Assembly: GCF_000768345.1 (NCBI RefSeq)
Contig: NZ_AVPS01000004.1
Location: 124,001-188,000, forward strand
DNA length: 64,000 nt
DNA from: Lysobacter concretionis Ko07 = DSM 16239
GTDB taxonomy: Bacteria > Pseudomonadota > Gammaproteobacteria > Xanthomonadales > Xanthomonadaceae
Direction: 5' to 3'
The notes under the pieces were generated by a model that was not told where the DNA came from, did no database searches, and saw nothing but the letters and a program-made list of their open reading frames with translations. Below are positions 1-64,000 of the stretch, in pieces (position 1 is the first letter of the stretch; every line of letters begins with the position of its first letter). The translations under genes were made by a program, and so were the position numbers.

Positions 1-1350
1 GCATCGGATCGCGAAGACACGCCGCTCGCGGCAGCTCCTGCGACGCCGGTTGCCGCGCCTGCGGCCGCTCCGGCCCTGATTGAGCGCCCGGACCGCTACG
101 GCGCAGTCCAGGCCGGCGAAAACCTGTCGACGATCGCCAGCCGACTCGGCCTCGGCGGCAGCCTCAACCAGACCATGATCGCGTTGCTGCAGGCGAATCC
201 CGCGGCGTTCATCGACGGCAACATCCACCTGCTCAAGCAGGGCGCGGTGCTGCGGGTGCCCGATGCCGCCGAGGTACGCGGCATCGAGGCAGCGCAGGCG
301 ATGGCGCAGGTGCGCGAGCAGACGCGGGCGTGGCGCGCCGCGCGGCAACCGGTGCCACAACCGCAACTGGCCGGCGGCGATGACGCGACCGCGACCACGG
401 CGGCAACAACGGCGGCCGCCGGCAGCGACGGTGCGCGGCTTGAAATCGTTCCCCCGGGCGCAAGCGACGCAAGCCGGGCGGGAACCCAATCGGGCATCAG
501 TGCCGGAGGCGAGGGCGACATGGTGCGACAGGAACTGCAGACCACGAAGGAGACCCTGGCGGCGCGCGATGCCGAACTGGCTGAGATGAAGAGCCGCATC
601 GAAGCACTGGAGCAGCTCCAGGCCGACCAGCAGAAGCTGATCTCGATGAAGGACTCCGAATTGACCGCCGCACAGCAGCAGCTGGCGCAGACCCAGGCGG
701 CCGATGCGGGCGGATCCGCATCGACCCTGCCCTGGCTGCTGGGCGGAGGCGGGCTGGTGTTGGCGCTGCTGGGCGGCTGGTGGCTGCGGCGTCGTGCCGA
801 CATGGCGCCCAGGTTCCGCGCACCGGCGCCGACCCAGCCCGGTCGCGCGCCATCGACGCTGGCCGCGGGCTTCCCACAGTCGAGCCGGTTCGATGACGAG
901 TCTTCCGACAACCGTCGACAGGACCGGGCCGAAGTGGCTTCGTCGACGGCAACAGCGACTTCGACTGCGACGGATCGCCTGACATCGCCGGCTCCTCCCG
1001 CCCGTGCGGATGCGGGTGAAGTCCCGGCATCCCCGGCCGTACCGGATGTCGCCGATGTGGCCGATGTGGCCGTACCGGCATGGCACGCGACATCGGGCAA
1101 GAACAAGCTGAACCGGCTGGAGCCGGTGCCGGCGTCGGCAACCGCGACCGCCCTCGCCGACAGCGTGCCGGCCGCCGGCGATGCCGATTTCGAAACCGAA
1201 GTGCCGGGCCTGGAGCGTCTGGAACTGGCCCGCGCCTATCTGGACCTGGGCGACCGGGAAAGTGCCCGCCAACTCCTCGGCGAGCTGGTGATCGGCGGCA
1301 GTCCGGCCGCGCGTGAGCAGGCGGCCCGGTTGTTGCGGGATATCGGATAA
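1..1350 (+). CDS. fimV: FimV-like pilus/polar assembly protein, C-terminal part (5' end outside window)
   Basis: The frame is open from the first base of the window, so the gene begins to the left. FimV is an inner-membrane, peptidoglycan-associated protein needed for type IV pilus assembly and polar organisation. Visible in order: an Ala/Pro-rich linker; a LysM-like segment starting near base 97 ([14 protein letters not shown]) and ending in [10 protein letters not shown]; a Gln-rich linker; a predicted coiled coil (bases about 520-700); one membrane segment ([17 protein letters not shown], bases about 730-790) followed by RRR; a low-complexity Ala/Thr/Asp region with VADVADV repeats; and a C-terminal TPR-like helix pair ([21 protein letters not shown]) typical of the FimV C-terminal domain. 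The stop TAA is 4 bases before the likely truA start. Family assignment rests on the domain order and on the neighbour truA, which follows fimV in many gammaproteobacteria. Confidence 0.85.
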
Positions 1351-1354
1351 GGCA

Positions 1355-2230
1355 GTGTCCGCGGAACCCGAGCCGAACCTGCCCGTATCGACTGACGCCG
1401 ACATCACTCCCTCGCCCGCCGGTGCGGGAGTGCTGCGACGTCGCTGGGCGCTGGGAGTCGAGTACGACGGCAGCGGATTTTCCGGCTGGCAGCGGCTGAA
1501 CCGGCCCGGTCAGCCCGAGCGTCGCAACGAGCCGACCGTGCAGGCCGCGCTCGAACAGGCGCTGTCGTTCGTGGCTGGCGAGCCGGTCGCGGTGGTCTGC
1601 GCTGGGCGCACCGATGCCGGCGTGCATGCCGCCGCCCAGGTGGTGCACTTCGACGGGCCGGCCCAGCGCGACCCGCGTGGCTGGGTACTGGGCACCACCA
1701 GCCGGCTGCCGGCATCGGTATGCGTCAACTGGTGCGTGCCGGTCGCCGATGATTTCCATGCGAGGTTCTCCGCGCGGGCTCGGCGTTACCGCTACTCGAT
1801 CCTCAACCGTCCGGTGCGTCCGGCCATGCAGCGGCAATACCTGAGCTGGGTGCGTCCGCCGCTGGATGCGACAGCGATGCACGAGGCGGCGCAGTACCTG
1901 CTTGGCGAGCACGATTTTTCCGCATTCCGCACTGTCCATTGCCAGGCCCCACACGCGCGGCGCGACCTGCAGCAGGTCAGCGTGACCCGGACCGGGGAGG
2001 TCGTGACGGTGGACATCCAGGCCAATGCGTTCCTGCACCACATGGTCCGCAACATCGTCGGCAGCCTGTTGGTGGTGGGCCAGGGCGAGCGGCCCGGCGC
2101 ATGGATGGCCGAGCTGCTGGCGGGGCGCGACCGGGCGCTGGCCGGGCCGACGGCGCCCTCGGCCGGTCTGGTGTTCCTCGGGCCGCTTTACCCGGCACAA
2201 TGGCAACTCCCGGCCGAGGTCACGTCGTGA
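1355..2230 (+). CDS. truA: tRNA pseudouridine(38-40) synthase TruA
   Basis: Converts uridines 38, 39 and 40 of the tRNA anticodon arm to pseudouridine. The catalytic motif GRTDAGVHA is at about residues 84-92, with the nucleophilic Asp at 87; the N-terminal core signature [12 protein letters not shown] is also present. I chose GTG 1355, four bases after the fimV stop, giving 291 aa. The longer frame starting at 1313 would overlap fimV by 38 bases and adds a non-conserved leader. Residues 1-30 are still longer than in most TruA proteins, so a later start cannot be excluded. The stop codon lies inside a 14-bp imperfect tandem duplication (2228-2255). Confidence 0.93.
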
Positions 2231-2318
2231 ATGGCCTGCGGTGAACGGCCTGCTGTCGAGGAATCCGGTTTTGAAGGTTGTATTGAAGGCCCTGTCTTGA
2301 AGGTGTTGTCTTGAAACG
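2228..2318. repeat. Two runs of 14-bp-period tandem repeats between truA and trpF
   Basis: TGAATGGCCTGCGG (2228-2241, including the truA stop) is followed directly by TGAACGGCCTGCTG (2242-2255), 12 of 14 identical. Further on, TTGAAGG occurs at 2271, 2283 and 2297, and TTGAA again at 2311; TGTCTTGAA at 2293 and 2307 shows the 14-bp period exactly. The last copy supplies the TTG start codon of trpF. Confidence 0.8.
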
Positions 2319-2970
2319 GACCCTGTTCCGTACCCGGATCAAGTTCTGCGGTCTCACCCGGCCCGGTGACGTGCGCCTGGCGTGCGAGCTGGGCGTGGAT
2401 GCGATCGGGTTCGTGTTCGCCCAGGGCAGCACGCGCCGGCTCGAGCCCGAGCAGGCGCGGGCGATGCGGCAGGCGCTGGCGCCGCTGGTCGACGCGGTAG
2501 CCCTGTTCAGCGACAACAGCACGCAGGAGGTGCGTGATGTCGTGCGCCATGTGCGGCCAAGCCTGCTGCAGTTCCACGGCAGCGAGGACGATGCGTTCTG
2601 CCGCGGTTTTGGCGTCCCGTACCTGAAGGCGATCCCGTTGGGCAGCCCGATCGCGAGCGGGCATCCGGCCGCGCTGGAGCGTCTGTATCCCGGCGCGGCG
2701 GGGTTTCTGTTCGACAGCCACGTCGCCGGCGGGTCGGGCGGCAGCGGCAAGGTGTTCGACTGGTTGCGGATTCCGGCCGGCGTGCAGAAGCCGTTCGTAC
2801 TGGCCGGCGGCCTGGACGCCGACAACGTGTTCGATGCGATCCTCGCCACCATGCCGTGGGGCGTGGATGTCTCCAGCGGCATCGAGACGGCACCGGGGCT
2901 GAAGGACGGCGACAAGATGCGGCATTTCGTCGAGCAGGTGCGCCGCGCCGATTGTCACGTCCCCGACTGA
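2311..2970 (+). CDS. trpF: Phosphoribosylanthranilate isomerase
   Basis: Catalyses the Amadori rearrangement of N-(5'-phosphoribosyl)anthranilate to CdRP in tryptophan synthesis. It is a 219-aa TIM barrel. The N-terminal strand [11 protein letters not shown] carries the catalytic Cys13, the general acid is Asp135 in FLFDSH, and the phosphate-binding loops are GGSGGSGK (about 140-147) and LAGGLDADN. The start is TTG 2311, and the preceding bases are short TTGAAGG repeats with no clear Shine-Dalgarno, so translation may be weak or partly coupled to upstream genes. trpB follows after about 90 bp. Confidence 0.95.
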
Positions 2971-3057
2971 GTCGCCGGTATCCCCGGTCGACGTCATTAC
3001 TTTCCACTTTCCGCCAACGCCTGCGAGGTGTCTGGCGACAACCAACGAGTCGTGTCG

Positions 3058-4287
3058 ATGCTTCCCGAGTCTTCCTCCCTCCCGCCGGTCGATTACCACG
3101 CCACCCCCGACGCCTCCGGGCATTTCGGCCGGTTTGGCGGCCGCTTCGTCGCCGAAACCCTGGTCGGCCCGTTGCAGGAGCTGGCTGCGGCCTACGATGC
3201 GGCCCGCATCGACCCGGCGTTCATCCGCGCATTCGAGCGTGACCTGGCGCATTACGTCGGCCGTCCCAGCCCGATCTATCACGCCGAGCGGCTGAGCCGC
3301 GAAGTCGGTGGCGCGCGCATCCTGCTCAAGCGCGAGGACCTGAACCACACCGGCGCACACAAGATCAACAACACCATCGGCCAGGCCCTGCTGGCCAGCC
3401 GGATGGGCAAGAAGCGGATCATCGCCGAGACCGGTGCCGGCCAGCACGGCGTGGCCTCGGCCACCGTCGCCGCGCGGCTGGGGCTGGAATGCGTGGTCTA
3501 CATGGGCGCGACGGATATCGAGCGGCAGAAGATCAACGTCTACCGGATGCAGCTGCTCGGCGCGACGGTGGTGCCCGTCAGCAGCGGCTCGGCGACGCTC
3601 AAGGACGCGCTCAACGAGGCCATGCGCGACTGGGTGACCAACATCGCCGACACGTTCTACATCATCGGTACCGTCGCCGGCCCCGACCCGTACCCGCGCA
3701 TGGTGCGCGACTTCAACGCCGTGGTCGGGCGCGAGGCGCGCGAGCAGATGCTGGCCGAGTACGGCCGCCTGCCCGATGCGGTGACCGCCTGCGTCGGCGG
3801 TGGCAGCAACGCGATCGGCATCTTCCACGCGTTCCTCAACGACCCCGGCGTGCGCATCGTCGGCGCCGAGGCGGCGGGCGAGGGCGTCGCCAGCGGTCGC
3901 CATGCCGCGTCGTTGTCGGCCGGCCGACCGGGCGTGCTGCACGGTAACCGCACCTACCTGTTGTGCGATGACGACGGCCAGATCGTCGAAACCCACTCGA
4001 TTTCCGCCGGCCTGGACTATCCGGGGGTCGGCCCCGAGCATGCCTTCCTGCAGGAGACCGGTCGCGCGGAGTATGTCGGGGTGACCGACGACGAGGCGCT
4101 GGCGGCGTTCCACCAGCTCATCCGCACCGAGGGCATCCTGCCGGCGCTGGAGTCCAGCCATGCGGTCGCGCAGGCGGTGAAGCTCGCGCGCGAACTGCCC
4201 GCGGACGCGATCGTGCTGTGCAACCTGTCCGGCCGGGGCGACAAGGACGTGCACACGATCGCTGCGCGCGAGGGGATGTCGCTATGA
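3058..4287 (+). CDS. trpB: Tryptophan synthase beta chain
   Basis: PLP enzyme that condenses indole with serine; it forms the alpha2-beta2 complex with TrpA, encoded next door. About 409 aa. Seen: the N-terminal signature [15 protein letters not shown], the PLP lysine K102 in GAHKINN, the catalytic Glu124 in AETGAGQHG, and the phosphate-binding GGGSNAIG at about 247-254. I chose ATG 3058. An in-frame GTG at 3028 would add 10 residues, but its purine-rich GCGAGG sits directly against the start. The gene overlaps trpA by an ATGA junction. Confidence 0.96.
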
Positions 4288-5096
4288 GCCGTATTGCCAC
4301 CCGGTTTGCCCAGCTCAAGGCCAACGGACGCAAAGCCCTGGTGCCGTTCATCACCGCCGGCGATCCGTCGCTGGAGGCGACCGTGCCGGTGATGCACGCG
4401 CTGGTCGCCGCCGGTGCCGACGTGATCGAGATCGGGGTGCCGTTCTCCGATCCGATGGCCGACGGCCCGACCATCCAGCACAGCTCCGAGCGGGCGCTCG
4501 CGCGCGGCGCGGACATGGCGTACGTGTTCGAGACCGTGCGGCGTTTCCGCGAAATCGACGACCTGACCCCGGTCGTGCTGATGGGCTATCTCAACCCCGT
4601 CGAGATCCGCGGGCCCGCGCGCTACGCCGCGCAGGCCGTGGCTGCGGGCATCGATGGCGCGTTGCTGGTCGACCTGACCCCCGAGGAAGCCGCCGACTAC
4701 CGCACCGCATTCGAAACCCATGGGCTGGACATGATCCTGCTGGCCGCGCCGACGACGTCGCCGGCGCGGATGGCTCACCTCTGCGAACTGGCCACCGGTT
4801 ACCTGTACTACGTCAGCTACGCCGGCGTGACCGGAGCCGACCATCTGGATGCCGGCGCGGCCAATGACCGGCTGCATGCCATCCGTGCGCTCGACCTGGT
4901 GCCGGTAGTGGCCGGTTTCGGCATCAAGGACGCGGCCAGTGCCGCGGCGATGGCGGGCGAGGCCGATGGCGTCGTGGTCGGCAGCGCGCTGGTGGCGGCG
5001 ATGGCCGATGCAGCCGACGCCGACGATGCCGCCAGGCGCGCGGCGGCGTTCCTGGCGCCGTTGCGACGCGCCATCGACGCGGCAACCCCGGTCTGA
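4284..5096 (+). CDS. trpA: Tryptophan synthase alpha chain
   Basis: Cleaves indole-3-glycerol phosphate to indole and glyceraldehyde-3-phosphate and channels indole to TrpB. 270-aa TIM barrel. The catalytic acids are Glu49 and Asp60 in [14 protein letters not shown], and the phosphate-binding region is GFGIKDA with VVGSALV near the C-terminus. ATG 4284 overlaps the trpB stop (ATGA), which indicates translational coupling for equimolar subunit production. Confidence 0.97.
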
Positions 5097-5122
5097 TGGG
5101 CCTGCGCTAAACTGCCACGTTG

Positions 5123-5137
5123 GCCGGACAGTCCGGC
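5123..5137. promoter_or_regulatory. 15-bp dyad in the accD leader
   Basis: GCCGGACAGTCCGGC is a perfect 7-1-7 palindrome in the 128-bp gap before accD, 10 bases after a -10-like TAAACT (5108-5113). The one-base centre makes it an unlikely RNA hairpin but a plausible operator for a dimeric repressor. No regulator can be named. Confidence 0.35.
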
Positions 5138-5224
5138 ACCTGGAGCGCGGCCGGCAAGCGCGCGATCCGGGACTGACGATTTCCGGGCGATCGCACCGGG
5201 CAAATACAGGGAATCTCGCACCGC

Positions 5225-6114
<890 letters not shown>

Positions 6115-6115
<1 letters not shown>

Positions 6116-7473
6116 TGGGACGCAAGTATTTCGGTACCGACGGCATCCGTGGCAGGGTCGGCGAGGGCGTGATCTCGGCCGATTTCGTGCTGCGCCTGGG
6201 CAACGCCTATGGCCACGCGCTCAAGCGTGCGGTGCACGCCAAGCGTGCCTGGCGCAAGCCGGTGGTGATCATCGGCAAGGACACGCGGATCTCCAACTAC
6301 ATGTTCGAGGCGGCGCTGGAGGCCGGGCTGGTCGCCGCGGGCGTGGATGTGCAACTGATGGGGCCGATGCCGACCCCGGCGGTGGCGCATCTGACCCGCT
6401 CGATGCGCGCCGATGGCGGTATCGTCATTTCCGCCTCGCACAACCCGCACTTCGACAACGGCATCAAGTTCTTCTCCGCCGAAGGCGAGAAGCTCGACGA
6501 CGCCACCGAGCTGGAGATCGAGGCCGCCCTGGAGCAGCCATTCAGCACGGTGCCCTCGGAAGAGCTGGGCAAGACCGAACGCACCCGCGACGCCGTCGGC
6601 CGTTACGTTGAAGCGTGCAAGAACTCCGTCCCCAAGGGCTTTGACCTGGGCGGCATGCACATCGTGGTGGACTGCGCCAATGGCGCGACCTACCAGCTCG
6701 GCCCGCTGGTGCTGCGCGAGCTGGGGGCGAAGGTCGACGCGATCGGCGTGGCTCCCAATGGCCTGAACATCAACGACGGGGTCGGGTCGACCCATCCCGA
6801 GGCGCTGGCCGCCCGCGTGCGCGAAACCGGCGCGGTGCTGGGGATCGCCTTCGATGGCGACGGCGACCGGGTGATGTTCGTCGATGCGCAGGGCACGGTC
6901 CACGACGGCGACGACCTGATCTACCTGCTGGCCAACGACTGGCGCGAAAGCGGCCGTCTGCAGGGCCCGGTGGTGGGTACATTGATGACCAATTACGGAC
7001 TGGAGCGCGCGTTCGAGCAGGCGGGGATCGGGTTCGTCCGCGCCAAGGTCGGCGACCGGCATGTGCACCAGCAACTGATTGCCCACGGCGGCGTGCTCGG
7101 CGGCGAAGCCTCCGGCCACCTGCTGTGCCTGGACCGGACCAGCACCGGCGACGGCATCGTCAGCGCCCTGCAGGTGCTGGAAGTCCTGCACCGTCAGGGC
7201 ATCACCTTGGGCGATGCCCTGGCGGGGCTGCAAAAGGTGCCGCAACGGACCGTCAACGTGCGTTTCGGCAATGGCGCCAGACCGGCCGAGGCTGCCACGG
7301 TGCAGGCGGCGCTGGCCGATGCGCAGCTGGCAGTGCAGGGGCGTGGACGCGCCTTCCTGCGTCCGTCCGGCACCGAGCCGGTGGTGCGCGTCACCGTCGA
7401 GGCCGACGGCAGTGAACTGATGCAGGCCACCCTGGACCGCCTCGCTGAAGCCGTCCGGCTGGCAGCGCAATAA
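6115..7473 (+). CDS. glmM: Phosphoglucosamine mutase
   Basis: Interconverts glucosamine-6-P and glucosamine-1-P for UDP-GlcNAc, the precursor of peptidoglycan and lipid A. 452 aa, normal for GlmM. Seen: N-terminal YFGTDGIRG, the phosphoserine loop ISASHNP with Ser108, the metal-binding DGDGDR at 247-252, the sugar-binding GGEASGH, and the C-terminal phosphate-binding RPSGTEP. Translation is coupled to accD by the one-base overlap. Confidence 0.96.
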
Positions 7474-7529
7474 TCCCCCGCGGACGGCGTTGGCCGGCCG
7501 CGCCAACCCTCCTTTAGCAAGCTGAAGAC

Positions 7530-8477
7530 ATGAGCCAGACCCGCATTCCGACGTTCGACATCCGCCGTTTCGAGGATCCCGCCCAGCGGGACGCGTTCGT
7601 TGCCGAGCTGGGTGCCGCCTACCAGGAGTGGGGGTTTGCCGGCATCCACGGGCACGGCATTCCCGAGGCGCAGATTGCGCAAAGCTATGACGTGTTCCAG
7701 CGCTTTTTCGCCTTGCCCGAAGCGGTCAAGCGCAAGTACCACGTGGAAGGCGGCGGCGGTGCCCGCGGCTACACCCCGTTCGGCATCGAGACCGCCAAAG
7801 GCGCGACGTATTCCGACCTGAAGGAGTTCTGGCATGTCGGTCGCGAGATTCCGCGCGACTCGAAATACGCCGCCTCGATGCCGGCCAACGTCTGGCCCAG
7901 TGAGATTCCCGAGTTCCGTGAGGTCGCCTACGGCCTCTACCAGGCGCTGGACCACCTGGGCGCGAAAGTGCTCGGCGCGCTGGCCCTGCACATCGATCTG
8001 CCGGTGGACTGGTTCGACGACAAGATCGATTCGGGCAACTCCATCCTGCGGCCGCTGCACTATCCGCCGATCACCTCGCCGGAAGTGCCCAACGAGCGTG
8101 CCGGCGCGCACGAGGACATCAACCTCATCACGCTGCTGGTCGGCGCCAGCGCCGAGGGCCTGGAAGTGCTGTCACGCCAGGGCGAGTGGGTGCCGTTCAC
8201 CGCCGATGCCGACACCATCGTGGTCAACATCGGCGACATGCTGCAGCGCCTGACCAATCACGTGTACCCGTCGACCACCCACCGGGTGGTCAACCCGAAG
8301 GGCGACAAGGCGCGCCAGCCGCGTTACTCCACGCCCTTCTTCCTGCACCCCAATCCGGACTTCCTGATCGATGTGCTGCCCGGCACGGTCACCGCCGACA
8401 ATCCCAGCCGCTACCCCGAGCCGATCACCGCGCAGGGTTACCTGGAAGAGCGCCTGCGCGAGATCAAGCTCAAGTAG
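7530..8477 (+). CDS. 2-oxoglutarate/Fe(II)-dependent oxygenase, isopenicillin N synthase-like family
   Basis: Non-heme iron oxygenase of the IPNS/DIOX fold, 315 aa. The iron triad is visible as His194-x-Asp196 (AHEDINLITLL) and His251 (TTHRVVNP). The 2OG or substrate carboxylate-binding RxS is Arg265/Ser267 (PRYSTPF). The N-terminal DIOX_N segment has WGFAGIHGHGIP. The substrate cannot be told from sequence; bacterial members act on small metabolites. It stands alone between glmM and a convergent DNA glycosylase gene. Start ATG 7530 has a purine-rich AAGCTGAAG upstream. Confidence 0.9.
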   Translation: MSQTRIPTFDIRRFEDPAQRDAFVAELGAAYQEWGFAGIHGHGIPEAQIAQSYDVFQRFFALPEAVKRKYHVEGGGGARGYTPFGIETAKGATYSDLKEFWHVGREIPRDSKYAASMPANVWPSEIPEFREVAYGLYQALDHLGAKVLGALALHIDLPVDWFDDKIDSGNSILRPLHYPPITSPEVPNERAGAHEDINLITLLVGASAEGLEVLSRQGEWVPFTADADTIVVNIGDMLQRLTNHVYPSTTHRVVNPKGDKARQPRYSTPFFLHPNPDFLIDVLPGTVTADNPSRYPEPITAQGYLEERLREIKLK

Positions 8478-8495
8478 TCCAGGGCGAACCCGGCG

Positions 8496-9029
8496 TCAGG
8501 GCCGGTCCGGCAGGACATCCACTCCGGCCAGGAGCAACCCCTGTCGCCAGGCCTCCAGCTTGTCGGCAGGCCGTTGCGAGGCGTTCGCCGGGCTGGTCGA
8601 CGGCAGCCGCAGGTAGCGCCTGCGATCGACCGTCAATTGCGCGGCCACGAACCGGCGGTAACTGCTCTCGGCCTTCGCGCCGTTGAACAGGACCGTGGAC
8701 AGGTCCGGGCAGGCGGCGAACAGGCCGCCGAGATCATTCGGGTGGGCGGTGTCGTCGCGGATCGCCGAATCCAGGCTGCCTTCACGCTCGCAACTGGCGA
8801 GCACGTCCCACAGGGCAATGCCGGCCGTCGCCAGTGCGATGCAGCGTTCGGCGTAAGGCAGGGCGGGGTCGATGCCCAGCAACCGGCCCATGAACGGCCA
8901 GAACCGGTTCTGCGGGTGCGCGTAATAGCGGTTTTCCTGCAGCGACCGCACGCCTGGCATGCTGCCCAGGATCAGGACGCGGGCATCGGCCGGGACGATC
9001 GGCGGGAAGCTGTGGAGGCGGACGGTCAT
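8496..9029 (-). CDS. DNA-deoxyinosine (hypoxanthine) glycosylase, UDG superfamily family 6
   Basis: Removes deaminated bases, chiefly hypoxanthine, to start base-excision repair. 177 aa. Motif 1 is GSMPGVRSL (22-30) followed by YYAHPQNRFW with Asn41, which is the family 6 arrangement. The second motif is PSTSPAN (143-149). The gene is convergent with the oxygenase (18-bp gap) and divergent from tpiA. A Mug-type enzyme is the nearest alternative, but the GSMPG signature favours family 6. Confidence 0.88.
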   Translation of the reverse strand: MTVRLHSFPPIVPADARVLILGSMPGVRSLQENRYYAHPQNRFWPFMGRLLGIDPALPYAERCIALATAGIALWDVLASCEREGSLDSAIRDDTAHPNDLGGLFAACPDLSTVLFNGAKAESSYRRFVAAQLTVDRRRYLRLPSTSPANASQRPADKLEAWRQGLLLAGVDVLPDRP

Positions 9030-9079
9030 GGTCGGGACGGGTGCGGGGTGATTGTGCTCGCCTGCCGGTGCGGCTGGGG

Positions 9080-9085
9080 TAGAAT
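9080..9085 (+). promoter_or_regulatory. Probable -10 box for tpiA-secG
   Basis: TAGAAT lies 28 bases before the tpiA start in the divergent gap. No -35 hexamer at good spacing is obvious; the nearest TTGTGC is 22 bases upstream. Confidence 0.4.
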
Positions 9086-9112
9086 CCCGGCTTTCGTAAT
9101 CGGGGAGTTGGC

Positions 9113-9865
9113 ATGGCTCGTCGCAGGATTGTCGCCGGTAACTGGAAGTTGCATGGTGATCGACGTTTTTCTCATGAGTTGCTCGATGCCGTGGTCGCTG
9201 CTCCGGTTCCGTCCGGGGTCGAGCGCATCATCCTGCCGCCACTGCCGTACCTCGGCGAGCTGGCCGGCCGTTACGCCGACAGCGGCCTCGCATTCGGTGC
9301 GCAGGATGTCAGCTCGAAGCAGTCCGGTGCCTACACCGGCGAGGTGTCCGCGGCGATGCTGGTCGAGGTCGGTGCCCGCTACACGCTGGTGGGCCATTCC
9401 GAGCGCCGCCAGTACCACGGTGAGACCAGCGAGCTCGTGGCCGCCAAGTTCATGACCGCCAAGGCCGCCGGCCTGACCCCGATCCTGTGCATCGGCGAGA
9501 GCCTCGCCGAGCGTGACAGCGGCCAGACCGAATGGCGACTGGAAGAACAGCTGGCCCCGCTGATGAAGGACGGCGCCGCCGCGTTCGACGGTGCGATCGT
9601 TGCCTACGAGCCGGTGTGGGCGATCGGTACCGGAAAGACCGCCAGTCCCGAGCAGGTGCAGGCGGTGCACGCGTTCATCCGTAGCGAAGTCGCTGCACAC
9701 AATGCTAGAATCGCTGACTCGCTGCCGATCCTCTACGGCGGCAGCGTGAAGGCCGACAATGCCGCCGCGCTGTTTTCGCAAGCGGACGTCGATGGCGGCC
9801 TTGTTGGCGGGGCTTCACTGGTTGCCGCCGACTTCAACGCCATCGCTGCCGCGCTGGCTCCCTGA
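9113..9865 (+). CDS. tpiA: Triosephosphate isomerase
   Basis: Interconverts dihydroxyacetone phosphate and glyceraldehyde-3-phosphate. 250-aa TIM barrel. The active-site residues are all present: Asn10 and Lys12 (GNWKLHGD), His95 (GHSERRQYHGE), Glu166 (AYEPVWAIGTGKTAS) and the phosphate-binding YGGSVK and GGLVGGASL near the C-terminus. A GGGGAG Shine-Dalgarno lies 5-10 bases before ATG 9113, and a TAGAAT -10-like box is at 9080-9085. Confidence 0.97.
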   Translation: MARRRIVAGNWKLHGDRRFSHELLDAVVAAPVPSGVERIILPPLPYLGELAGRYADSGLAFGAQDVSSKQSGAYTGEVSAAMLVEVGARYTLVGHSERRQYHGETSELVAAKFMTAKAAGLTPILCIGESLAERDSGQTEWRLEEQLAPLMKDGAAAFDGAIVAYEPVWAIGTGKTASPEQVQAVHAFIRSEVAAHNARIADSLPILYGGSVKADNAAALFSQADVDGGLVGGASLVAADFNAIAAALAP

Positions 9866-9904
9866 CCTGCACCGGGCTCGTCCCGGGCAAACGAGAATGT
9901 TTCG

Positions 9905-10345
9905 ATGCTGTTGTTCCTCAACGTCATCTATGTGCTGATCGCGATCGCGATGATCGCCCTGATCCTTATGCAGCGCGGCGCTGGTGCGCAGGCGGGTGCC
10001 GGGTTTGGTGGCGGCGCTTCGGCGACCGTGTTCGGAGCGCGCGGCGCATCCAGCTTCCTGTCCAAGTCCACCAAGTGGCTCGGCATCGCGTTTTTCGCGA
10101 TCGCCATGTTCATGGCCTGGCATGCAACCGACAGGGCCGCCGGCACCGTCGCCACATCGCAGGATCTGGGCGTTATGTCGCAGATTCCCGTGACACCCGC
10201 GCCCGCCGGCAACAATATCGTGGTGCCCGCGGTACCCGGGCAGCCTGCGCCGCCGCAGGCTCCGGCGAAGGATTCCGGGGTTCCCGCCGCACCGACGGCG
10301 CCCCAGTCGCCTGAATCGGCACCGCCGGACAACGCCGGAAAATAG
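9905..10345 (+). CDS. secG: Preprotein translocase subunit SecG
   Basis: Small subunit of the SecYEG channel. 146 aa. Two membrane helices are visible, about residues 4-22 and 53-73, separated by the conserved polar loop QRGAGAQAGAGFGGGASATVFG. The tail is Pro/Ala-rich and longer than in E. coli SecG, as is common in this lineage. It lies 39 bp after tpiA and is followed by a tRNA gene and the nuo operon, a widely conserved order. Confidence 0.95.
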   Translation: MLLFLNVIYVLIAIAMIALILMQRGAGAQAGAGFGGGASATVFGARGASSFLSKSTKWLGIAFFAIAMFMAWHATDRAAGTVATSQDLGVMSQIPVTPAPAGNNIVVPAVPGQPAPPQAPAKDSGVPAAPTAPQSPESAPPDNAGK

Positions 10346-10465
10346 CGTCCCGCGATATCATGAGCGTTGACGCCCGGCATGGATGCGCGGGGGTCCGGTC
10401 GTTATGACCGAAAGCCGATTCGATCCAGCGATGGAGCGGGTCGGAACAGGGAAGTCGGATCATGT

Positions 10466-10550
10466 GCCCAGGTGGCGGAATTGGTAGACGCACTACCTTG
10501 AGGTGGTAGCGGCTTAGGTCGTGGGGGTTCGAGTCCCCCCTTGGGCACCA
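10466..10550 (+). tRNA. tRNA-Leu(GAG)
   Basis: 85-nt class II tRNA. The acceptor stem is GCCCAGG with CTTGGGC. The anticodon arm is CTACC-TTGAGGT-GGTAG with anticodon GAG. A long variable arm follows, then the T arm GGGGGTTCGAGTCCCCC, and CCA is encoded. It sits between secG and nuoA. Confidence 0.97.
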
Positions 10551-10576
10551 CTCCGGAAATTGTTGCAAACATCAAC

Positions 10577-10637
10577 GGCATCGCCCGCTGCCCCAGGCAG
10601 ACATGATGCCGCCGAGCCAAGGCCGCGCTAGCGCGGT
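10577..10637 (+). promoter_or_regulatory. Nested hairpin and 14-bp palindrome in the nuoA leader
   Basis: CGGCATC (10577-10583) pairs with GATGCCG (10606-10612), and inside it CTGCC (10589-10593) pairs with GGCAG (10597-10601). A perfect palindrome, CCGCGCTAGCGCGG, follows at 10624-10637, 18 bases before the nuoA start. There is no T tract, so this is not a terminator; a processing or regulatory role for the nuo transcript is possible. Confidence 0.45.
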
Positions 10638-10655
10638 GTAGCCGAGAGAACAGAA

Positions 10656-11002
10656 GTGCTGGGCGAATATCTGCCGACCCTGTTGTTCCTGATCGTCGCC
10701 AGCGGTATTGGCGTCGCCCTTCTCGTGGTGGGTTACGTGCTTGGGCCAAGACGCCCAAGCCTCGCGAAACTGTCCCCCTACGAGTGCGGCTTCGAGGCTT
10801 TCGAAGACGCGCGCATGCAGTTCGACGTGCGCTATTACCTCATCGCGATCCAGTTCATCATTTTCGATCTGGAAATCATCTTCATCGTGCCCTGGGCAAC
10901 GGTGTTCAGGGATCTCGGTGTCATCGGCCTGGTCGAGATGGGTATTTTCGTGAGCATGTTGTTCCTCGGCTTCATTTATGTGTGGAAGAAGGGAGCACTG
11001 GA

Positions 11003-11012
<10 letters not shown>
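10656..11012 (+). CDS. nuoA: NADH-quinone oxidoreductase subunit A
   Basis: Membrane subunit of complex I near the quinone site. 118 aa, three membrane helices (about 8-28, 62-82, 88-108). The conserved loop [10 protein letters not shown] is at about 43-52, and an acidic DLEIIF lies in helix 2. The start is GTG 10656 after GAGAGAA. First gene of the fourteen-gene nuo operon; it overlaps nuoB by 10 bases. Confidence 0.96.
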
Positions 11013-11573
<561 letters not shown>

Positions 11574-11581
<8 letters not shown>

Positions 11582-12302
11582 GTCGATCACCGCGTTCGCC
11601 GATCGCCTGCGCGCACGTTTCCCCGACGCCCTGGTCAGCGTGGCCGAGCCGCGCGGCGAGGTCGGTATCGAGCTGGAGCCGGACCAGTGGCTGGCGGCCG
11701 CGTTTGCGCTGCGCGATGAGTTCGGTTTCGAGCAGCTGACCGATATCAGTGGTGTCGACTACCTGAGCTACGGCAGCGACGAGTGGAACACCGATCCGTC
11801 GTCCGAGGGGTTCTCGCGCGGCGTCGAGGGCAATGGTCCCGGACGCTTTGTCTGGGGCGAGTCGACCAACGGCGCGGCCGATGCGCCGGAACGCCGGTTC
11901 GCCGCGGTCGCCCACCTGCTGTCCTTCCAGCACAACCGCCGCGTGCGTCTGCGTACCTTCGCGGTCGACGACGACATGCCGGTGGTGGCTTCGCTGACTT
12001 CGGTCTGGGCGGGGGCCAACTGGTTCGAGCGTGAAGCCTTCGACCTGTTCGGCATCGTGTTCGAGGGCCATCCGGACCTGCGCCGGATCCTGACCGACTA
12101 CGGTTTCATCGGTCATCCGTTCCGCAAGGATTTCCCGCTGATCGGCAACGTCGAAGTGCGTTACGACGCCGAGAAGAAACGCGTCATCTACGAGCCGGTA
12201 TCGATCGAGCCGCGTGTGCTGGTGCCGCGTGTGATCCGCGACGATTCGCGCTATCCGACGGCCGCGAGCGAGACCGCCGCCCGTCGCGAGGTAAAGCCAT
12301 GA
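11574..12302 (+). CDS. nuoC: NADH-quinone oxidoreductase subunit C
   Basis: 30-kDa-type subunit of the peripheral arm, 242 aa. It carries the family signature [13 protein letters not shown] followed by RRILTDYGF and HPFRKDFPL. An insertion relative to E. coli sits around residues 70-100 ([13 protein letters not shown]). Starts at ATG 11574 inside nuoB and ends in an ATGA overlap with nuoD. NuoC and NuoD are separate here, not fused as in E. coli. Confidence 0.96.
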
Positions 12303-13624
12303 CCACGCCTGCCAGTGCGATGCCGCTGGTCAACCAGACCACCGACAACGCCACCTCCACACTCAAGGGCTCGCCGGAGATCCGCAACTACACCATGAAC
12401 TTCGGCCCGCAGCACCCGGCCGCGCATGGCGTGTTGCGTCTGATCCTGGAAATGGACGGCGAGGTCGTGCAGCGCGCCGACCCGCACGTGGGCCTGCTGC
12501 ACCGCGGCACCGAGAAGCTCGCCGAGTCCAAGCCGTTCAACCAGTCCATCGGTTACATGGACCGGCTCGACTACGTGTCGATGATGTGCAACGAGCACGC
12601 CTATGTGCGCGCCATCGAGACCCTGCTGGATATCGAAGTGCCCGACCGTGCGCAGTACATCCGCACGATGTTCGACGAGATCACCCGGCTGCTGAACCAC
12701 CTGATGTGGCTGGGTTCCAACGCGCTCGACCTGGGCGCGATGGCGGTGATGCTGTACGCGTTCCGCGAGCGCGAAGAGCTGATGGACTGCTACGAGGCGG
12801 TGTCGGGCGCGCGCATGCACGCGACCTACTATCGCCCGGGCGGCGTCTATCGCGACCTTCCCGACCGCATGCCGCGCTACAAGGAGTCGCCGTGGCGCAA
12901 GGGCGCCAAGCTCAAGCATTTCAACGCATGGCGCGAAGGCTCGCTGCTGGATTACCTGGAAGCGTTCTGCAACGACTTCCCGCACCGCGTCGACGAATAC
13001 GAAACCCTGCTGACCGACAACCGCATCTGGAAGCAGCGCACCGTCGGCATCGGCGTGGTCACCCCGGAGCTGGCCAAGGCCTGGGGCATGACCGGCGTGA
13101 TGCTGCGCGGCTCGGGCATCGAATGGGACCTGCGCAAGAAGCAGCCGTATGCGAAGTACGCCGACGTCGATTTCGACGTGCCGGTTGGCAGCGCGGGCGA
13201 CTGCTACGACCGGTATCTGGTCCGCATCGCCGAGATGCGCCAATCGGCCCGGATCATCCAGCAGTGCGTCACCTGGCTGAAGGCGAACCCCGGTCCGGTG
13301 ATGGTCGACAACTACAAGGTGCGGCCCCCGGAACGCGAGGAAATGAAGGAGTCGATGGAAGCATTGATCCATCACTTCAAGTTCTTCACCGAGAGCTATT
13401 GCGTGCCCGCCGGCGAGACCTACTGCGCGGTGGAAGCGCCGAAAGGCGAGTTTGGCTGCTACCTGATCTCCGACGGTGCGAACAAGCCGTTCCGGGTCAA
13501 GTTGCGCGCGCCGGGCTTTGCCCACCTCTCGTCGATGGACGCGGTGATCCGTGGCCACATGCTGGCCGACGCGGTGGCGATGATCGGCACCTACGACCTC
13601 GTGTTTGGCGAGGTGGATCGCTGA
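12299..13624 (+). CDS. nuoD: NADH-quinone oxidoreductase subunit D
   Basis: 49-kDa-type subunit that forms the quinone cavity with NuoB. 441 aa from ATG 12299. Conserved [14 protein letters not shown] is near residue 37 and [14 protein letters not shown] near 61; the C-terminal GFAHLSSMD and [17 protein letters not shown] blocks are present. The first ~30 residues are not conserved, so a later start is possible. Confidence 0.96.
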
Positions 13625-13652
13625 CCATGGCGATCGCTGAGGATTTGAACGT

Positions 13653-14180
13653 ATGAAAGCGACTGGAAATTTCGAGGCGTGCAGGAACGTCGACCCGATG
13701 GTCGTGCTGTCGGACAAGACGCGCGCGTACATCGATCACTGGGTGGCGAAGTTCCCGGCCGACCGCAAGCGCTCGGCCGTGATCCAGGGCCTGTTCGCGA
13801 CGCAGGAGCAGAACGGCGGCTGGTTGAGCGACGAGTTGATCGCCGCCGTGGCCAGCTACCTGGGCCTGCCGCCGGTGTGGGCGTATGAGGTGGCGAGTTT
13901 CTACTCGATGTTCGTGCTGCAGCCGGTGGGCCGCAACAACGTCGCCTTCTGCACCAACATCAGCTGCTGGCTCAACGGCGCCGAAGACCTGGTCGCCCAT
14001 GCCGAGAAGAAGCTCGGCTGCAAGCTGGGTGAATCCACTGCCGACGGCCGCGTCTTCCTCAAGCGCGAGGAAGAGTGCGTCGCTGCCTGCTGCGGCGCAC
14101 CGGTGATGCTGGTCAATGGCCATTACCACGAGAAGCTCGATGTGGCGCAGGTCGACGCGCTGCTCGACGGGCTGGAGTGA
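13653..14180 (+). CDS. nuoE: NADH-quinone oxidoreductase subunit E
   Basis: 24-kDa-type subunit of the NADH dehydrogenase module, with a thioredoxin-like fold and a [2Fe-2S] cluster (N1a). 175 aa. Ligands are Cys100 and Cys105 (AFCTNISCWL) and Cys142 and Cys146 (ECVAACCGAP). Start ATG 13653 follows a 28-bp gap after nuoD. Confidence 0.96.
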   Translation: MKATGNFEACRNVDPMVVLSDKTRAYIDHWVAKFPADRKRSAVIQGLFATQEQNGGWLSDELIAAVASYLGLPPVWAYEVASFYSMFVLQPVGRNNVAFCTNISCWLNGAEDLVAHAEKKLGCKLGESTADGRVFLKREEECVAACCGAPVMLVNGHYHEKLDVAQVDALLDGLE

Positions 14181-14188
14181 GAGGGGAC

Positions 14189-15544
14189 ATGGCGCACCAC
14201 GATTATTCCAAGGGCTACGGTCCGGTCGGTCCTGCTCCGCAGGAGCACAGCGTCGTCTATACGACCCTGCATTACGACACCCCGTGGTCGTACGACAACT
14301 ACCTCAAGACCGGTGGCTACAGCGCCTGGCGCAGGATCCTCGACGAGAAGATCGCTCCGGCCGATGTGATCGAGATGGTCAAGCAGTCCGGCCTGCGCGG
14401 CCGCGGCGGCGCGGGCTTCCCGACCGGGCTGAAGTGGAGCTTCATGCCAAAGGGCAGCGAGACCCAGAAATACATCCTGTGCAACTCCGACGAATCCGAG
14501 CCGGGCACCTGCAAGGACCGCGACATCCTGCGCTACAACCCGCATTCGATCATCGAAGGCATGGCGATCGCCTGCTACGCGACCGGCTCGACGGTGGCCT
14601 ACAACTACCTGCGCGGCGAGTTCCATCACGAGCCGTTCGAGCGCATCGAACAGGCGCTGAAGGAAGCCTACGAGAACGGTTGGCTGGGCAAGGACATCCT
14701 CGGCTCGGGCATCGATATCGACATCCACAACGCGCTCGGCGCAGGTGCCTACATCTGCGGTGAGGAAACCGCCCTGATGGAGTCGCTGGAAGGCAAGAAG
14801 GGCCAGCCGCGCTACAAGCCGCCGTTCCCGGCCAATTTCGGCCTGTACGGCAAGCCGACCACGATCAACAACACCGAAACCTACGCCTCGGTGCCGGCGA
14901 TCATCCGCAACGGGCCCGAGTGGTTCCTCAACCTCGGCAAGCCCAACAACGGCGGCGCGAAGGTGTTCTCGGTGTCCGGTCACGTCAACAAGCCCGGCAA
15001 CTACGAGATCCGCCTCGGCACGCCGTTTGCCGAGCTGCTGGAGATGGCCGGCGGCATCCGCACGGGCCACAGGATCAAGGCGGTGATCCCGGGCGGCTCC
15101 TCGATGCCGGTGCTGCCGGGCGAGACCATGATGGGCCTGACCATGGATTACGACGCGCTGCAGAAGGCCGGCTCCGGCCTGGGTTCCGGCGCGGTGATCG
15201 TGATGGACGAGACCGCCTGCATGGTGCGCGCCTGCCAGCGCATCGCGCGGTTCTACTACAAGGAAAGCTGCGGCCAGTGCACGCCGTGCCGCGAAGGCAC
15301 CGGCTGGATGTACCGCATGATCAGCCGCGTCGCCGAGATGCGCGCGACGGTGGAGGACCTCCAGGTGCTGCGCGAATCGGCCGGCCAGATCGAAGGCCAC
15401 ACCATCTGCGCCTTTGGCGAGGCTGCCGCTTGGCCGGTGCAGGGCTTCCTGCGCCACTACTGGGCTGAATTCGAGTACGCGATCGTGAACAAGCGTTTCC
15501 TGGTCGACGACCAGCGCGACGGACGGGTGGAGAAGGCGGCATGA
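14189..15544 (+). CDS. nuoF: NADH-quinone oxidoreductase subunit F
   Basis: NADH- and FMN-binding 51-kDa-type subunit. 451 aa. The glycine-rich GRGGAGFPTG at 71-80 binds NADH/FMN and ICGEETALMESLEG is in the FMN site. The [4Fe-4S] N3 ligands are in SCGQCTPCREGT (Cys361, 364, 367) plus a Cys near 408 (HTICAF). A strong GAGAGGGGA Shine-Dalgarno precedes ATG 14189. ATGA overlap with nuoG. Confidence 0.97.
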   Translation: MAHHDYSKGYGPVGPAPQEHSVVYTTLHYDTPWSYDNYLKTGGYSAWRRILDEKIAPADVIEMVKQSGLRGRGGAGFPTGLKWSFMPKGSETQKYILCNSDESEPGTCKDRDILRYNPHSIIEGMAIACYATGSTVAYNYLRGEFHHEPFERIEQALKEAYENGWLGKDILGSGIDIDIHNALGAGAYICGEETALMESLEGKKGQPRYKPPFPANFGLYGKPTTINNTETYASVPAIIRNGPEWFLNLGKPNNGGAKVFSVSGHVNKPGNYEIRLGTPFAELLEMAGGIRTGHRIKAVIPGGSSMPVLPGETMMGLTMDYDALQKAGSGLGSGAVIVMDETACMVRACQRIARFYYKESCGQCTPCREGTGWMYRMISRVAEMRATVEDLQVLRESAGQIEGHTICAFGEAAAWPVQGFLRHYWAEFEYAIVNKRFLVDDQRDGRVEKAA

Positions 15545-17784
15545 GCGCCGAAACGGACAACACCAGCGTCGCCCCCGTGGTGCCGGAAGGGCATGTCGCG
15601 ATCGAGATCGACGGCGTCGCCACCACCGCGCCGAAGGGTTCGATGATCATCCAGGCCGCGGACAAGGTCGGTATTCCGATCCCGCGGTTCTGCTACCACG
15701 ACAAGCTGTCGATCGCCGCGAACTGCCGCATGTGCCTGGTCGACGTGGACAAGATGGGCAAGCCCGCGCCTGCCTGCGCCACGCCGGTCATGGATGGCAT
15801 GAAGGTCAGCACGCGCAGCGAGAAGGCGCTGAAGTCGCAGCGCAACGTGATGGAATTCCTGCTGATCAACCATCCGCTCGATTGCCCGGTCTGCGACCAG
15901 GGCGGCGAGTGCGAACTGCAGGATCTGTCGCTGGGCTACGGGCGTTCCGTGAGCCGTTTCGTGGAGCGCAAGCGCGTGGTCGCCGACGAAGACATCGGGC
16001 CGCTGGTCGCCACCGAGATGACCCGCTGCATCCATTGCACGCGTTGCATCCGCTTCACCGCCGAGATCGCCGGAACCTACGAGTTGGGCGGCATGTACCG
16101 CGGCGAAGACCTGCAGATCGGCACCTACGACGGCAAGCCGTTGACGACCGAACTGTCGGGCAACGTGATCGATGTCTGCCCGGTCGGTGCGCTGACCAAC
16201 AAGCCGTTCCAGTTCCGTGCCCGTGCCTGGGAGATGCTCGCGCGCGAGTCGCTGGGTTACCACGACGCGCTGGGCAGCAACCTGTTCCTGCATGTGCGCC
16301 GGGGCGAGGTGATGCGGACGGTCCCGCGCGACAACGACATGGTCAACGAATGCTGGCTGTCGGACCGCGACCGCTACTCGCACCAGGGCCTGTATGCCGC
16401 TGACCGCGCCCAGGTGCCGATGCTCAAGGATGGCGATGACTGGCGTGACGCGTCGTGGGAAGAGGCGCTGGCGAAGGCCGCGGCGATCCTGCGTGACAAC
16501 GCCGCCGACCGGCTTGGCATGCTCGTGCATCCCTCGACCTCCAACGAGGAAGGCGCGTTGCTGGCCCGCCTGGCGGATGCGCTGGGCACCGGCAACCTCG
16601 ACCATCGCATCAGTCAGTCCGACCTGTCCGATGCCGCCGTCGCCGAAGTGTTCCAGATGCAGGTCGCCGACATCGAACGCGCCGACCTGGTGGTATTGGT
16701 CGGCACGAATCTGCGCCACGAGCTGCCGCTGGTGAATGCGCGCGTGCGCAAGGCGTGGCAGAACGGCGCCAAGGTGCACGCGGTCAACCCGGTCGATTTC
16801 GACCAGACCTTCGACTTGGCCGGCAAGCAGATCGTGGCGCCGTCGCAACTGGCTGGCGCGCTGATGGATGCCGGCTTGCGCGAGGCTGCCACGGCGGCGA
16901 CGAGTGCGGTCGTGATCGTCGGCGCACTGGCCGAAAACGGTCCCCATGCCAGCGCGATCCGCACCGCCGCTGCCGAGTTCGCCAAGGCGACCGGTGCCCG
17001 GCTCTGCCGCATTCCGCAGGGTGCCAATGCGGTCGGTCTGGCCGATCACGGCGTATTGCCGACCGGTCGCGATGCGCAGGCGATGCTCGCCGAGCCGCGC
17101 GGCGCCTATGTGCTGTACGGAATCGAGCCGGGCCTGGATTTCGCCGATACCGCGACCGCGCTGAAGGCGTTGGGCCGTGCCCAGGTCGTCGCGTTCAGCC
17201 ATTTCGCGTGCGAGTCGACCCGTGCGGTGGCGGACGTGATCCTGCCGATCGGCCTGCTGCCGGAAATCGACGCGACGCTGACCAATCTTGACGGTCGCGA
17301 GCAGGCTGCGGTCGCTGGCGGCAAGTTGCCCGGCCAGGGCCGTCCGGGCTGGCGCGTGCTGCGTGCGCTGGGTGGCGATCTGGCCGCTGCCGGTTTTGAA
17401 TTCACCGATCTGGCCGGGCTGCGCGACAGCCTGGTCAAACGTGACGTCACCCCGGTTGCCGGCAAGGCGGCCAACCCGTCCGGCGATGGGCTGGAAGTGG
17501 CCCTCGGCACCGCGATCTACCGTAGCGATGCCGTCGTGCGCCGGGCTACCGCGTTGCAGGCGCATCCGCTCAACGTTGGCCCGCGCGCCGTGCTGCATCC
17601 GGCGGATGCCCAGGCCGCGGGTCTGGCCGATGGCGCCACCGGCAAGTTCGGTGCCGCCGCCGGCACCGCCAGCCTGCCGGTTGCTGTCAGCGACGCCGTC
17701 GCTCGCGGCACCGTCTGGATCGAGAGTGGCCACGGCGCCACCGCGCCGCTGGGTGCGGGGCGGCTGCAGGTGGGGAGGGCATGA
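15541..17784 (+). CDS. nuoG: NADH-quinone oxidoreductase subunit G
   Basis: 75-kDa-type subunit of the peripheral arm, a long iron-sulfur wire. 747 aa. The N-terminal [2Fe-2S] domain has [16 protein letters not shown]; the His/Cys [4Fe-4S] motif is [18 protein letters not shown]; the next [4Fe-4S] is [10 protein letters not shown] with a distal CPVGAL. The C-terminal part is a molybdopterin-oxidoreductase-like domain with no visible cofactor site. Overlaps nuoH by ATGA. Confidence 0.96.
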
Positions 17785-18851
17785 GCATGATGGATAGCGT
17801 TATCGACCCGTTCCAGACCTGGCTGGGGTCGTTCGGTGCGGTCGGCACGGTGGTGTGGCTGCTGCTGATGATCGTGGCGATCTGCATGCCGCTCATCATC
17901 GCCGTCGCGTTCTACGTGCTGTGGGAGCGCAAGCTGATCGGCTGGATGCATATCCGGCTCGGGCCCAAGTATGTCGGTTTCGGCGGCTTGCTGCAGACCT
18001 TCGCCGACGTGTTCAAGCTGCTGTTCAAGGAGTTGTTGCAGCCGGCCGCGGCATCGCCGTTCCTGTACCGGCTGGCCCCGTTGATGGCGCTGGTGCCCGC
18101 ACTGGCGGCATGGGCGGTGATCCCGTTCGATGCCAAGGTCGTGCTCTCGAACGCGAACGCGGGCCTGCTGTACCTGCTCGCGATGACATCGCTGGGCGTG
18201 TACGGCGTGATCCTCGCGGGCTGGGCGACCAACTCCAAGTACGCCTTGCTTGGCGCGATGCGCGGTGCCGCGCAGATGGTCGCCTACGAGATCGCGATGG
18301 GCTTCGCGCTGGTCGGCGTGATGGTGGCCGCCGGCAGCCTGAACATGACCGAGATCGTGATGGCGCAGTCGGGCAGCGCCGGCCTGTTCGAGTGGTTCTG
18401 GCTGCCGCTGCTGCCGTTGTTCGTGATCTATTTCGTGTCCGGCGTGGCCGAGACGAACCGCCTGCCGTTCGACATGGTCGAGGGCGAGTCGGAAATCACC
18501 GGCGGCCACTTGGTCGAATATTCCGGTGCCGGTTTCGCGCTGTTCTTCCTGGCCGAGTACGCCAACATGATCCTGATCAGCTTCCTGGTCTCGATCTTCT
18601 TCCTCGGCGGCTGGTTGAGCCCGCTGCAGGGGCTGGGCATTCCGCTGCTGTCGGTGGATGGCTGGTGGTGGCTGTTCGCGAAGGTGTTCTTCTTCGCCAG
18701 CTGCTTCATCTGGTTCCGCGCCTCGTTCCCGCGCTACCGCTATGACCAGATCATGCGCCTGGGCTGGAAGGTATTCGTTCCGTTGTCGATCGTCTGGATC
18801 GCGGTGGTCGCGGTGATGGCGTATTTCGGCGTGTTCGAGCCGGGGCAATAA
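17781..18851 (+). CDS. nuoH: NADH-quinone oxidoreductase subunit H
   Basis: ND1-type membrane subunit linking the quinone cavity to the proton channels. 356 aa with about eight helices. The signature [14 protein letters not shown] is near residue 50, and the acidic cytoplasmic loop [14 protein letters not shown] is near 230-245. Starts inside nuoG. Confidence 0.97.
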
Positions 18852-18860
18852 GGTAGAGGC

Positions 18861-19349
18861 ATGAATCGCATCGTTTCCTTCTTCAAAAGCCTGCTGCTCA
18901 TCGAGCTGCTGCGTGGCATGGGATTGACGCTCAAGTACGCGTTCAAGACCAAGTACACGATCATGTACCCGATGGAGAAGACGCCGCAGTCGCCGCGCTT
19001 CCGCGGTATCCACGCGCTGCGCCGGTATCCCAACGGCGAGGAGCGCTGCATCGCCTGCAAGCTGTGCGAGGCGGTGTGCCCGGCGCTGGCGATCACGATC
19101 GACTCGGAGAAGCGCGAGGACGGCAGCCGTCGCACCACGCGTTACGACATCGACCTGTTCAAGTGCATCTATTGCGGCTTCTGCGAGGAGTCGTGCCCGG
19201 TGGACTCGATCGTGGAGACCCATATCCACGAGTACCACTTCGACCAGCGCGGACAGAACATCGTCACCAAGCCGCAGCTGCTGGCAATCGGCGACCGTCT
19301 CGAAGCCGAGATCGCCGAACGTCGCGCCGCCGACGCACCCTTCCGCTGA
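18861..19349 (+). CDS. nuoI: NADH-quinone oxidoreductase subunit I
   Basis: TYKY-type ferredoxin subunit with two [4Fe-4S] clusters. 162 aa. Ligands are Cys63/66/69/73 ([12 protein letters not shown]) and Cys102/105/108/112 ([12 protein letters not shown]). GTAGAGGC precedes ATG 18861; 9-bp gap from nuoH. Confidence 0.97.
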
Positions 19350-19358
19350 GTGCCGATC

Positions 19359-20012
19359 ATGGATTTCGTTTTCATTGCTTTCTTGGCGTTTTCGATCGTC
19401 GCGGTCGCCGCCGCCATCTCCGTCATCAGTGTGCGCAACCCGGTGCATTCGGCGTTGTCGCTGGTGCTGACGTTCTTCTCGGTCGCCTGCGTGTGGATCG
19501 TCGGCGGGGCCGAGTTCCTCGGTGTGGCGCTGGTGGTGATCTACGTCGGCGCGGTGATGGTGCTGTTCCTGTTCGTGGTGATGATGCTGGACATCGACAT
19601 CGTCGGGCTGCGTGAGGGGTACGTGCGCTTCCTGCCGGTCGGCCTGGTGGTCGCGGCGGTGATGCTGGTCGAGATGCTGATGCTGATCGGTGCCCGCGCG
19701 CAGATGCAGACACCGTTCCCGGTGGACGGCGCGACCGCGGCGAACGTGGGCAATACCGAGTGGGTGGCACATGCGCTGTTCACCCGCTTCCTGCTGCCGT
19801 TCGAGACCGCGGCGGTGATCCTGACCATCGCGGTGATCGCGGCGGTCACGCTGACCCTGCGTCCGATCCGCGAGGGTGGCAAGAAGCAGAACCCTGGCGA
19901 CCAGGTGCGCGTGCGGGTCGCCGATCGCCTGCGCATGGTCAAGATGGACGCGTCGACGCCGGCACCGCTGCGTGACAGCGCCGGCGATGCCAACCCGGAG
20001 GAGGGCAAGTGA
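19359..20012 (+). CDS. nuoJ: NADH-quinone oxidoreductase subunit J
   Basis: ND6-type membrane subunit of complex I, about 217 aa with five helices. Helix 3 contains the conserved [16 protein letters not shown] segment. I chose ATG 19359; GTG 19350, immediately after the nuoI stop, would add three residues. The C-terminal ~40 residues are polar ([13 protein letters not shown]...). Overlaps nuoK by one base (TGATG). Confidence 0.95.
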
Positions 20013-20335
20013 TGGACGTGGTTGCTTCCGGACTGGCCCTGGGCCACTTCCTCGCCCTGGGTGCGGTGCTGTTCTGCATCTCCGTTGCGGGCATTTTCAT
20101 CAACCGCAAGAACGTGATCGTGCTGCTGATGTGCATCGAGCTGATGCTGCTGTCGGTCAACGTCAATTTCGTGGGGTTCTCGCGTCAACTCGGCGATCCG
20201 TCCGGTCAGGTGTTCGTGTTCTTCATCCTGACCGTGGCCGCGGCCGAGGCCGCCATCGGCCTGGCGATCCTCGTCACGCTGTTCCGCAACCGGCGCACGA
20301 TCAACGTCGCCGAAATCGATCTGATGAAGGGCTGA
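20012..20335 (+). CDS. nuoK: NADH-quinone oxidoreductase subunit K
   Basis: ND4L-type membrane subunit, 107 aa with three helices. The conserved buried Glu residues in the helices [13 protein letters not shown] and [11 protein letters not shown] are present. GGAGGAGGG at 19997-20005 serves as Shine-Dalgarno; a GTG at 20009 would add one residue. Confidence 0.95.
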
Positions 20336-20339
20336 TCCG

Positions 20340-22406
20340 ATGTCGGGTATGGAATTCGTCGTTTCCAAGACGGCGCTGCTTGCCATCGTGCTTGCACCAC
20401 TGGTCGGCACGATTGTTGCCGGCTTTTTCGGTCGCCGGATCGGTCGGGCCGGTGCGCACAGCGTCACCATCCTGGGCGTGGCCATCAGCTGCGCGCTGTC
20501 GGGGTGGGTGCTGTGGCAACTGGTGGGGCAGGGTGCGGCGCCGTTCAACGAGAACATCTACACCTGGTTCAAGGTCGGCGGGTTCGAGGCGCACATCGGC
20601 TTCATGGTCGACAAGCTGACCGCGATGATGATGGTGGTCGTCACCTTCGTATCGCTGCTGGTGCACCTCTACAGCATCGGCTACATGGCCGATGACGACG
20701 GCTACCAGCGCTTCTTCAGCTATATCAGCCTGTTCACGTTCGCCATGCTGATGCTGGTGATGAGCAACAACTTCCTGCAGCTGTTCTTCGGCTGGGAAGG
20801 CGTGGGTCTGGTGTCGTACCTGCTGATCGGCTTCTGGTTCAAGCGTCCGACCGCGGTGTTCGCCAACTTCAAGGCGTTCATGGTGAACCGGGTCGGCGAC
20901 TTCGGATTCATCCTCGGCATCGCCGCGGTGGTGTGGTGGTTCGGCTCGCTGGATTACGCGACCGTGTTCGCCAATGCGCCCAGCCTGGCCGGGGAGAAGG
21001 TCTCGATCCTGGCAGGCCACGAATGGTCGGTCGCCACGGTGATCTGCATCTTCCTGTTCATCGGCGCGATGGGCAAATCGGCCCAGGTGCCGCTGCACGT
21101 GTGGCTGCCGGACTCGATGGAAGGCCCGACCCCGATCTCGGCGTTGATCCACGCGGCCACGATGGTGACTGCGGGCATCTTCATGGTCGCGCGCATGTCG
21201 CCGCTGTTCGAGTTTTCCGAAACCGCGCTGCAGTTCGTGCTGTTCATCGGTGCGACCACGGCGTTTTTCACCGGCCTGATCGGCATGGTGCAGAACGACA
21301 TCAAGCGGGTGGTGGCGTATTCGACCCTGTCGCAGCTGGGTTACATGACGGTCGCACTGGGCGTGTCGGCCTACAGCGCGGCGGTGTTCCACCTGATGAC
21401 CCATGCGTTCTTCAAGGCGCTGCTGTTCCTGGCGGCCGGCTCGGTGATCATCGGCATGCACCACGTGCAGGACATGCGCCAGATGGGCGGCCTGCGGAAG
21501 TACATGCCGGTCACTTACTGGACGATGTTGATCGGTACGCTGGCGCTGGTCGGCACGCCGTTCTTCAGCGGCTTCTATTCCAAGGACACGATCATCGAGG
21601 CGGCGCACCACGCCAGTCTGGAAGGCGGCTGGATCGCCCAGTACGCCTACTGGGCCGTGCTGCTGGGTGCGTTCGTGACCGCGTTCTACAGCTTCCGCCT
21701 GCTGTACCTGACCTTCCACGGAAAGGAGCGTTTCCGCGACGCGCCGCATGCGGGCGGTCACGACGATCACGGCCAGGAAGGTGGCCACGAACCGCACGAA
21801 CCGCATGAGTCGCCGTGGACGGTGACCGTACCGCTGGTGCTGCTGGCGATCCCGTCGATACTGATCGGCTTCTTCACCGCCGGCCCGATGTTGTTCGGCA
21901 CCAACTGGAGCGGCGAGATCGACCAGCTGCCGTTCTTCCTCGGTGCGATCGATGTGGTGGCAGCCCGCGACGTGGTGGCGGCGCTGGCGAAGGATGTCTG
22001 GCACGGTCCGGTCGCGTTCGCACTGCACGGGTTCAAGGCGCCGACGTTCTGGCTGGCCTTCGCTGGCTTCGTGGTGGCTACGGTGATGTATCTGTGGAAG
22101 CCCGAACTGCCGGCCAAGGCGCGCCGTGTGTTCGCCTGGCCGATCCGCGTGCTCGAGGACAAGTACGGCTTCGACGCACTGTGGATCGGGGGACTGGCCG
22201 GAGGCAGCGTCAAGCTCGGCCAGGCTTCGCGGGTAATCGACAGCCAGGTGATCGATGGTGCCGCCGTCAACGGCAGTGTCCGTGTGGTCGAGCTGATCGC
22301 CAACCTGAGCCGCCGGATCCAGTCCGGCTACCTGTACCACTACGCCTTTGTGATGATTCTCGGCCTGATCGTGTTGCTGGCCGCGCTCATCCGTAACCTG
22401 ATCTGA
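20340..22406 (+). CDS. nuoL: NADH-quinone oxidoreductase subunit L
   Basis: Antiporter-like proton-pumping subunit with the long lateral helix. 688 aa. The signature GWEGVGLVSYLLIGFW is near residue 150, the channel lysine region is MGKSAQVPLHVWLPDSMEGP near 245, and a His-rich loop (GGHDDHGQEGGHEPHEPHE) is near 475. The long C-terminal helices are as expected for NuoL. Confidence 0.97.
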   Translation: MSGMEFVVSKTALLAIVLAPLVGTIVAGFFGRRIGRAGAHSVTILGVAISCALSGWVLWQLVGQGAAPFNENIYTWFKVGGFEAHIGFMVDKLTAMMMVVVTFVSLLVHLYSIGYMADDDGYQRFFSYISLFTFAMLMLVMSNNFLQLFFGWEGVGLVSYLLIGFWFKRPTAVFANFKAFMVNRVGDFGFILGIAAVVWWFGSLDYATVFANAPSLAGEKVSILAGHEWSVATVICIFLFIGAMGKSAQVPLHVWLPDSMEGPTPISALIHAATMVTAGIFMVARMSPLFEFSETALQFVLFIGATTAFFTGLIGMVQNDIKRVVAYSTLSQLGYMTVALGVSAYSAAVFHLMTHAFFKALLFLAAGSVIIGMHHVQDMRQMGGLRKYMPVTYWTMLIGTLALVGTPFFSGFYSKDTIIEAAHHASLEGGWIAQYAYWAVLLGAFVTAFYSFRLLYLTFHGKERFRDAPHAGGHDDHGQEGGHEPHEPHESPWTVTVPLVLLAIPSILIGFFTAGPMLFGTNWSGEIDQLPFFLGAIDVVAARDVVAALAKDVWHGPVAFALHGFKAPTFWLAFAGFVVATVMYLWKPELPAKARRVFAWPIRVLEDKYGFDALWIGGLAGGSVKLGQASRVIDSQVIDGAAVNGSVRVVELIANLSRRIQSGYLYHYAFVMILGLIVLLAALIRNLI

Positions 22407-22419
22407 CAAGGACCGCGAC

Positions 22420-23946
22420 GTGACCCCTGAGCCCTTACAGAGCGCGCTTCCCTTGCTGAGCCTGCTTGTCTGGCTGCCGATTGTCGGCGGCCTGTTCACC
22501 CTCGCTTTCGGCAACGAGCGCGCCAACGCCGCGCGCTGGTTCGCCACCGGCGTGGCGACCGTGACCTTTGCGCTCAGCGTGCTGTTGTTCACCGGATTCG
22601 ATTTCGGCACCGCGGCGATGCAGTTCGTCGAGGACAAGCCGTGGATCCCGGCGTTCGACATCCGCTACCACCTCGGCGTGGACGGTTTTTCCGTACCGCT
22701 GATCGGATTGACCACGCTGACCTCGGCACTGGTGCTGGTCGGTGCCTGGAGCGTGGACAAGCGCGTCAGCCAGTACTACGCATCGTTCCTGATCCTCGAA
22801 GGACTGATGATCGGCGTGTTCTGCGCGCTCGACTCGATGCTGTTCTACGTGTTCTTCGAGTGCATGCTGATCCCGATGTTCATCATCATCGGTGTCTGGG
22901 GTGGCCCGCGCCGGGTCTATGCCGCGCTCAAGTTCTTCCTGTACACGTTCCTCGGATCGGTGTTCATGCTGATCGCGCTGATCTACCTGTACATGAAGGG
23001 TGGCAGCTGGCAGATCGCCGACATGGTGCAGCTGTCGCTGACCGCGACCGAGCAGACCTGGATCTTCTTTGGATTCCTGCTCGGGTTCGCGATCAAGATC
23101 CCGATGTTCCCGGTGCACACCTGGTTGCCGGATGCCCACGTCGAGGCACCGACCGCGGGCTCGGTGATCCTGGCCGCGATCATGCTGAAGATCGGCGGGT
23201 ACGGTTTCCTGCGCTTTGCGTTGCCGATCGTTCCCGACGCCGGCGCCGAATGGGCCTGGCTGCTGATCGCGCTGAGCCTGATCGCGGTGGTGTACGTGGG
23301 ACTGGTCGCGCTGGTCCAGGACGACATGAAGCGGCTGATCGCGTATTCCTCGGTCGCGCACATGGGCTTCGTGACCCTCGGCACGTTCATTGCTTTCGGC
23401 CTGGTGCGCGACTACGGCAACCTGGACGCCGCGCGGCTCGGCCTGCAGGGCGCGATGGTGCAGATGGTCAGCCACGGCTTCATTTCCGCAGCGTTGTTCA
23501 CCAGCATCGGCGTGCTGTACGACCGCCTGCATACGCGCCGGATCAAGGATTACGGCGGCGTGGCGAACCTGATGCCGGTCTTTGCGGTGTTCTACGTGCT
23601 GTTCGCGATGGCCAACTCCGGCCTGCCGGGCACCTCGGGCTTCGTCGGCGAGTTCATGGTCATCCTGGCCAGCTTCCAGAAGCACCCGCTGATCGCGCTG
23701 GTGGCCGCGGTGACCCTGATCATCAGCGCCGGTTACAGCCTGTGGCTGGTCAAGCGCGTGTTGTGGGGGCCGGTGGGCAACGCCAAGGTGGCGGCGATGA
23801 AGGACCTGGATGGCCGCGAGCTTTTCGTGCTCGGCGTGTTCGCCGTCGGCACGCTGTTGCTGGGCGTGTGGCCGAAACCGCTGACCGACATGATGGAGCC
23901 CACGATCGCAAACCTCGCGATGCAGATCGCCGCTTCCAAGCTGTAA
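22420..23946 (+). CDS. nuoM: NADH-quinone oxidoreductase subunit M
   Basis: Second antiporter-like pump subunit, 508 aa with about 14 helices. The conserved Glu of helix 5 lies in YVFFECMLIPMFIIIGVWG near residue 145, and the channel lysine region is KIPMFPVHTWLPDAHVEAPT near 230. The start is GTG 22420 (GTGACC), 13 bp after nuoL. Confidence 0.96.
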   Translation: MTPEPLQSALPLLSLLVWLPIVGGLFTLAFGNERANAARWFATGVATVTFALSVLLFTGFDFGTAAMQFVEDKPWIPAFDIRYHLGVDGFSVPLIGLTTLTSALVLVGAWSVDKRVSQYYASFLILEGLMIGVFCALDSMLFYVFFECMLIPMFIIIGVWGGPRRVYAALKFFLYTFLGSVFMLIALIYLYMKGGSWQIADMVQLSLTATEQTWIFFGFLLGFAIKIPMFPVHTWLPDAHVEAPTAGSVILAAIMLKIGGYGFLRFALPIVPDAGAEWAWLLIALSLIAVVYVGLVALVQDDMKRLIAYSSVAHMGFVTLGTFIAFGLVRDYGNLDAARLGLQGAMVQMVSHGFISAALFTSIGVLYDRLHTRRIKDYGGVANLMPVFAVFYVLFAMANSGLPGTSGFVGEFMVILASFQKHPLIALVAAVTLIISAGYSLWLVKRVLWGPVGNAKVAAMKDLDGRELFVLGVFAVGTLLLGVWPKPLTDMMEPTIANLAMQIAASKL

Positions 23947-23964
23947 CCCTGTTCAGAGTCATGC

Positions 23965-23994
23965 GGTTCCGATTCATCCGGTTCCGATTCATCC
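23965..23994. repeat. 15-bp perfect tandem repeat between nuoM and nuoN
   Basis: GGTTCCGATTCATCC occurs twice head to tail at 23965-23979 and 23980-23994, in the 112-bp gap that is the longest inside the nuo operon. No hairpin or promoter is evident. Confidence 0.9.
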
Positions 23995-24058
23995 AAGTTG
24001 CATTGCACGTCCAGTCGGCCATGCGCGCCATCGGCGCCCGACCTATCAGAGATTGCCA

Positions 24059-25501
24059 ATGATCCACGTACGTTCCGCCGCTGAGTTGCTGCCGCTGTTG
24101 CCAGAACTGGTATTGGTCGGTGGTGCGTTCGCGCTGCTGATGCTCGACCTGTTTCTGACCAATCAGCGGCGTGTCGCCATCCACGTGCTGTCCATCGCAT
24201 TGCTGCTGGCGACGACGGCCCTGCTTGCCTGCGGCGTGGGCGGCCACGGGGTCGTGTTCAGCGGGATGTTCGTGCGCGACACCCTGGCCGACGTGCTGAA
24301 GATCGGTATCGGCCTGGCCACGGCGTTGTCGATGGTCTACCTGTGGCCGTTCATGCGCGAGCGGGGGCTGTACAAGGGCGAGATGTCGGTGCTGATGCTG
24401 TTTGCGGCACTGGGCATGATGCTGCTGGTGTCGGCCGGCAATCTGGTGATGATCTACATCGGGCTGGAGATGCTCGCGCTGTGCTCCTACGCGCTGGTGG
24501 CGATCGACCGCGACAACTCGATGGCGTCGGAGGCGGGCATCAAGTATTTCGTGCTGGGTTCGCTGGCATCGGGTCTGTTGCTGTACGGCCTGTCGCTGAT
24601 CTACGGCGCCACCGGCACGCTGGATCTCAGTGCGATCGCGCTGGCGGCACAGACCACGCCGTCCTACACGATGCTGGTGACCGGCGTGGTGTTCGCGGTC
24701 GCAGGCATCGGCTTCAAGTTCGGTGCCGCGCCGTTCCACATGTGGCTGCCGGACGTGTATCACGGCGCCCCGACGCCGATCACCCTGTTCATCGGTTCCG
24801 CGCCCAAGCTGGCCGCGTTCGGCATGACCTTCCGCCTGCTCGAGCAAGGTGTGGGACCGGTCGATGACCATTGGCGGATCATGTTGGCCGCGTTGGCGGT
24901 GCTGTCGCTGGCGCTCGGCAACCTGGGCGCGATCATGCAGGGCAACCTGAAACGGATGCTCGCGTATTCCACCATCTCGCACGTCGGCTTCCTGCTGATG
25001 GGTTTCGCGGGTGCCGGGCCTGGTGGGTTTGCCGCCGCGATGTTCTACGCGATCAGCTACGCCCTGATGGCCACGGCGGCGTTTGGCGCGATCGTGGTGT
25101 TGTCCAGCCGCGGCTTCGAGGCCGACGAGATCGTGGACTACAAGGGCCTGAATGCACGCGATCCATGGATGGCCGGGATGATCCTGCTGGCGATGTTCTC
25201 GCTGGCGGGCATTCCGCCGTTCATCGGGTTCTGGGCCAAGCTCGCCGTGCTGCAGGCCGCGGTCCAGGGTGACATGCTGTGGCTGGCGATCGTCGGCATC
25301 GTGTTTGCCGTGGTGGGCGCGTTCTATTACCTGCGCGTGGTCAAGGCGATGTATTTCGACGAGCCGGTCGGTGAGATGCCGCCGCCGTCGCAGAACCGTC
25401 CGCTGCGGGTCGTGTTCGGGGTGAATGCGTTGGCGCTGCTGGCGCTCGGCCTCGTCTGGAGCCCGATCATGGAATGGTGCCAGCGCTCTTTCGGCATCTG
25501 A
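24059..25501 (+). CDS. nuoN: NADH-quinone oxidoreductase subunit N
   Basis: Third antiporter-like pump subunit, 480 aa and about 14 helices. Conserved Glu in YIGLEMLALCSYALVA near residue 140, the lysine region FGAAPFHMWLPDVYHGAPTP near 225, and LKRMLAYSTISHVGFLLMG near 300. ATG 24059 chosen; TTG 24053 would add two residues. Last gene of the operon. Confidence 0.96.
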   Translation: MIHVRSAAELLPLLPELVLVGGAFALLMLDLFLTNQRRVAIHVLSIALLLATTALLACGVGGHGVVFSGMFVRDTLADVLKIGIGLATALSMVYLWPFMRERGLYKGEMSVLMLFAALGMMLLVSAGNLVMIYIGLEMLALCSYALVAIDRDNSMASEAGIKYFVLGSLASGLLLYGLSLIYGATGTLDLSAIALAAQTTPSYTMLVTGVVFAVAGIGFKFGAAPFHMWLPDVYHGAPTPITLFIGSAPKLAAFGMTFRLLEQGVGPVDDHWRIMLAALAVLSLALGNLGAIMQGNLKRMLAYSTISHVGFLLMGFAGAGPGGFAAAMFYAISYALMATAAFGAIVVLSSRGFEADEIVDYKGLNARDPWMAGMILLAMFSLAGIPPFIGFWAKLAVLQAAVQGDMLWLAIVGIVFAVVGAFYYLRVVKAMYFDEPVGEMPPPSQNRPLRVVFGVNALALLALGLVWSPIMEWCQRSFGI

Positions 25502-25633
25502 ATTGCCGCAGAAGCTGCGCTCTGAGCGGGCGTATTGCTGGCAGGGCACGAACGACGTTGCGTATCCGCAGCCGCATCGGGTATGCTTCGCGGCCCGCAA
25601 GGGGAGGAGCCCGGTCCGGCTCCCGGATGTAGG

Positions 25634-25651
25634 CGGCGCGCCAGCGCGCCG
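25634..25651. repeat. 18-bp inverted repeat downstream of nuoN
   Basis: CGGCGCGC and GCGCGCCG separated by CA. It has no T tract. The surrounding 25502-25674 stretch holds no gene that I can support. Confidence 0.5.
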
Positions 25652-25674
25652 TGCGATGAAAAGCTCGAAAGGGC

Positions 25675-25703
25675 TTGCGAAGTTCAAAGTCCGCCGCTAC
25701 TAT
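25675..25703 (+). promoter_or_regulatory. Sigma-70 promoter of the initiator tRNA
   Basis: TTGCGA (25675-25680) and TACTAT (25698-25703) are separated by 17 bp, 11 bases before the tRNA 5' end. Confidence 0.75.
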
Positions 25704-25714
25704 GGGCGGCCTGA

Positions 25715-25791
25715 TGCGGGGTGGAGCAGTCTGGCAGCTCGTCGGGCTCATAACCCGAAGGTCGCAGGTTCAAATCCTGCCCCCGCTACCA
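25715..25791 (+). tRNA. tRNA-fMet(CAU), initiator
   Basis: 77 nt. Initiator features: three G-C pairs in the anticodon stem (GGG-CTCATAA-CCC), an A11-U24 pair, and an unpaired first acceptor position. T arm is GCAGGTTCAAATCCTGC; CCA is encoded. The unpaired 1/72 position is U1 with U72, where the usual bacterial initiator has C1 with A72. Confidence 0.96.
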
Positions 25792-25830
25792 GCTTCAGAT
25801 CGGGATCGCGTTGTAATGGCGGTCCACGGA

Positions 25831-25857
25831 GAGCCTCGATATGAGGCTTTCTTTTTT
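25831..25857 (+). terminator. Intrinsic terminator after tRNA-fMet
   Basis: AGCCTC (832-837) pairs with GAGGCT (843-848) around GATAT, followed by TTTCTTTTTT. Confidence 0.85.
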
Positions 25858-25923
25858 AGATCGGCAGCTCGGGCTTTGGTGATGCGCTCTGCTCGCGTGT
25901 CACACCGACATCCAGTGGTACGG

Positions 25924-25955
25924 ACAAGGGGCCCTTCGGGTCCTTTGTTGTTTTT
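25924..25955 (+). terminator. Second intrinsic terminator before rimP
   Basis: An 11-bp stem, ACAAGGGGCCC (25924-25934) with GGGTCCTTTGT (25938-25948), two of the pairs G-U, followed by TGTTTTT. It lies about 70 bp after the first terminator and insulates the rimP-nusA-infB operon. The rest of 25956-26110 holds no gene or clear promoter. Confidence 0.8.
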
Positions 25956-26110
25956 ACCGGATGGATTTTCCGGGTCGGGTCGACCAGGCCGGTTCCGTCA
26001 AGGCCGCGGTATCCAAGCCGGGCTTGTCGGACGAAAGTTCACCGGGCCGGCTTGCCGGGTTGACCCGCCGAATCGATGCGCCAGTCGCCAATCGCAGGAG
26101 TAAGCAACGC

Positions 26111-26716
26111 GTGACGGACAAAGCGGCCGAAATTGCCCAGATGCTGGCGCCCACCGTGGCGTCGCTGGGCGTCGAGTTGTTGGGTATCGAGTACCTCCCG
26201 TCGCCGGGCGGCGCGGTGGTGCGGTTGTATATCGACGTGCCGGCAAGCGAGTTGACTGCGACCGGTGATGATGGGTTGCCACCCGCGGTGTCGATCGAGG
26301 ACTGCGAGGCCGTCAGCCGGGAAGTCTCGGCCCAGCTCGATGTCGAGGACCCCATCAGCGGCAATTACACGCTTGAGGTTTCGTCCCCGGGCCTGGACCG
26401 TCCCCTGTTCACACAGGCGCATTTCAGCCGGTTCCTCGGCGAGACCGCCAAGGTCACTTTGCGGTTGCCGCAGGACGGTCGGCGGCGCCTGACCGGAGTG
26501 ATCGCGCAAGTCGCGGACGATGGCATAACCTTCCTGGTCGACGACGTGCAGTTCATGGTCGCGCTGGACAATATCGACAAGGCGCGGCTGGTTCCGGACT
26601 GGGCCGCGCTGGGGCTGGCCCCCGCCAAGCCCGGCGCGAAGCCGGGCCCGCGCAAGAATCCAACCAACAAACCAACCAACAAGCCGGCGGCGGCCAAGCC
26701 GACCTCGGCGGAGTAA
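26111..26716 (+). CDS. rimP: Ribosome maturation factor RimP
   Basis: Needed for 30S subunit maturation. 201 aa from GTG 26111, with AGGAG at 26096-26100. The longer open frame to 25961 crosses the terminator region and lacks conserved sequence. Core blocks: [54 protein letters not shown] and the C-terminal SH3-like [13 protein letters not shown]-type end. The C-terminal tail carries two in-frame TNKP repeats and is Lys/Pro/Ala-rich, longer than usual. First gene of the nusA-infB operon. Confidence 0.95.
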
Positions 26717-26720
26717 CGAG

Positions 26721-28208
26721 ATGAGCAAGGAACTGTTGCTGGTCGTTGATGCGGTAGCCAATGAAAAAGGCGTTCCGGAATCGGTGATCCTCGAGGCCAT
26801 CGAGGCCGCACTGGCATCGGCCGCGAAGAAGCGCTACCAGGACGAAGACGTGCTGGTCCGGGTCAAGATCAATCCCGAGGACGGCAGCTACGAGACCTTC
26901 CGCCGGATGGAAGTGGTCGCCGACGACGTGGTGATGGAATCGCCGGACCGCCAGATCCGTCTGATGGATGCCGTCGACGAAGTCGAGGGCGTCGAGGTCG
27001 GCGATTACATCGACGAGCAGATCGACAACCCGGAATTCGGCCGCATTGCCGCCCAGGCCGCCAAGCAGGTGATCGTGCAGCGTGTGCGCGAAGCCGAGCG
27101 TGCGCAGGTGGTCGATGCCTGGAAGGACCGCGTCGGCGAGCTGGTCACCGGCATCGTCAAGCGCGTGGAGCGCGGCAACATCTATGTCGACCTGGGCGGC
27201 AACGCCGAGGCGATCATTCCGAAGGACAAGGGCATTCCGCGCGACGTGCTGCGCGCCGGCGACCGTGTCCGCGGTTACCTGTACGACGTCCGCACCGAGC
27301 CGCGTGGGCCGCAGCTGTTCATCAGCCGCGCCGCCCCGGAATTCATGATGGAACTGTTCAAGCTCGAGGTGCCGGAAGTCGGCCAGGGGCTGGTGTCGAT
27401 CATGGGTTGCGCGCGTGATCCGGGCGACCGCGCCAAGATCGCGGTGCTCGCGCACGACAACCGCACCGATCCGATCGGTGCCTGCATCGGCATGCGCGGT
27501 TCGCGCGTGCAGGCGGTGACCAACGAGCTCAACGGCGAGCGCGTCGACATCGTGCTGTGGTCGGACAATCCGGCCCAGTTCGTGATCAACGCGATGGCGC
27601 CGGCCGAGGTGCAGTCGATCATCGTCGATGAGGACAAGCACTCGATGGACCTGGCGGTCGCGGAAGACCGTCTGGCCCAGGCGATCGGCAAGGGCGGCCA
27701 GAACGTGCGCCTGGCCAGCCGCCTGGCCGGTTGGCAGCTGAACGTGATGACCCAGGACCAGGTGACGGAGAAGTCCGAAGCCGAGCAGGCGGTCGCGCGC
27801 CAGTTGTTCCAGAGCAAGCTGGAGGTCGACGAGGAAATCGCCACCATCCTGGTGACCGAGGGCTTCAGCACGGTCGAGGAAATCGCCTACGTTCCCGTTG
27901 GCGAACTGCTCGCGGTGGAAGGGTTCGACGAGGACATTGTCGAGGAGTTGCGCGCCCGCGCCCGCGATGCCCTGCTCAACGAGGCGCTGGCCGCCGAAGA
28001 GGAGCTGGTCGAGCAGCACCCCGCCGAAGACCTGTTGACGCTGGAAGGCATGGACGAGGATCTGGCCTTCGCGCTGGCGTCCCGTGGCGTGATTTCGCGC
28101 GACGACCTGGCCGATCTGGCCACCGACGAGCTGACCGATCTGGAAGGTGTCGACGAAGCACGTGCCGCCGCGCTGATCATGGAAGCGCGCAAGCACTGGT
28201 TCGAGTAA
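26721..28208 (+). CDS. nusA: Transcription termination/antitermination protein NusA
   Basis: Binds RNA polymerase and nascent RNA and modulates pausing, termination and rRNA antitermination. 495 aa. Order seen: N-terminal polymerase-binding domain (1-125), S1 domain (about 135-200; [19 protein letters not shown]), KH1 ([13 protein letters not shown]... [11 protein letters not shown]), KH2 ([13 protein letters not shown] near 320), then two acidic helix-hairpin-helix repeats (about 365-495), the arrangement in E. coli-type NusA. 4-bp gap from rimP. Confidence 0.97.
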
Positions 28209-28303
28209 GACGGTCAGGGTTTTGAACGGGCTCACACAGCCCAGCCGCTAGAATGCAACATCACGCACGGGCACAGGTCCGTGCCACAGGACACGGAAAC
28301 CGA

Positions 28304-30898
28304 ATGTCGCAGCAAACCACCATCCGCAAGTTGGCCCAACTGGTGAATACGCCGGTCGAGAAGTTGCTGGAGCAGTTGGCCGAGGCCGGTATGCCCTTCA
28401 GTGGCCCCGATCAGGCCGTCACCAGTACCGAGAAGGTGAAACTGCTCGGCTTCCTGCGTCGCACCCATGGCAAGGCCGAAGCACCGTCGGCCGCCGGTGC
28501 GCCCCGGAAAATCACCCTCAACCGCAGCCGCAAGCAGGAACTCACGGTAGGCGGCGGCAAGAGCCGCGCGACCGTCGATGTCGTGGTGCGCAAGAAGGTC
28601 ACCGTGGTTCGTCCGGACGGCGATCACGCCGAACCGACCGACGAGCGCGCCGAAATCCTGCGCAAGCTGGAGGAGTCCAGGCAGCGCAACCTGGCCGAGC
28701 AGAAGATGCTGGCGGAAGCCGACAAGCGACGCGCCGAGGAAGCAGAGCGGATCAAGCGCGAGGCCGAAGAAGCCGAGCGTCGCAAGGCCGAAGAGGCGAT
28801 TGCTGCCAAGACGGCGCCGGCCGTCCCGGTCGTCGCCGATGACGGCGTGGTTGTACCGCCGAAGGCGGCACCCGCAACGCACGGCCACGGCCATCCCAAG
28901 CCGGCGGCCCCGCGTGCGGATGATCGTGCCGCCGCTCCGCGGCACAAGACGCGCGGCTCCAACGCGATCACGGCCGGTGCCGACGACGATGACCGCAACA
29001 AGCGTTTTGCCGGCCAGATGCACCTCAGTGCCTCCGACCGCGCGCGTCGCACGACCAGCGTCCGCAGCCGCGCCAAGCCGCGCCGCCAGAGCGACCAGTC
29101 GCGTACCGGCACCGGCTTCACCCGTCCGACCGCGCCGATCGTGCGCGATGTCGCGATCGGCGAGACGATCACCGTTGCCGACCTCGCCCAGAAGATGTCG
29201 CTGAAGGGCGGCGAGGTGGTCAAGGCGCTGTTCAAGATGGGCGTGATGGCCACCATCACCCAGAGCATCGACCACGACACCGCGGCGCTGGTGACCGAGG
29301 AGCTGGGCCACAACGTGGTCCGTGCCGATGCGGCCGACGTCGAGAACGTGCTGCTGGCGCACGTCGAGAACCTCGACGCCGAGAAGGTGGTCCGTCCGCC
29401 GGTCGTGACCATCATGGGTCACGTCGATCACGGCAAGACGTCGCTGCTCGATTACATCCGGCGCACCAAGATCGCCACCGGCGAGGCCGGCGGCATCACC
29501 CAGCATATCGGCGCCTACCACGTCGAGACCGACAAGGGCGTCATCAGCTTCCTTGATACCCCGGGCCACGCCGCGTTCTCCTCGATGCGTGCGCGCGGTG
29601 CCAAGCTCACCGACATCGTGGTGCTGGTCGTGGCTGCCGACGATGGCGTCAAGCCGCAGACCATCGAAGCGGTGCAGCATGCCCGCGCCGCCGGTGTGCC
29701 GTTGATCGTGGCGATCAACAAGGTCGACAAGCCGTCCGCAGATCCGCTGCGGGTCAAGAACGAGTTGCTTGAGCAGCAGGTCGTGGCCGAAGAGTTCGGT
29801 GGCGAAACCCAGTTCGTGGAGTTGTCCGCCAAGACCGGCCAGAACATCGACGGCCTGCTGGATGCGATTTCACTGCAGGCCGAGTTCCTGGAGTTGCGTG
29901 CGGTCGCCGATGGTCGCGCCAACGGTGTGGTGATCGAGTCCGCGCTCGACAAGGGCCGTGGTCCGGTGGCCACCGTGCTGGTCCAGCAGGGCGAGTTGAA
30001 GAAGGGCGATTACCTGGTGTGCGGCGTGCAGTACGGCCGCGTGCGGGCGCTGTTCGACGAGACCGGTTCGCAGGTCGAATCCGCAGGTCCCTCGATCCCG
30101 GTACAGGTGCTTGGCCTGTCGGGCGTGCCCGATGCCGGCGACGACTTCGTCGTGGTCGAGGACGAGCGCCTGGCCAAGGACGTGGCCGAACAGCGTGATG
30201 CCCAGCGTCGCGAGTCGCGCCTGGTCGCCCAGGGCGGCAACCGGATGGAGGACATCATGGCCCAGCTGGGCCAGGGCGGAGACCAGCTCAGCCTGCCGCT
30301 GATCATCAAGGCCGACGTGCAGGGCTCGGTGCAGGCCCTGCGCGAGGCGCTGACGGCGTTGTCCACCAACGAGATCCGCATCAACGTGATCGGCTCCGGC
30401 GTCGGCGGCATCAACGAGTCCGATGCGCAACTGGCATCGACCTCCAAGGCCACGATCATCGGCTTCAACGTCCGCGCCGACGCGTCCGCCCGCAAGGTCA
30501 TCGAGACCAACGGCGTGGACCTGCGTTACTTCTCGATCATCTATGACGTGATCGACCAGGTGAAGCAGGTGGCGTCTGGCATCCTGGGCGTGGAGATCCG
30601 CGAAGAGATCATCGGCAACGCCGAGGTCCGCGACGTGTTCCGCAGCTCCAAGTTCGGTGCCGTCGCCGGCTGCATGGTGGTGGAGGGCGTGGTCAAGCGG
30701 AACAAGCCGATCCGCGTGCTGCGCGACAGCGTGGTGATCTTCGAGGGCGAACTGGAATCGCTGCGACGCTTCAAGGAGAACGTCGACGAGGTCCGCAACG
30801 GCACCGAGTGCGGCATCGGCGTGAAGCAGTACAACGACGTCAAGCCGGGCGACATGATCGAGTGCTTCGAGCGCATCGAAGTGCAGCGCACGCTGTGA
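28304..30898 (+). CDS. infB: Translation initiation factor IF-2
   Basis: GTPase that delivers initiator tRNA to the 30S subunit and promotes subunit joining. 864 aa from ATG 28304. The N-terminal IF2_N motif is [20 protein letters not shown]; a charged coiled-coil linker rich in Glu/Arg/Ala follows (about 120-180); a second conserved domain precedes the G domain. The G domain has G1 GHVDHGKTS (about 372), G3 DTPGH and G4 NKVD. The frame is open upstream to 28253 but the first conserved residues begin at MSQQTTIRK. Confidence 0.97.
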
Positions 30899-30902
30899 TG
30901 GC

Positions 30903-31265
30903 ATGAAGACCTTCCATCGCACCGACCGCGTTTCCGCCCAGCTCCGCCGCGAGCTGGGCACCCTCGTGCACGTCGCCGTGCGCGAGCATGGCCTGCCGTC
31001 GATCAGCGTCTCCGATGTCGAGGTCACCCGCGATCTGGCCCACGCCAAGGTATTCGTGACGGCGTTGCAGCCGGAACGTGCAGAGGAGGCGATGAAGGGG
31101 CTGAAGGAACTGACCCGGCCATTGCGCTTCGAGCTCGGCAAGGCGATGCAGTTGCGCCACGTTCCCGAGCTGCATTTCCACTACGACGATTCGGTCGACC
31201 GTGGCGAGCGCATCGAAGCCCTGTTGCGCGAGAATCCGCCTGCACCCGATGACGAGCAAGCCTGA
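30903..31265 (+). CDS. rbfA: Ribosome-binding factor A
   Basis: Cold-shock 30S maturation factor that binds near 16S helix 1. 120 aa. Signatures: RVSAQLRRELGTLV near the N-terminus, the KH-like SVSDVEVTRDLAHAKVFVT, and LHFHYDDSVDRGERIEALL at the end. 4 bp after infB. Confidence 0.95.
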   Translation: MKTFHRTDRVSAQLRRELGTLVHVAVREHGLPSISVSDVEVTRDLAHAKVFVTALQPERAEEAMKGLKELTRPLRFELGKAMQLRHVPELHFHYDDSVDRGERIEALLRENPPAPDDEQA

Positions 31266-31285
31266 TTCGCGCTTCCTGCCTGTAG

Positions 31286-31364
31286 TTGCAGGAGCGGCTT
31301 CAGTCGCGATCGGAAATCGTTCGCCCGTGCCGACTCCAGATCGCGGCTGAAGCCGCCCCTGCAA
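31286..31364. repeat. REP-like imperfect inverted repeat between rbfA and truB
   Basis: A 26-nt left arm (31286-31311, core GGAGCGGCTTCAGTCGCGAT) and a 26-nt right arm (31339-31364, core ATCGCGGCTGAAGCCGCC) match as inverted repeats at 24 of 26 positions around a 27-bp spacer. GTAG stands just before the left arm (31282-31285), as at the foot of REP units mobilised by RAYT transposases. It occupies most of the 167-bp gap. Confidence 0.8.
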
Positions 31365-31432
31365 AAGCGCTCGACATTCGCCACGCCTTCGCCAATCGCG
31401 AGCGTCCCGATAGTCACGAGCGACTCCACGCG

Positions 31433-32371
31433 ATGACCAGACGATCCCGTACCCAGTTCCGCGCCCTTGATGGCCTGCTGTTGCTGGACAAGCCGAGCGG
31501 CCTGAGCTCCAACCAGGCCCTGCAGCAGGCGCGCCACCTGTTCCGCGCCCGCAAGGCCGGCCACACCGGCAGCCTCGATCCGCTCGCCACCGGCCTGCTG
31601 CCGATCTGCTTCGGCGAAGCGACCAAGATCGCCGGCCTTCTTCTAGGGTCACGCAAGGCCTACCAGACCACCGCGGTACTGGGCGCCACGACCGACACGG
31701 ACGATGCCGACGGCGTGATCCTGCAGCAACGCCCGGTTCCGGCCCTGACGGATGCGGACATCGAGGCGGCGCTCGCGCCCCTGCGCGGCGATATCCGCCA
31801 ACGCGCACCGATCTATTCCGCGCTCAAGCAGGGCGGGGAGCCGCTGTATGCCAAGGCCCGCCGTGGCGAGGTTATCGACGCGCCCGTGCGCGATGTCTCC
31901 GTGCACAGTCTCGAGTTGATCGACCGCGACGGCCCGCGTCTGCGCCTGGCTATCGAATGCGGCTCCGGCACCTACGTGCGCAGTCTGGTCCGCGATCTGG
32001 GCGAATCTCTGGGCTGCGGTGCCCACGTTGAAGTCCTGCACCGCTCGTGGGTGGAGCCGTTCATCGCCCCCCGGATGTATTCCCTCGAGGCCCTGCAGGC
32101 GCTTGCCGAGCAAGGCGAATCGGCGCTGGATGCCTGCCTGTTGCCGATCGAGGCGGGACTGGTCGACTACCCGCAAGTGGTTCTGGATCCGGCCCAGGCC
32201 CTCTCGCTGGGGCACGGCCAGCCTCAGCGACCGGAAGCCATGCCGGCCGCGCCGGCCACCGTCGCCATCCACGACCAGACCGGTCGTGTGCTGGGCCTGG
32301 GCCGGACCGACGACGCCGGTTGGGTGCATCCGCAACGCCTGTTCGCCTGGGCGACGCCGGCCGTGAACTGA
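31433..32371 (+). CDS. truB: tRNA pseudouridine(55) synthase TruB
   Basis: Makes pseudouridine 55 in the T loop of tRNAs. 312 aa from ATG 31433. The catalytic motif [12 protein letters not shown] carries Asp49; [12 protein letters not shown] is at 16-27; Y-K block [14 protein letters not shown] near 120-133; [16 protein letters not shown] near 185. The frame is open to 31286 but that part is the REP element. Confidence 0.96.
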
Positions 32372-32390
32372 TCGCCGGTCTCGACCCGCC

Positions 32391-32419
32391 TTGTTGTCAC
32401 CGGTGCGGGAAGCTACAAT
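32391..32419 (+). promoter_or_regulatory. Promoter of rpsO
   Basis: TTGTTG (32391-32396) and TACAAT (32414-32419) are separated by 17 bp. It leaves a leader of about 125 nt before rpsO, in which autoregulatory structure by S15 would be expected by analogy to E. coli. Confidence 0.65.
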
Positions 32420-32551
32420 TCCCGGGCTTTTTCAAGCAATCCGACGTTTCACCAAAACCATCCAATCCAGCGGCGGACCATGTGGTGCGCCGATACCGCT
32501 TTTCCCGGTGTCGGCAGCGTTCTGCGGGTCGCGCGTCTACGAGGCAATACC

Positions 32552-32812
32552 ATGTCCATCGATACCCAGAAAGTCATTGAAGAAAACAAGCGTGGCGACA
32601 ACGACACCGGCTCGCCGGAAGTCCAGGTCGCGCTGCTGACCGCGCGCATCGAGCTGCTCCAGGGCCACTTCAAGGAGCACAAGCAGGATCACCACAGCCG
32701 CCGCGGACTGCTGATGATGGTCAACCGTCGCCGCAGCCTGCTCGACTACCTGCACCGCAAGGATGCCGCGCGTTACAGGGCGTTGATCGCGAAGCTCGGC
32801 CTGCGTCGCTGA
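32552..32812 (+). CDS. rpsO: 30S ribosomal protein S15
   Basis: Primary 16S rRNA-binding protein of the small subunit platform. 86 aa, near-universal length. The signature block [16 protein letters not shown] is at about 20-35, and [19 protein letters not shown] follows. ATG 32552 fits the family N-terminus. Confidence 0.97.
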
Positions 32813-32822
32813 ACCCGTTCCC

Positions 32823-32857
32823 GACCGCGGCGCTTTCATGCGCCGCGGTTCGTTTTC
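32823..32857 (+). terminator. Intrinsic terminator between rpsO and pnp
   Basis: A perfect 10-bp stem, ACCGCGGCGC (32824-32833) with GCGCCGCGGT (32840-32849), loop TTTCAT, then TCGTTTTC. In E. coli the same gap holds the rpsO terminator with read-through and an RNase III site in the pnp leader; read-through is likely here too. Confidence 0.75.
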
Positions 32858-32962
32858 GAAGTTGAAAGACTGCGGTCGTTTCAACACCAGGTCGCGAGCC
32901 GGCGACCGACCGGGCAAGGCAAGGGCCATGACCGGATCGCACAGCACCGATAGGAAACCAAC

Positions 32963-35071
<2,109 letters not shown>

Positions 35072-35097
35072 GCCACGCAGCGTTTGCGGGAAACAGG

Positions 35098-35126
35098 AAA
35101 AGCGGGCTGCGGCCCGCTTTTTCTTT
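35098..35126 (+). terminator. Intrinsic terminator after pnp
   Basis: AAAAGCGGGC (35098-35107) pairs with GCCCGCTTTT (35112-35121), followed by TTCTTT. Confidence 0.92.
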
Positions 35127-35181
35127 GCGCGGTTTCATGCGCGGAAGGTGTGTCGCCGCGCCTTCGCGTTCGCAAGTCCGG

Positions 35182-36012
35182 TCAGGCGCGCGGCGGGCGG
35201 CCGCTGAAGTGGTCCATCGAGGAATACACCCGGAAGACCTTGTCCGCCAGGAAGTCCCACGCCGGTTGCGGGAGCAGGCCCCGCACTGCGCCGCTGAGCC
35301 ACACGGTCCATGGCAGCAGCACGCGAGCCTTGCCGCGCATCAGGGCCTGCCACGCCTTGTCCACGACGTACGCCGGCTCCATCAACGGGGTCAGCAAGGG
35401 CGCGCGTGCGCCCTGGAACATGCCGGTCGTGATGTAGCTGGGGATCAGGGTGGTGACCTTGACGTGCCCGTGCCCGGCGCGGACCAGTTCCAGCCGCAGC
35501 GAGTCGCTCCAGCCGATGACGGCCCATTTCGAGGCGGTGTAGACGCTCATCCTGGGGACCGCCAGCAGGCCGGAGGCGGAGGCGACATTGAGCAGGCGCG
35601 CCTGCCCGCGCCGGGCGATCATGGCGGGGAGGAATTCGCGGGCGATATGCATCGGCGCCAGCGTGTTGATGCTCATCACGAACGCGATATCGCGGGTGTG
35701 GTCGTGCTCCCAGAAAAGCTTGCTGCGCACCACGCCGGCATTGTTGATGACGATGTCCGGATCGCCCACCTCGGCGCGCACCCGTGCGGCGGCGGTGGTG
35801 ATGTCGGCGACCGAGGCGACGTCCACGACATACGCATGCACGTGACTGGTTGCCGTGGCGATCTCGTTCCTGGTGGTTGCCAGTGCCGTGGCGTCGACGT
35901 CCCACAACACCACCGCGGCCGCGCATTCGGCGATCGCGCGCTCGGCATACAGCCGCCCCATGCCCATTGCGGCCCCGGTGACGAGGACGATTTTTCCTTC
36001 AGCTGTCTGCAT
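35182..36012 (-). CDS. Short-chain dehydrogenase/reductase (SDR)
   Basis: NAD(P)-dependent oxidoreductase with a Rossmann fold. 276 aa from ATG at 36012, which has GGGGAG seven bases upstream; the frame is open 15 codons further but without an equivalent site. Seen: cofactor loop TGAAMGMG (12-19), DV near 64, NNAG (90-93), catalytic Ser145 region, Tyr158 and Lys162 (VYTASKW). An Asp after the second strand (WDVD) would favour NAD(H). The C-terminal ~50 residues (AWQALMRGKARVLLPW) resemble SDRs that associate with membranes or lipids. Substrate unknown. Confidence 0.9.
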   Translation of the reverse strand: MQTAEGKIVLVTGAAMGMGRLYAERAIAECAAAVVLWDVDATALATTRNEIATATSHVHAYVVDVASVADITTAAARVRAEVGDPDIVINNAGVVRSKLFWEHDHTRDIAFVMSINTLAPMHIAREFLPAMIARRGQARLLNVASASGLLAVPRMSVYTASKWAVIGWSDSLRLELVRAGHGHVKVTTLIPSYITTGMFQGARAPLLTPLMEPAYVVDKAWQALMRGKARVLLPWTVWLSGAVRGLLPQPAWDFLADKVFRVYSSMDHFSGRPPRA

Positions 36013-36245
36013 GGATGACTCCCCGATGTCGGCCCCGATTATGGGCATGCGCGCCATGGACGGCGCATGGGTGTACGTGCCGGGGCGCTGACTGTTGCCG
36101 GGTTCGTTGCCCTGTGGCTACGCCGGATCGTGCAGCGGAGCGGAGTCGCGGCTGCCGAGGTGGCTGGTGAATCGACGGGAAGCGGACGCGGATTTCGTGT
36201 GTCTCCGGTACCCCACAGGGCGTACATTGCCGCTGGCAGATCTCC
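36013..36245. other. Intergenic gap without a recognisable gene
   Basis: 233 bp between tatD and the SDR gene, both on the reverse strand. It should hold the SDR promoter, but I see no clear -35/-10 pair. Short open frames that cross it show no familiar sequence. Confidence 0.5.
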
Positions 36246-37040
36246 TCAGCGCAGCGTGGGCAGCCCGAACAGACGCTCGGCGTTGGCCGTAGTCGCCGCC
36301 GCGATTTCCGTAGCGGGCACATCGCGAAGCGCGGCGATCGTCTGCAGGATGCGGGGCAGGCGTGCGGGCTCGTTGCGCTGACCGCGGATGTGGGCGTCGG
36401 GTTGGTCGGGCGCGTCGGTTTCCAGCAGCAGCCATTCCAGCGGCATGGTCGCAGCCAACGTGCGCAGGCGGTTGGCGCGCCCGTAGGTGACCGGACCGCC
36501 AAGACCGAGCAGGAAGCCCTGCTGCCACAGGTTCTCGGCCTGTTGCCGGCTGCCGGAAAAACTGTGCACCACTCCGCGTAGTCCACCGACCTTGCGGATC
36601 GCGGCGATGACCGCATCCACCGCGCGACGGGCATGCACGATCACGGGAAGATCGAACTCCCGCGCCAGCACGAGCTGGGCGTTGAAGTACTGCAACTGGA
36701 CTTCCGGATCGGCGTCGGGGACAAAGTAATCCAGCCCGCATTCGCCCACTGCCACGGGTCGTTCCCGCTCAATCCAGTGCGCCAGTTCGGTCAGCTGTGC
36801 GTCCCGGTGGGCCGCAAGGAAGGTCGGATGCAGGCCATAGGCCGGATGTAGTCCCTCCTCGCCGGTGCAGACGGTGCGCAATTTCGCCCATCGGTCGGCC
36901 GTGGTGGCCGGGACGATCTGGTGGACGACACCCGCCGCGCGTGCTCGCGCGATGACCGCCGGCCGGTCGTGGTCGAATTCGTCCGCGTCGAGATGGCAAT
37001 GGGTATCGACCAAGGTATCGACCTGGGTGTCGACCAGCAT
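36246..37040 (-). CDS. tatD: TatD family metal-dependent hydrolase (DNase)
   Basis: TIM-barrel metallohydrolase of the TatD family, 3'-5' exonuclease activity in studied members. 264 aa. Metal ligands: DTHCHLD with His14 and His16, VGECGLDYF (Glu), PVIVHAR (His), HSFSG (His) and LLLETDAPDQP (Asp). ATG 37040 overlaps the stop of the upstream small gene (TGATG); GTG 37043 is an alternative. Which TatD paralogue this is (TatD, YcfH or YjjV type) cannot be settled. Confidence 0.9.
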   Translation of the reverse strand: MLVDTQVDTLVDTHCHLDADEFDHDRPAVIARARAAGVVHQIVPATTADRWAKLRTVCTGEEGLHPAYGLHPTFLAAHRDAQLTELAHWIERERPVAVGECGLDYFVPDADPEVQLQYFNAQLVLAREFDLPVIVHARRAVDAVIAAIRKVGGLRGVVHSFSGSRQQAENLWQQGFLLGLGGPVTYGRANRLRTLAATMPLEWLLLETDAPDQPDAHIRGQRNEPARLPRILQTIAALRDVPATEIAAATTANAERLFGLPTLR

Positions 37041-37270
37041 CACCGGTTACGACCGCCGTTGTTCTGTGATGTCCCGTCGATGGTTTTGGGGCGGTCCTTC
37101 CATTGCGCCAGCAGCAGCGTGCCCAGACCCAGCAGGATCTCATCGATGAACGGCAGGGGATCGGGCACCAGTACGGAGATCAGGAACAGCGCGCCGGTGA
37201 TCTTGAACAGCGTCGGATAGCGCAGCTTTCGCGCCCAGCCGAGCAAGGGCAACAGCAGGGGGTTGGCCAT
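37040..37270 (-). CDS. Small membrane protein, DUF6116-like
   Basis: 76 aa. Two hydrophobic segments (about 21-36 and 43-55) are separated by VPDPLPFIDE, with a basic N-terminal region (WARKLRYP) and a polar tail. This resembles the small DUF6116 proteins of xanthomonads, from memory. It overlaps tatD and is probably co-transcribed. Function unknown. Confidence 0.7.
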   Translation of the reverse strand: MANPLLLPLLGWARKLRYPTLFKITGALFLISVLVPDPLPFIDEILLGLGTLLLAQWKDRPKTIDGTSQNNGGRNR

Positions 37271-37277
37271 GGTTTTC

Positions 37278-37302
37278 TCGTGGATGACGTCATCGTGGAT
37301 GA
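37278..37302. repeat. Direct repeat upstream of the small membrane protein gene
   Basis: TCGTGGATGA occurs at 37278-37287 and 37293-37302, a 15-bp period, just outside the reverse-strand start at 37270. Confidence 0.8.
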
Positions 37303-37457
37303 AGCAGATGGGTGTCGGTATGTAAGAGCGCGTATGAGAAGTGTGAAAATTTGATCAGCTGGTCACATATAGGGCAGCTAGTGACACAAATGGCTGGCTG
37401 TATTCAGGGGCGAAGTGGTCGAATGGTGGCTGTTGAAGATTGCAGGAGAGACAGCCC

Positions 37458-38297
37458 ATGAACAAGAACATGCTTGCGGTGGCACTGGCGGCCTTGCTGG
37501 TGGGAGGCGTTGCGGTAGCCGCGTACAACAGTTTCAACAGTGGTGCGGACAGCACTGCATCGGTTGCACCGACGGGTTTTGATGTGGCCACGTCGGACGG
37601 CGCGGCTGCGGGATCTGCCGGCGACTTCATGGGGAGTGGCGATATTTCCCCCATCGCCCCGGCTGACCAGCTTGAGTATGCCGACGTTGTTCGTGTTGAG
37701 CCGGTCAAGCAGAAGCAGAAGCTGTACGCCACCGTCATCGGCACCGACCCGGTGCGCGAGACCAGCACTGTCGCCACGCCGCGGCAGGTCTGTGAGGACG
37801 TGGTCGTGCAGGAGCGTGCGCCGGAACGTGACGGCAATGTGGGCGGTACCGTTGTCGGTGCGGTCGTCGGCGGCCTGCTGGGCAACCAGGTCGGACGCGG
37901 CAACGGACGCAAGGCCGCCACGGCCGCGGGTGCCGTCGCCGGCGGCTTTGTGGGCAACCGGGTCGATCGCAATCATGTAGGCGGGCAGGTGGTGGAGCGG
38001 GTCGATACCCAGTGCCGGACGGTCTCCGACACCGCCCAGTCGACCAAGGTCGTCGGCTACAACGTGACCTACCGCAACCCGGATGGCACCACGGGCACCA
38101 TGCGTACCGAAAGCAAGCCGGGCGAGAAGATCGCGTTGGGAAGCGAGGACGAGGTGATCGGGTATGACGTCACCTACCGTTACCACGGCCAGGAACGCAC
38201 GCTGCGCATGGACGAGCGTCCGGGCGACCGTTTGCCGGTGATCGACGGCAAGGTCGTGACCCAGACCGCTGCGGTGGGCGGCTCGGAGCGGGGCTGA
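37458..38297 (+). CDS. Glycine-zipper 2TM envelope protein
   Basis: 279 aa from ATG 37458, with AGGAGAGA upstream. The N-terminus has a membrane anchor or signal (MLAVALAALLVGGVAVAAY) but no lipobox Cys. A glycine-zipper segment lies at about 130-165: GGTVVGAVVGGLLGNQVG, then a basic turn RGNGRK, then AGAVAGGFVGNRV. This is the SlyB/17-kDa antigen-type domain. The C-terminal region has two related beta segments, GYNVTYRNPDG and GYDVTYRYHGQ, each followed by a K/R-P-G-(E/D)-(K/R) turn, a probable internal duplication. Likely outer-membrane or periplasmic; exact role unknown. Confidence 0.82.
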   Translation: MNKNMLAVALAALLVGGVAVAAYNSFNSGADSTASVAPTGFDVATSDGAAAGSAGDFMGSGDISPIAPADQLEYADVVRVEPVKQKQKLYATVIGTDPVRETSTVATPRQVCEDVVVQERAPERDGNVGGTVVGAVVGGLLGNQVGRGNGRKAATAAGAVAGGFVGNRVDRNHVGGQVVERVDTQCRTVSDTAQSTKVVGYNVTYRNPDGTTGTMRTESKPGEKIALGSEDEVIGYDVTYRYHGQERTLRMDERPGDRLPVIDGKVVTQTAAVGGSERG

Positions 38298-38323
38298 TCG
38301 CGATACCAGCAACATCCTGAATC

Positions 38324-38356
38324 GACAGGGCCGGTTATCCGGCCCTGTTCTTTTTT
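38324..38356 (+). terminator. Intrinsic terminator after the glycine-zipper gene
   Basis: ACAGGGCCGG (38325-38334) pairs with CCGGCCCTGT (38339-38348), loop TTAT, then TCTTTTTT. Confidence 0.93.
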
Positions 38357-38460
38357 GGGGCATCGACTTTTCGGGCCATGGCCATTTGAATCATGCTCTT
38401 CCGGGTTCGGCTTGCCTGGGCGGGAGGTCGGCGAGGGTGCCTTAGTTTCGGGCGGCTGCT

Positions 38461-38466
38461 TACAAT
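38461..38466 (+). promoter_or_regulatory. Probable -10 box for the acyl-CoA dehydrogenase gene
   Basis: TACAAT, 28 bases before the start codon. No good -35 hexamer is visible. Confidence 0.4.
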
Positions 38467-38493
38467 GGGCCTTTTCCCCAGCATGAGTTCGCC

Positions 38494-39657
38494 ATGGCCC
38501 TGCACCCTTACGACCTGTACGACACCCGTTCCCTGTTGAGCGAGGAGGAGCGCGCCGTGCAGGACACGGTGGCGCGCTTCACCGACGAGCGCGTGCTGCC
38601 GATCATCGGCAATGCGTTCGATGAAGCTCGCTTCCCGAAGGAGCTGGTGCCGGAGATCGCCGCGCTCGGCCTGCTGGGCGCGACCCTGCCGGAACAGTAC
38701 GGCGGTGGCGGCCTGAATTCGGTCAGCTACGGCCTGATCTGCCAGGAACTGGAGCGCGGCGACAGCGGCATCCGCAGCTTCGTCTCGGTGCAGTCCTCGC
38801 TGTGCATGTACCCGATCTTTGCGTACGGCACCGAGGAGCAGAAGCAGCGTTGGCTGCCGTCGATGGCGCGTGGCGAGACGATCGGCTGTTTCGGCCTGAC
38901 CGAGGCGCACGGCGGCTCCGACCCGGCGACGATGAAGACCCACGCCAAAAAGGACGGCAGCGACTGGGTGCTCAACGGCTCCAAGATGTGGATCACCAAC
39001 GGCAACCTGGCCGACATCGCGATCGTCTGGGCGCAGACCGACGACGGCATCCAGGGCTTCGTGGTCGAGAAGGGCATGGCCGGTTTCGCGGCGCAGGAGA
39101 TCAAGCACAAGATGAGCCTGCGCGCGTCGGTCACCAGCTCGCTGTTCTTCGACAACGTGCGCGTGCCCGAAGCCAACCGGCTGCCGAACGTCAAGGGTCT
39201 GAAGGGCCCGCTGGGCTGCCTGACCCAGGCCCGCTACGGCATCACCTGGGGCCCGATCGGCGCGGCGATCGCCTGCCTGGACGAGGCGTTGAACTACTCG
39301 AAGGAGCGCATCCTGTTCGGCCGTCCGGTGGCGGCGACGCAATCGGCTCAATTGAAGCTGGCCGACATGGCGCGGCGGATCACGATGGCGCAGCTGATGG
39401 TGGTGCAACTGGGCCGTTTGAAGGACGCCGGTACGATGGCCCCGACCCAGGTCAGCCTGGCGAAGTGGAACAATTGCCGCATGGCGATCGACATCGCCCG
39501 CCAGTGCCGCGACCTGCTCGGCGGCGCCGGCATCACCACCGAACACTGCGCGATCCGCCACGCGCTGAACCTGGAGTCGGTGATCACCTACGAGGGCACC
39601 GAGACCGTGCACCAGCTGGTGGTCGGCCGCGAACTGACGGGCATCAACGCCTTCTAA
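38494..39657 (+). CDS. gcdH: Glutaryl-CoA dehydrogenase (acyl-CoA dehydrogenase family)
   Basis: FAD enzyme that oxidises and decarboxylates glutaryl-CoA to crotonyl-CoA in lysine/tryptophan breakdown. 387 aa. It follows the human GCDH pattern closely as I recall it: SVQSSLCMYPI with the active-site region near 96, GCFGLTEAHGGSDP near 130, ARYGITWG near 248, RQCRDLLGGAGI near 335 and catalytic Glu367 in TYEGTETVHQL. The specific arginine environment separates GCDH from short-chain dehydrogenases, but substrate is inferred from similarity only. Monocistronic by its position between terminators and repeats. Confidence 0.87.
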   Translation: MALHPYDLYDTRSLLSEEERAVQDTVARFTDERVLPIIGNAFDEARFPKELVPEIAALGLLGATLPEQYGGGGLNSVSYGLICQELERGDSGIRSFVSVQSSLCMYPIFAYGTEEQKQRWLPSMARGETIGCFGLTEAHGGSDPATMKTHAKKDGSDWVLNGSKMWITNGNLADIAIVWAQTDDGIQGFVVEKGMAGFAAQEIKHKMSLRASVTSSLFFDNVRVPEANRLPNVKGLKGPLGCLTQARYGITWGPIGAAIACLDEALNYSKERILFGRPVAATQSAQLKLADMARRITMAQLMVVQLGRLKDAGTMAPTQVSLAKWNNCRMAIDIARQCRDLLGGAGITTEHCAIRHALNLESVITYEGTETVHQLVVGRELTGINAF

Positions 39658-39662
39658 AAGCG

Positions 39663-39732
39663 CCGCTTCCGCCTTCTGGAAGCGGTGCAGACTCCCTTCT
39701 TCCGCACCGACGGAAGAAGGTGCCCGAAGGGC
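39663..39732. repeat. Cluster of three hairpins, xanthomonad-type intergenic repeat
   Basis: CCGCTTCC (39663-39670) with GGAAGCGG (39678-39685); CCTTCTTCCG (39695-39704) with CGGAAGAAGG (39711-39720); and GCCC-GAA-GGGC (39722-39732), followed by GGATGAGGG. The gaagggcggatgaggg-type string is familiar from intergenic repeats in xanthomonads and pseudomonads. The first hairpin could also end gcdH transcripts. A related tail, ccaggccctctcctgcaacc, lies at 39792-39811. Confidence 0.6.
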
Positions 39733-39897
39733 GGATGAGGGCAGGGGTGACCGGAGATGCGGCGCAGTGCCGGCTTCTCACCCGTCCCCACCCAGGCCCT
39801 CTCCTGCAACCGGTAGAGAAGCTCGCCCTCGCATGCTCTGGTCGGTGGCGAGCGTCCCAATCCCACTCAACTCCCGCAGGCCCATCCGGATCCGTCC

Positions 39898-40461
39898 ATG
39901 ACCACTGCATCCCAGCTCGGCCCGACACTGGAAACCTCCCGCTTGATTCTGCGTCCCACGCAGTTGGTGGACTTCGAGGGCGTGGCGGAGATGCTGGGTG
40001 ACGAGGAGGCGGCCCGTTACATCGGCGGTCACATGCCGCGCGCGGCGGCGTGGCGGAAATTCCTGCAGATGCCGGGTGCATGGGCGCTGCAAGGTTTTGC
40101 CATGTTTTCGGTTATCGACAAGGGCAGCGGCGAATGGCTGGGGCAGACCGGTCCCTGGCATCCGGACGGGTGGCCCGGTCCCGAGATCGGCTGGTCGTTT
40201 CGCCATTCCGCGTGGGGTCGAGGCTATGCGTTGGAGGCGGCGACGGCCGCGACCGAATGGGCATTCGAGAAGCTCGAATGGCCCGAGGTGATCCACTCGA
40301 TCGATTCCGAAAACCAGGCATCGCAGCGCCTGGCGCAGCGACTGGGTTCGAGCTTGCTGCGGATGGGGCAATTGCCGGCCCCTTACGAGGCGACCCCGGT
40401 TCAGATCTGGGGGCAGACCCGCGAGCAGTGGCGCCGCCGCAAGGCGCACGCGCCGCCGTGA
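39898..40461 (+). CDS. GNAT family N-acetyltransferase, RimJ/RimL-like
   Basis: 187 aa. N-terminal TSRLILRPTQLVDFEGV is typical of RimJ/RimL-like acetyltransferases; the acetyl-CoA loop region is SAWGRGYALEAATAATEWAF, and the last conserved block is SENQASQRLAQRLG. Target (protein N-terminus or small molecule) cannot be inferred. The start ATG 39898 lacks a clear Shine-Dalgarno. Confidence 0.85.
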   Translation: MTTASQLGPTLETSRLILRPTQLVDFEGVAEMLGDEEAARYIGGHMPRAAAWRKFLQMPGAWALQGFAMFSVIDKGSGEWLGQTGPWHPDGWPGPEIGWSFRHSAWGRGYALEAATAATEWAFEKLEWPEVIHSIDSENQASQRLAQRLGSSLLRMGQLPAPYEATPVQIWGQTREQWRRRKAHAPP

Positions 40462-40561
40462 GGAATGCGCGTGATCGCGTTGATGCCGTGCCAGCAACCC
40501 TGACAATTTCCTTCTTTCCATTTGCAACCTCTTGCCAGCAGGCAGAGGCGGAGTCCTGACG

Positions 40562-42859
40562 ATGTCGACCGTGCCTACCTCCATTCCCGCGCGCATGCGG
40601 GGCCTCAACCGCGCCGAAATCTGCGACGTCAATTTCACCGAATACGTGGAGCAGTGGGATGGCCGGGCAGCTTCCCCGCCGGCGGCGGATGCGCCGATCC
40701 TGCCCGGCAGTGCGCTGGATGCGAAAGGCTTTCGCGAGCTGTTCGAGTCGCAACTGGTCAGCCGCCACCTCGACCTGATGGCGCGCGTGCTGCGGGTGCA
40801 GAACAAGGTCTTCTACACGATCGGATCGTCCGGCCACGAGGGCAACGCGATGGTCGCGCGCGCCACCCGGCACACCGATCCGGCATTCCTGCATTACCGC
40901 AGCGGCGGCTTCATGGCCGAGCGTTTCCGCAAGTTGCCCGGAATGGATCCGGCGATGGATTCGGCGCTGAGCTTCGCCGCCAGCAAGGACGATCCGGCCA
41001 GCGGCGGCCGCCACAAGGTCTGGGGCAGCAAGCCGTTGTGGGTGTTGCCGCAGACCTCGACCATCGCCTCCCACCTGCCGAAGGCGCTGGGCACGGCGGT
41101 TGCGATCGAGACCGGCAAGCGGCTCGGCCACGCGCTGCCGATCCCCGACGACAGCATCACGATCTGCTCGTTCGGCGACGCCTCCAGCAACCACGCCACC
41201 GCGCAGACCGCGTTCAACGCCGCGGCGTGGACGGCGTACCAGAAGCTGCCGGCGCCGGTGCTGTTCGTGTGCGAGGACAACGGCATCGGCATCTCGGTGA
41301 AGACCCCCAATGGCTGGATCGCGCAGAATTTCTCGCGGCGGCCGGACCTGGACTATTTCGCCGCCGATGGGTTGGATCTCGCGACCGGCTATGCCGACGT
41401 CCAGCGCGCGGTCGAGCATTGCCGCACGACCCGCCGGCCGACCTTCCTTCACTTGCGCACGACCCGGATCATGGGCCACGCCGGCACCGACTTCGAGATC
41501 GAATGGCGTTCGCTGGAAGAGCTGTGCGCGGTGGAGGCGACCGATCCGCTGCTGCGTTCGGCCGCGATCGCGCTGGAGTCCGGCCTGATGTCGAAGGACG
41601 AGGTGCTCGCGCTGTACGAGAGCACCCGCCGGCGTTGCTTCGCCGCCGCCGAAGAGGCCGACCGCCGTCCCAAGCTGGACACGCTGGCCGAGGTCATCGC
41701 GCCGCTTGCGCCGTACTCGCCGGACAAGGTGATGACCGAGGCGGAACGTGCCGACTTCGGCCCGCGTCGGCTGGAAGTGTTCGGCGGGGAGGCGAAGCTG
41801 CCCGAGAACCAGCCGCCGCGCCACCTGGCGATCCAGATCAACCAGGCGTTGCACGACACGTTTGCGAAGTATCCCGAGGCGTTGCTGTTCGGCGAGGACG
41901 TGGCGCAGAAGGGCGGCGTCTACACCGTCACCAAGGGTCTGCAGAAGGCGTTCGGCCCGCGCCGCGTGTTCAACACCCTGCTCGACGAGACGATGATCCT
42001 CGGCATGGCGCAGGGGTTTGCGAACGTCGGCATGCTGCCGATCCCGGAAATCCAGTACCTGGCGTACTTCCACAACGCCTGCGACCAGATCCGCGGCGAG
42101 GCCGCCAGCCTGCAGTTCTTCAGCAACAACCAGTACGCCAACCCGATGGTGGTGCGCATCGCCGGACTGGGCTACCAGCGCGGTTTTGGCGGCCACTTCC
42201 ACAACGACAACTCGATCACCGCGCTGCGTGACATCCCCGGGCTGGTGGTCGGTTGCCCGTCGCGGGGCGACGATGCGGTGACGATGCTGCGGACCCTGAC
42301 CGCGCTGGCCAGGGTCGACGGACGCGTCAGTGTGTTCCTGGAGCCGATCGCGCTGTACATGACCAAGGACCTGCACGAGCCCGGCGACGGCGGCTGGCTG
42401 ACGACCTATCCCGCGCCGGGCGAGGCGATGACCCTGGGCGAGGGCCGGGCGTACGCCGATGACGGCGCTTCCGGCAGCGACGGCGATGAGCTGGTCGTGT
42501 TCACCTACGGCAACGGCGTGCCGATGAGCCTGCGTGCCGCGCGCAGGATCCGGGAGACCCATGGGTGGCCGGTGAAGATCGTCGACCTGCGTTGGCTGGT
42601 GCCGCTCAACGACGCGTACATCGTGGAACAGGCGCGCCATGCAAAACGGATCCTCGTCGTCGACGAGGGCCGCCGCAGCGCCGGCGTAGGCGAGGGCGTG
42701 ATCACCGCGCTGGCCGAAGGCGGCCTCGGCTCCGTCCCGTTGCAGCGGGTCGTGGGCGTGGATACCTACACCCCGTTGGCGGGAGCGGCGTTCCTGGTCA
42801 TTCCCGGCGAAGAGGACATTGTCGTCGCCGCCGACCGGCTGGCAGCGAGTCCGGCCTGA
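40562..42859 (+). CDS. Fused 2-oxoacid dehydrogenase E1 alpha-beta (thiamine pyrophosphate)
   Basis: 765 aa, a single-chain fusion of E1 alpha (about 60-400) and E1 beta (about 420-760). In the alpha half the thiamine diphosphate motif starts GDASSN near 205 and ends EDN near 239; the alpha-type loop RTTRIMGHAGTD follows near 305. The beta half begins HLAIQINQALHDTFAKYPEALLFGEDV, with the catalytic-domain VFNTLLDE and EIQYLAYFHNACDQIRGEAA blocks. Branched-chain 2-oxoacid (2-oxoisovalerate) dehydrogenase is the closest type. No E2 or E3 gene is nearby. ATG 40562 chosen; the frame is open to 40532. Confidence 0.85.
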   Translation: MSTVPTSIPARMRGLNRAEICDVNFTEYVEQWDGRAASPPAADAPILPGSALDAKGFRELFESQLVSRHLDLMARVLRVQNKVFYTIGSSGHEGNAMVARATRHTDPAFLHYRSGGFMAERFRKLPGMDPAMDSALSFAASKDDPASGGRHKVWGSKPLWVLPQTSTIASHLPKALGTAVAIETGKRLGHALPIPDDSITICSFGDASSNHATAQTAFNAAAWTAYQKLPAPVLFVCEDNGIGISVKTPNGWIAQNFSRRPDLDYFAADGLDLATGYADVQRAVEHCRTTRRPTFLHLRTTRIMGHAGTDFEIEWRSLEELCAVEATDPLLRSAAIALESGLMSKDEVLALYESTRRRCFAAAEEADRRPKLDTLAEVIAPLAPYSPDKVMTEAERADFGPRRLEVFGGEAKLPENQPPRHLAIQINQALHDTFAKYPEALLFGEDVAQKGGVYTVTKGLQKAFGPRRVFNTLLDETMILGMAQGFANVGMLPIPEIQYLAYFHNACDQIRGEAASLQFFSNNQYANPMVVRIAGLGYQRGFGGHFHNDNSITALRDIPGLVVGCPSRGDDAVTMLRTLTALARVDGRVSVFLEPIALYMTKDLHEPGDGGWLTTYPAPGEAMTLGEGRAYADDGASGSDGDELVVFTYGNGVPMSLRAARRIRETHGWPVKIVDLRWLVPLNDAYIVEQARHAKRILVVDEGRRSAGVGEGVITALAEGGLGSVPLQRVVGVDTYTPLAGAAFLVIPGEEDIVVAADRLAASPA

Positions 42860-42925
42860 TGACCGCCGGCGCACCGGGTCAGCTCGGCCCGGTGCGCTCG
42901 CTTCAAGCGGGCCCGGAAGGATGGT

Positions 42926-43822
42926 TTAGCGGGCCAAGCCGTCCTTCAAGCTGGCCTCGCGCACCGGCTGGCCGTCGACGCTGAGCGCAGACGCAGCGTG
43001 TTCCAGCGGCAGGACCGCCAGCGCGACATGGCGGTCACCGGTACTTGCACTGGCGACGATGCGACCGAGGGTGGCATCGGCGGCGATGACATCCGCGCCG
43101 ACCGTGACCGGTGCGTCCGCTTCCAGCAACGCCAGCCCGCGCTTGGCCTTGCCGAGGAAATGCGTGCGCGCGACGATTTCCTGCCCCGGGTAGCAGCCTT
43201 TCCTGATGCTGAAACCGCGCAGTCGCTCCAGCGACAGCTGCTGCGGCGTCCATTGTTCGACCTGCGAGTCATCCAGCCGCGGCAGGCCGTGTTCGAGGTC
43301 GGCCAGTTGCCACCGTGAAGCGGCGGTTTCGTCGACATCGGCATCCGTCGCAAGGGAGATACGCAACTGGCGTGACGCGCCTTCGCCGCCCATGTCCAGT
43401 TCGATCGCATCGTCGGCGGCGAGCGTGATCCCATTGCTTTCCGGATTGCCGGCCGCGCTGTCCGCAGCAGTCACGGGGTGCGCGAACTGCCCGCTGACCT
43501 GCAGGTCATCACGGGCAGTGATCGTCACCTTGCTGCGGAACAGGAACCCGCGCAGGCGGGCGGCGAGCGTTTCGGGATCGGCATCGGGCAGCAGCAGCCA
43601 CAGGGTTTCCTCGTCCCGCCGGAGCAGCGCGAACAGGGCGATCACGCGCCCCTTCGGCGTCAGCCAGCCATTCCACTGCCACTGCCCGGCATCGAGCGCG
43701 GCGACATCGTTCATGAATTGGGCCTGGGAGAATGCGATCGCATCGCGTCCCTGGAAGGTCAGGACACGGTGGCCGGGCAACGCAAAAAACGGGCCATCAG
43801 CGGGTTGCGACTTGTCAGACAT
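42926..43822 (-). CDS. ygfZ: tRNA-modifying/Fe-S cluster assembly protein YgfZ
   Basis: Folate-binding protein involved in maintenance of some [4Fe-4S] enzymes and linked to MiaB-type tRNA modification. 298 aa. The signature KGCYPGQEIVAR (208-219) with Cys210 is intact. N-terminal FQGRDAIAFSQAQFMNDV and a GcvT-like fold are visible. Start ATG at 43822. It diverges from the succinate dehydrogenase cluster, as in other proteobacteria where ygfZ neighbours sdhE. Confidence 0.93.
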   Translation of the reverse strand: MSDKSQPADGPFFALPGHRVLTFQGRDAIAFSQAQFMNDVAALDAGQWQWNGWLTPKGRVIALFALLRRDEETLWLLLPDADPETLAARLRGFLFRSKVTITARDDLQVSGQFAHPVTAADSAAGNPESNGITLAADDAIELDMGGEGASRQLRISLATDADVDETAASRWQLADLEHGLPRLDDSQVEQWTPQQLSLERLRGFSIRKGCYPGQEIVARTHFLGKAKRGLALLEADAPVTVGADVIAADATLGRIVASASTGDRHVALAVLPLEHAASALSVDGQPVREASLKDGLAR

Positions 43823-43851
43823 AGGGGCGGGAACTAAGCTTGGACCCCGTG

Positions 43852-44028
43852 ATGATAGGCCAAACCCCTTCCGAGACCGATTCCGAGGTGTCCTCCGAGA
43901 TGCCCGTTCCGTCGAGTCCGGAAACCACCGAAGCGCCGTCGCCGCTGCCCGAGTACGGAGGTCGTGACGGGCCCGATCCCACGCGTTACGGCGACTGGGA
44001 AAAGAACGGCCGCTGCATCGATTTCTGA
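43852..44028 (+). CDS. SDHAF4-like succinate dehydrogenase assembly factor (DUF1674)
   Basis: 58 aa. The C-terminal half, YGGRDGPDPTRYGDWEKNG followed by RCIDF, is the DUF1674/SDHAF4 signature. In eukaryotes SDHAF4 binds flavinylated SdhA and aids assembly. The N-terminal half is Ser/Pro/Glu-rich and likely disordered. ATG 43852 chosen; TTG 43840 and GTG 43849 are also in frame. It lies 112 bp before sdhC, which supports the function. Confidence 0.85.
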   Translation: MIGQTPSETDSEVSSEMPVPSSPETTEAPSPLPEYGGRDGPDPTRYGDWEKNGRCIDF

Positions 44029-44140
44029 CGTCGTACGCCGACGCCACATCCCGACATAACGCATCACACAGACCCTCGTCCCCGGACGCCGGATTTTCGC
44101 CACGCGGCCCTGCCGCCCAGCCCAGAGAGCGCCGTTGCCC

Positions 44141-44533
44141 ATGGCCAGCCAACGTCCCATATCCCCGCACATCCAGGTCTATCGCTGGCAAGTCCAGATG
44201 GTGACCTCGATCCTGCATCGTGCCAGCGGCATCGTGCTTGCCCTGGGCAGCCTGTTGTTCGTCTGGGGTCTGGTCGCGCTTGCGGCCGGCCCGGCGCAGT
44301 GGTTCGACTTCAGCGACTGCATCCGCTCCGTGCCGGGCTTCGTGATCCTGTTTGGCTGGAGCTGGGCGCTGGCCTACCACCTGGTCAACGGCATCCGCCA
44401 CCTGATCCAGGACGCGGGCTGGGCATTCCAGATCAAGGATTTCGTTCGCAACAGCTGGACCACGATCATCGTCAGCCTGGTGGTCACCGCGCTGATCTGG
44501 TTCGCGGCCATGCAACAGTGGGGTGCCGCATGA
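44141..44533 (+). CDS. sdhC: Succinate dehydrogenase cytochrome b556 subunit
   Basis: Membrane anchor of complex II that binds heme b and quinone with SdhD. 130 aa with three helices. The SPHIQVYRWQ and SILHRASGIVL motifs near the N-terminus (His and Arg near the quinone site) and the heme ligand region WALAYHLVNGIRHLIQD are present. ATG 44141 chosen; TTG 44135 adds two residues. ATGA overlap with sdhD. Confidence 0.95.
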   Translation: MASQRPISPHIQVYRWQVQMVTSILHRASGIVLALGSLLFVWGLVALAAGPAQWFDFSDCIRSVPGFVILFGWSWALAYHLVNGIRHLIQDAGWAFQIKDFVRNSWTTIIVSLVVTALIWFAAMQQWGAA

Positions 44534-44934
44534 GCAGCAACAACCAGCCGCAGGGCTACCTGCGCAATCCCCTCAAGCGTGCGCGCGGCCTGGGTTCGGC
44601 GAAGGACGGCACCCATCACTTCATCATCCAGCGGATCACCGCGGTCGCCCTGGTGTTCCTGTCGATCTACGTGGTCTTTCTGCTGCTGTCGCTGGTCGGC
44701 AGCGACTACGCCAGCGTCCGCGCCAGCGTGGCTGCGCCGTTCAATGCGGTGCTGCTGATCGCGTTCCTGATCGCCTCGTTCTGGCACGCCAAGCTGGGCA
44801 TGCAGGTGGTGATCGAGGATTACGTGCATACCCCATGGCTGGCGGTCACCTCGCAGCTTGCGGTCATCTTCATCTGCGTGCTCGCGGCTCTCGCCAGCGT
44901 GTTCGCGGTCATTCGCATTGCGCTCGGGGGCTGA
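44530..44934 (+). CDS. sdhD: Succinate dehydrogenase membrane anchor subunit
   Basis: Second membrane subunit of complex II, 134 aa with three helices. It has [16 protein letters not shown], a heme-ligand-type [18 protein letters not shown] and a C-terminal hydrophobic helix. Starts inside the end of sdhC; sdhA follows after one base. Confidence 0.94.
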
Positions 44935-44935
44935 C

Positions 44936-46726
44936 GTGCAGGCTTACAAGATCCAGGAACACAAATTCGACATGGTCGTGGTGGGGGCCGGCGGCGCCGG
45001 TCTGCGCGCCACCTTCGGTCTCGCCCAGAAGGGTTTGAAGACGGCCTGCATCACCAAGGTATTCCCGACCCGTTCGCACACCGTCGCCGCGCAGGGTGGT
45101 GTCGCCGCCGCGCTGGGCAACATGGGCGAGGACGACTGGCGTTACCACTTCTACGACACCGTCAAGGGCTCGGATTGGCTGGGCGACCAGGACGCGATCG
45201 AGTACATGTGCCGCGAGGCGATCCCGGCGATCATCGAGCTGGAGCACCAGGGCGTGCCGTTCTCGCGCACTCCGGAAGGCAAGATCTACCAGCGTCCGTT
45301 CGGCGGCATGACCACCAAGTACGGCGAAGGCCCGGCGGCCCAGCGCACCTGCGCGGCAGCCGACCGCACCGGCCACGCGATCCTGCACACGCTGTACCAG
45401 CAGTCGCTGGCGCACCACGCGGAATTCTTCATCGAGTACTTCGCGCTCGATCTGATCATGGATGCCGAGGGCGTCTGCCGCGGCGTGCTGGCGCTCGACA
45501 TGGCCGAAGGCACGCTGCACCTGTTCCGCGCCCAGGGCACGGTGCTGGCGACCGGCGGCTACGGCCGTGCGTACTTCTCGGCGACCTCCGCGCATACCTG
45601 CACCGGCGACGGCAACGGCATGGCGCTGCGTGCCGGGCTGGCGCTGCAGGACATGGAGTTCGTGCAGTTCCATCCGACCGGCATCTACGGTGCCGGCTGC
45701 CTGATCACCGAAGGTGTCCGGGGCGAGGGCGGCATCCTGCGCAACGCCAATGGCGAGCGCTTCATGGAGCGCTACGCGCCGTCCGCCAAGGACCTGGCCT
45801 CGCGTGACGTGGTCAGCCGCGCGATGACGATGGAGATCCGCGAGGGTCGCGGCGTCGGCGAGCACAAGGACCACATGCTGCTGGACCTGACCCATCTGGG
45901 TCCGGAAGTGATCCACGAGAAGCTCCCCGGCATCGCCGAGTCCGCGCGCATTTTCGCCAACGTCGATGTCGAGAAGCAGCCGATCCCGGTGATCCCGACC
46001 GTCCACTACAACATGGGCGGCGTGCCGACCAACTACCACGGCGAAGTGGTGCAGCTGAAGGATGGCAATCCGGATGCGGTCGTGCCGGGCCTGTACGCGA
46101 TCGGCGAGGCTGCCTGCGTGTCCGTGCACGGTGCCAACCGGCTGGGTTCCAACTCGCTGCTCGACCTGGTGGTGTTCGGTCGTGCGGTGGCCAACCGCTG
46201 CGCCGAGACGCTTACGCCCGGCGCCGCACATCCGGACCTGCCGGCCGATGCCTGCGACGCGTCGCTTGCACACCTGGACAAGCTGCGCAATGCCAACGGC
46301 GGCACCCCGACCGCGGTCATCCGCGATCAGATGCAGCGCGCCATGCAGGCCGACGCCGCGGTGTTCCGTACCGAGGAGACGCTTGCCGATGGCGTCAAGC
46401 GGATCCGCGAGATCCGCGAATCCTTCGATGACGTCAAGGTCACGGACCGCTCGCTGATCTGGAACTCGGACCTGGTTGAGACCTTCGAGCTGTCCAACCT
46501 GCTGGGCCAGGCCCTGGCGACGATTGTCTGTGCCGAGAACCGTACCGAATCGCGCGGCGCCCACGCCCGCGACGACTACCCGGAGCGCGACGACGTCAAC
46601 TGGCACAAGCACTCGCTGTGCTGGGTCGACGACAAGGGCAATACCCAGATCGATTACCGCCCGGTGCACATGTACACCCTGACCGACGAGGTGGACGTGG
46701 TTCCGCCGAAGAAGCGGGTGTACTGA
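44936..46726 (+). CDS. sdhA: Succinate dehydrogenase flavoprotein subunit
   Basis: Oxidises succinate to fumarate with covalently bound FAD. 596 aa. GAGGAGLRA (17-25) binds ADP of FAD; His48 in [11 protein letters not shown] is the covalent FAD site; active-site blocks [13 protein letters not shown] near 250 and [18 protein letters not shown] near 395 are intact. GTG 44936 immediately follows the sdhD stop; the frame runs back through sdhD without conserved sequence. Confidence 0.97.
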
Positions 46727-46730
46727 CCGG

Positions 46731-46779
46731 CACGTTGGCTCGACACGTTGGCTCACAAGGACGTCGCAATGCGGACGTC
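46731..46779. repeat. Two short tandem duplications between sdhA and sdhB
   Basis: CACGTTGGCTC at 46731-46741 and 46744-46754 (13-bp period), then GGACGTC at 46759-46765 and 46773-46779 (14-bp period). They lie in the 129-bp gap that separates sdhA from sdhB. Confidence 0.8.
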
Positions 46780-46855
46780 CGGAGAGATCTGGTTTTTCCC
46801 GGCGTACCCGTTTCCGAGAGGACCGGGGCGCCCTTGATACGGAACTGGTGCAGCA

Positions 46856-47638
46856 ATGGCCGAATTCGCGCTTCCCAAAAACTCGCAGATCCAGAAAGGC
46901 CGGCATTTCGATTCGCCGGGCGCGAAGCAGCCGCGCACCTTCCGGGTCTATCGCTGGAACCCCGACGACGGCCTGAATCCGCGCGTGGACACCTATGAGG
47001 TGGACATGGCCAGCTGCGGCCCGATGGTTCTGGACGCGCTGATCAAGATCAAGAACGAGATCGACCCGACCCTGACCTTCCGCCGCTCCTGCCGCGAGGG
47101 CATCTGCGGTTCGTGCGCGATGAACATCGACGGCACCAACACGCTGGCCTGCACCAAGGCGATCGAGGATTGCAGCAGCGGCGACGTGCCGATCTATCCG
47201 CTGCCGGCGATGGAAGTGGTCAAGGACCTGGTGCCCGATCTGACCCATTTCTACGCCCAGTACGCATCGATCAAGCCGTGGATCCGTACCGCGAGCCCGG
47301 CACCGAGCGACCGTGAGCGCCTGCAGTCGCCGGAGGACCGCAAGAAGCTCGACGGCCTCTACGAATGCATCCTGTGCGGCTGCTGCACCGCGGGCTGCCC
47401 AAGCCACTGGTGGAACGGCGACCGCTACCTCGGCCCGGCGGTGTTGCTGCAGGCGTACCGCTGGATCGTCGACAGCCGCGACGAGGATACCGGCGCGCGC
47501 CTGGACGACCTGGAAGACCCGTTCAAGCTGTATCGCTGCCACACCATCCTGAACTGCACCCGCACCTGCCCGAAGGGCTTGAACCCGGCCAGGGCGATCG
47601 CCGAGATCAAGAAGCTGATGGTGGCCCGCCGGACCTGA
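46856..47638 (+). CDS. sdhB: Succinate dehydrogenase iron-sulfur subunit
   Basis: Carries three Fe-S clusters from FAD to quinone. 260 aa. The [2Fe-2S] ligands are in [16 protein letters not shown] with a distal LAC; the [4Fe-4S] in [12 protein letters not shown]; the [3Fe-4S] in [20 protein letters not shown] 46856; no strong Shine-Dalgarno. The N-terminal ~25 residues are longer than in E. coli SdhB. The stop codon sits within a 14-bp tandem duplication. Confidence 0.97.
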
Positions 47639-47658
47639 TCGTCCGGACCTGACCGTCC
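47631..47658. repeat. 14-bp tandem duplication over the sdhB stop codon
   Basis: GGACCTGATCGTCC (47631-47644) is followed by GGACCTGACCGTCC (47645-47658), one mismatch. The sdhB TGA is in the first copy. Confidence 0.85.
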
Positions 47659-47718
47659 CGAACTCTCCGTCTGGGCTGCCCTTCTGGGCCAGGCGATGGC
47701 AAGGGTCGGAGTGGTTTC

Positions 47719-47750
47719 AAAGGGCGCGCACGCTGCGCGCCCTTTCCTTT
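47719..47750 (+). terminator. Intrinsic terminator after sdhCDAB
   Basis: An 11-bp stem, AAAGGGCGCGC (47719-47729) with GCGCGCCCTTT (47735-47745), loop ACGCT, then CCTTT. Confidence 0.8.
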
Positions 47751-47775
47751 GGGAGGAACGCATGGAGAGGCACGC

Positions 47776-48195
47776 ATGAGCAATCAGGCGATTTTTCTGC
47801 CGGCACTGGTCATGGTGGCGCTGACCATCGTGGTCTGGTTCCGCATGTACTTCATGCGCGTCGCCCAGATGAAGCGCGATCGCATCCATCCGCAGGCCGT
47901 GGCCAGTTCCGCCCAGTCCGCCGCGCTGCTGACCGACAGCCGCGCCGCCGACAACTTCCGCAATCTGTTCGAGCTGCCGGTGCTGTTCTACCTCGCGCTG
48001 GTGGTGGCAGCGGTGTCGGGACTGGTGACCGGCACGCTGCTCGTGCTGGCGTGGCTGTTCGTCACCTTGCGGGTGCTGCACAGCGCGATCCACTGCACCT
48101 ACAACAAGGTCATGCACCGCTTCAAGGCCTACCTCGCCGGCGGCATGGTGCTGTGGGCGATCTGGGTGGTCCTGGCTGTGGGGCTGTTGCGATGA
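47776..48195 (+). CDS. MAPEG family membrane protein
   Basis: 139 aa with four predicted helices (about 5-22, 68-88, 90-106, 120-138). The polar region [16 protein letters not shown] with [12 protein letters not shown] is the MAPEG signature (membrane-associated eicosanoid/glutathione metabolism family). Activity unknown for bacterial members of this kind. The start region is duplicated: ACGCATG at 47758 and 47772, each preceded by AGGA or AGAGG; only the second ATG (47776) is in frame. Overlaps sdhE by ATGA. Confidence 0.87.
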
Positions 48196-48446
48196 ACGAC
48201 GCCGACGAACTCGAGCTGCGCCGCCTGCGCTGGAAATGCCGTCGCGGGATGCGTGAGCTGGACCAGTTGTTCGGCCGTTATCTGGATCGCGAATGGCGGC
48301 AGGCTCCCGAGCCGCAACGCGGGGTATTCCTACGCCTGCTGGATTGCGAGGACGATAAGCTCTGGCACTGGTTCATGGGCCACGAGACTCCCGCCGATGC
48401 CGAACTCGCCAACCTGGTCCAGCACATCCGCAACCTGCCGGCTTGA
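48192..48446 (+). CDS. sdhE: FAD assembly factor SdhE
   Basis: Small protein that promotes covalent FAD attachment to SdhA. 84 aa. The signature [15 protein letters not shown] has the RGxxE motif; [13 protein letters not shown] is the second conserved helix. It lies in the usual place near sdh and before a ygfX-like gene; starts inside the MAPEG gene end. Confidence 0.95.
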
Positions 48447-48873
48447 GTGGCGGCCGTCGCGCTGGCTGATCGGCTCGTTGTCCGGCCTGGGGCTGTCTGC
48501 CGCACTGTCGTTGCTGGCCGCCGACCTGCCACCACTGGTTGCCTGGCCTGGCGCGGTGGTAGCGATGGCTTATGGCATGTGGCTCGCCCGGCGGGAAGCC
48601 GGCAAGCCGATGGTCGAGCTGTGCCTCCGCGATGGCGTGGTGACCGTGGATGGCGAGCCGGTCGACCGGTTCCAGGTCGACTGGCGCGGCTCGCTCGCAT
48701 TCGTGCGCTGGCAGGCGGCGCCACATCGTGACACGCGACAACGCGGTGGATCACCACGCAGGCGGCGACTGGTCTGGTGGCCCGATACGCTCGCTGCGGC
48801 GGAGCGTCGTGAACTGCGGCTGGCCGCACCGCCCGAAACTCCTGCCCGCACCGCACGTTCGATGGCACCATAG
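48400..48873 (+). CDS. ygfX: YgfX-like membrane protein (partner of SdhE)
   Basis: The conserved N-terminal EWRPSRW, a membrane hairpin ([19 protein letters not shown] ... [13 protein letters not shown]), then a cytoplasmic part with [14 protein letters not shown] and [11 protein letters not shown] match YgfX/CptA-like proteins that follow sdhE in enterobacteria and xanthomonads. The start is unclear: EWRPSRW begins directly at the sdhE stop. The nearest in-frame ATG is 48400, inside sdhE; a TTG near 48478 would remove the conserved start. Coordinates use ATG 48400 (157 aa). E. coli YgfX was described as a toxin, which is not demonstrable here. Confidence 0.7.
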
Positions 48874-48879
48874 CCGGCT

Positions 48880-50124
48880 ATGTTCAAACCCATCCCTGTC
48901 GCCATCGGCCTGCGCTACCTGCGCGCCAAACGCCGCAATGGCTTTATCTCCTTCATCTCCCTGGCCTCCATCCTCGGCATCGCGCTGGGCGTGGCGGCGC
49001 TGATCACCACCCTGGCGGTGATGAGCGGTTTCCAGCAGGAGATCCGCGACCGCATGCTGCAGATGGCCGCCCATGCGACCGTCAGTGCCTTCGGCGAACC
49101 GCTGGCCGACTGGCAGCGTGCCGTCGACCTGGCGCTCGCCGACCCGCGCGTGGCCGGGGCTGCACCCTACGTCGAGAAGGAAGCGCTGCTCAACGGCCCC
49201 CGCCAGCAGCCGGCGATGGTGCGGGGCGTGGTGCCGGCCGACGAGCGTACGGTGTCGGTGCTGGGCGACAAGATGGTCGCCGGCACGCTGGAGTCGCTGG
49301 AACCGGGCAGTTTCAACATCGTGCTGGGCCGCGAACTGGCTGCCTGGATCGGCGTCGGTGTCGGCGACAGCGTGGTGATGACCATCGCCGAGTTCAACAG
49401 CACGCCGGTGGGCGCGATGCCGCGCGTCAAGCGCTTCACTGTGAGTGGCATCTTCGAGGTCGGCTACAACGAATACGACCGCAGCATGGCCTTCAGCAAC
49501 ATGGCCGACATGCAGCGACTGATGCGGATGCAGGAAGGGGTCACCGGCGTACGCCTGAAGCTGCACGACATGAACCTGGCCTGGGACGTCGCCCGCGATC
49601 TGGCGCTCGAACTCGGCGGCCCGTACCGCGTCAGCGACTGGACCACCGACAACGCCAACATGTTCCGTGCGCTGAAGATGGAGAAGACCCTGATGGCGAT
49701 CCTGCTGTCGCTGATCATCGCAATGGGCGCGTTCAACCTCGTCTCCTCGCAGGTCATGCTGGTCACCGACAAGCAGGCCGACATCGCGATCATGCGCACC
49801 TTCGGTCTGTCGCCGCGCGGGGTGATGCAGGTGTTCATGGTGCAGGGCAGCCTGATCGGCGTGATCGGCACCTTGATCGGCGTGATCAGCGGCATCGTGT
49901 TGACGCTGAATCTGGAGAACATCCTGTTCGCGATCGAAAAAGTGTTCGGCGTCAGCCTGCTGCCCGAGGACGTCTATTACATCACCGGCCTGCCGACCGA
50001 CCTGAAGCCCGAGGACGTGCTGGCGATCACTGCCGTCGCGCTGGTGATGGCGTTCCTGGCGACCATCTACCCGGCCTGGCGCGCGGCCCGCACGCCGCCG
50101 GCGGAGGCGCTGCGTTATGAGTGA
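48880..50124 (+). CDS. lolC: Lipoprotein-releasing ABC transporter permease LolC/LolE
   Basis: Inner-membrane permease that extracts lipoproteins for transfer to LolA. 414 aa. One N-terminal helix ([35 protein letters not shown] region), a large periplasmic domain (about 50-260), then three helices (about 270-290, 315-345, 375-395), the MacB/FtsX-type arrangement. Only one permease gene is present beside lolD, so it may work as a homodimer (LolF-like). Confidence 0.94.
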
Positions 50125-50836
50125 GGCCATGCACGACGCCGGCAACGGTCCGGTTCTGGGTTGCACCGGGCTGGGCATGGTGTACGCCGAGGGCAAGCTG
50201 CGCACACCGGTGTTCGACGGACTGCAACTGGAGGTCCGCAAGGGCGAGACCGTCGCCATCGTCGGCGCGTCCGGTGCCGGCAAGAGCACGCTGCTGCACC
50301 TGCTCGGTGGCCTGGATACGCCGACCGCGGGCGAGGTGTTCGTGGCCGGGCAGAAGATGAGCGAGCTGTCCGATGCCGCGCGCGGCAGGCTGCGCAACCG
50401 GGCACTGGGCTTCGTCTACCAGTTCCACCACCTGCTGCCCGAATTCACCGCGCTCGAGAACGTGATGCTGCCGGTGATGCTGGGCGGCGCCAAGGTACCC
50501 GAAGCCGAACGGCGCGCGCGGGAATTGCTGGAAGCCGTCGGGCTTGGCCATCGACTCGAGCACAAGCCCGGCGAACTGTCGGGCGGCGAACGCCAGCGGG
50601 CTGCCGTGGCGCGCGCGCTGGTTAACCGGCCGGCCTGTGTACTGGGTGACGAGCCGACCGGCAACCTGGATGAAAAGACCGCGGCCAACGTGTTCGACCA
50701 GATGCTCGGACTCAACCGCGAGCAACACACCAGTCTGGTGGTGGTGACCCACGATCGACGCCTTGCCCGGCGCCTGGATCGGGTGTTGGAACTGCGTGAG
50801 GGCAAGTTGCACGAGTTGGCGATGCGGGCCGTCTAG
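50117..50836 (+). CDS. lolD: Lipoprotein-releasing system ATP-binding protein
   Basis: ATPase of the LolCDE complex. 239 aa. Walker [10 protein letters not shown] (50-58), Q-loop [12 protein letters not shown], signature LSGGERQR (about 154-161), Walker [12 protein letters not shown] and H-loop VVTHD. Overlaps the end of lolC; ATG 50129 is an alternative start. Confidence 0.96.
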
Positions 50837-50894
50837 GTCAGGGAAGCTTCCGCCAGCGAATCATCGACGGAAGCCAAAATTGCAGGTGTAGACC

Positions 50895-53363
50895 ATGAAC
50901 GATGCGGCAGGGACGCCGCCGTCCAAACCGGCGAAGGCCATTGCCTTCGATGCGGTTCGAAGTGCAAGGATGGCCGCGCAAACGGACCACGTGGGTTTCG
51001 CGCCGCTGGGCGTGGCGGTCGCGCTGGCATTGCTGGCGGGCATTTCCGCCGCCTTGTGGCTTCCCGTGCTGGCGCCATTGCCACTGCTGCTGGTTACGGC
51101 CATTGCCGGTGTGTTGATGTGGTGGCGGGCAGGGCGGCTGCGCTGGCTTGGCCCGTTGCTGTTTGGTTTCGCCTTGGCGGGCCTGCACGCCGGCCATGCG
51201 TTGTCGATCCAGCTTCCGGTGGATTGGGAAAAGCGCGAGGTCACGGTGCAGGGGCGCATCGTGGAGCTGCCTGATCACCAGCCGCGGCGCACCGGTTTCC
51301 TGCTGCGTGTCGACAATGAGCCCACCCAGCCCGAGCCGCTTCGAGGCCGATTGCTGCGTCTGTCGTGGTACGACCTGCACGACGGAACCGGCACCGGGCG
51401 TGACGGATTGCGGGCGGGGCAGCACTGGCAACTGACGGCCCGGATCCGCGCCCCTCGCGGACTGCGCAACCCGGGCGGGTTCGACAGCGAGAAGCACGCC
51501 TTCGCGGGTCGCCTGACCGCCACCGGCTACGTGCGCAATCCGGAAACCACCCGTCTGTTGTCTCCTGCAAAAGGGCTGAATGCCTGGCGCGAAGCCATGT
51601 CCGAACGGGTCGTGGCGGCGACGCCTCCCACCTCGGCGCGTTTCATCGCCGCGCTGGCGCTGGGTGACACGCGTGGCCTGGAGGACGCCGACTGGCACAT
51701 CCTGCGCGCCAACGGCCTGACCCACCTGATCGCGATTTCCGGCTTCCATGTCGGACTGGTGGCGGGCTTTTTCGCGCTGTTCGTCGCTGGCATCTGGTGG
51801 CTGTGGCCCGCATTGGGGAGGCGCTGCCCGCGCCCGGTGGCTGCGGCGGTGGCCGGCTTGCTGGGTGCGGCCCTGTATGCGGCGGTCGCCGGGTTCGCAT
51901 TGCCGACGGTGCGCACAGTGCTGATGATCGCCGTGGTCGCCGGCTTGCGCGGCGTGAGGCGCAGGTCCACGGCGTTCGACGCCTTGGCGCTGGCGGCGAT
52001 CGCGGTCCTGCTGGTCGATCCGCTGTCCGCCCTGAGCGCCGGTTTCTGGCTGAGTTTCTTCGGCGTCGCCTGGTTGCTGTGGTGCCTGCCGACGGCAGGA
52101 CGCAAGCCGCTGCGCGATCTGGTGTCGGCGCAGGGCGTCGCCACCGTCGGCCTGTTGCCGCTGAGTGCGGTGCTGTTCGATCAGGCCTCGGTGGTGGGAC
52201 CGCTGGCGAATCTGCTCGCGGTGCCGTGGTGGAGCCTGGTGGTGGTGCCGCTGGCGTTGGCCGGGACCGGGCTGGAGTTCCTGCACGACGGCTGGGGCGC
52301 ATGGCCCTGGCAGGCGGCGGCGTGGTGTTTCGACCTGAGCTGGCCGTTGTTCGAGTGGCTGGCCGGCAGCGAGCTGGCCCTGTGGTGGCTGCGGGAGTCG
52401 CGCTGGTTCGCGTTGCCGCTGGCGATGTTCGGCGCGTTCTGGCTGCTGTTGCCGCGCGGCTTGCCGGGCCGCCCGCTGGCGTTGCTGTTGTGGTTGCCGC
52501 TGTTGTGGCCGGCACGCGACCTGCCCGGGCCGGGCGAGGCGGAAATCCGGGTGCTGGACGTCGGCCAGGGCCTGTCCATCCTGGTGCGTACCGCCGGCCA
52601 CACCTTGTTGTACGACATGGGGCCGGCCACACGCGACGGCTTCGATGCGGGCGAGCGGGTGGTGGTGCCGGCACTGCATGCGCTCGGGGTGCGGCAGCTC
52701 GACCGCGCGATCGCCAGCCACGGCGACAACGACCACGCCGGGGGATTTTCGGCAATCCGCGCCAAGGCGCCGGTATCGATCGCGCTGTCGCCGGAGGGTT
52801 CCGGCGTGACCGACACCCGGCCGTGCGTGGCGGGCGAGGGCTGGCAGTGGGATGGCGTGACCTTCCGTTTCCTGCATCCGCCGCCGCATTTTCCGTACCT
52901 TGGCAACGAGGCCAGTTGTGTGCTGCGGATCGAGACCGCGCACGGCAACGCCTTGCTGACCGGAGACATCGGCGAAGTGATCGAACGCGATCTGGTGCGC
53001 CGCAGTCTCCAAGACCCGGAAGCCGGGCTGGCTGCGGATGTCGTGGTGATCGCCCACCACGGCAGCGCCGGTGCCTCCGATCCGGCCTTCATTGCCGCCA
53101 CCGGGGCGCGTCATGCGCTGGTCTCCAGCGGCCACGGCAATCGCTTCGGCCATCCCCGGCCCGAGGTGCTGGCCCGCTGGCGGGCCGGTGGCGCACAGGT
53201 GCTGGACACCGCGGAAGGCGGGGCGCTCAGGGTGCGGCTCACAACCGGCGACCTGATGGTGGAAACGCGACGCCGCGCACACCCGCGGTTGTGGGATGCG
53301 GTACGGCGTGCGAACGGAGCGTCGGCGGACGAGACGGCTGAGCTATCCTATCGGCCGGATTGA
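50895..53363 (+). CDS. comEC: DNA internalisation competence protein ComEC/Rec2
   Basis: Inner-membrane channel for single-stranded DNA uptake. 822 aa. Order seen: N-terminal helices (about 40-100), an OB-like domain (about 110-220), the competence membrane domain with ARFIAALALGDTRGL and HLIAISGFHVGLVAGFF near 275, many helices, and a C-terminal metallo-beta-lactamase domain with DVGQGLSILV and metal-binding SHGDNDHAGG near residue 610. Its presence, with FimV, is consistent with natural transformation ability, but other competence genes are outside the window. Confidence 0.94.
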   Translation: MNDAAGTPPSKPAKAIAFDAVRSARMAAQTDHVGFAPLGVAVALALLAGISAALWLPVLAPLPLLLVTAIAGVLMWWRAGRLRWLGPLLFGFALAGLHAGHALSIQLPVDWEKREVTVQGRIVELPDHQPRRTGFLLRVDNEPTQPEPLRGRLLRLSWYDLHDGTGTGRDGLRAGQHWQLTARIRAPRGLRNPGGFDSEKHAFAGRLTATGYVRNPETTRLLSPAKGLNAWREAMSERVVAATPPTSARFIAALALGDTRGLEDADWHILRANGLTHLIAISGFHVGLVAGFFALFVAGIWWLWPALGRRCPRPVAAAVAGLLGAALYAAVAGFALPTVRTVLMIAVVAGLRGVRRRSTAFDALALAAIAVLLVDPLSALSAGFWLSFFGVAWLLWCLPTAGRKPLRDLVSAQGVATVGLLPLSAVLFDQASVVGPLANLLAVPWWSLVVVPLALAGTGLEFLHDGWGAWPWQAAAWCFDLSWPLFEWLAGSELALWWLRESRWFALPLAMFGAFWLLLPRGLPGRPLALLLWLPLLWPARDLPGPGEAEIRVLDVGQGLSILVRTAGHTLLYDMGPATRDGFDAGERVVVPALHALGVRQLDRAIASHGDNDHAGGFSAIRAKAPVSIALSPEGSGVTDTRPCVAGEGWQWDGVTFRFLHPPPHFPYLGNEASCVLRIETAHGNALLTGDIGEVIERDLVRRSLQDPEAGLAADVVVIAHHGSAGASDPAFIAATGARHALVSSGHGNRFGHPRPEVLARWRAGGAQVLDTAEGGALRVRLTTGDLMVETRRRAHPRLWDAVRRANGASADETAELSYRPD

Positions 53364-53389
53364 ATCGGCCCCGGGCCGGAGGTTGGCGC

Positions 53390-54043
53390 GTGCTGGAACT
53401 GGTCAAGGCGGGTGGGTGGCCGATGATCCCGCTGTTGCTGTTGTCGGCGCTGGCATTGGCGCTGATCGTCGAACGTGCCTGGACCTTGCGTCGCACCCAG
53501 GTGTTGCCGCCCGGACTGGGCAAGGAAGTCCGCAGCTGGGCGAGTGGCGGTAAGCTCGATCCGGCGCATATCGATTCGTTGCGGGCGACGTCCCCGCTGG
53601 GTGCGTTGCTGGCCGCGGCGCTGGACGTACGCCACCGCCCGCGCGAACAGATCCGCGAGCGCATCGAGGACGTCGGCCGGCATCTGGTACACGGCATGGA
53701 GCGCTACCTCAACACCCTGGGCTCGATCGCGTCCGCCGGCCCCTTGCTGGGTCTGTTCGGTACCGTGGTCGGCATGATCCAGCTGTTCCTGGGCATCCTC
53801 GACCACGGCATCGGTGACGTGAACCAGTTGGCCGGTGGCATCGGCAAGGCGCTGGTGTGCACGGCCGCGGGCATGGTCGTCGCGATTCCCGCGTTGATGG
53901 CGCACCGCTGGTTCCGTGGTCGCATCGCCGGTTACATCGTGGAGATGGAGCACGAGGCGATGCAGTTGCTGGATACGCTCGACACGCCCGTCCAGCCGGC
54001 TGCGGACAAGGTCTGGCCGCGCACTGCCGCGCTGGTCGACTGA
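53390..54043 (+). CDS. exbB: MotA/TolQ/ExbB proton channel family protein
   Basis: Stator-type proton channel protein, partner of ExbD. 217 aa from GTG 53390, with GGAGG at 53380-53384; TTG 53360, overlapping the comEC stop, adds ten residues. Three helices: about 7-30, 110-135 (LGSIASAGPLLGLFGTVVGMIQLF) and 150-175. The order exbB-exbD-msbA-lpxK is widely conserved, so its natural partner may not be a nearby TonB. Confidence 0.92.
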   Translation: MLELVKAGGWPMIPLLLLSALALALIVERAWTLRRTQVLPPGLGKEVRSWASGGKLDPAHIDSLRATSPLGALLAAALDVRHRPREQIRERIEDVGRHLVHGMERYLNTLGSIASAGPLLGLFGTVVGMIQLFLGILDHGIGDVNQLAGGIGKALVCTAAGMVVAIPALMAHRWFRGRIAGYIVEMEHEAMQLLDTLDTPVQPAADKVWPRTAALVD

Positions 54044-54049
54044 GCCTGC

Positions 54050-54493
54050 ATGCGCATTCGCGACCACCGTGGCGATGACGAGCCCGAGATCAGCCTGGTT
54101 CCGCTGATCGACGTGATCCTGGTCATGATCATTTTCTTCGTGGTCACCGCCACGTTTGATGCGCGCTCGGTGATCCAGCTCGAACTGCCCCGCGCGACCG
54201 GCGAGCAGGTCGACGCGGCGCAGCCGCTGGTCGTGCTGGTCAATGCCCAGGGCCGGTATTTCGTCGACGACCGCGAAGTGCTCCGCGATGACGTGGAGTC
54301 GCTGAAGGCGACCATCGCCGAAGTGGCGGGCAGCGACCGCGAGCGTCCGGTGATGTTGCGTGCCGACGCCCGCACGCCCTACCAGGCCGTGGTCACGGTG
54401 TACGACGCGCTGGGCCAGCTGGGCTTCCGCCGCATCATGAGCGCCACCGCATCGCCGGCCACACCCGGCCTCGACGCCGGAGCATCCCCGTGA
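54050..54493 (+). CDS. exbD: ExbD/TolR family biopolymer transport protein
   Basis: 147 aa. One N-terminal helix with the essential Asp21 in SLVPLIDVILVMIIFFVVTA, then a periplasmic domain ending in a conserved VYDALGQLGFRRI. Works with ExbB in harvesting proton motive force. Six-base gap from exbB; overlaps msbA. Confidence 0.94.
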   Translation: MRIRDHRGDDEPEISLVPLIDVILVMIIFFVVTATFDARSVIQLELPRATGEQVDAAQPLVVLVNAQGRYFVDDREVLRDDVESLKATIAEVAGSDRERPVMLRADARTPYQAVVTVYDALGQLGFRRIMSATASPATPGLDAGASP

Positions 54494-56238
54494 CCGCCCC
54501 GGTGTCGCCGTGGCCCACTTACCACCGCCTGATCGGCCTGTCACGCCCATATCGTCTGCTGTTGCTGGCGGGCCTGGCCGGCATGGTGATCGAAGCGGCG
54601 GCCGGGGCCGGTTTCACCTGGCTGATGAAGCCGATCATCGACGACACCTTCATCAACAAGGATGCGCAGCTCAGCGTGCTGCTGCCGCTGGCGATCGTCG
54701 GCCTGTTCCTGCTGCGCGGCATCGCCGGCTATGTCACCGACATGGCGATGGCGCGGTCGGGCCGCAGCATCGCCCGCGACATGCGGGTGCAGGTGCTGGC
54801 GAAGTACCTCCGCCTGCCCGGACTGCGATTCGACACCGAGCCGGTGTCCTCGATGCTGACCCGGCTGGGTTCCGACAGCGACCAGGTGGCGCAGGCCGCC
54901 ATCGATGCCATGAAGGTGATGCTGCAGCAGTCGCTGCAGGTGATCGCCATGCTGACGGTGATGCTCTGGGCCAGCTGGAAGGTGACGGTCGCCGTGTTCC
55001 TGCTGGCGCCGCCGCTGGCCTGGGTCATGGACAAGGTCGGCCGTCGCTACCGCAAGATCAGCCATCGGATCCAGGAGAGCGGGGCGCAGTTGCTGCAACT
55101 GGCCGACCAGTCGCTGTCCAACCAGCAGGAAGTGAAGGTCTATGGCGCCCAGCGGACCGAGCTCGACCGCTACGCCGCGCAGGCCAACACGCATCTCAAA
55201 CTCAGCCTGAAGGTGGAATCCACCCGCAGCATCTCCTCGGCGATGGTCCAGCTGATGGGCGCGGTCGGACTGGCGGCGTTGCTGTTCATGGCGGGTCGGG
55301 AAGCACTGGCCGGGCGATTGACGGCAGGCGGTTTCGTTTTGCTGATGACCTCGATGATGGCGATCATCCCGTCGATCAAGCAGCTCACCAACGTGCAGGG
55401 AATGCTGCAGCGTGGCGTGGCATCGGCCGAACGCCTGTTCGACGTGCTGGGCGCGGCCGACGAGGTGGACGAGGGAACCCGGCCGCTCCAGCAAACGGGC
55501 GGCCTGATCGAGTTCCGCAACGTCACCGCGGGCTATCCGGGCCAGCCCCGGCCGGCGCTGGAAAATGCGAGCTTCATTGCCCGGCCGGGCACGGTCACGG
55601 CGATCGTCGGCCGCTCCGGCAGCGGCAAATCAACGTTGATCAAATTGATTCCGCGGTTCTATGAAGCCCAGTCGGGCGAGATCCTGCTGGACGGCCATCC
55701 ATTGCGTGACTACCCGTTGGCCGACCTGCGCCGCCAGATCGGCCTGGTGGGTCAGCAGGTCATGCTGTTCGACGGCACCGTGGCCGCGAACGTGGCCTAC
55801 GGCGAACTGGAGCAGACGATGCCCGAGGCGCTGGGGCAGGCCATCGGCGGCGCCAATGCGATGGAGTTCGTCGAGCGCCTCCCCGAAGGCGTGGAGACGG
55901 CCATCGGCCCCAAGGGCGGTCGTCTGTCCGGGGGCCAGCGCCAACGTCTGGCGATCGCCCGGGCGATGCTGAAAGACGCGCCGATTCTTATCCTCGACGA
56001 AGCCACCGCCGCGCTGGACACCGAATCGGAGCGGCTGGTGCAGGACGCACTGGAGCGTTTGATGCCCGACCGCACCACGCTGGTGATCGCCCACCGCCTG
56101 TCGACGATCGAGCACGCTGACCAGGTGCTGGTGCTCGACGAGGGCCGCATCGTGGAACGCGGCACCCATCCGGAGCTGCTGGCACTCGACGGCCTGTACG
56201 CGCACCTGCACCGGATGCAGTTCCGGGAGCCGCAATGA
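54490..56238 (+). CDS. msbA: Lipid A export ATP-binding/permease protein MsbA
   Basis: Flips lipid A-core across the inner membrane. 582 aa, the normal MsbA length. Six-helix domain (1-320) with the MsbA-like [17 protein letters not shown]; ATPase domain with Walker [10 protein letters not shown] (374-382), signature LSGGQRQR, Walker [13 protein letters not shown] and [15 protein letters not shown] 54490 overlaps the exbD stop; the lpxK gene follows with a 4-base overlap. Confidence 0.95.
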
Positions 56239-57281
56239 GCGTCGGCCCCGGCGTCCGTCGCGAGCACCAGCCTCCGTACTGGTACGGCGATGCGCCGGTG
56301 CCGTTGTACGCGCGCGCGCTGGCCGGGGTGTACGCCGCCGTCAGCGGCCTCAGGCGCTGGCTGTACCGCGTCGGCGTGTTGCGGCGCAGCCATCCCGGCA
56401 TTCCGGTGGTGGTGGTGGGCAACATCACCGCCGGCGGCGCCGGCAAGACCCCGCTGACGATCGCGCTGGCCGAGCGCCTGCGTCGTGAGGGCTGGAACCC
56501 GGGCGTGGCCAGTCGCGGTTACGGTCGCGCCGATGCGGCCAACCCGGTCTGGGTCGAGGCGACCACCGAGCCCACCATCGGCGGCGACGAGCCGGTGCTG
56601 ATTGCGCGTCGTACCGGCGTCAGGCTGCGGGCCGACCGCGACCGCGCCGCCGCGGCCAGGGCGCTGGCCAAGGCCGGTTGCGACATCGTGCTGTGCGACG
56701 ACGGCCTGCAGCATTACCGGCTCAGGCGCGATATCGAGATCGAGGTCGTCGATGGCCGCCGCCGCTACGGCAACGGCCTGCTGCTGCCCGCCGGACCGCT
56801 GCGCGAGCGGCCGGAGCGCGGCACCCGGTGCGACTTCCGGGTCATCAACATCGCCAATGCGCCGGGCGGCAACGGCAATACCAATGGCAGCCAGACCGGC
56901 TTCGGCGAATGGCCGATGCGGCTGGTGGCCGACCGCGCGGTGCCGGTGCGTGGAGGCCGTCCGCGCGCGTTGCCGACTTTTGCCGGGCATCGGGTGCATG
57001 CGGTCGCCGGCATCGGCAATCCGGAGCGGTTCTTCGCGATGCTGCGCGGGCTGGGCATCGCGGTGGTGCCGCACGCCTTCGCCGACCACCACCGCTATCG
57101 CGCCGAGGATTTCGAGTTCGGCAGCCCGTTGCCGGTGCTGATGACCGAAAAGGACGCGGTCAAGTGCGCCGAATTCGCGACCGATGCGTTCTACAGCGTG
57201 CCGGTCAGCGCCGAACTGCCGGAAGCGTTCTGGGTGTCGTTGCTGGACAAGCTGGCGCAGGTCAAAAAACATGGGTCCTGA
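56235..57281 (+). CDS. lpxK: Tetraacyldisaccharide 4'-kinase
   Basis: Phosphorylates the 4' position of lipid A disaccharide at the inner membrane. 348 aa. Walker A-type [12 protein letters not shown] at 62-73 following an N-terminal membrane-associated helix; SRGYGR near 95; [15 protein letters not shown] near 155; MTEKDAVKC near 300. Overlaps msbA by ATGA and kdsB by 11 bases. Confidence 0.96.
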
Positions 57282-58098
57282 TGCGATGGGCATGGCAGCG
57301 GCCGGCGTTGCCGCGGAGGCTTTCACGGATTTCGTCGTCGCGATTCCCGCGCGCCATGACGCCAGCCGGTTGCCGGGAAAGCCGCTGCGGCTGATTGCCG
57401 GCGAACCGATGGTGCTGCACGTCGCCCGCCGTGCGCTCGCGGCCGGCGCGCGTGAGGTCTGGGTGGCCGCCGATGACGAGCGCATCGCGGCGGCGCTGGC
57501 CGATGCCGGCGTGCGCGTGGCCATGACCTCCACCGCGCACGCCTCCGGCACCGATCGTCTGGCCGAGTGCGCGGGCATCGCCGGCTGGAGCGACGACACC
57601 ATCGTGGTCAACCTGCAGGGTGACGAGCCGTTCGCGCCTGCTGCCGGCATCCGCGCGGTGGCGGAGTTGCTGCGCGACAGCGGCGCGGAGATGGCGACGC
57701 TGGCCGCGCCGGTGACCGACGTGGAAACCCTGCTCGATCCCAACGCGGTCAAGCTGGTGCGCGCCGACAACGGCGACGCGCTGTATTTCAGCCGGGCGCC
57801 GATCCCGTGGCCGCGCGAGGCGTTTGCGAAGGCGCGGACATCCACCCGGACATCCATGCCCGAAGGCGGCCATTGGCTGCGGCATATCGGCATCTACGCG
57901 TACCGCGCCGGCTTCCTGCAGCGCTTCGCCGCGATGCCGCCGGGGCGGCTGGAGCAGATCGAATTGCTGGAACAGTTGCGGGCGCTCGAAGCCGGTTGCC
58001 GCATCGCCGTCGCACTGACGCCGGAGCCGTTCCCGCCCGGCGTCGACACCCCCGAAGACCTGGTCCGCGCCGAGGCCCGGATGAGCGGCCATGGCTGA
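57271..58098 (+). CDS. kdsB: 3-deoxy-manno-octulosonate cytidylyltransferase
   Basis: Activates Kdo as CMP-Kdo for lipopolysaccharide inner core. 275 aa from ATG 57271 (ATG 57286 and 57292 are alternatives). The CTP-binding signature [14 protein letters not shown] is at 26-39; NLQGDEPF near 113 binds metal; [12 protein letters not shown] near 200. An Ala-rich leader of about 15 residues precedes the first conserved strand. Overlaps the phosphatase gene by 8 bases. Confidence 0.95.
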
Positions 58099-58564
58099 GC
58101 CAGTGCGCCTGCTGGTCGTCTGCCTGGGCAACATCTGCCGGTCACCGATGGCCGAAGGCGCATTGCGCGCGCGGATCGAGGCGGCGGGGCTGGGCCGACG
58201 GGTGAAGATCGATTCCGCCGGCACCGGCGACTGGCACGTCGGCAATCCGCCTGACCCGCGTTCGATCCGCACCGCCAAAGGGCACGGTATCGATATCGCC
58301 GGCCTGCGCGGCCGGCAAGTCTCGCCCGCCGACTTCGACCGCTTCGACTGGCTGCTGTGCGCCGACCGCAGCAACCTGCGCGACGTGCGGGCGCTGGCGC
58401 CGGATGCCGCCGCGCGCGACAAGGTCGCGTTGCTCCTGGATTGGGCCGGCGTCGAGGCCGGGGGTGAGATCCCCGACCCGTATACCGGCGGGACCGGGCA
58501 TTTCGAGCAGGTGTGGGAGATGCTGGACCGCGCTGCGGACGGTGTCCTGGCGCGCATTCGCTAG
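58091..58564 (+). CDS. Low-molecular-weight protein tyrosine phosphatase
   Basis: 157 aa. The phosphate loop CLGNICRS carries the nucleophile Cys11 and Arg17, and the general acid is Asp129 in [13 protein letters not shown] near 42-46 is also typical. Substrates may be a tyrosine kinase of exopolysaccharide export or others; no kinase gene is nearby. Confidence 0.94.
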
Positions 58565-58599
58565 CCGGCTTCTGTCCGGTTTTTATTGTTGCCCGAGCG

Positions 58600-59940
58600 T
58601 CAGCCTGCTCGCATTGCCAGCCACTCGATCGCCCGCACCGAGCCGTACAACAACCCTCCGATCAGCGCGCCGATCGCGGTGCCGTTGTAGCGGATGTACT
58701 GAAGGTCGCTGCCGACACTGAGCTCCAGCTCCCGCACCAGTTCGCGCGTGTCCCAGCGGGCGACGCGCTCGACGATGAAGTCGCGGATGTTGCTGCGGTA
58801 TTTCCCGATCAGCGGCTCCACCGTGCCGATCACCCAGTGGTTGAGCCATTGCTGCATCACCGGATCGCTGGCGAGTTTTTCGCCGATGAGCCGCGCACCT
58901 TCGGCGGCCTTGCGGGCGATGTCGGAATCGTCACGTTGCAGATCGTCGTGCAGCCAGTCCAGTACCTGTGACCACAGCTTGCGCAGCGTGCGCGGCAATG
59001 CCGGGTCGTCCAGCAACCGGTCGCGCAGGCCGGCACATTTGCGTTGCAGCGTCGGGTCGGTTTTCAGCCGGTCGATGAATTCCGCCACATAGACATCGAA
59101 ACGCAGGCGCAGTTCATGATCCGGGGCATCGGCCATCTCGCGGATGAGGTCGCTGACGCCCGCAACGATCTTCGCAGCCAGTTTTTCGGCCACGGGGTCA
59201 TCGAGTCGAGTGAGTCGCAGGACCGACCACAACTGCGGCGAGATCTTGCCGGCGATCATGTGTTGGGTGTCCTCGTTGCCCAGCAACTCGCCCAGGTCGC
59301 GCAGCACGCTGTCCAGCACGGTCTGGTGGCGCCGGTCGCGGGTGAGGACTTCCAGCAGCTGGCTGGCCAGCGCGGCGGCGTCCGTGCGTTGCAACTGCTC
59401 GCGGGCGAGGGCGTGGAGAAACCGGTGCAGGCGGTCGCTGTCGAGCAACGCCAGCAGGTGCGGTGCCAGGTTGACCACAAAGCCGCCGACCTTGGCGGCG
59501 TGGACCGGATCGGCCAGTGTCGCGGCCAGACGGGACCCGGGATTGAACTGCTCCAGCTTGTGCAGCACTTCCGGGGGATCCAGGAAGTGGTCGCAGATGA
59601 AGTTGGCCAGCGCACGCCCCAGGGCGACCTTCTTGTTCGGAATGATCGCGGTGTGCGGGATCCAGCGCTGCCCGAGCGGGTGGCCGAACAGCGCCACCAC
59701 CGCGAACCAGTCGGCCAGGCCGCCGACCATCGCCGCCTCGGCCATCGCCACCAGCAGGTCGAAGCCCCAGTGCGGATAGCTGATCCGCAACCACGTGCCG
59801 ACCGCGAATACCGCAGCGGCGACGGCCAGCATGACCAGCGCAATGCGCTTGCGCCGTGCCAGCGCCGTTGCGCGATCCGGCAGTGGCGCGGCCTCGCGAC
59901 CGGTCTGGGGGTGCATGGATTCGCCCGGGTCAGCGGTCAT
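58600..59940 (-). CDS. DUF445 family membrane protein
   Basis: 446 aa. A membrane helix near 33-51 (RIALVMLAVAAAVFAVGTWL), the DUF445 signature AEAAMVGGLADWFAVVALFGHPLG near 66-89, a long helical domain, and a C-terminal hydrophobic segment IRYNGTAIGALIGGLLYGSV. Function unknown; the family is common in proteobacteria. Convergent with the phosphatase gene and divergent from uvrC. Confidence 0.92.
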   Translation of the reverse strand: MTADPGESMHPQTGREAAPLPDRATALARRKRIALVMLAVAAAVFAVGTWLRISYPHWGFDLLVAMAEAAMVGGLADWFAVVALFGHPLGQRWIPHTAIIPNKKVALGRALANFICDHFLDPPEVLHKLEQFNPGSRLAATLADPVHAAKVGGFVVNLAPHLLALLDSDRLHRFLHALAREQLQRTDAAALASQLLEVLTRDRRHQTVLDSVLRDLGELLGNEDTQHMIAGKISPQLWSVLRLTRLDDPVAEKLAAKIVAGVSDLIREMADAPDHELRLRFDVYVAEFIDRLKTDPTLQRKCAGLRDRLLDDPALPRTLRKLWSQVLDWLHDDLQRDDSDIARKAAEGARLIGEKLASDPVMQQWLNHWVIGTVEPLIGKYRSNIRDFIVERVARWDTRELVRELELSVGSDLQYIRYNGTAIGALIGGLLYGSVRAIEWLAMRAG

Positions 59941-60127
59941 GATGGCGGGGGGCGTGGTTCAGCATGAGCAGCTTGGCGGTCTCCGAAAGGGGCTTGCCCT
60001 GACGCATAATCTGCCCCATCCATGGAGTCCATGCGCGCCTTTTCTCTTCTTTCGGTACATTGCCGCCCCCGATCGGATGCCCGTCGCCGGGTGTCGCCCG
60101 CTCGATTGGCGGCTCCGGAGCATCGTC

Positions 60128-62008
60128 GTGGCTGAGCCGGTGCCGACGTTCGACGGCAAGGCCTTCGCCAAGGCGCTGAGCACCGCGCCCGGGGTGTACC
60201 GGATGATCGGCGCCGGGGACAAGGTGCTGTACGTCGGCAAGGCCAGCGCGCTGCGCAACCGCGTTTCCAGCTATTTCAACGCGACGCCGAAATCGACCCG
60301 GATCATGACCATGCTCGCGCAGACCGTGCGCATGGAAGTCACGGTCACCCGCACCGAGACCGAGGCGCTGATCCTCGAAAACGAGCTGATCAAGTCGCTG
60401 AAGCCGCGCTACAACGTGCTGCTGCGCGACGACAAGAGCTATCCCTACGTCCTGCTGACCAACGACGAATGGCCGCGCATCACCATGCACCGCGGGCCAC
60501 GCTCGGTGCCGGGGCGGTACTTCGGCCCGTACGCCAGCGTCGGCGCGGTGCGCGACACGCTCAACCTCATCCACAAGCTGTTCAAGCTGAGAAGTTGCGA
60601 AAACAGCGTGTTCGCCAACCGCACCAGGCCATGCCTGCAATACCAGATCGGCCGTTGCAGCGGGCCTTGCGTGGGGCTGGTGTCGGCGCAGGACTACGCC
60701 GAGAACGTCCGCCGCGCGACCCTGATGCTGGAAGGCCGCAGCGACGATCTCACCGACGAGATCGGTGCGGCGATGGAGGCGGCCAGCGCACGGCTCGATT
60801 TCGAGGAGGCCGCCCGCCTGCGCGATCTGCTCGGCTCGATCCGCACCCTGCAGGCGCGCCAGTACGTGGATGGCCGTGCCGCCGATCTGGATGTCCTGGC
60901 AGTCGCGATGCAGGGCACGGCGGCCTGCGTGGTGCTGCTGGCGTTCCGCGACGGCCGCAACCTGGGCACGCGCTCGTTTTTCCCCCGCACCAACGGCAGC
61001 GACAACCCCGGCGAAGTGCTGGCCGCGTTCGTTTCCCAGTACTACGGCGAGCAGTTGCCGCCGGCGGAGATCGTGCTGGACCGCGACATCCCCGATCGCA
61101 CGCTGATCGAGCAGGCCCTGTCGAGCGCGGGCGAGCGGCGCGTGCAACTGCGTTTCAGCGTGCGTGGCGACCGTGCCGGCTACCTCGACATGGCCCGGCG
61201 CAACGCGCAGATCACCCTCGCCAGCGAGCAGACCAGCCAGGCCGCGCAACTGGCGCGCGCGGAAGACCTGCAGAAGATGCTCGGCATGGACGAGTTGCCG
61301 CGCCGCATCGAGTGCTTCGACATCAGCCACACGATGGGCGAGGCGACCGTGGCCTCGTGCGTGGTGTTCGATGCCGAAGGGCCGGTGCGCGCCCAGTACC
61401 GCCGCTTCAACATCAGCGGGATCGAGCCCGGCGACGATTACGCCGCGATGCACCAGGCGCTCAGCCGCCGCTTCAAGCGCGCCATGGCGACTGCGGACAA
61501 GCCGGCCGGCGTGCTGCCCGACATCCTGCTGATCGACGGCGGTGCGGGGCAGGTGGCGCAGGCGAAGGCGGTGCTGGACGAGCTCGACATCCACAGCGTG
61601 GTGCTGGTGGGCGTCGCCAAGGGCCCGGCGCGACGGCCCGGCGATGAAGACCTGCTGTTGCCCGACGGCCGCAGCCTGCATCCGGGCGCCGATTCCCCCG
61701 CGCTGCAGCTGGTGCAGCAGGTCCGCGATGAAGCGCACCGCTTTGCGATCACCGGCCACCGCGGGCGCCGCCAGAAGATTCGCAATACCAGTCGGCTGGA
61801 AGACATCCCCGGCATCGGGCCACGGCGACGCGGTAACCTGTTGCGGCATTTCGGCGGCCTGGGCGGGCTGAAAGCCGCCGGGGTGGAGGAAATATCCCGC
61901 GTGGATGGCATCAATGCCGCCCTTGCCGAACGCATCTATGCGACCCTGCACGGGCTTGACCCCGTCACCGGTGGGCCGGGCAGTGACGCGACACGGAGTG
62001 ACGGATGA
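60128..62008 (+). CDS. uvrC: UvrABC excinuclease subunit C
   Basis: Makes both incisions in nucleotide excision repair. 626 aa from GTG 60128, with GGAG at 60115-60118; ATG 60077 is an alternative with no conserved sequence. N-terminal GIY-YIG domain (GVYRMIGAGDKVLYVGKAS), UVR motif (ARLDFEEAARLRDLL), the RNase H-like endonuclease domain (ECFDISHTMGEATVASCV ... LLIDGGAGQV) and the C-terminal helix-hairpin-helix pair (LEDIPGIGPRRRGNLLRHFG). Overlaps pgsA by 4 bases. Confidence 0.96.
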   Translation: MAEPVPTFDGKAFAKALSTAPGVYRMIGAGDKVLYVGKASALRNRVSSYFNATPKSTRIMTMLAQTVRMEVTVTRTETEALILENELIKSLKPRYNVLLRDDKSYPYVLLTNDEWPRITMHRGPRSVPGRYFGPYASVGAVRDTLNLIHKLFKLRSCENSVFANRTRPCLQYQIGRCSGPCVGLVSAQDYAENVRRATLMLEGRSDDLTDEIGAAMEAASARLDFEEAARLRDLLGSIRTLQARQYVDGRAADLDVLAVAMQGTAACVVLLAFRDGRNLGTRSFFPRTNGSDNPGEVLAAFVSQYYGEQLPPAEIVLDRDIPDRTLIEQALSSAGERRVQLRFSVRGDRAGYLDMARRNAQITLASEQTSQAAQLARAEDLQKMLGMDELPRRIECFDISHTMGEATVASCVVFDAEGPVRAQYRRFNISGIEPGDDYAAMHQALSRRFKRAMATADKPAGVLPDILLIDGGAGQVAQAKAVLDELDIHSVVLVGVAKGPARRPGDEDLLLPDGRSLHPGADSPALQLVQQVRDEAHRFAITGHRGRRQKIRNTSRLEDIPGIGPRRRGNLLRHFGGLGGLKAAGVEEISRVDGINAALAERIYATLHGLDPVTGGPGSDATRSDG

Positions 62009-62574
62009 AGTTGACGGTACCCACCATGCTGACCCTGCTGCGGATCGTGCTGATCCCGGTGCTGGTGTTGGTGTTCTATCTGCCATTCAAGGGTGCGAGC
62101 GTGGCGGCCGCGGCGATTTTCGCGTTCGCTTCGTTCACCGACTGGGCGGACGGCTGGATCGCCCGCCGCTACAACCAGTTCTCCGCATTCGGTGCATTTC
62201 TCGACCCCGTTGCCGACAAGCTGATGGTGGCCGTCGCGCTGATGCTGACCGTGCAGAAGCATCCGACCGTGTGGATGGCGCTGTGGGCGGCGGTGATCAT
62301 CGGCCGCGAGATCGCGGTGTCCGCGCTGCGCGAATGGATGGCCGAGCTGGGCCAGCGGGCGAAGGTGAAAGTCGCCACCATCGGCAAGGTCAAGACGGTT
62401 GTGCAGATGATCGCGTTGATCTTCCTGCTGTACCAGGCGCCGCTGTTCGGCCTGCCGATCTTCACCATCGGCGAATGGCTGCTGGCCGGGGCCGCGCTGC
62501 TTACTCTGTGGTCGGGTTTCGCCTACCTGCGGGCCGCGTGGCCTTCGCTCAAGGCGGATGCAGAAAATAGTTGA
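62005..62574 (+). CDS. pgsA: CDP-diacylglycerol-glycerol-3-phosphate 3-phosphatidyltransferase
   Basis: First committed step to phosphatidylglycerol. 189 aa, integral membrane. The CDP-alcohol phosphotransferase motif is DWADGWIARRYNQFSAFG with FLDPVADK following (about 48-73). Four to five helices. Its stop codon overlaps the -35 hexamer of the next promoter. Confidence 0.96.
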   Translation: MKLTVPTMLTLLRIVLIPVLVLVFYLPFKGASVAAAAIFAFASFTDWADGWIARRYNQFSAFGAFLDPVADKLMVAVALMLTVQKHPTVWMALWAAVIIGREIAVSALREWMAELGQRAKVKVATIGKVKTVVQMIALIFLLYQAPLFGLPIFTIGEWLLAGAALLTLWSGFAYLRAAWPSLKADAENS

Positions 62575-62598
62575 CACATTTTTTTTCGTGCCTACAAT
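62571..62598 (+). promoter_or_regulatory. Strong sigma-70 promoter of the tRNA cluster
   Basis: TTGACA (62571-62576) and TACAAT (62593-62598) with a 16-bp spacer, 14 bases before tRNA-Gly. The -35 box lies over the pgsA stop codon. Confidence 0.9.
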
Positions 62599-62612
62599 GT
62601 GCGGCTCAGTCA

Positions 62613-62688
<76 letters not shown>

Positions 62689-62722
62689 GATCCACCACTT
62701 CGGTTACGCCGGGGCGGGAACG

Positions 62723-62752
62723 AAACAAACCCCGTTCGCGGGGTTTTGTTTT
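62723..62752 (+). terminator. Terminator-like hairpin after tRNA-Gly
   Basis: AAACCCCG (62727-62734) with CGGGGTTTT (62739-62747) closing a TTCG tetraloop, then GTTTT. Read-through must occur, or tRNA-Cys has its own promoter (a TATGCT lies at 62791-62796). Confidence 0.85.
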
Positions 62753-62813
62753 ATCAGGCGGTTGCCTCGCGCAACCGTGGTCGCAGGCGGTATGCTTGCG
62801 ACGCGCGTCATCC

Positions 62814-62887
62814 GGCCGGGTGGCAGAGTGGTTATGCAGCGGACTGCAAATCCGCGTACGCCGGTTCAATTCCGACCTCGGCCTCCA
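62814..62887 (+). tRNA. tRNA-Cys(GCA)
   Basis: 74 nt, acceptor GGCCGGG with CTCGGCC, anticodon arm CGGA-CTGCAAA-TCCG with anticodon GCA, encoded CCA. Confidence 0.97.
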
Positions 62888-62892
62888 TATTG

Positions 62893-62920
62893 AAACCGCG
62901 CTCCGGCGCGGTTTTCTTTT
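62893..62920 (+). terminator. Terminator-like hairpin after tRNA-Cys
   Basis: AAACCGCGC (62893-62901) with GCGCGGTTTT (62906-62915), loop TCCG, then CTTTT. Confidence 0.85.
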
Positions 62921-62934
62921 GTCGCGACCCATCC

Positions 62935-62979
62935 GCCCGGATGGCGGAACTGGTAGACGCAACGGACTTAAAATCTGTT
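62935..62979 (+). pseudogene. 5' half of the resident tRNA-Leu(UAA), truncated after the anticodon stem
   Basis: GCCCGGA acceptor strand, a complete D arm (GGCGGAACTGGTAGACGC), and the anticodon arm ACGGA-CTTAAAA-TCTGT with anticodon TAA. From 62979 on, the expected variable arm, T arm and TCCGGGC acceptor strand are missing; no matching 3' half occurs in the window. It follows tRNA-Gly and tRNA-Cys, the usual position of tRNA-Leu in this lineage, so it is probably the native gene. Confidence 0.85.
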
Positions 62980-62990
62980 TTGTCAAGTCC
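62964..62990. other. Probable element-chromosome junction (att-like site)
   Basis: GGACTT (62964-62969) and AAGTCC (62985-62990) form an inverted repeat that straddles the point where tRNA identity ends. Crossover sites of tyrosine recombinases with tRNA targets often have such arms around an anticodon-loop core. Integrase is not in the window, so this is inference. Confidence 0.45.
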
Positions 62991-63137
62991 TTTCTGCTAG
63001 AACTACCGAGCCAGAAGGTCAATAGTGACAACGGTTTGCGGGCATCCGAGCTGTAGCTTTGCAGCTAGGCTTGACGGCCAGGGGCCAGCTAGGCGCCAGT
63101 AGATGGAGGTAGGTGTTTTCAGTGCGTTGAGCACTAC
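62991..63137. other. Element end between the truncated and the complete tRNA-Leu
   Basis: No gene is supported. Direct repeats CAGCTAGGC at 63062-63070 and 63086-63094; GCCAG at 63077, 63084 and 63095; an inverted repeat AGTGC (63121-63125) with GCACT (63131-63135) just before the tRNA; and AGCTG/CAGCT at 63049/63062. No promoter with good spacing is seen; TTGACG (63071) and TAGATG (63100) are 23 bp apart. Confidence 0.5.
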
Positions 63138-63455
63138 GCCCGAGTGGTGAAATCGGTAGACACAAGGGACTTGAACAATTTGAGCCTTCGGGGGGAAACG
63201 CCCGAAGTGAAGCCCGTCAAAGTCGGCGAACGCCCTGGATGCTTTTGCATCCGAGCCAACGCCGAGCCAAGCCCAAGCTACAGCTTGGGAAGGTGTAGAG
63301 AGCAGACGGCGGGCACCTACGGCCGCAAGGCTATGGTGAAGGCGTGCTCCAGACCACGAACGCCCTGCGTTTGAGCAGGGCGGCGGCGAAAGTCGAAGTG
63401 GTAAGAAAATCCCTCGCCGAAAGGCGTGCCGGTTCGATTCCGGCCTCGGGCACCA
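63138..63455 (+). tRNA. tRNA-Leu(UAA) interrupted by a group I intron
   Basis: Exon 1 is 63138-63172 and exon 2 is 63406-63455, together 85 nt. Joined, they give acceptor GCCCGAG with CTCGGGC, anticodon stem AGGGA with TCCCT, loop CTTAAAA (anticodon TAA), variable arm CGCC-GAAA-GGCG, T arm GCCGGTTCGATTCCGGC and encoded CCA. The split is between U34 and A35, the same place as the intron of cyanobacterial and plastid tRNA-Leu(UAA). All stems pair perfectly only after removal of the intron, which is strong support for the boundaries. Confidence 0.93.
63173..63405 (+). ncRNA. Group I self-splicing intron (IC3-like) in tRNA-Leu(UAA)
   Basis: 233 nt, preceded by U and ending in G. Core pairings found by eye: P2 CTTCGGG/CCCGAAG (63186-63192/63201-63207) with a GAAA loop; P3 GCCCG/CGGGC (63212/63310); P4 TCGGCG/CGCCGA (63223/63260); P5 GGATGC/GCATCC; P6 CCCAAGC/GCTTGGG; P7 GAGCA/TGCTC (63300/63345); P8 CACC/GGTG; P9 ACCAC/GTGGT with an inner 8-bp stem and a GAAA hairpin. 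P1 is possible between the exon CUU and GAG at 63182-63184. Core strings match the Azoarcus tRNA-Ile intron as I remember it, while P7 differs there by compensating bases (GACTA/TAGTC). No endonuclease gene is inside. Confidence 0.92.
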
Positions 63456-63461
63456 ATCCAG

Positions 63462-63492
63462 AGCCGCCCCTGTTCACGCAGGGGCGGCTTTT
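63462..63492 (+). terminator. Intrinsic terminator after tRNA-Leu
   Basis: An 11-bp perfect stem, AGCCGCCCCTG (63462-63472) with CAGGGGCGGCT (63479-63489), then TTT. The stop codon of the convergent DUF2274 gene (63474-63476) lies in its loop. Confidence 0.88.
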
Positions 63493-63716
63493 CCGTTCTT
63501 GGGCTGTGTGCGCTTGAATCCCCGATCCCCCGCCATAAACGCCTCCAGCATGTGCGGGATCAACTTCTCTGCATCGACCGCCTCGCCATACGCCTGCGCG
63601 TGCAGCGCGGCGTAGCGGTCGAGGTCGGCTTTCAAGCTGGCCGGGCAGGCAAAGGTCAGTTTGACGCTTTCGGTCTTGGGCAGCGGCCCGAGCCGCAGCT
63701 TCTTGGTCGTGCTCAT
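63474..63716 (-). CDS. DUF2274 protein of a conjugative element
   Basis: 80 aa. KLRLGPLPKTESVKLTFACP, then a helical part ending LIPHMLEAFMAGDRGFKR, is the DUF2274 pattern. Such genes commonly follow trbI in integrative conjugative elements; function unknown, though the ribbon-helix-helix-like look suggests a small regulator. Its ATG overlaps the trbI stop (ATGA). Confidence 0.85.
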   Translation of the reverse strand: MSTTKKLRLGPLPKTESVKLTFACPASLKADLDRYAALHAQAYGEAVDAEKLIPHMLEAFMAGDRGFKRTQPKNGKAAPA

Positions 63717-64000
63717 TGCGAAGCTCCCCGATTGAAGAACAGCGGCTGGTACGGCCGCAGCACCAGATCCCGGTTGACGATGATTCGCACGGGCAGGCCA
63801 GGCCGCTCGGTCAGCGTCGGCTGGATGTTCATGTTGCGTCGGGTGATCTCCTGGCCGACCTGATTGATGCTGTCCTGGGCGCTGTCACGCCCGGCGATGA
63901 CGATGCGGTTGCCGTCTTGGCGGTTCTCCGGCGCGGCCAGTTCTGCGCCGACGCCCAGCAGCGTCGTCAGCACCGCGCCCGCGACGATGCGCTTCCAGTG
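63713..64000 (-). CDS. trbI: Conjugal transfer protein TrbI, C-terminal part (continues beyond window)
   Basis: VirB10-type protein spanning the envelope in the mating channel. The frame is open to the last base of the window; only the C-terminal 95 residues are present. RIVAGAVLTTLLGVGAEL, GQEITRRNMNIQPTL and RPGLPVRIIVNRDLVLRPY are typical of the VirB10/TrbI outer-membrane-side end. The rest of the trb module should lie to the right. Confidence 0.9.
   Translation of the reverse strand, partial: HWKRIVAGAVLTTLLGVGAELAAPENRQDGNRIVIAGRDSAQDSINQVGQEITRRNMNIQPTLTERPGLPVRIIVNRDLVLRPYQPLFFNRGASQ

Follow-up and report, generated by a model that had tools for sequence, protein, structure and literature searches.

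Group I introns are carried by tRNA-Ile(CAU) and tRNA-Arg(CCU) genes of Proteobacteria. Introns of the same group interrupt the tRNA-Leu(UAA) genes of cyanobacteria and plastids (PMC4033280). The anticodon loop is also used by integrating elements: a 7-bp overlap equal to this loop is a classical tyrosine-recombinase site (PMC8371274), and anticodon-centred islands are common in Islander, where islands in tRNA genes normally restore their target by a tRNA fragment in attP (PMC4383910). Randau and Soell proposed that disrupted tRNA genes resist the integration of mobile elements (reported in PMC4390854 and PMC4033280). Closest to the locus described here are ICE_KKS102_4677 and ICEbphKF708, which have the att sequence GATTTTAAG and belong to a branch filed in print in the Tn4371 family; tRNA-Leu is the main target of ICE_KKS102_4677 (PMC9960961, PMC6563109). 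A published passage sets the ICE site at the 3' end of tRNA-Leu; the word 'intron' is absent from PMC9960961 and PMC6563109, and a replacement tRNA from the excerpts of them considered here. The ICE family and its tRNA-Leu target are thus already published, the replacement tRNA reported below apparently not, as far as these excerpts go. Among open-access PMC papers, no ICE with an intron-bearing replacement tRNA was found described in the portions available; the arrangement may have been noticed in the primary ICE_KKS102_4677 report or in the Randau and Soell paper.

The window, i.e. the whole stretch of 64,000 nucleotides that was analysed (G000:C21:124001-188000), belongs to a host genome of 3.03 Mb. 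The original prediction had seen in it a group I intron between U34 and A35 of a tRNA-Leu(UAA) gene, whose half-exons fold once 233 nt are removed, and this part held up well. With introns allowed, ARAGORN reported a tRNA-Leu(taa) with a 233-nt intron at exactly 63138-63455; with introns disallowed no tRNA was reported there, the unspliced precursor being unrecognised. Removal of 63173-63405 left an 85-nt tRNA-Leu(UAA) with a cloverleaf, a long variable arm and an encoded CCA. The intron lies inside the anticodon loop, the 5' exon ending with U34, and the splice sites restore this loop. By reading of the 5' splice site, exon CUU can pair with intron GAG including a U-G pair, and the terminal nucleotide of the intron is G. 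The suggested comparison with the Rfam group I model gave a match of the full model (RF00028) to 63163-63352 with E=9.1e-6 (1.4 kb searched) and 31.2 bits, which falls short of the gathering score of 50 and for this reason did not appear in the default scan of the window. For 23 named pairs of P3, P4, P6, P7 and P8, 98.7% of the cells were paired in 20 related cores, and only 30-49% in a control with the pairing partners slid; ten of the 23 pairs changed on both sides. One of five covariation measures, the number of further pair types, disclosed no excess (14 vs 14.3 in shuffles). By its P3-P8 core with covarying helices, 63173-63405 is a group I intron, and it is expected to splice itself in the cell. 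It resembles other bacterial tRNA group I introns in its small size, its place in the anticodon loop and its core helices. In the tRNA-Leu(CAA) genes L157, L159, L160, L207 and L245 the intron follows C34, which would make the splice-site pair C-G, not the usual U-G.

Table 1. Features around the left end of the element, in coordinates of the window
Feature	Position	Strand	Basis
tRNA-Gly(GCC), resident, first of the Gly-Cys-Leu cluster	62613..62688	+	tRNA scan; order in three same-genus genomes
tRNA-Cys(GCA), resident	62814..62887	+	tRNA scan; same-genus gene order
Resident tRNA-Leu(UAA), 5' half, cut at the anticodon loop	62935..62973	+	joined halves equal the sister gene
attL core CTTAAAA, the 7-nt anticodon loop	62967..62973	+	sequence of both element ends
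ICE left-end spacer, 164 nt	62974..63137	+	sequence; consensus promoter scan
Cargo tRNA-Leu(UAA), 5' exon, ending with C32 U33 U34	63138..63172	+	ARAGORN and spliced fold
Group I intron, 233 nt, ending in G	63173..63405	+	RF00028, ARAGORN, covariation
Cargo tRNA-Leu(UAA), 3' exon with encoded CCA	63406..63455	+	ARAGORN and spliced fold
Terminator-like hairpin with T-rich tail, behind the cargo tRNA	63462..63489	+	comparable hairpin in 26 of the 36 ICE left ends
80-aa protein gene adjoining trbI	63474..63716	-	relatives in other ICE left ends
trbI, first gene of the ICE trb/tra set, continuing past the window to C21:188987	63713..64000	-	Pfam TrbI 3e-60

While the intron gene itself was confirmed, the original prediction had omitted the broken 5' half of another tRNA-Leu(UAA) just upstream (62935-62973) and had taken the intron-bearing gene for a resident gammaproteobacterial tRNA-Leu gene. 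That assignment had to be abandoned: the gene is cargo of an ICE, and the true resident is the split one. Its 3' half ends at G000:C21:228048, 41 kb off, beside a tyrosine integrase gene. The joined halves have the same sequence as the intact tRNA-Leu(UAA) of the sister species G459, which follows tRNA-Gly and tRNA-Cys; the order Gly-Cys-Leu(UAA) is intact in three genomes of the genus (G459, G456 and G462). The sequence CTTAAAATC (62967-62975), consisting of the 7-nt anticodon loop and two bases, is common to both element ends. Neither end makes a whole resident tRNA-Leu, as would be the case for a tRNA-restoring island, in which an attP fragment regenerates the target. Comparison of the junctions with the empty site shows that integration of the ICE cuts the host tRNA-Leu(UAA) in the anticodon loop and that the gene is not repaired. 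A search of the G000 genome for another tRNA-Leu(UAA) disclosed none, the remaining tRNA-Leu reading CAG, CAA, UAG and GAG, and a pattern for the intact intronless gene matched once in each of the three sister genomes and nowhere in G000. In four further genomes of the genus (L236-L239 in G460, G454, G461 and G455) the sequence retrieved behind tRNA-Cys contained no tRNA-Leu; matches resembling tRNA-Leu were situated on that contig at a distance of some 7-25 kb, possibly owing to other insertions at the Gly-Cys-Leu cluster.

Between the tRNA halves, the 41-kb element starts with trbI and the trb/tra set and ends with the gene of the tyrosine integrase (399 aa); genes for a DUF3363 protein, ParA and ParB lie between the two. 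Pfam domains of the integrase are Phage_integrase and an arm-binding domain, and elsewhere the element matched TrbI, CagE_TrbE_VirB, T2SSE ATPase, T4SS-DNA_transf (TraG-like coupling protein), ParA-type ATPase and ParB_N. The DUF3363 protein is the relaxase candidate, its match to the Relaxase profile being weak and below the cut-off. With integrase, trb/tra genes, relaxase and ParA, the element is by gene content a Tn4371-like ICE, and the conjugation genes that had been reported to adjoin the tRNA are indeed there (trbI in Table 1). Integration at TTTTTCAT, which characterizes the Tn4371 family, does not apply here, where the core is CTTAAAATC. The latter is the reverse complement of GATTTTAAG and thus the same core as in ICE_KKS102_4677 and ICEbphKF708, although it lies in the anticodon loop and not at the 3' end of tRNA-Leu as the published passage has it. 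In C. basilensis KF708 (G043; L088, L148) the element of about 61.8 kb, which is the published size, contains an intron-bearing tRNA at its left end. A protein with a SIR2-like domain, possibly a defence gene product, is encoded inside the ICE of the window (L034:16476-17858, i.e. C21:222475-223857).

The cargo tRNA is located 164 nt behind the broken resident 5' half and points in the same direction. A simple consensus scan found no promoter-like site in the 62974..63137 spacer; the sole such site within 62550-63600 precedes tRNA-Gly. Terminator-like hairpins occur between the resident tRNAs. Among loci beside tRNA-Leu introns, relatives of the 80-aa protein were found in both of the other ICE left ends (85% and 96% identity).

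To see how general the arrangement is, we studied the best 80 of 275 loci obtained in an integrase search with one genome per species. The close set among them comprised 39 loci of at least 79% identity, 38 of which had a readable end (L081 had none). CTTAAAATC occurred about 180 nt upstream of the integrase start codon in 37 of these 38 loci, the end of L082 reading CTTGAAATC instead, and was followed by a tRNA-Leu 3' half in all of the 37 but L072. Of the more distant relatives within the best 80, six contained CTCAAAATC and a tRNA-Leu 3' half and L113 contained CTTAAAATC, while most others had an end with an A-run, located outside tRNA genes; its sequence, ATGAAAAA or a similar one, corresponds to TTTTTCAT of Tn4371 read on the opposite strand.

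Left ends were sought in 49 of the 80 genomes with the left end of the window as query. Thirty-six related left ends with an intron-bearing cargo tRNA-Leu were obtained (33 UAA, 3 CAA), a set that favours intron-bearing ends because the query holds the intron gene. The query also holds the spacer, and the 49 genomes gave no match to the spacer only; a trbI-based search found no intronless UAA left end. A host tRNA-Leu 5' half ending with CT[TC]AAAA preceded the cargo by 157-253 nt in the same direction in 34 of the 36 ends. L157 showed no host tRNA-Leu 5' half beside the intron cargo, and L150, likewise without a host half, lies outside a tRNA gene in a genome keeping the intact tRNA. The element's own letters start directly after the loop in L155, L156 and L158-L161; in the other ends TC comes next, as in the target. 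The host halves were variable, the cargo being far more constant across left ends. Wherever both could be seen, cargo and target were the same isoacceptor (39/39 ends: 32 UAA, 2 CAA with intron and 5 CAA without). G004 holds one UAA and one CAA element; in the latter the 5' half, the cargo and the 3' half are all of the CAA type and share a contig.

Integrase and intron-bearing left end resided on one contig in 18 copies, 17 of them in a consistent orientation (G000, G003, G016, G004 twice, G007, G008, G012, G013, G014, G018, G022, G025, G029, G034, G043 and G047). These 17 represent 16 assemblies of 15 strains, as the assemblies G003 and G016 come from the same strain and are not independent; the same applies to G435, which has the same coordinates as G004. 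The left end at G011:C1:108551-109052 and the integrase at 2669563-2670756 are far apart and in an orientation unfit for one element, due to an inversion or an assembly error. In G013 the resident 5' half equals the cargo 5' exon over 35 nt, and the resident is split and the cargo not; this is no true competition, since the cargo arrived with the element. Eight integrase-bearing genomes whose left ends were not found stand outside all counts (G001, G006, G010, G026, G030, G032, G036 and G037). The left-end pattern was present in none of them, no trbI at all was found in six, and the trbI of G037 gave no recognisable end. The contig of G001 ends beyond the relaxase gene, that of G032 inside trbL, and the trbI of G026 belongs to another element type with a TTTTTCAT-type end without tRNA-Leu. 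G026 also contains one weak partial match to the intron model, which is not in a tRNA according to ARAGORN. Non-tRNA-type left ends (ATGAAAAA, i.e. TTTTTCAT), reached via trbI in G026 and G049, served as a control and were without tRNA-Leu.

Five alphaproteobacterial genomes with CAA ends had no intron detectable by the covariance model near the element (the one of G040 lies on a different contig). A pattern search revealed in all five a host CAA 5' half, followed some 160 nt on by a complete intronless tRNA-Leu(CAA). The loop of the five cargos is TTCAAAA, with a different stem as well, vs CTCAAAA in the split target, whose 5' and 3' halves fit as acceptor and anticodon stems. Left and right ends of these elements were paired by sequence, because they are on different contigs; in G040 and G041, trbI lies on the left-end contig about 10-13 kb off. 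The U32 loop occurred in 11 of 87 pattern-matching alphaproteobacterial genomes, so that the alphaproteobacterial case by itself is modest evidence. These five rule out the assumption that an intron is present in all elements of the integrase group. In total, the loop of the target was intact in none of 41 cargo tRNAs, 36 being interrupted by an intron and five altered by a base change.

We also asked whether hosts retain another gene for this tRNA. Of the 34 genomes with intron-cargo elements, 31 gave no match to the pattern for an intact tRNA-Leu(UAA) without intron; the informative count is 28 of 31, because the resident genes of G007, G008 and G021 are of a type that this pattern cannot detect. 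Its sensitivity can be judged from the intact gene being found in 3/3 sister genomes and 4/7 hosts of non-tRNA-type elements. Of the three exceptions, G039 and G027 are expected, the former having a CAA target and the latter an element outside a tRNA gene. The third, the draft genome G024, contains an ICE in tRNA-Leu(UAA) and an intact UAA gene of different sequence (G024:C42:3742-3791), either a second copy or a contamination. These counts suggest that the host depends on the cargo for its UAA-reading tRNA-Leu. As the cargo was the only tRNA-Leu(UAA) found in the G000 genome, a loss of the left end other than by clean excision would be expected to harm or kill the host.

To trace the origin of the intron, an intron-core model was run against 398 proteobacterial genomes, giving 46 matches in 40 genomes. 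By their exons, 27 of the matches (24 UAA, 3 CAA; 25 genomes) were assigned to tRNA-Leu, several of which ARAGORN mislabels; the rest resided mostly in tRNA-Arg and CAU-anticodon tRNA genes. In 23 of the 25 genomes no split tRNA was present within 400 nt upstream. Three of the 27 matches, in G000 and G435, adjoin a split tRNA and trbI, which disposes of the idea that proteobacterial tRNA-Leu introns are all ICE cargo. A strict motif search for tyrosine recombinases beside the 27 matches gave none. Resident tRNA-Leu introns are therefore common enough for capture. In the tree, the alphaproteobacterial cargo L161 grouped with alphaproteobacterial-type genes, apart from the beta-type cargo, and the CAA cargos grouped with two resident CAA genes. 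The copies are related to one another, and the tree topology makes at least two recruitments of intron genes likely, few overall and perhaps two or three.

Some further copies were encountered. Plasmid pCTX-M3 (NC_004464.2) contains an intron-bearing tRNA-Leu(UAA) near aac(3)-IId (L126:4995-5293) that is close kin of the cargo L161 and matches 1280 plasmid records, of which 1273 reach at least 99% identity. Of 5426 complete E. coli genomes, 625 have a match to the intron gene of the window, with an identity of 60-80%, and no feature is annotated there among the ten matches listed. Plasmids of Mycetohabitans rhizoxinica and Candidatus Vallotia tarda (L177 and L179; Burkholderiaceae) carry a tRNA-Leu(UAA) with a group I intron of 262-263 nt, with no split tRNA in roughly 295 nt upstream. 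In L162 and L178 an ORF that by eye resembles another tyrosine recombinase ends ahead of an intron-bearing tRNA-Leu(UAA), and in L181/L196 (G056) the inverted 3' half of another tRNA-Leu(UAA) is situated about 200 nt upstream of an intron-bearing copy.

To account for the arrangement, we propose that the replacement gene is hidden from the element's own integrase. As the end sequences and the empty site show, the tyrosine integrase uses the anticodon loop of the host tRNA-Leu(UAA) as crossover site. Integration breaks the gene because the element end shares little more than the loop with the target, and the ICE therefore carries a whole replacement tRNA-Leu(UAA). From its position, the replacement may profit from the transcription of the former resident gene. 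An intronless replacement with the loop of the target would be a possible site for the integrase, and should be avoided, since recombination between it and the ends of the element could otherwise follow. The intron between U34 and A35 separates the two stem arms of the 7-bp loop by 233 bp; so split, the DNA should no longer be a target, while the RNA could be restored by self-splicing. In the intronless relatives, the changed loop base of the replacement may have the same purpose. That the intron or base change hides the replacement is suggested by the lack of the target's intact loop in all 41 cargos. We assign a probability of about 0.7 to the reading that the ICE breaks tRNA-Leu(UAA), carries a replacement and conceals it from its own integrase by the intron or a base change. 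The wider statement, that a whole ICE branch breaks an important host tRNA on entry and brings an 'immunised' replacement of the same isoacceptor hidden by a ribozyme or a base change, appears reasonably probable.

A captured intron could also be a passenger, because resident introns occur in about 6% of the sampled Proteobacteria. The ICE would then have needed any replacement and captured a resident intron-bearing gene, whose intron is without benefit to the element. Such an origin has its attractions: resident introns of this kind occur in tRNA-Leu genes of 23 of the 398 genomes in addition to the two ICE carriers, the tree places several resident genes among the beta-type cargo, and G263 has a resident intron-bearing tRNA-Leu at its Gly-Cys-Leu cluster. 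It is nevertheless unlikely, since no intronless UAA cargo was seen (in a set found by an intron-holding query), the alpha-type recruitment of L161 is separate from the beta-type, so that intron genes were probably taken at least twice, and position 32 is changed relative to the target in each of the five intronless CAA cargos.

Group I introns can be mobile, and an intron spreading alone would need no role in the ICE; another use for the element, e.g. a delay or regulation of tRNA maturation after transfer, is conceivable as well. Both are quite improbable. The 233-nt intron is too short to hold an endonuclease gene, and the cargos diverge in step with the integrases (r=0.76 in 35 pairs and 0.74 in the 28 distinct ones), with values as high in one of 5000 permutations for the distinct pairs. 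Inside the UAA clade (25 pairs) the co-divergence was only moderate, with r=0.40 and 11 of 5000 permutations as high. Finally, resident intron-bearing tRNA-Leu genes do exist in Proteobacteria, and conjugation genes might adjoin an ordinary one of the host by chance. An ordinary resident gene is ruled out by the split gene 164 nt upstream, with its other half beside the integrase, and by the empty site in the sister species; as the same cargo is also found in elements of many other hosts, a chance neighbourhood can be practically dismissed.

The locus had been called unusual, which is correct for its arrangement and not for the intron position, as 25 of the 398 sampled proteobacterial genomes have such an intron. 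The unusual feature is that an element breaks the host tRNA-Leu and supplies an intron-interrupted replacement. Whereas bacterial tRNA group I introns sit in resident genes, this one belongs to the cargo of an element targeting the same loop, and whereas anticodon-loop islands restore their target, this ICE leaves the gene split and carries a whole replacement. Target tRNA genes are usually repaired on integration; the mode seen here departs from this and could make the host bound to the element. The arrangement is what the idea of Randau and Soell predicts; as far as that proposal is reported in the excerpts available, it concerns disrupted and split tRNA genes of host genomes, whereas here the protected gene would be that of the mobile element. 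If our reading is true, the locus would be a natural case of a tRNA intron acting as an integration shield, used by the mobile element itself, with the host made dependent on the element for its UAA-reading tRNA-Leu. In any case it offers a setting in nature where the proposed resistance of intron-bearing tRNA genes to integration can be tested.
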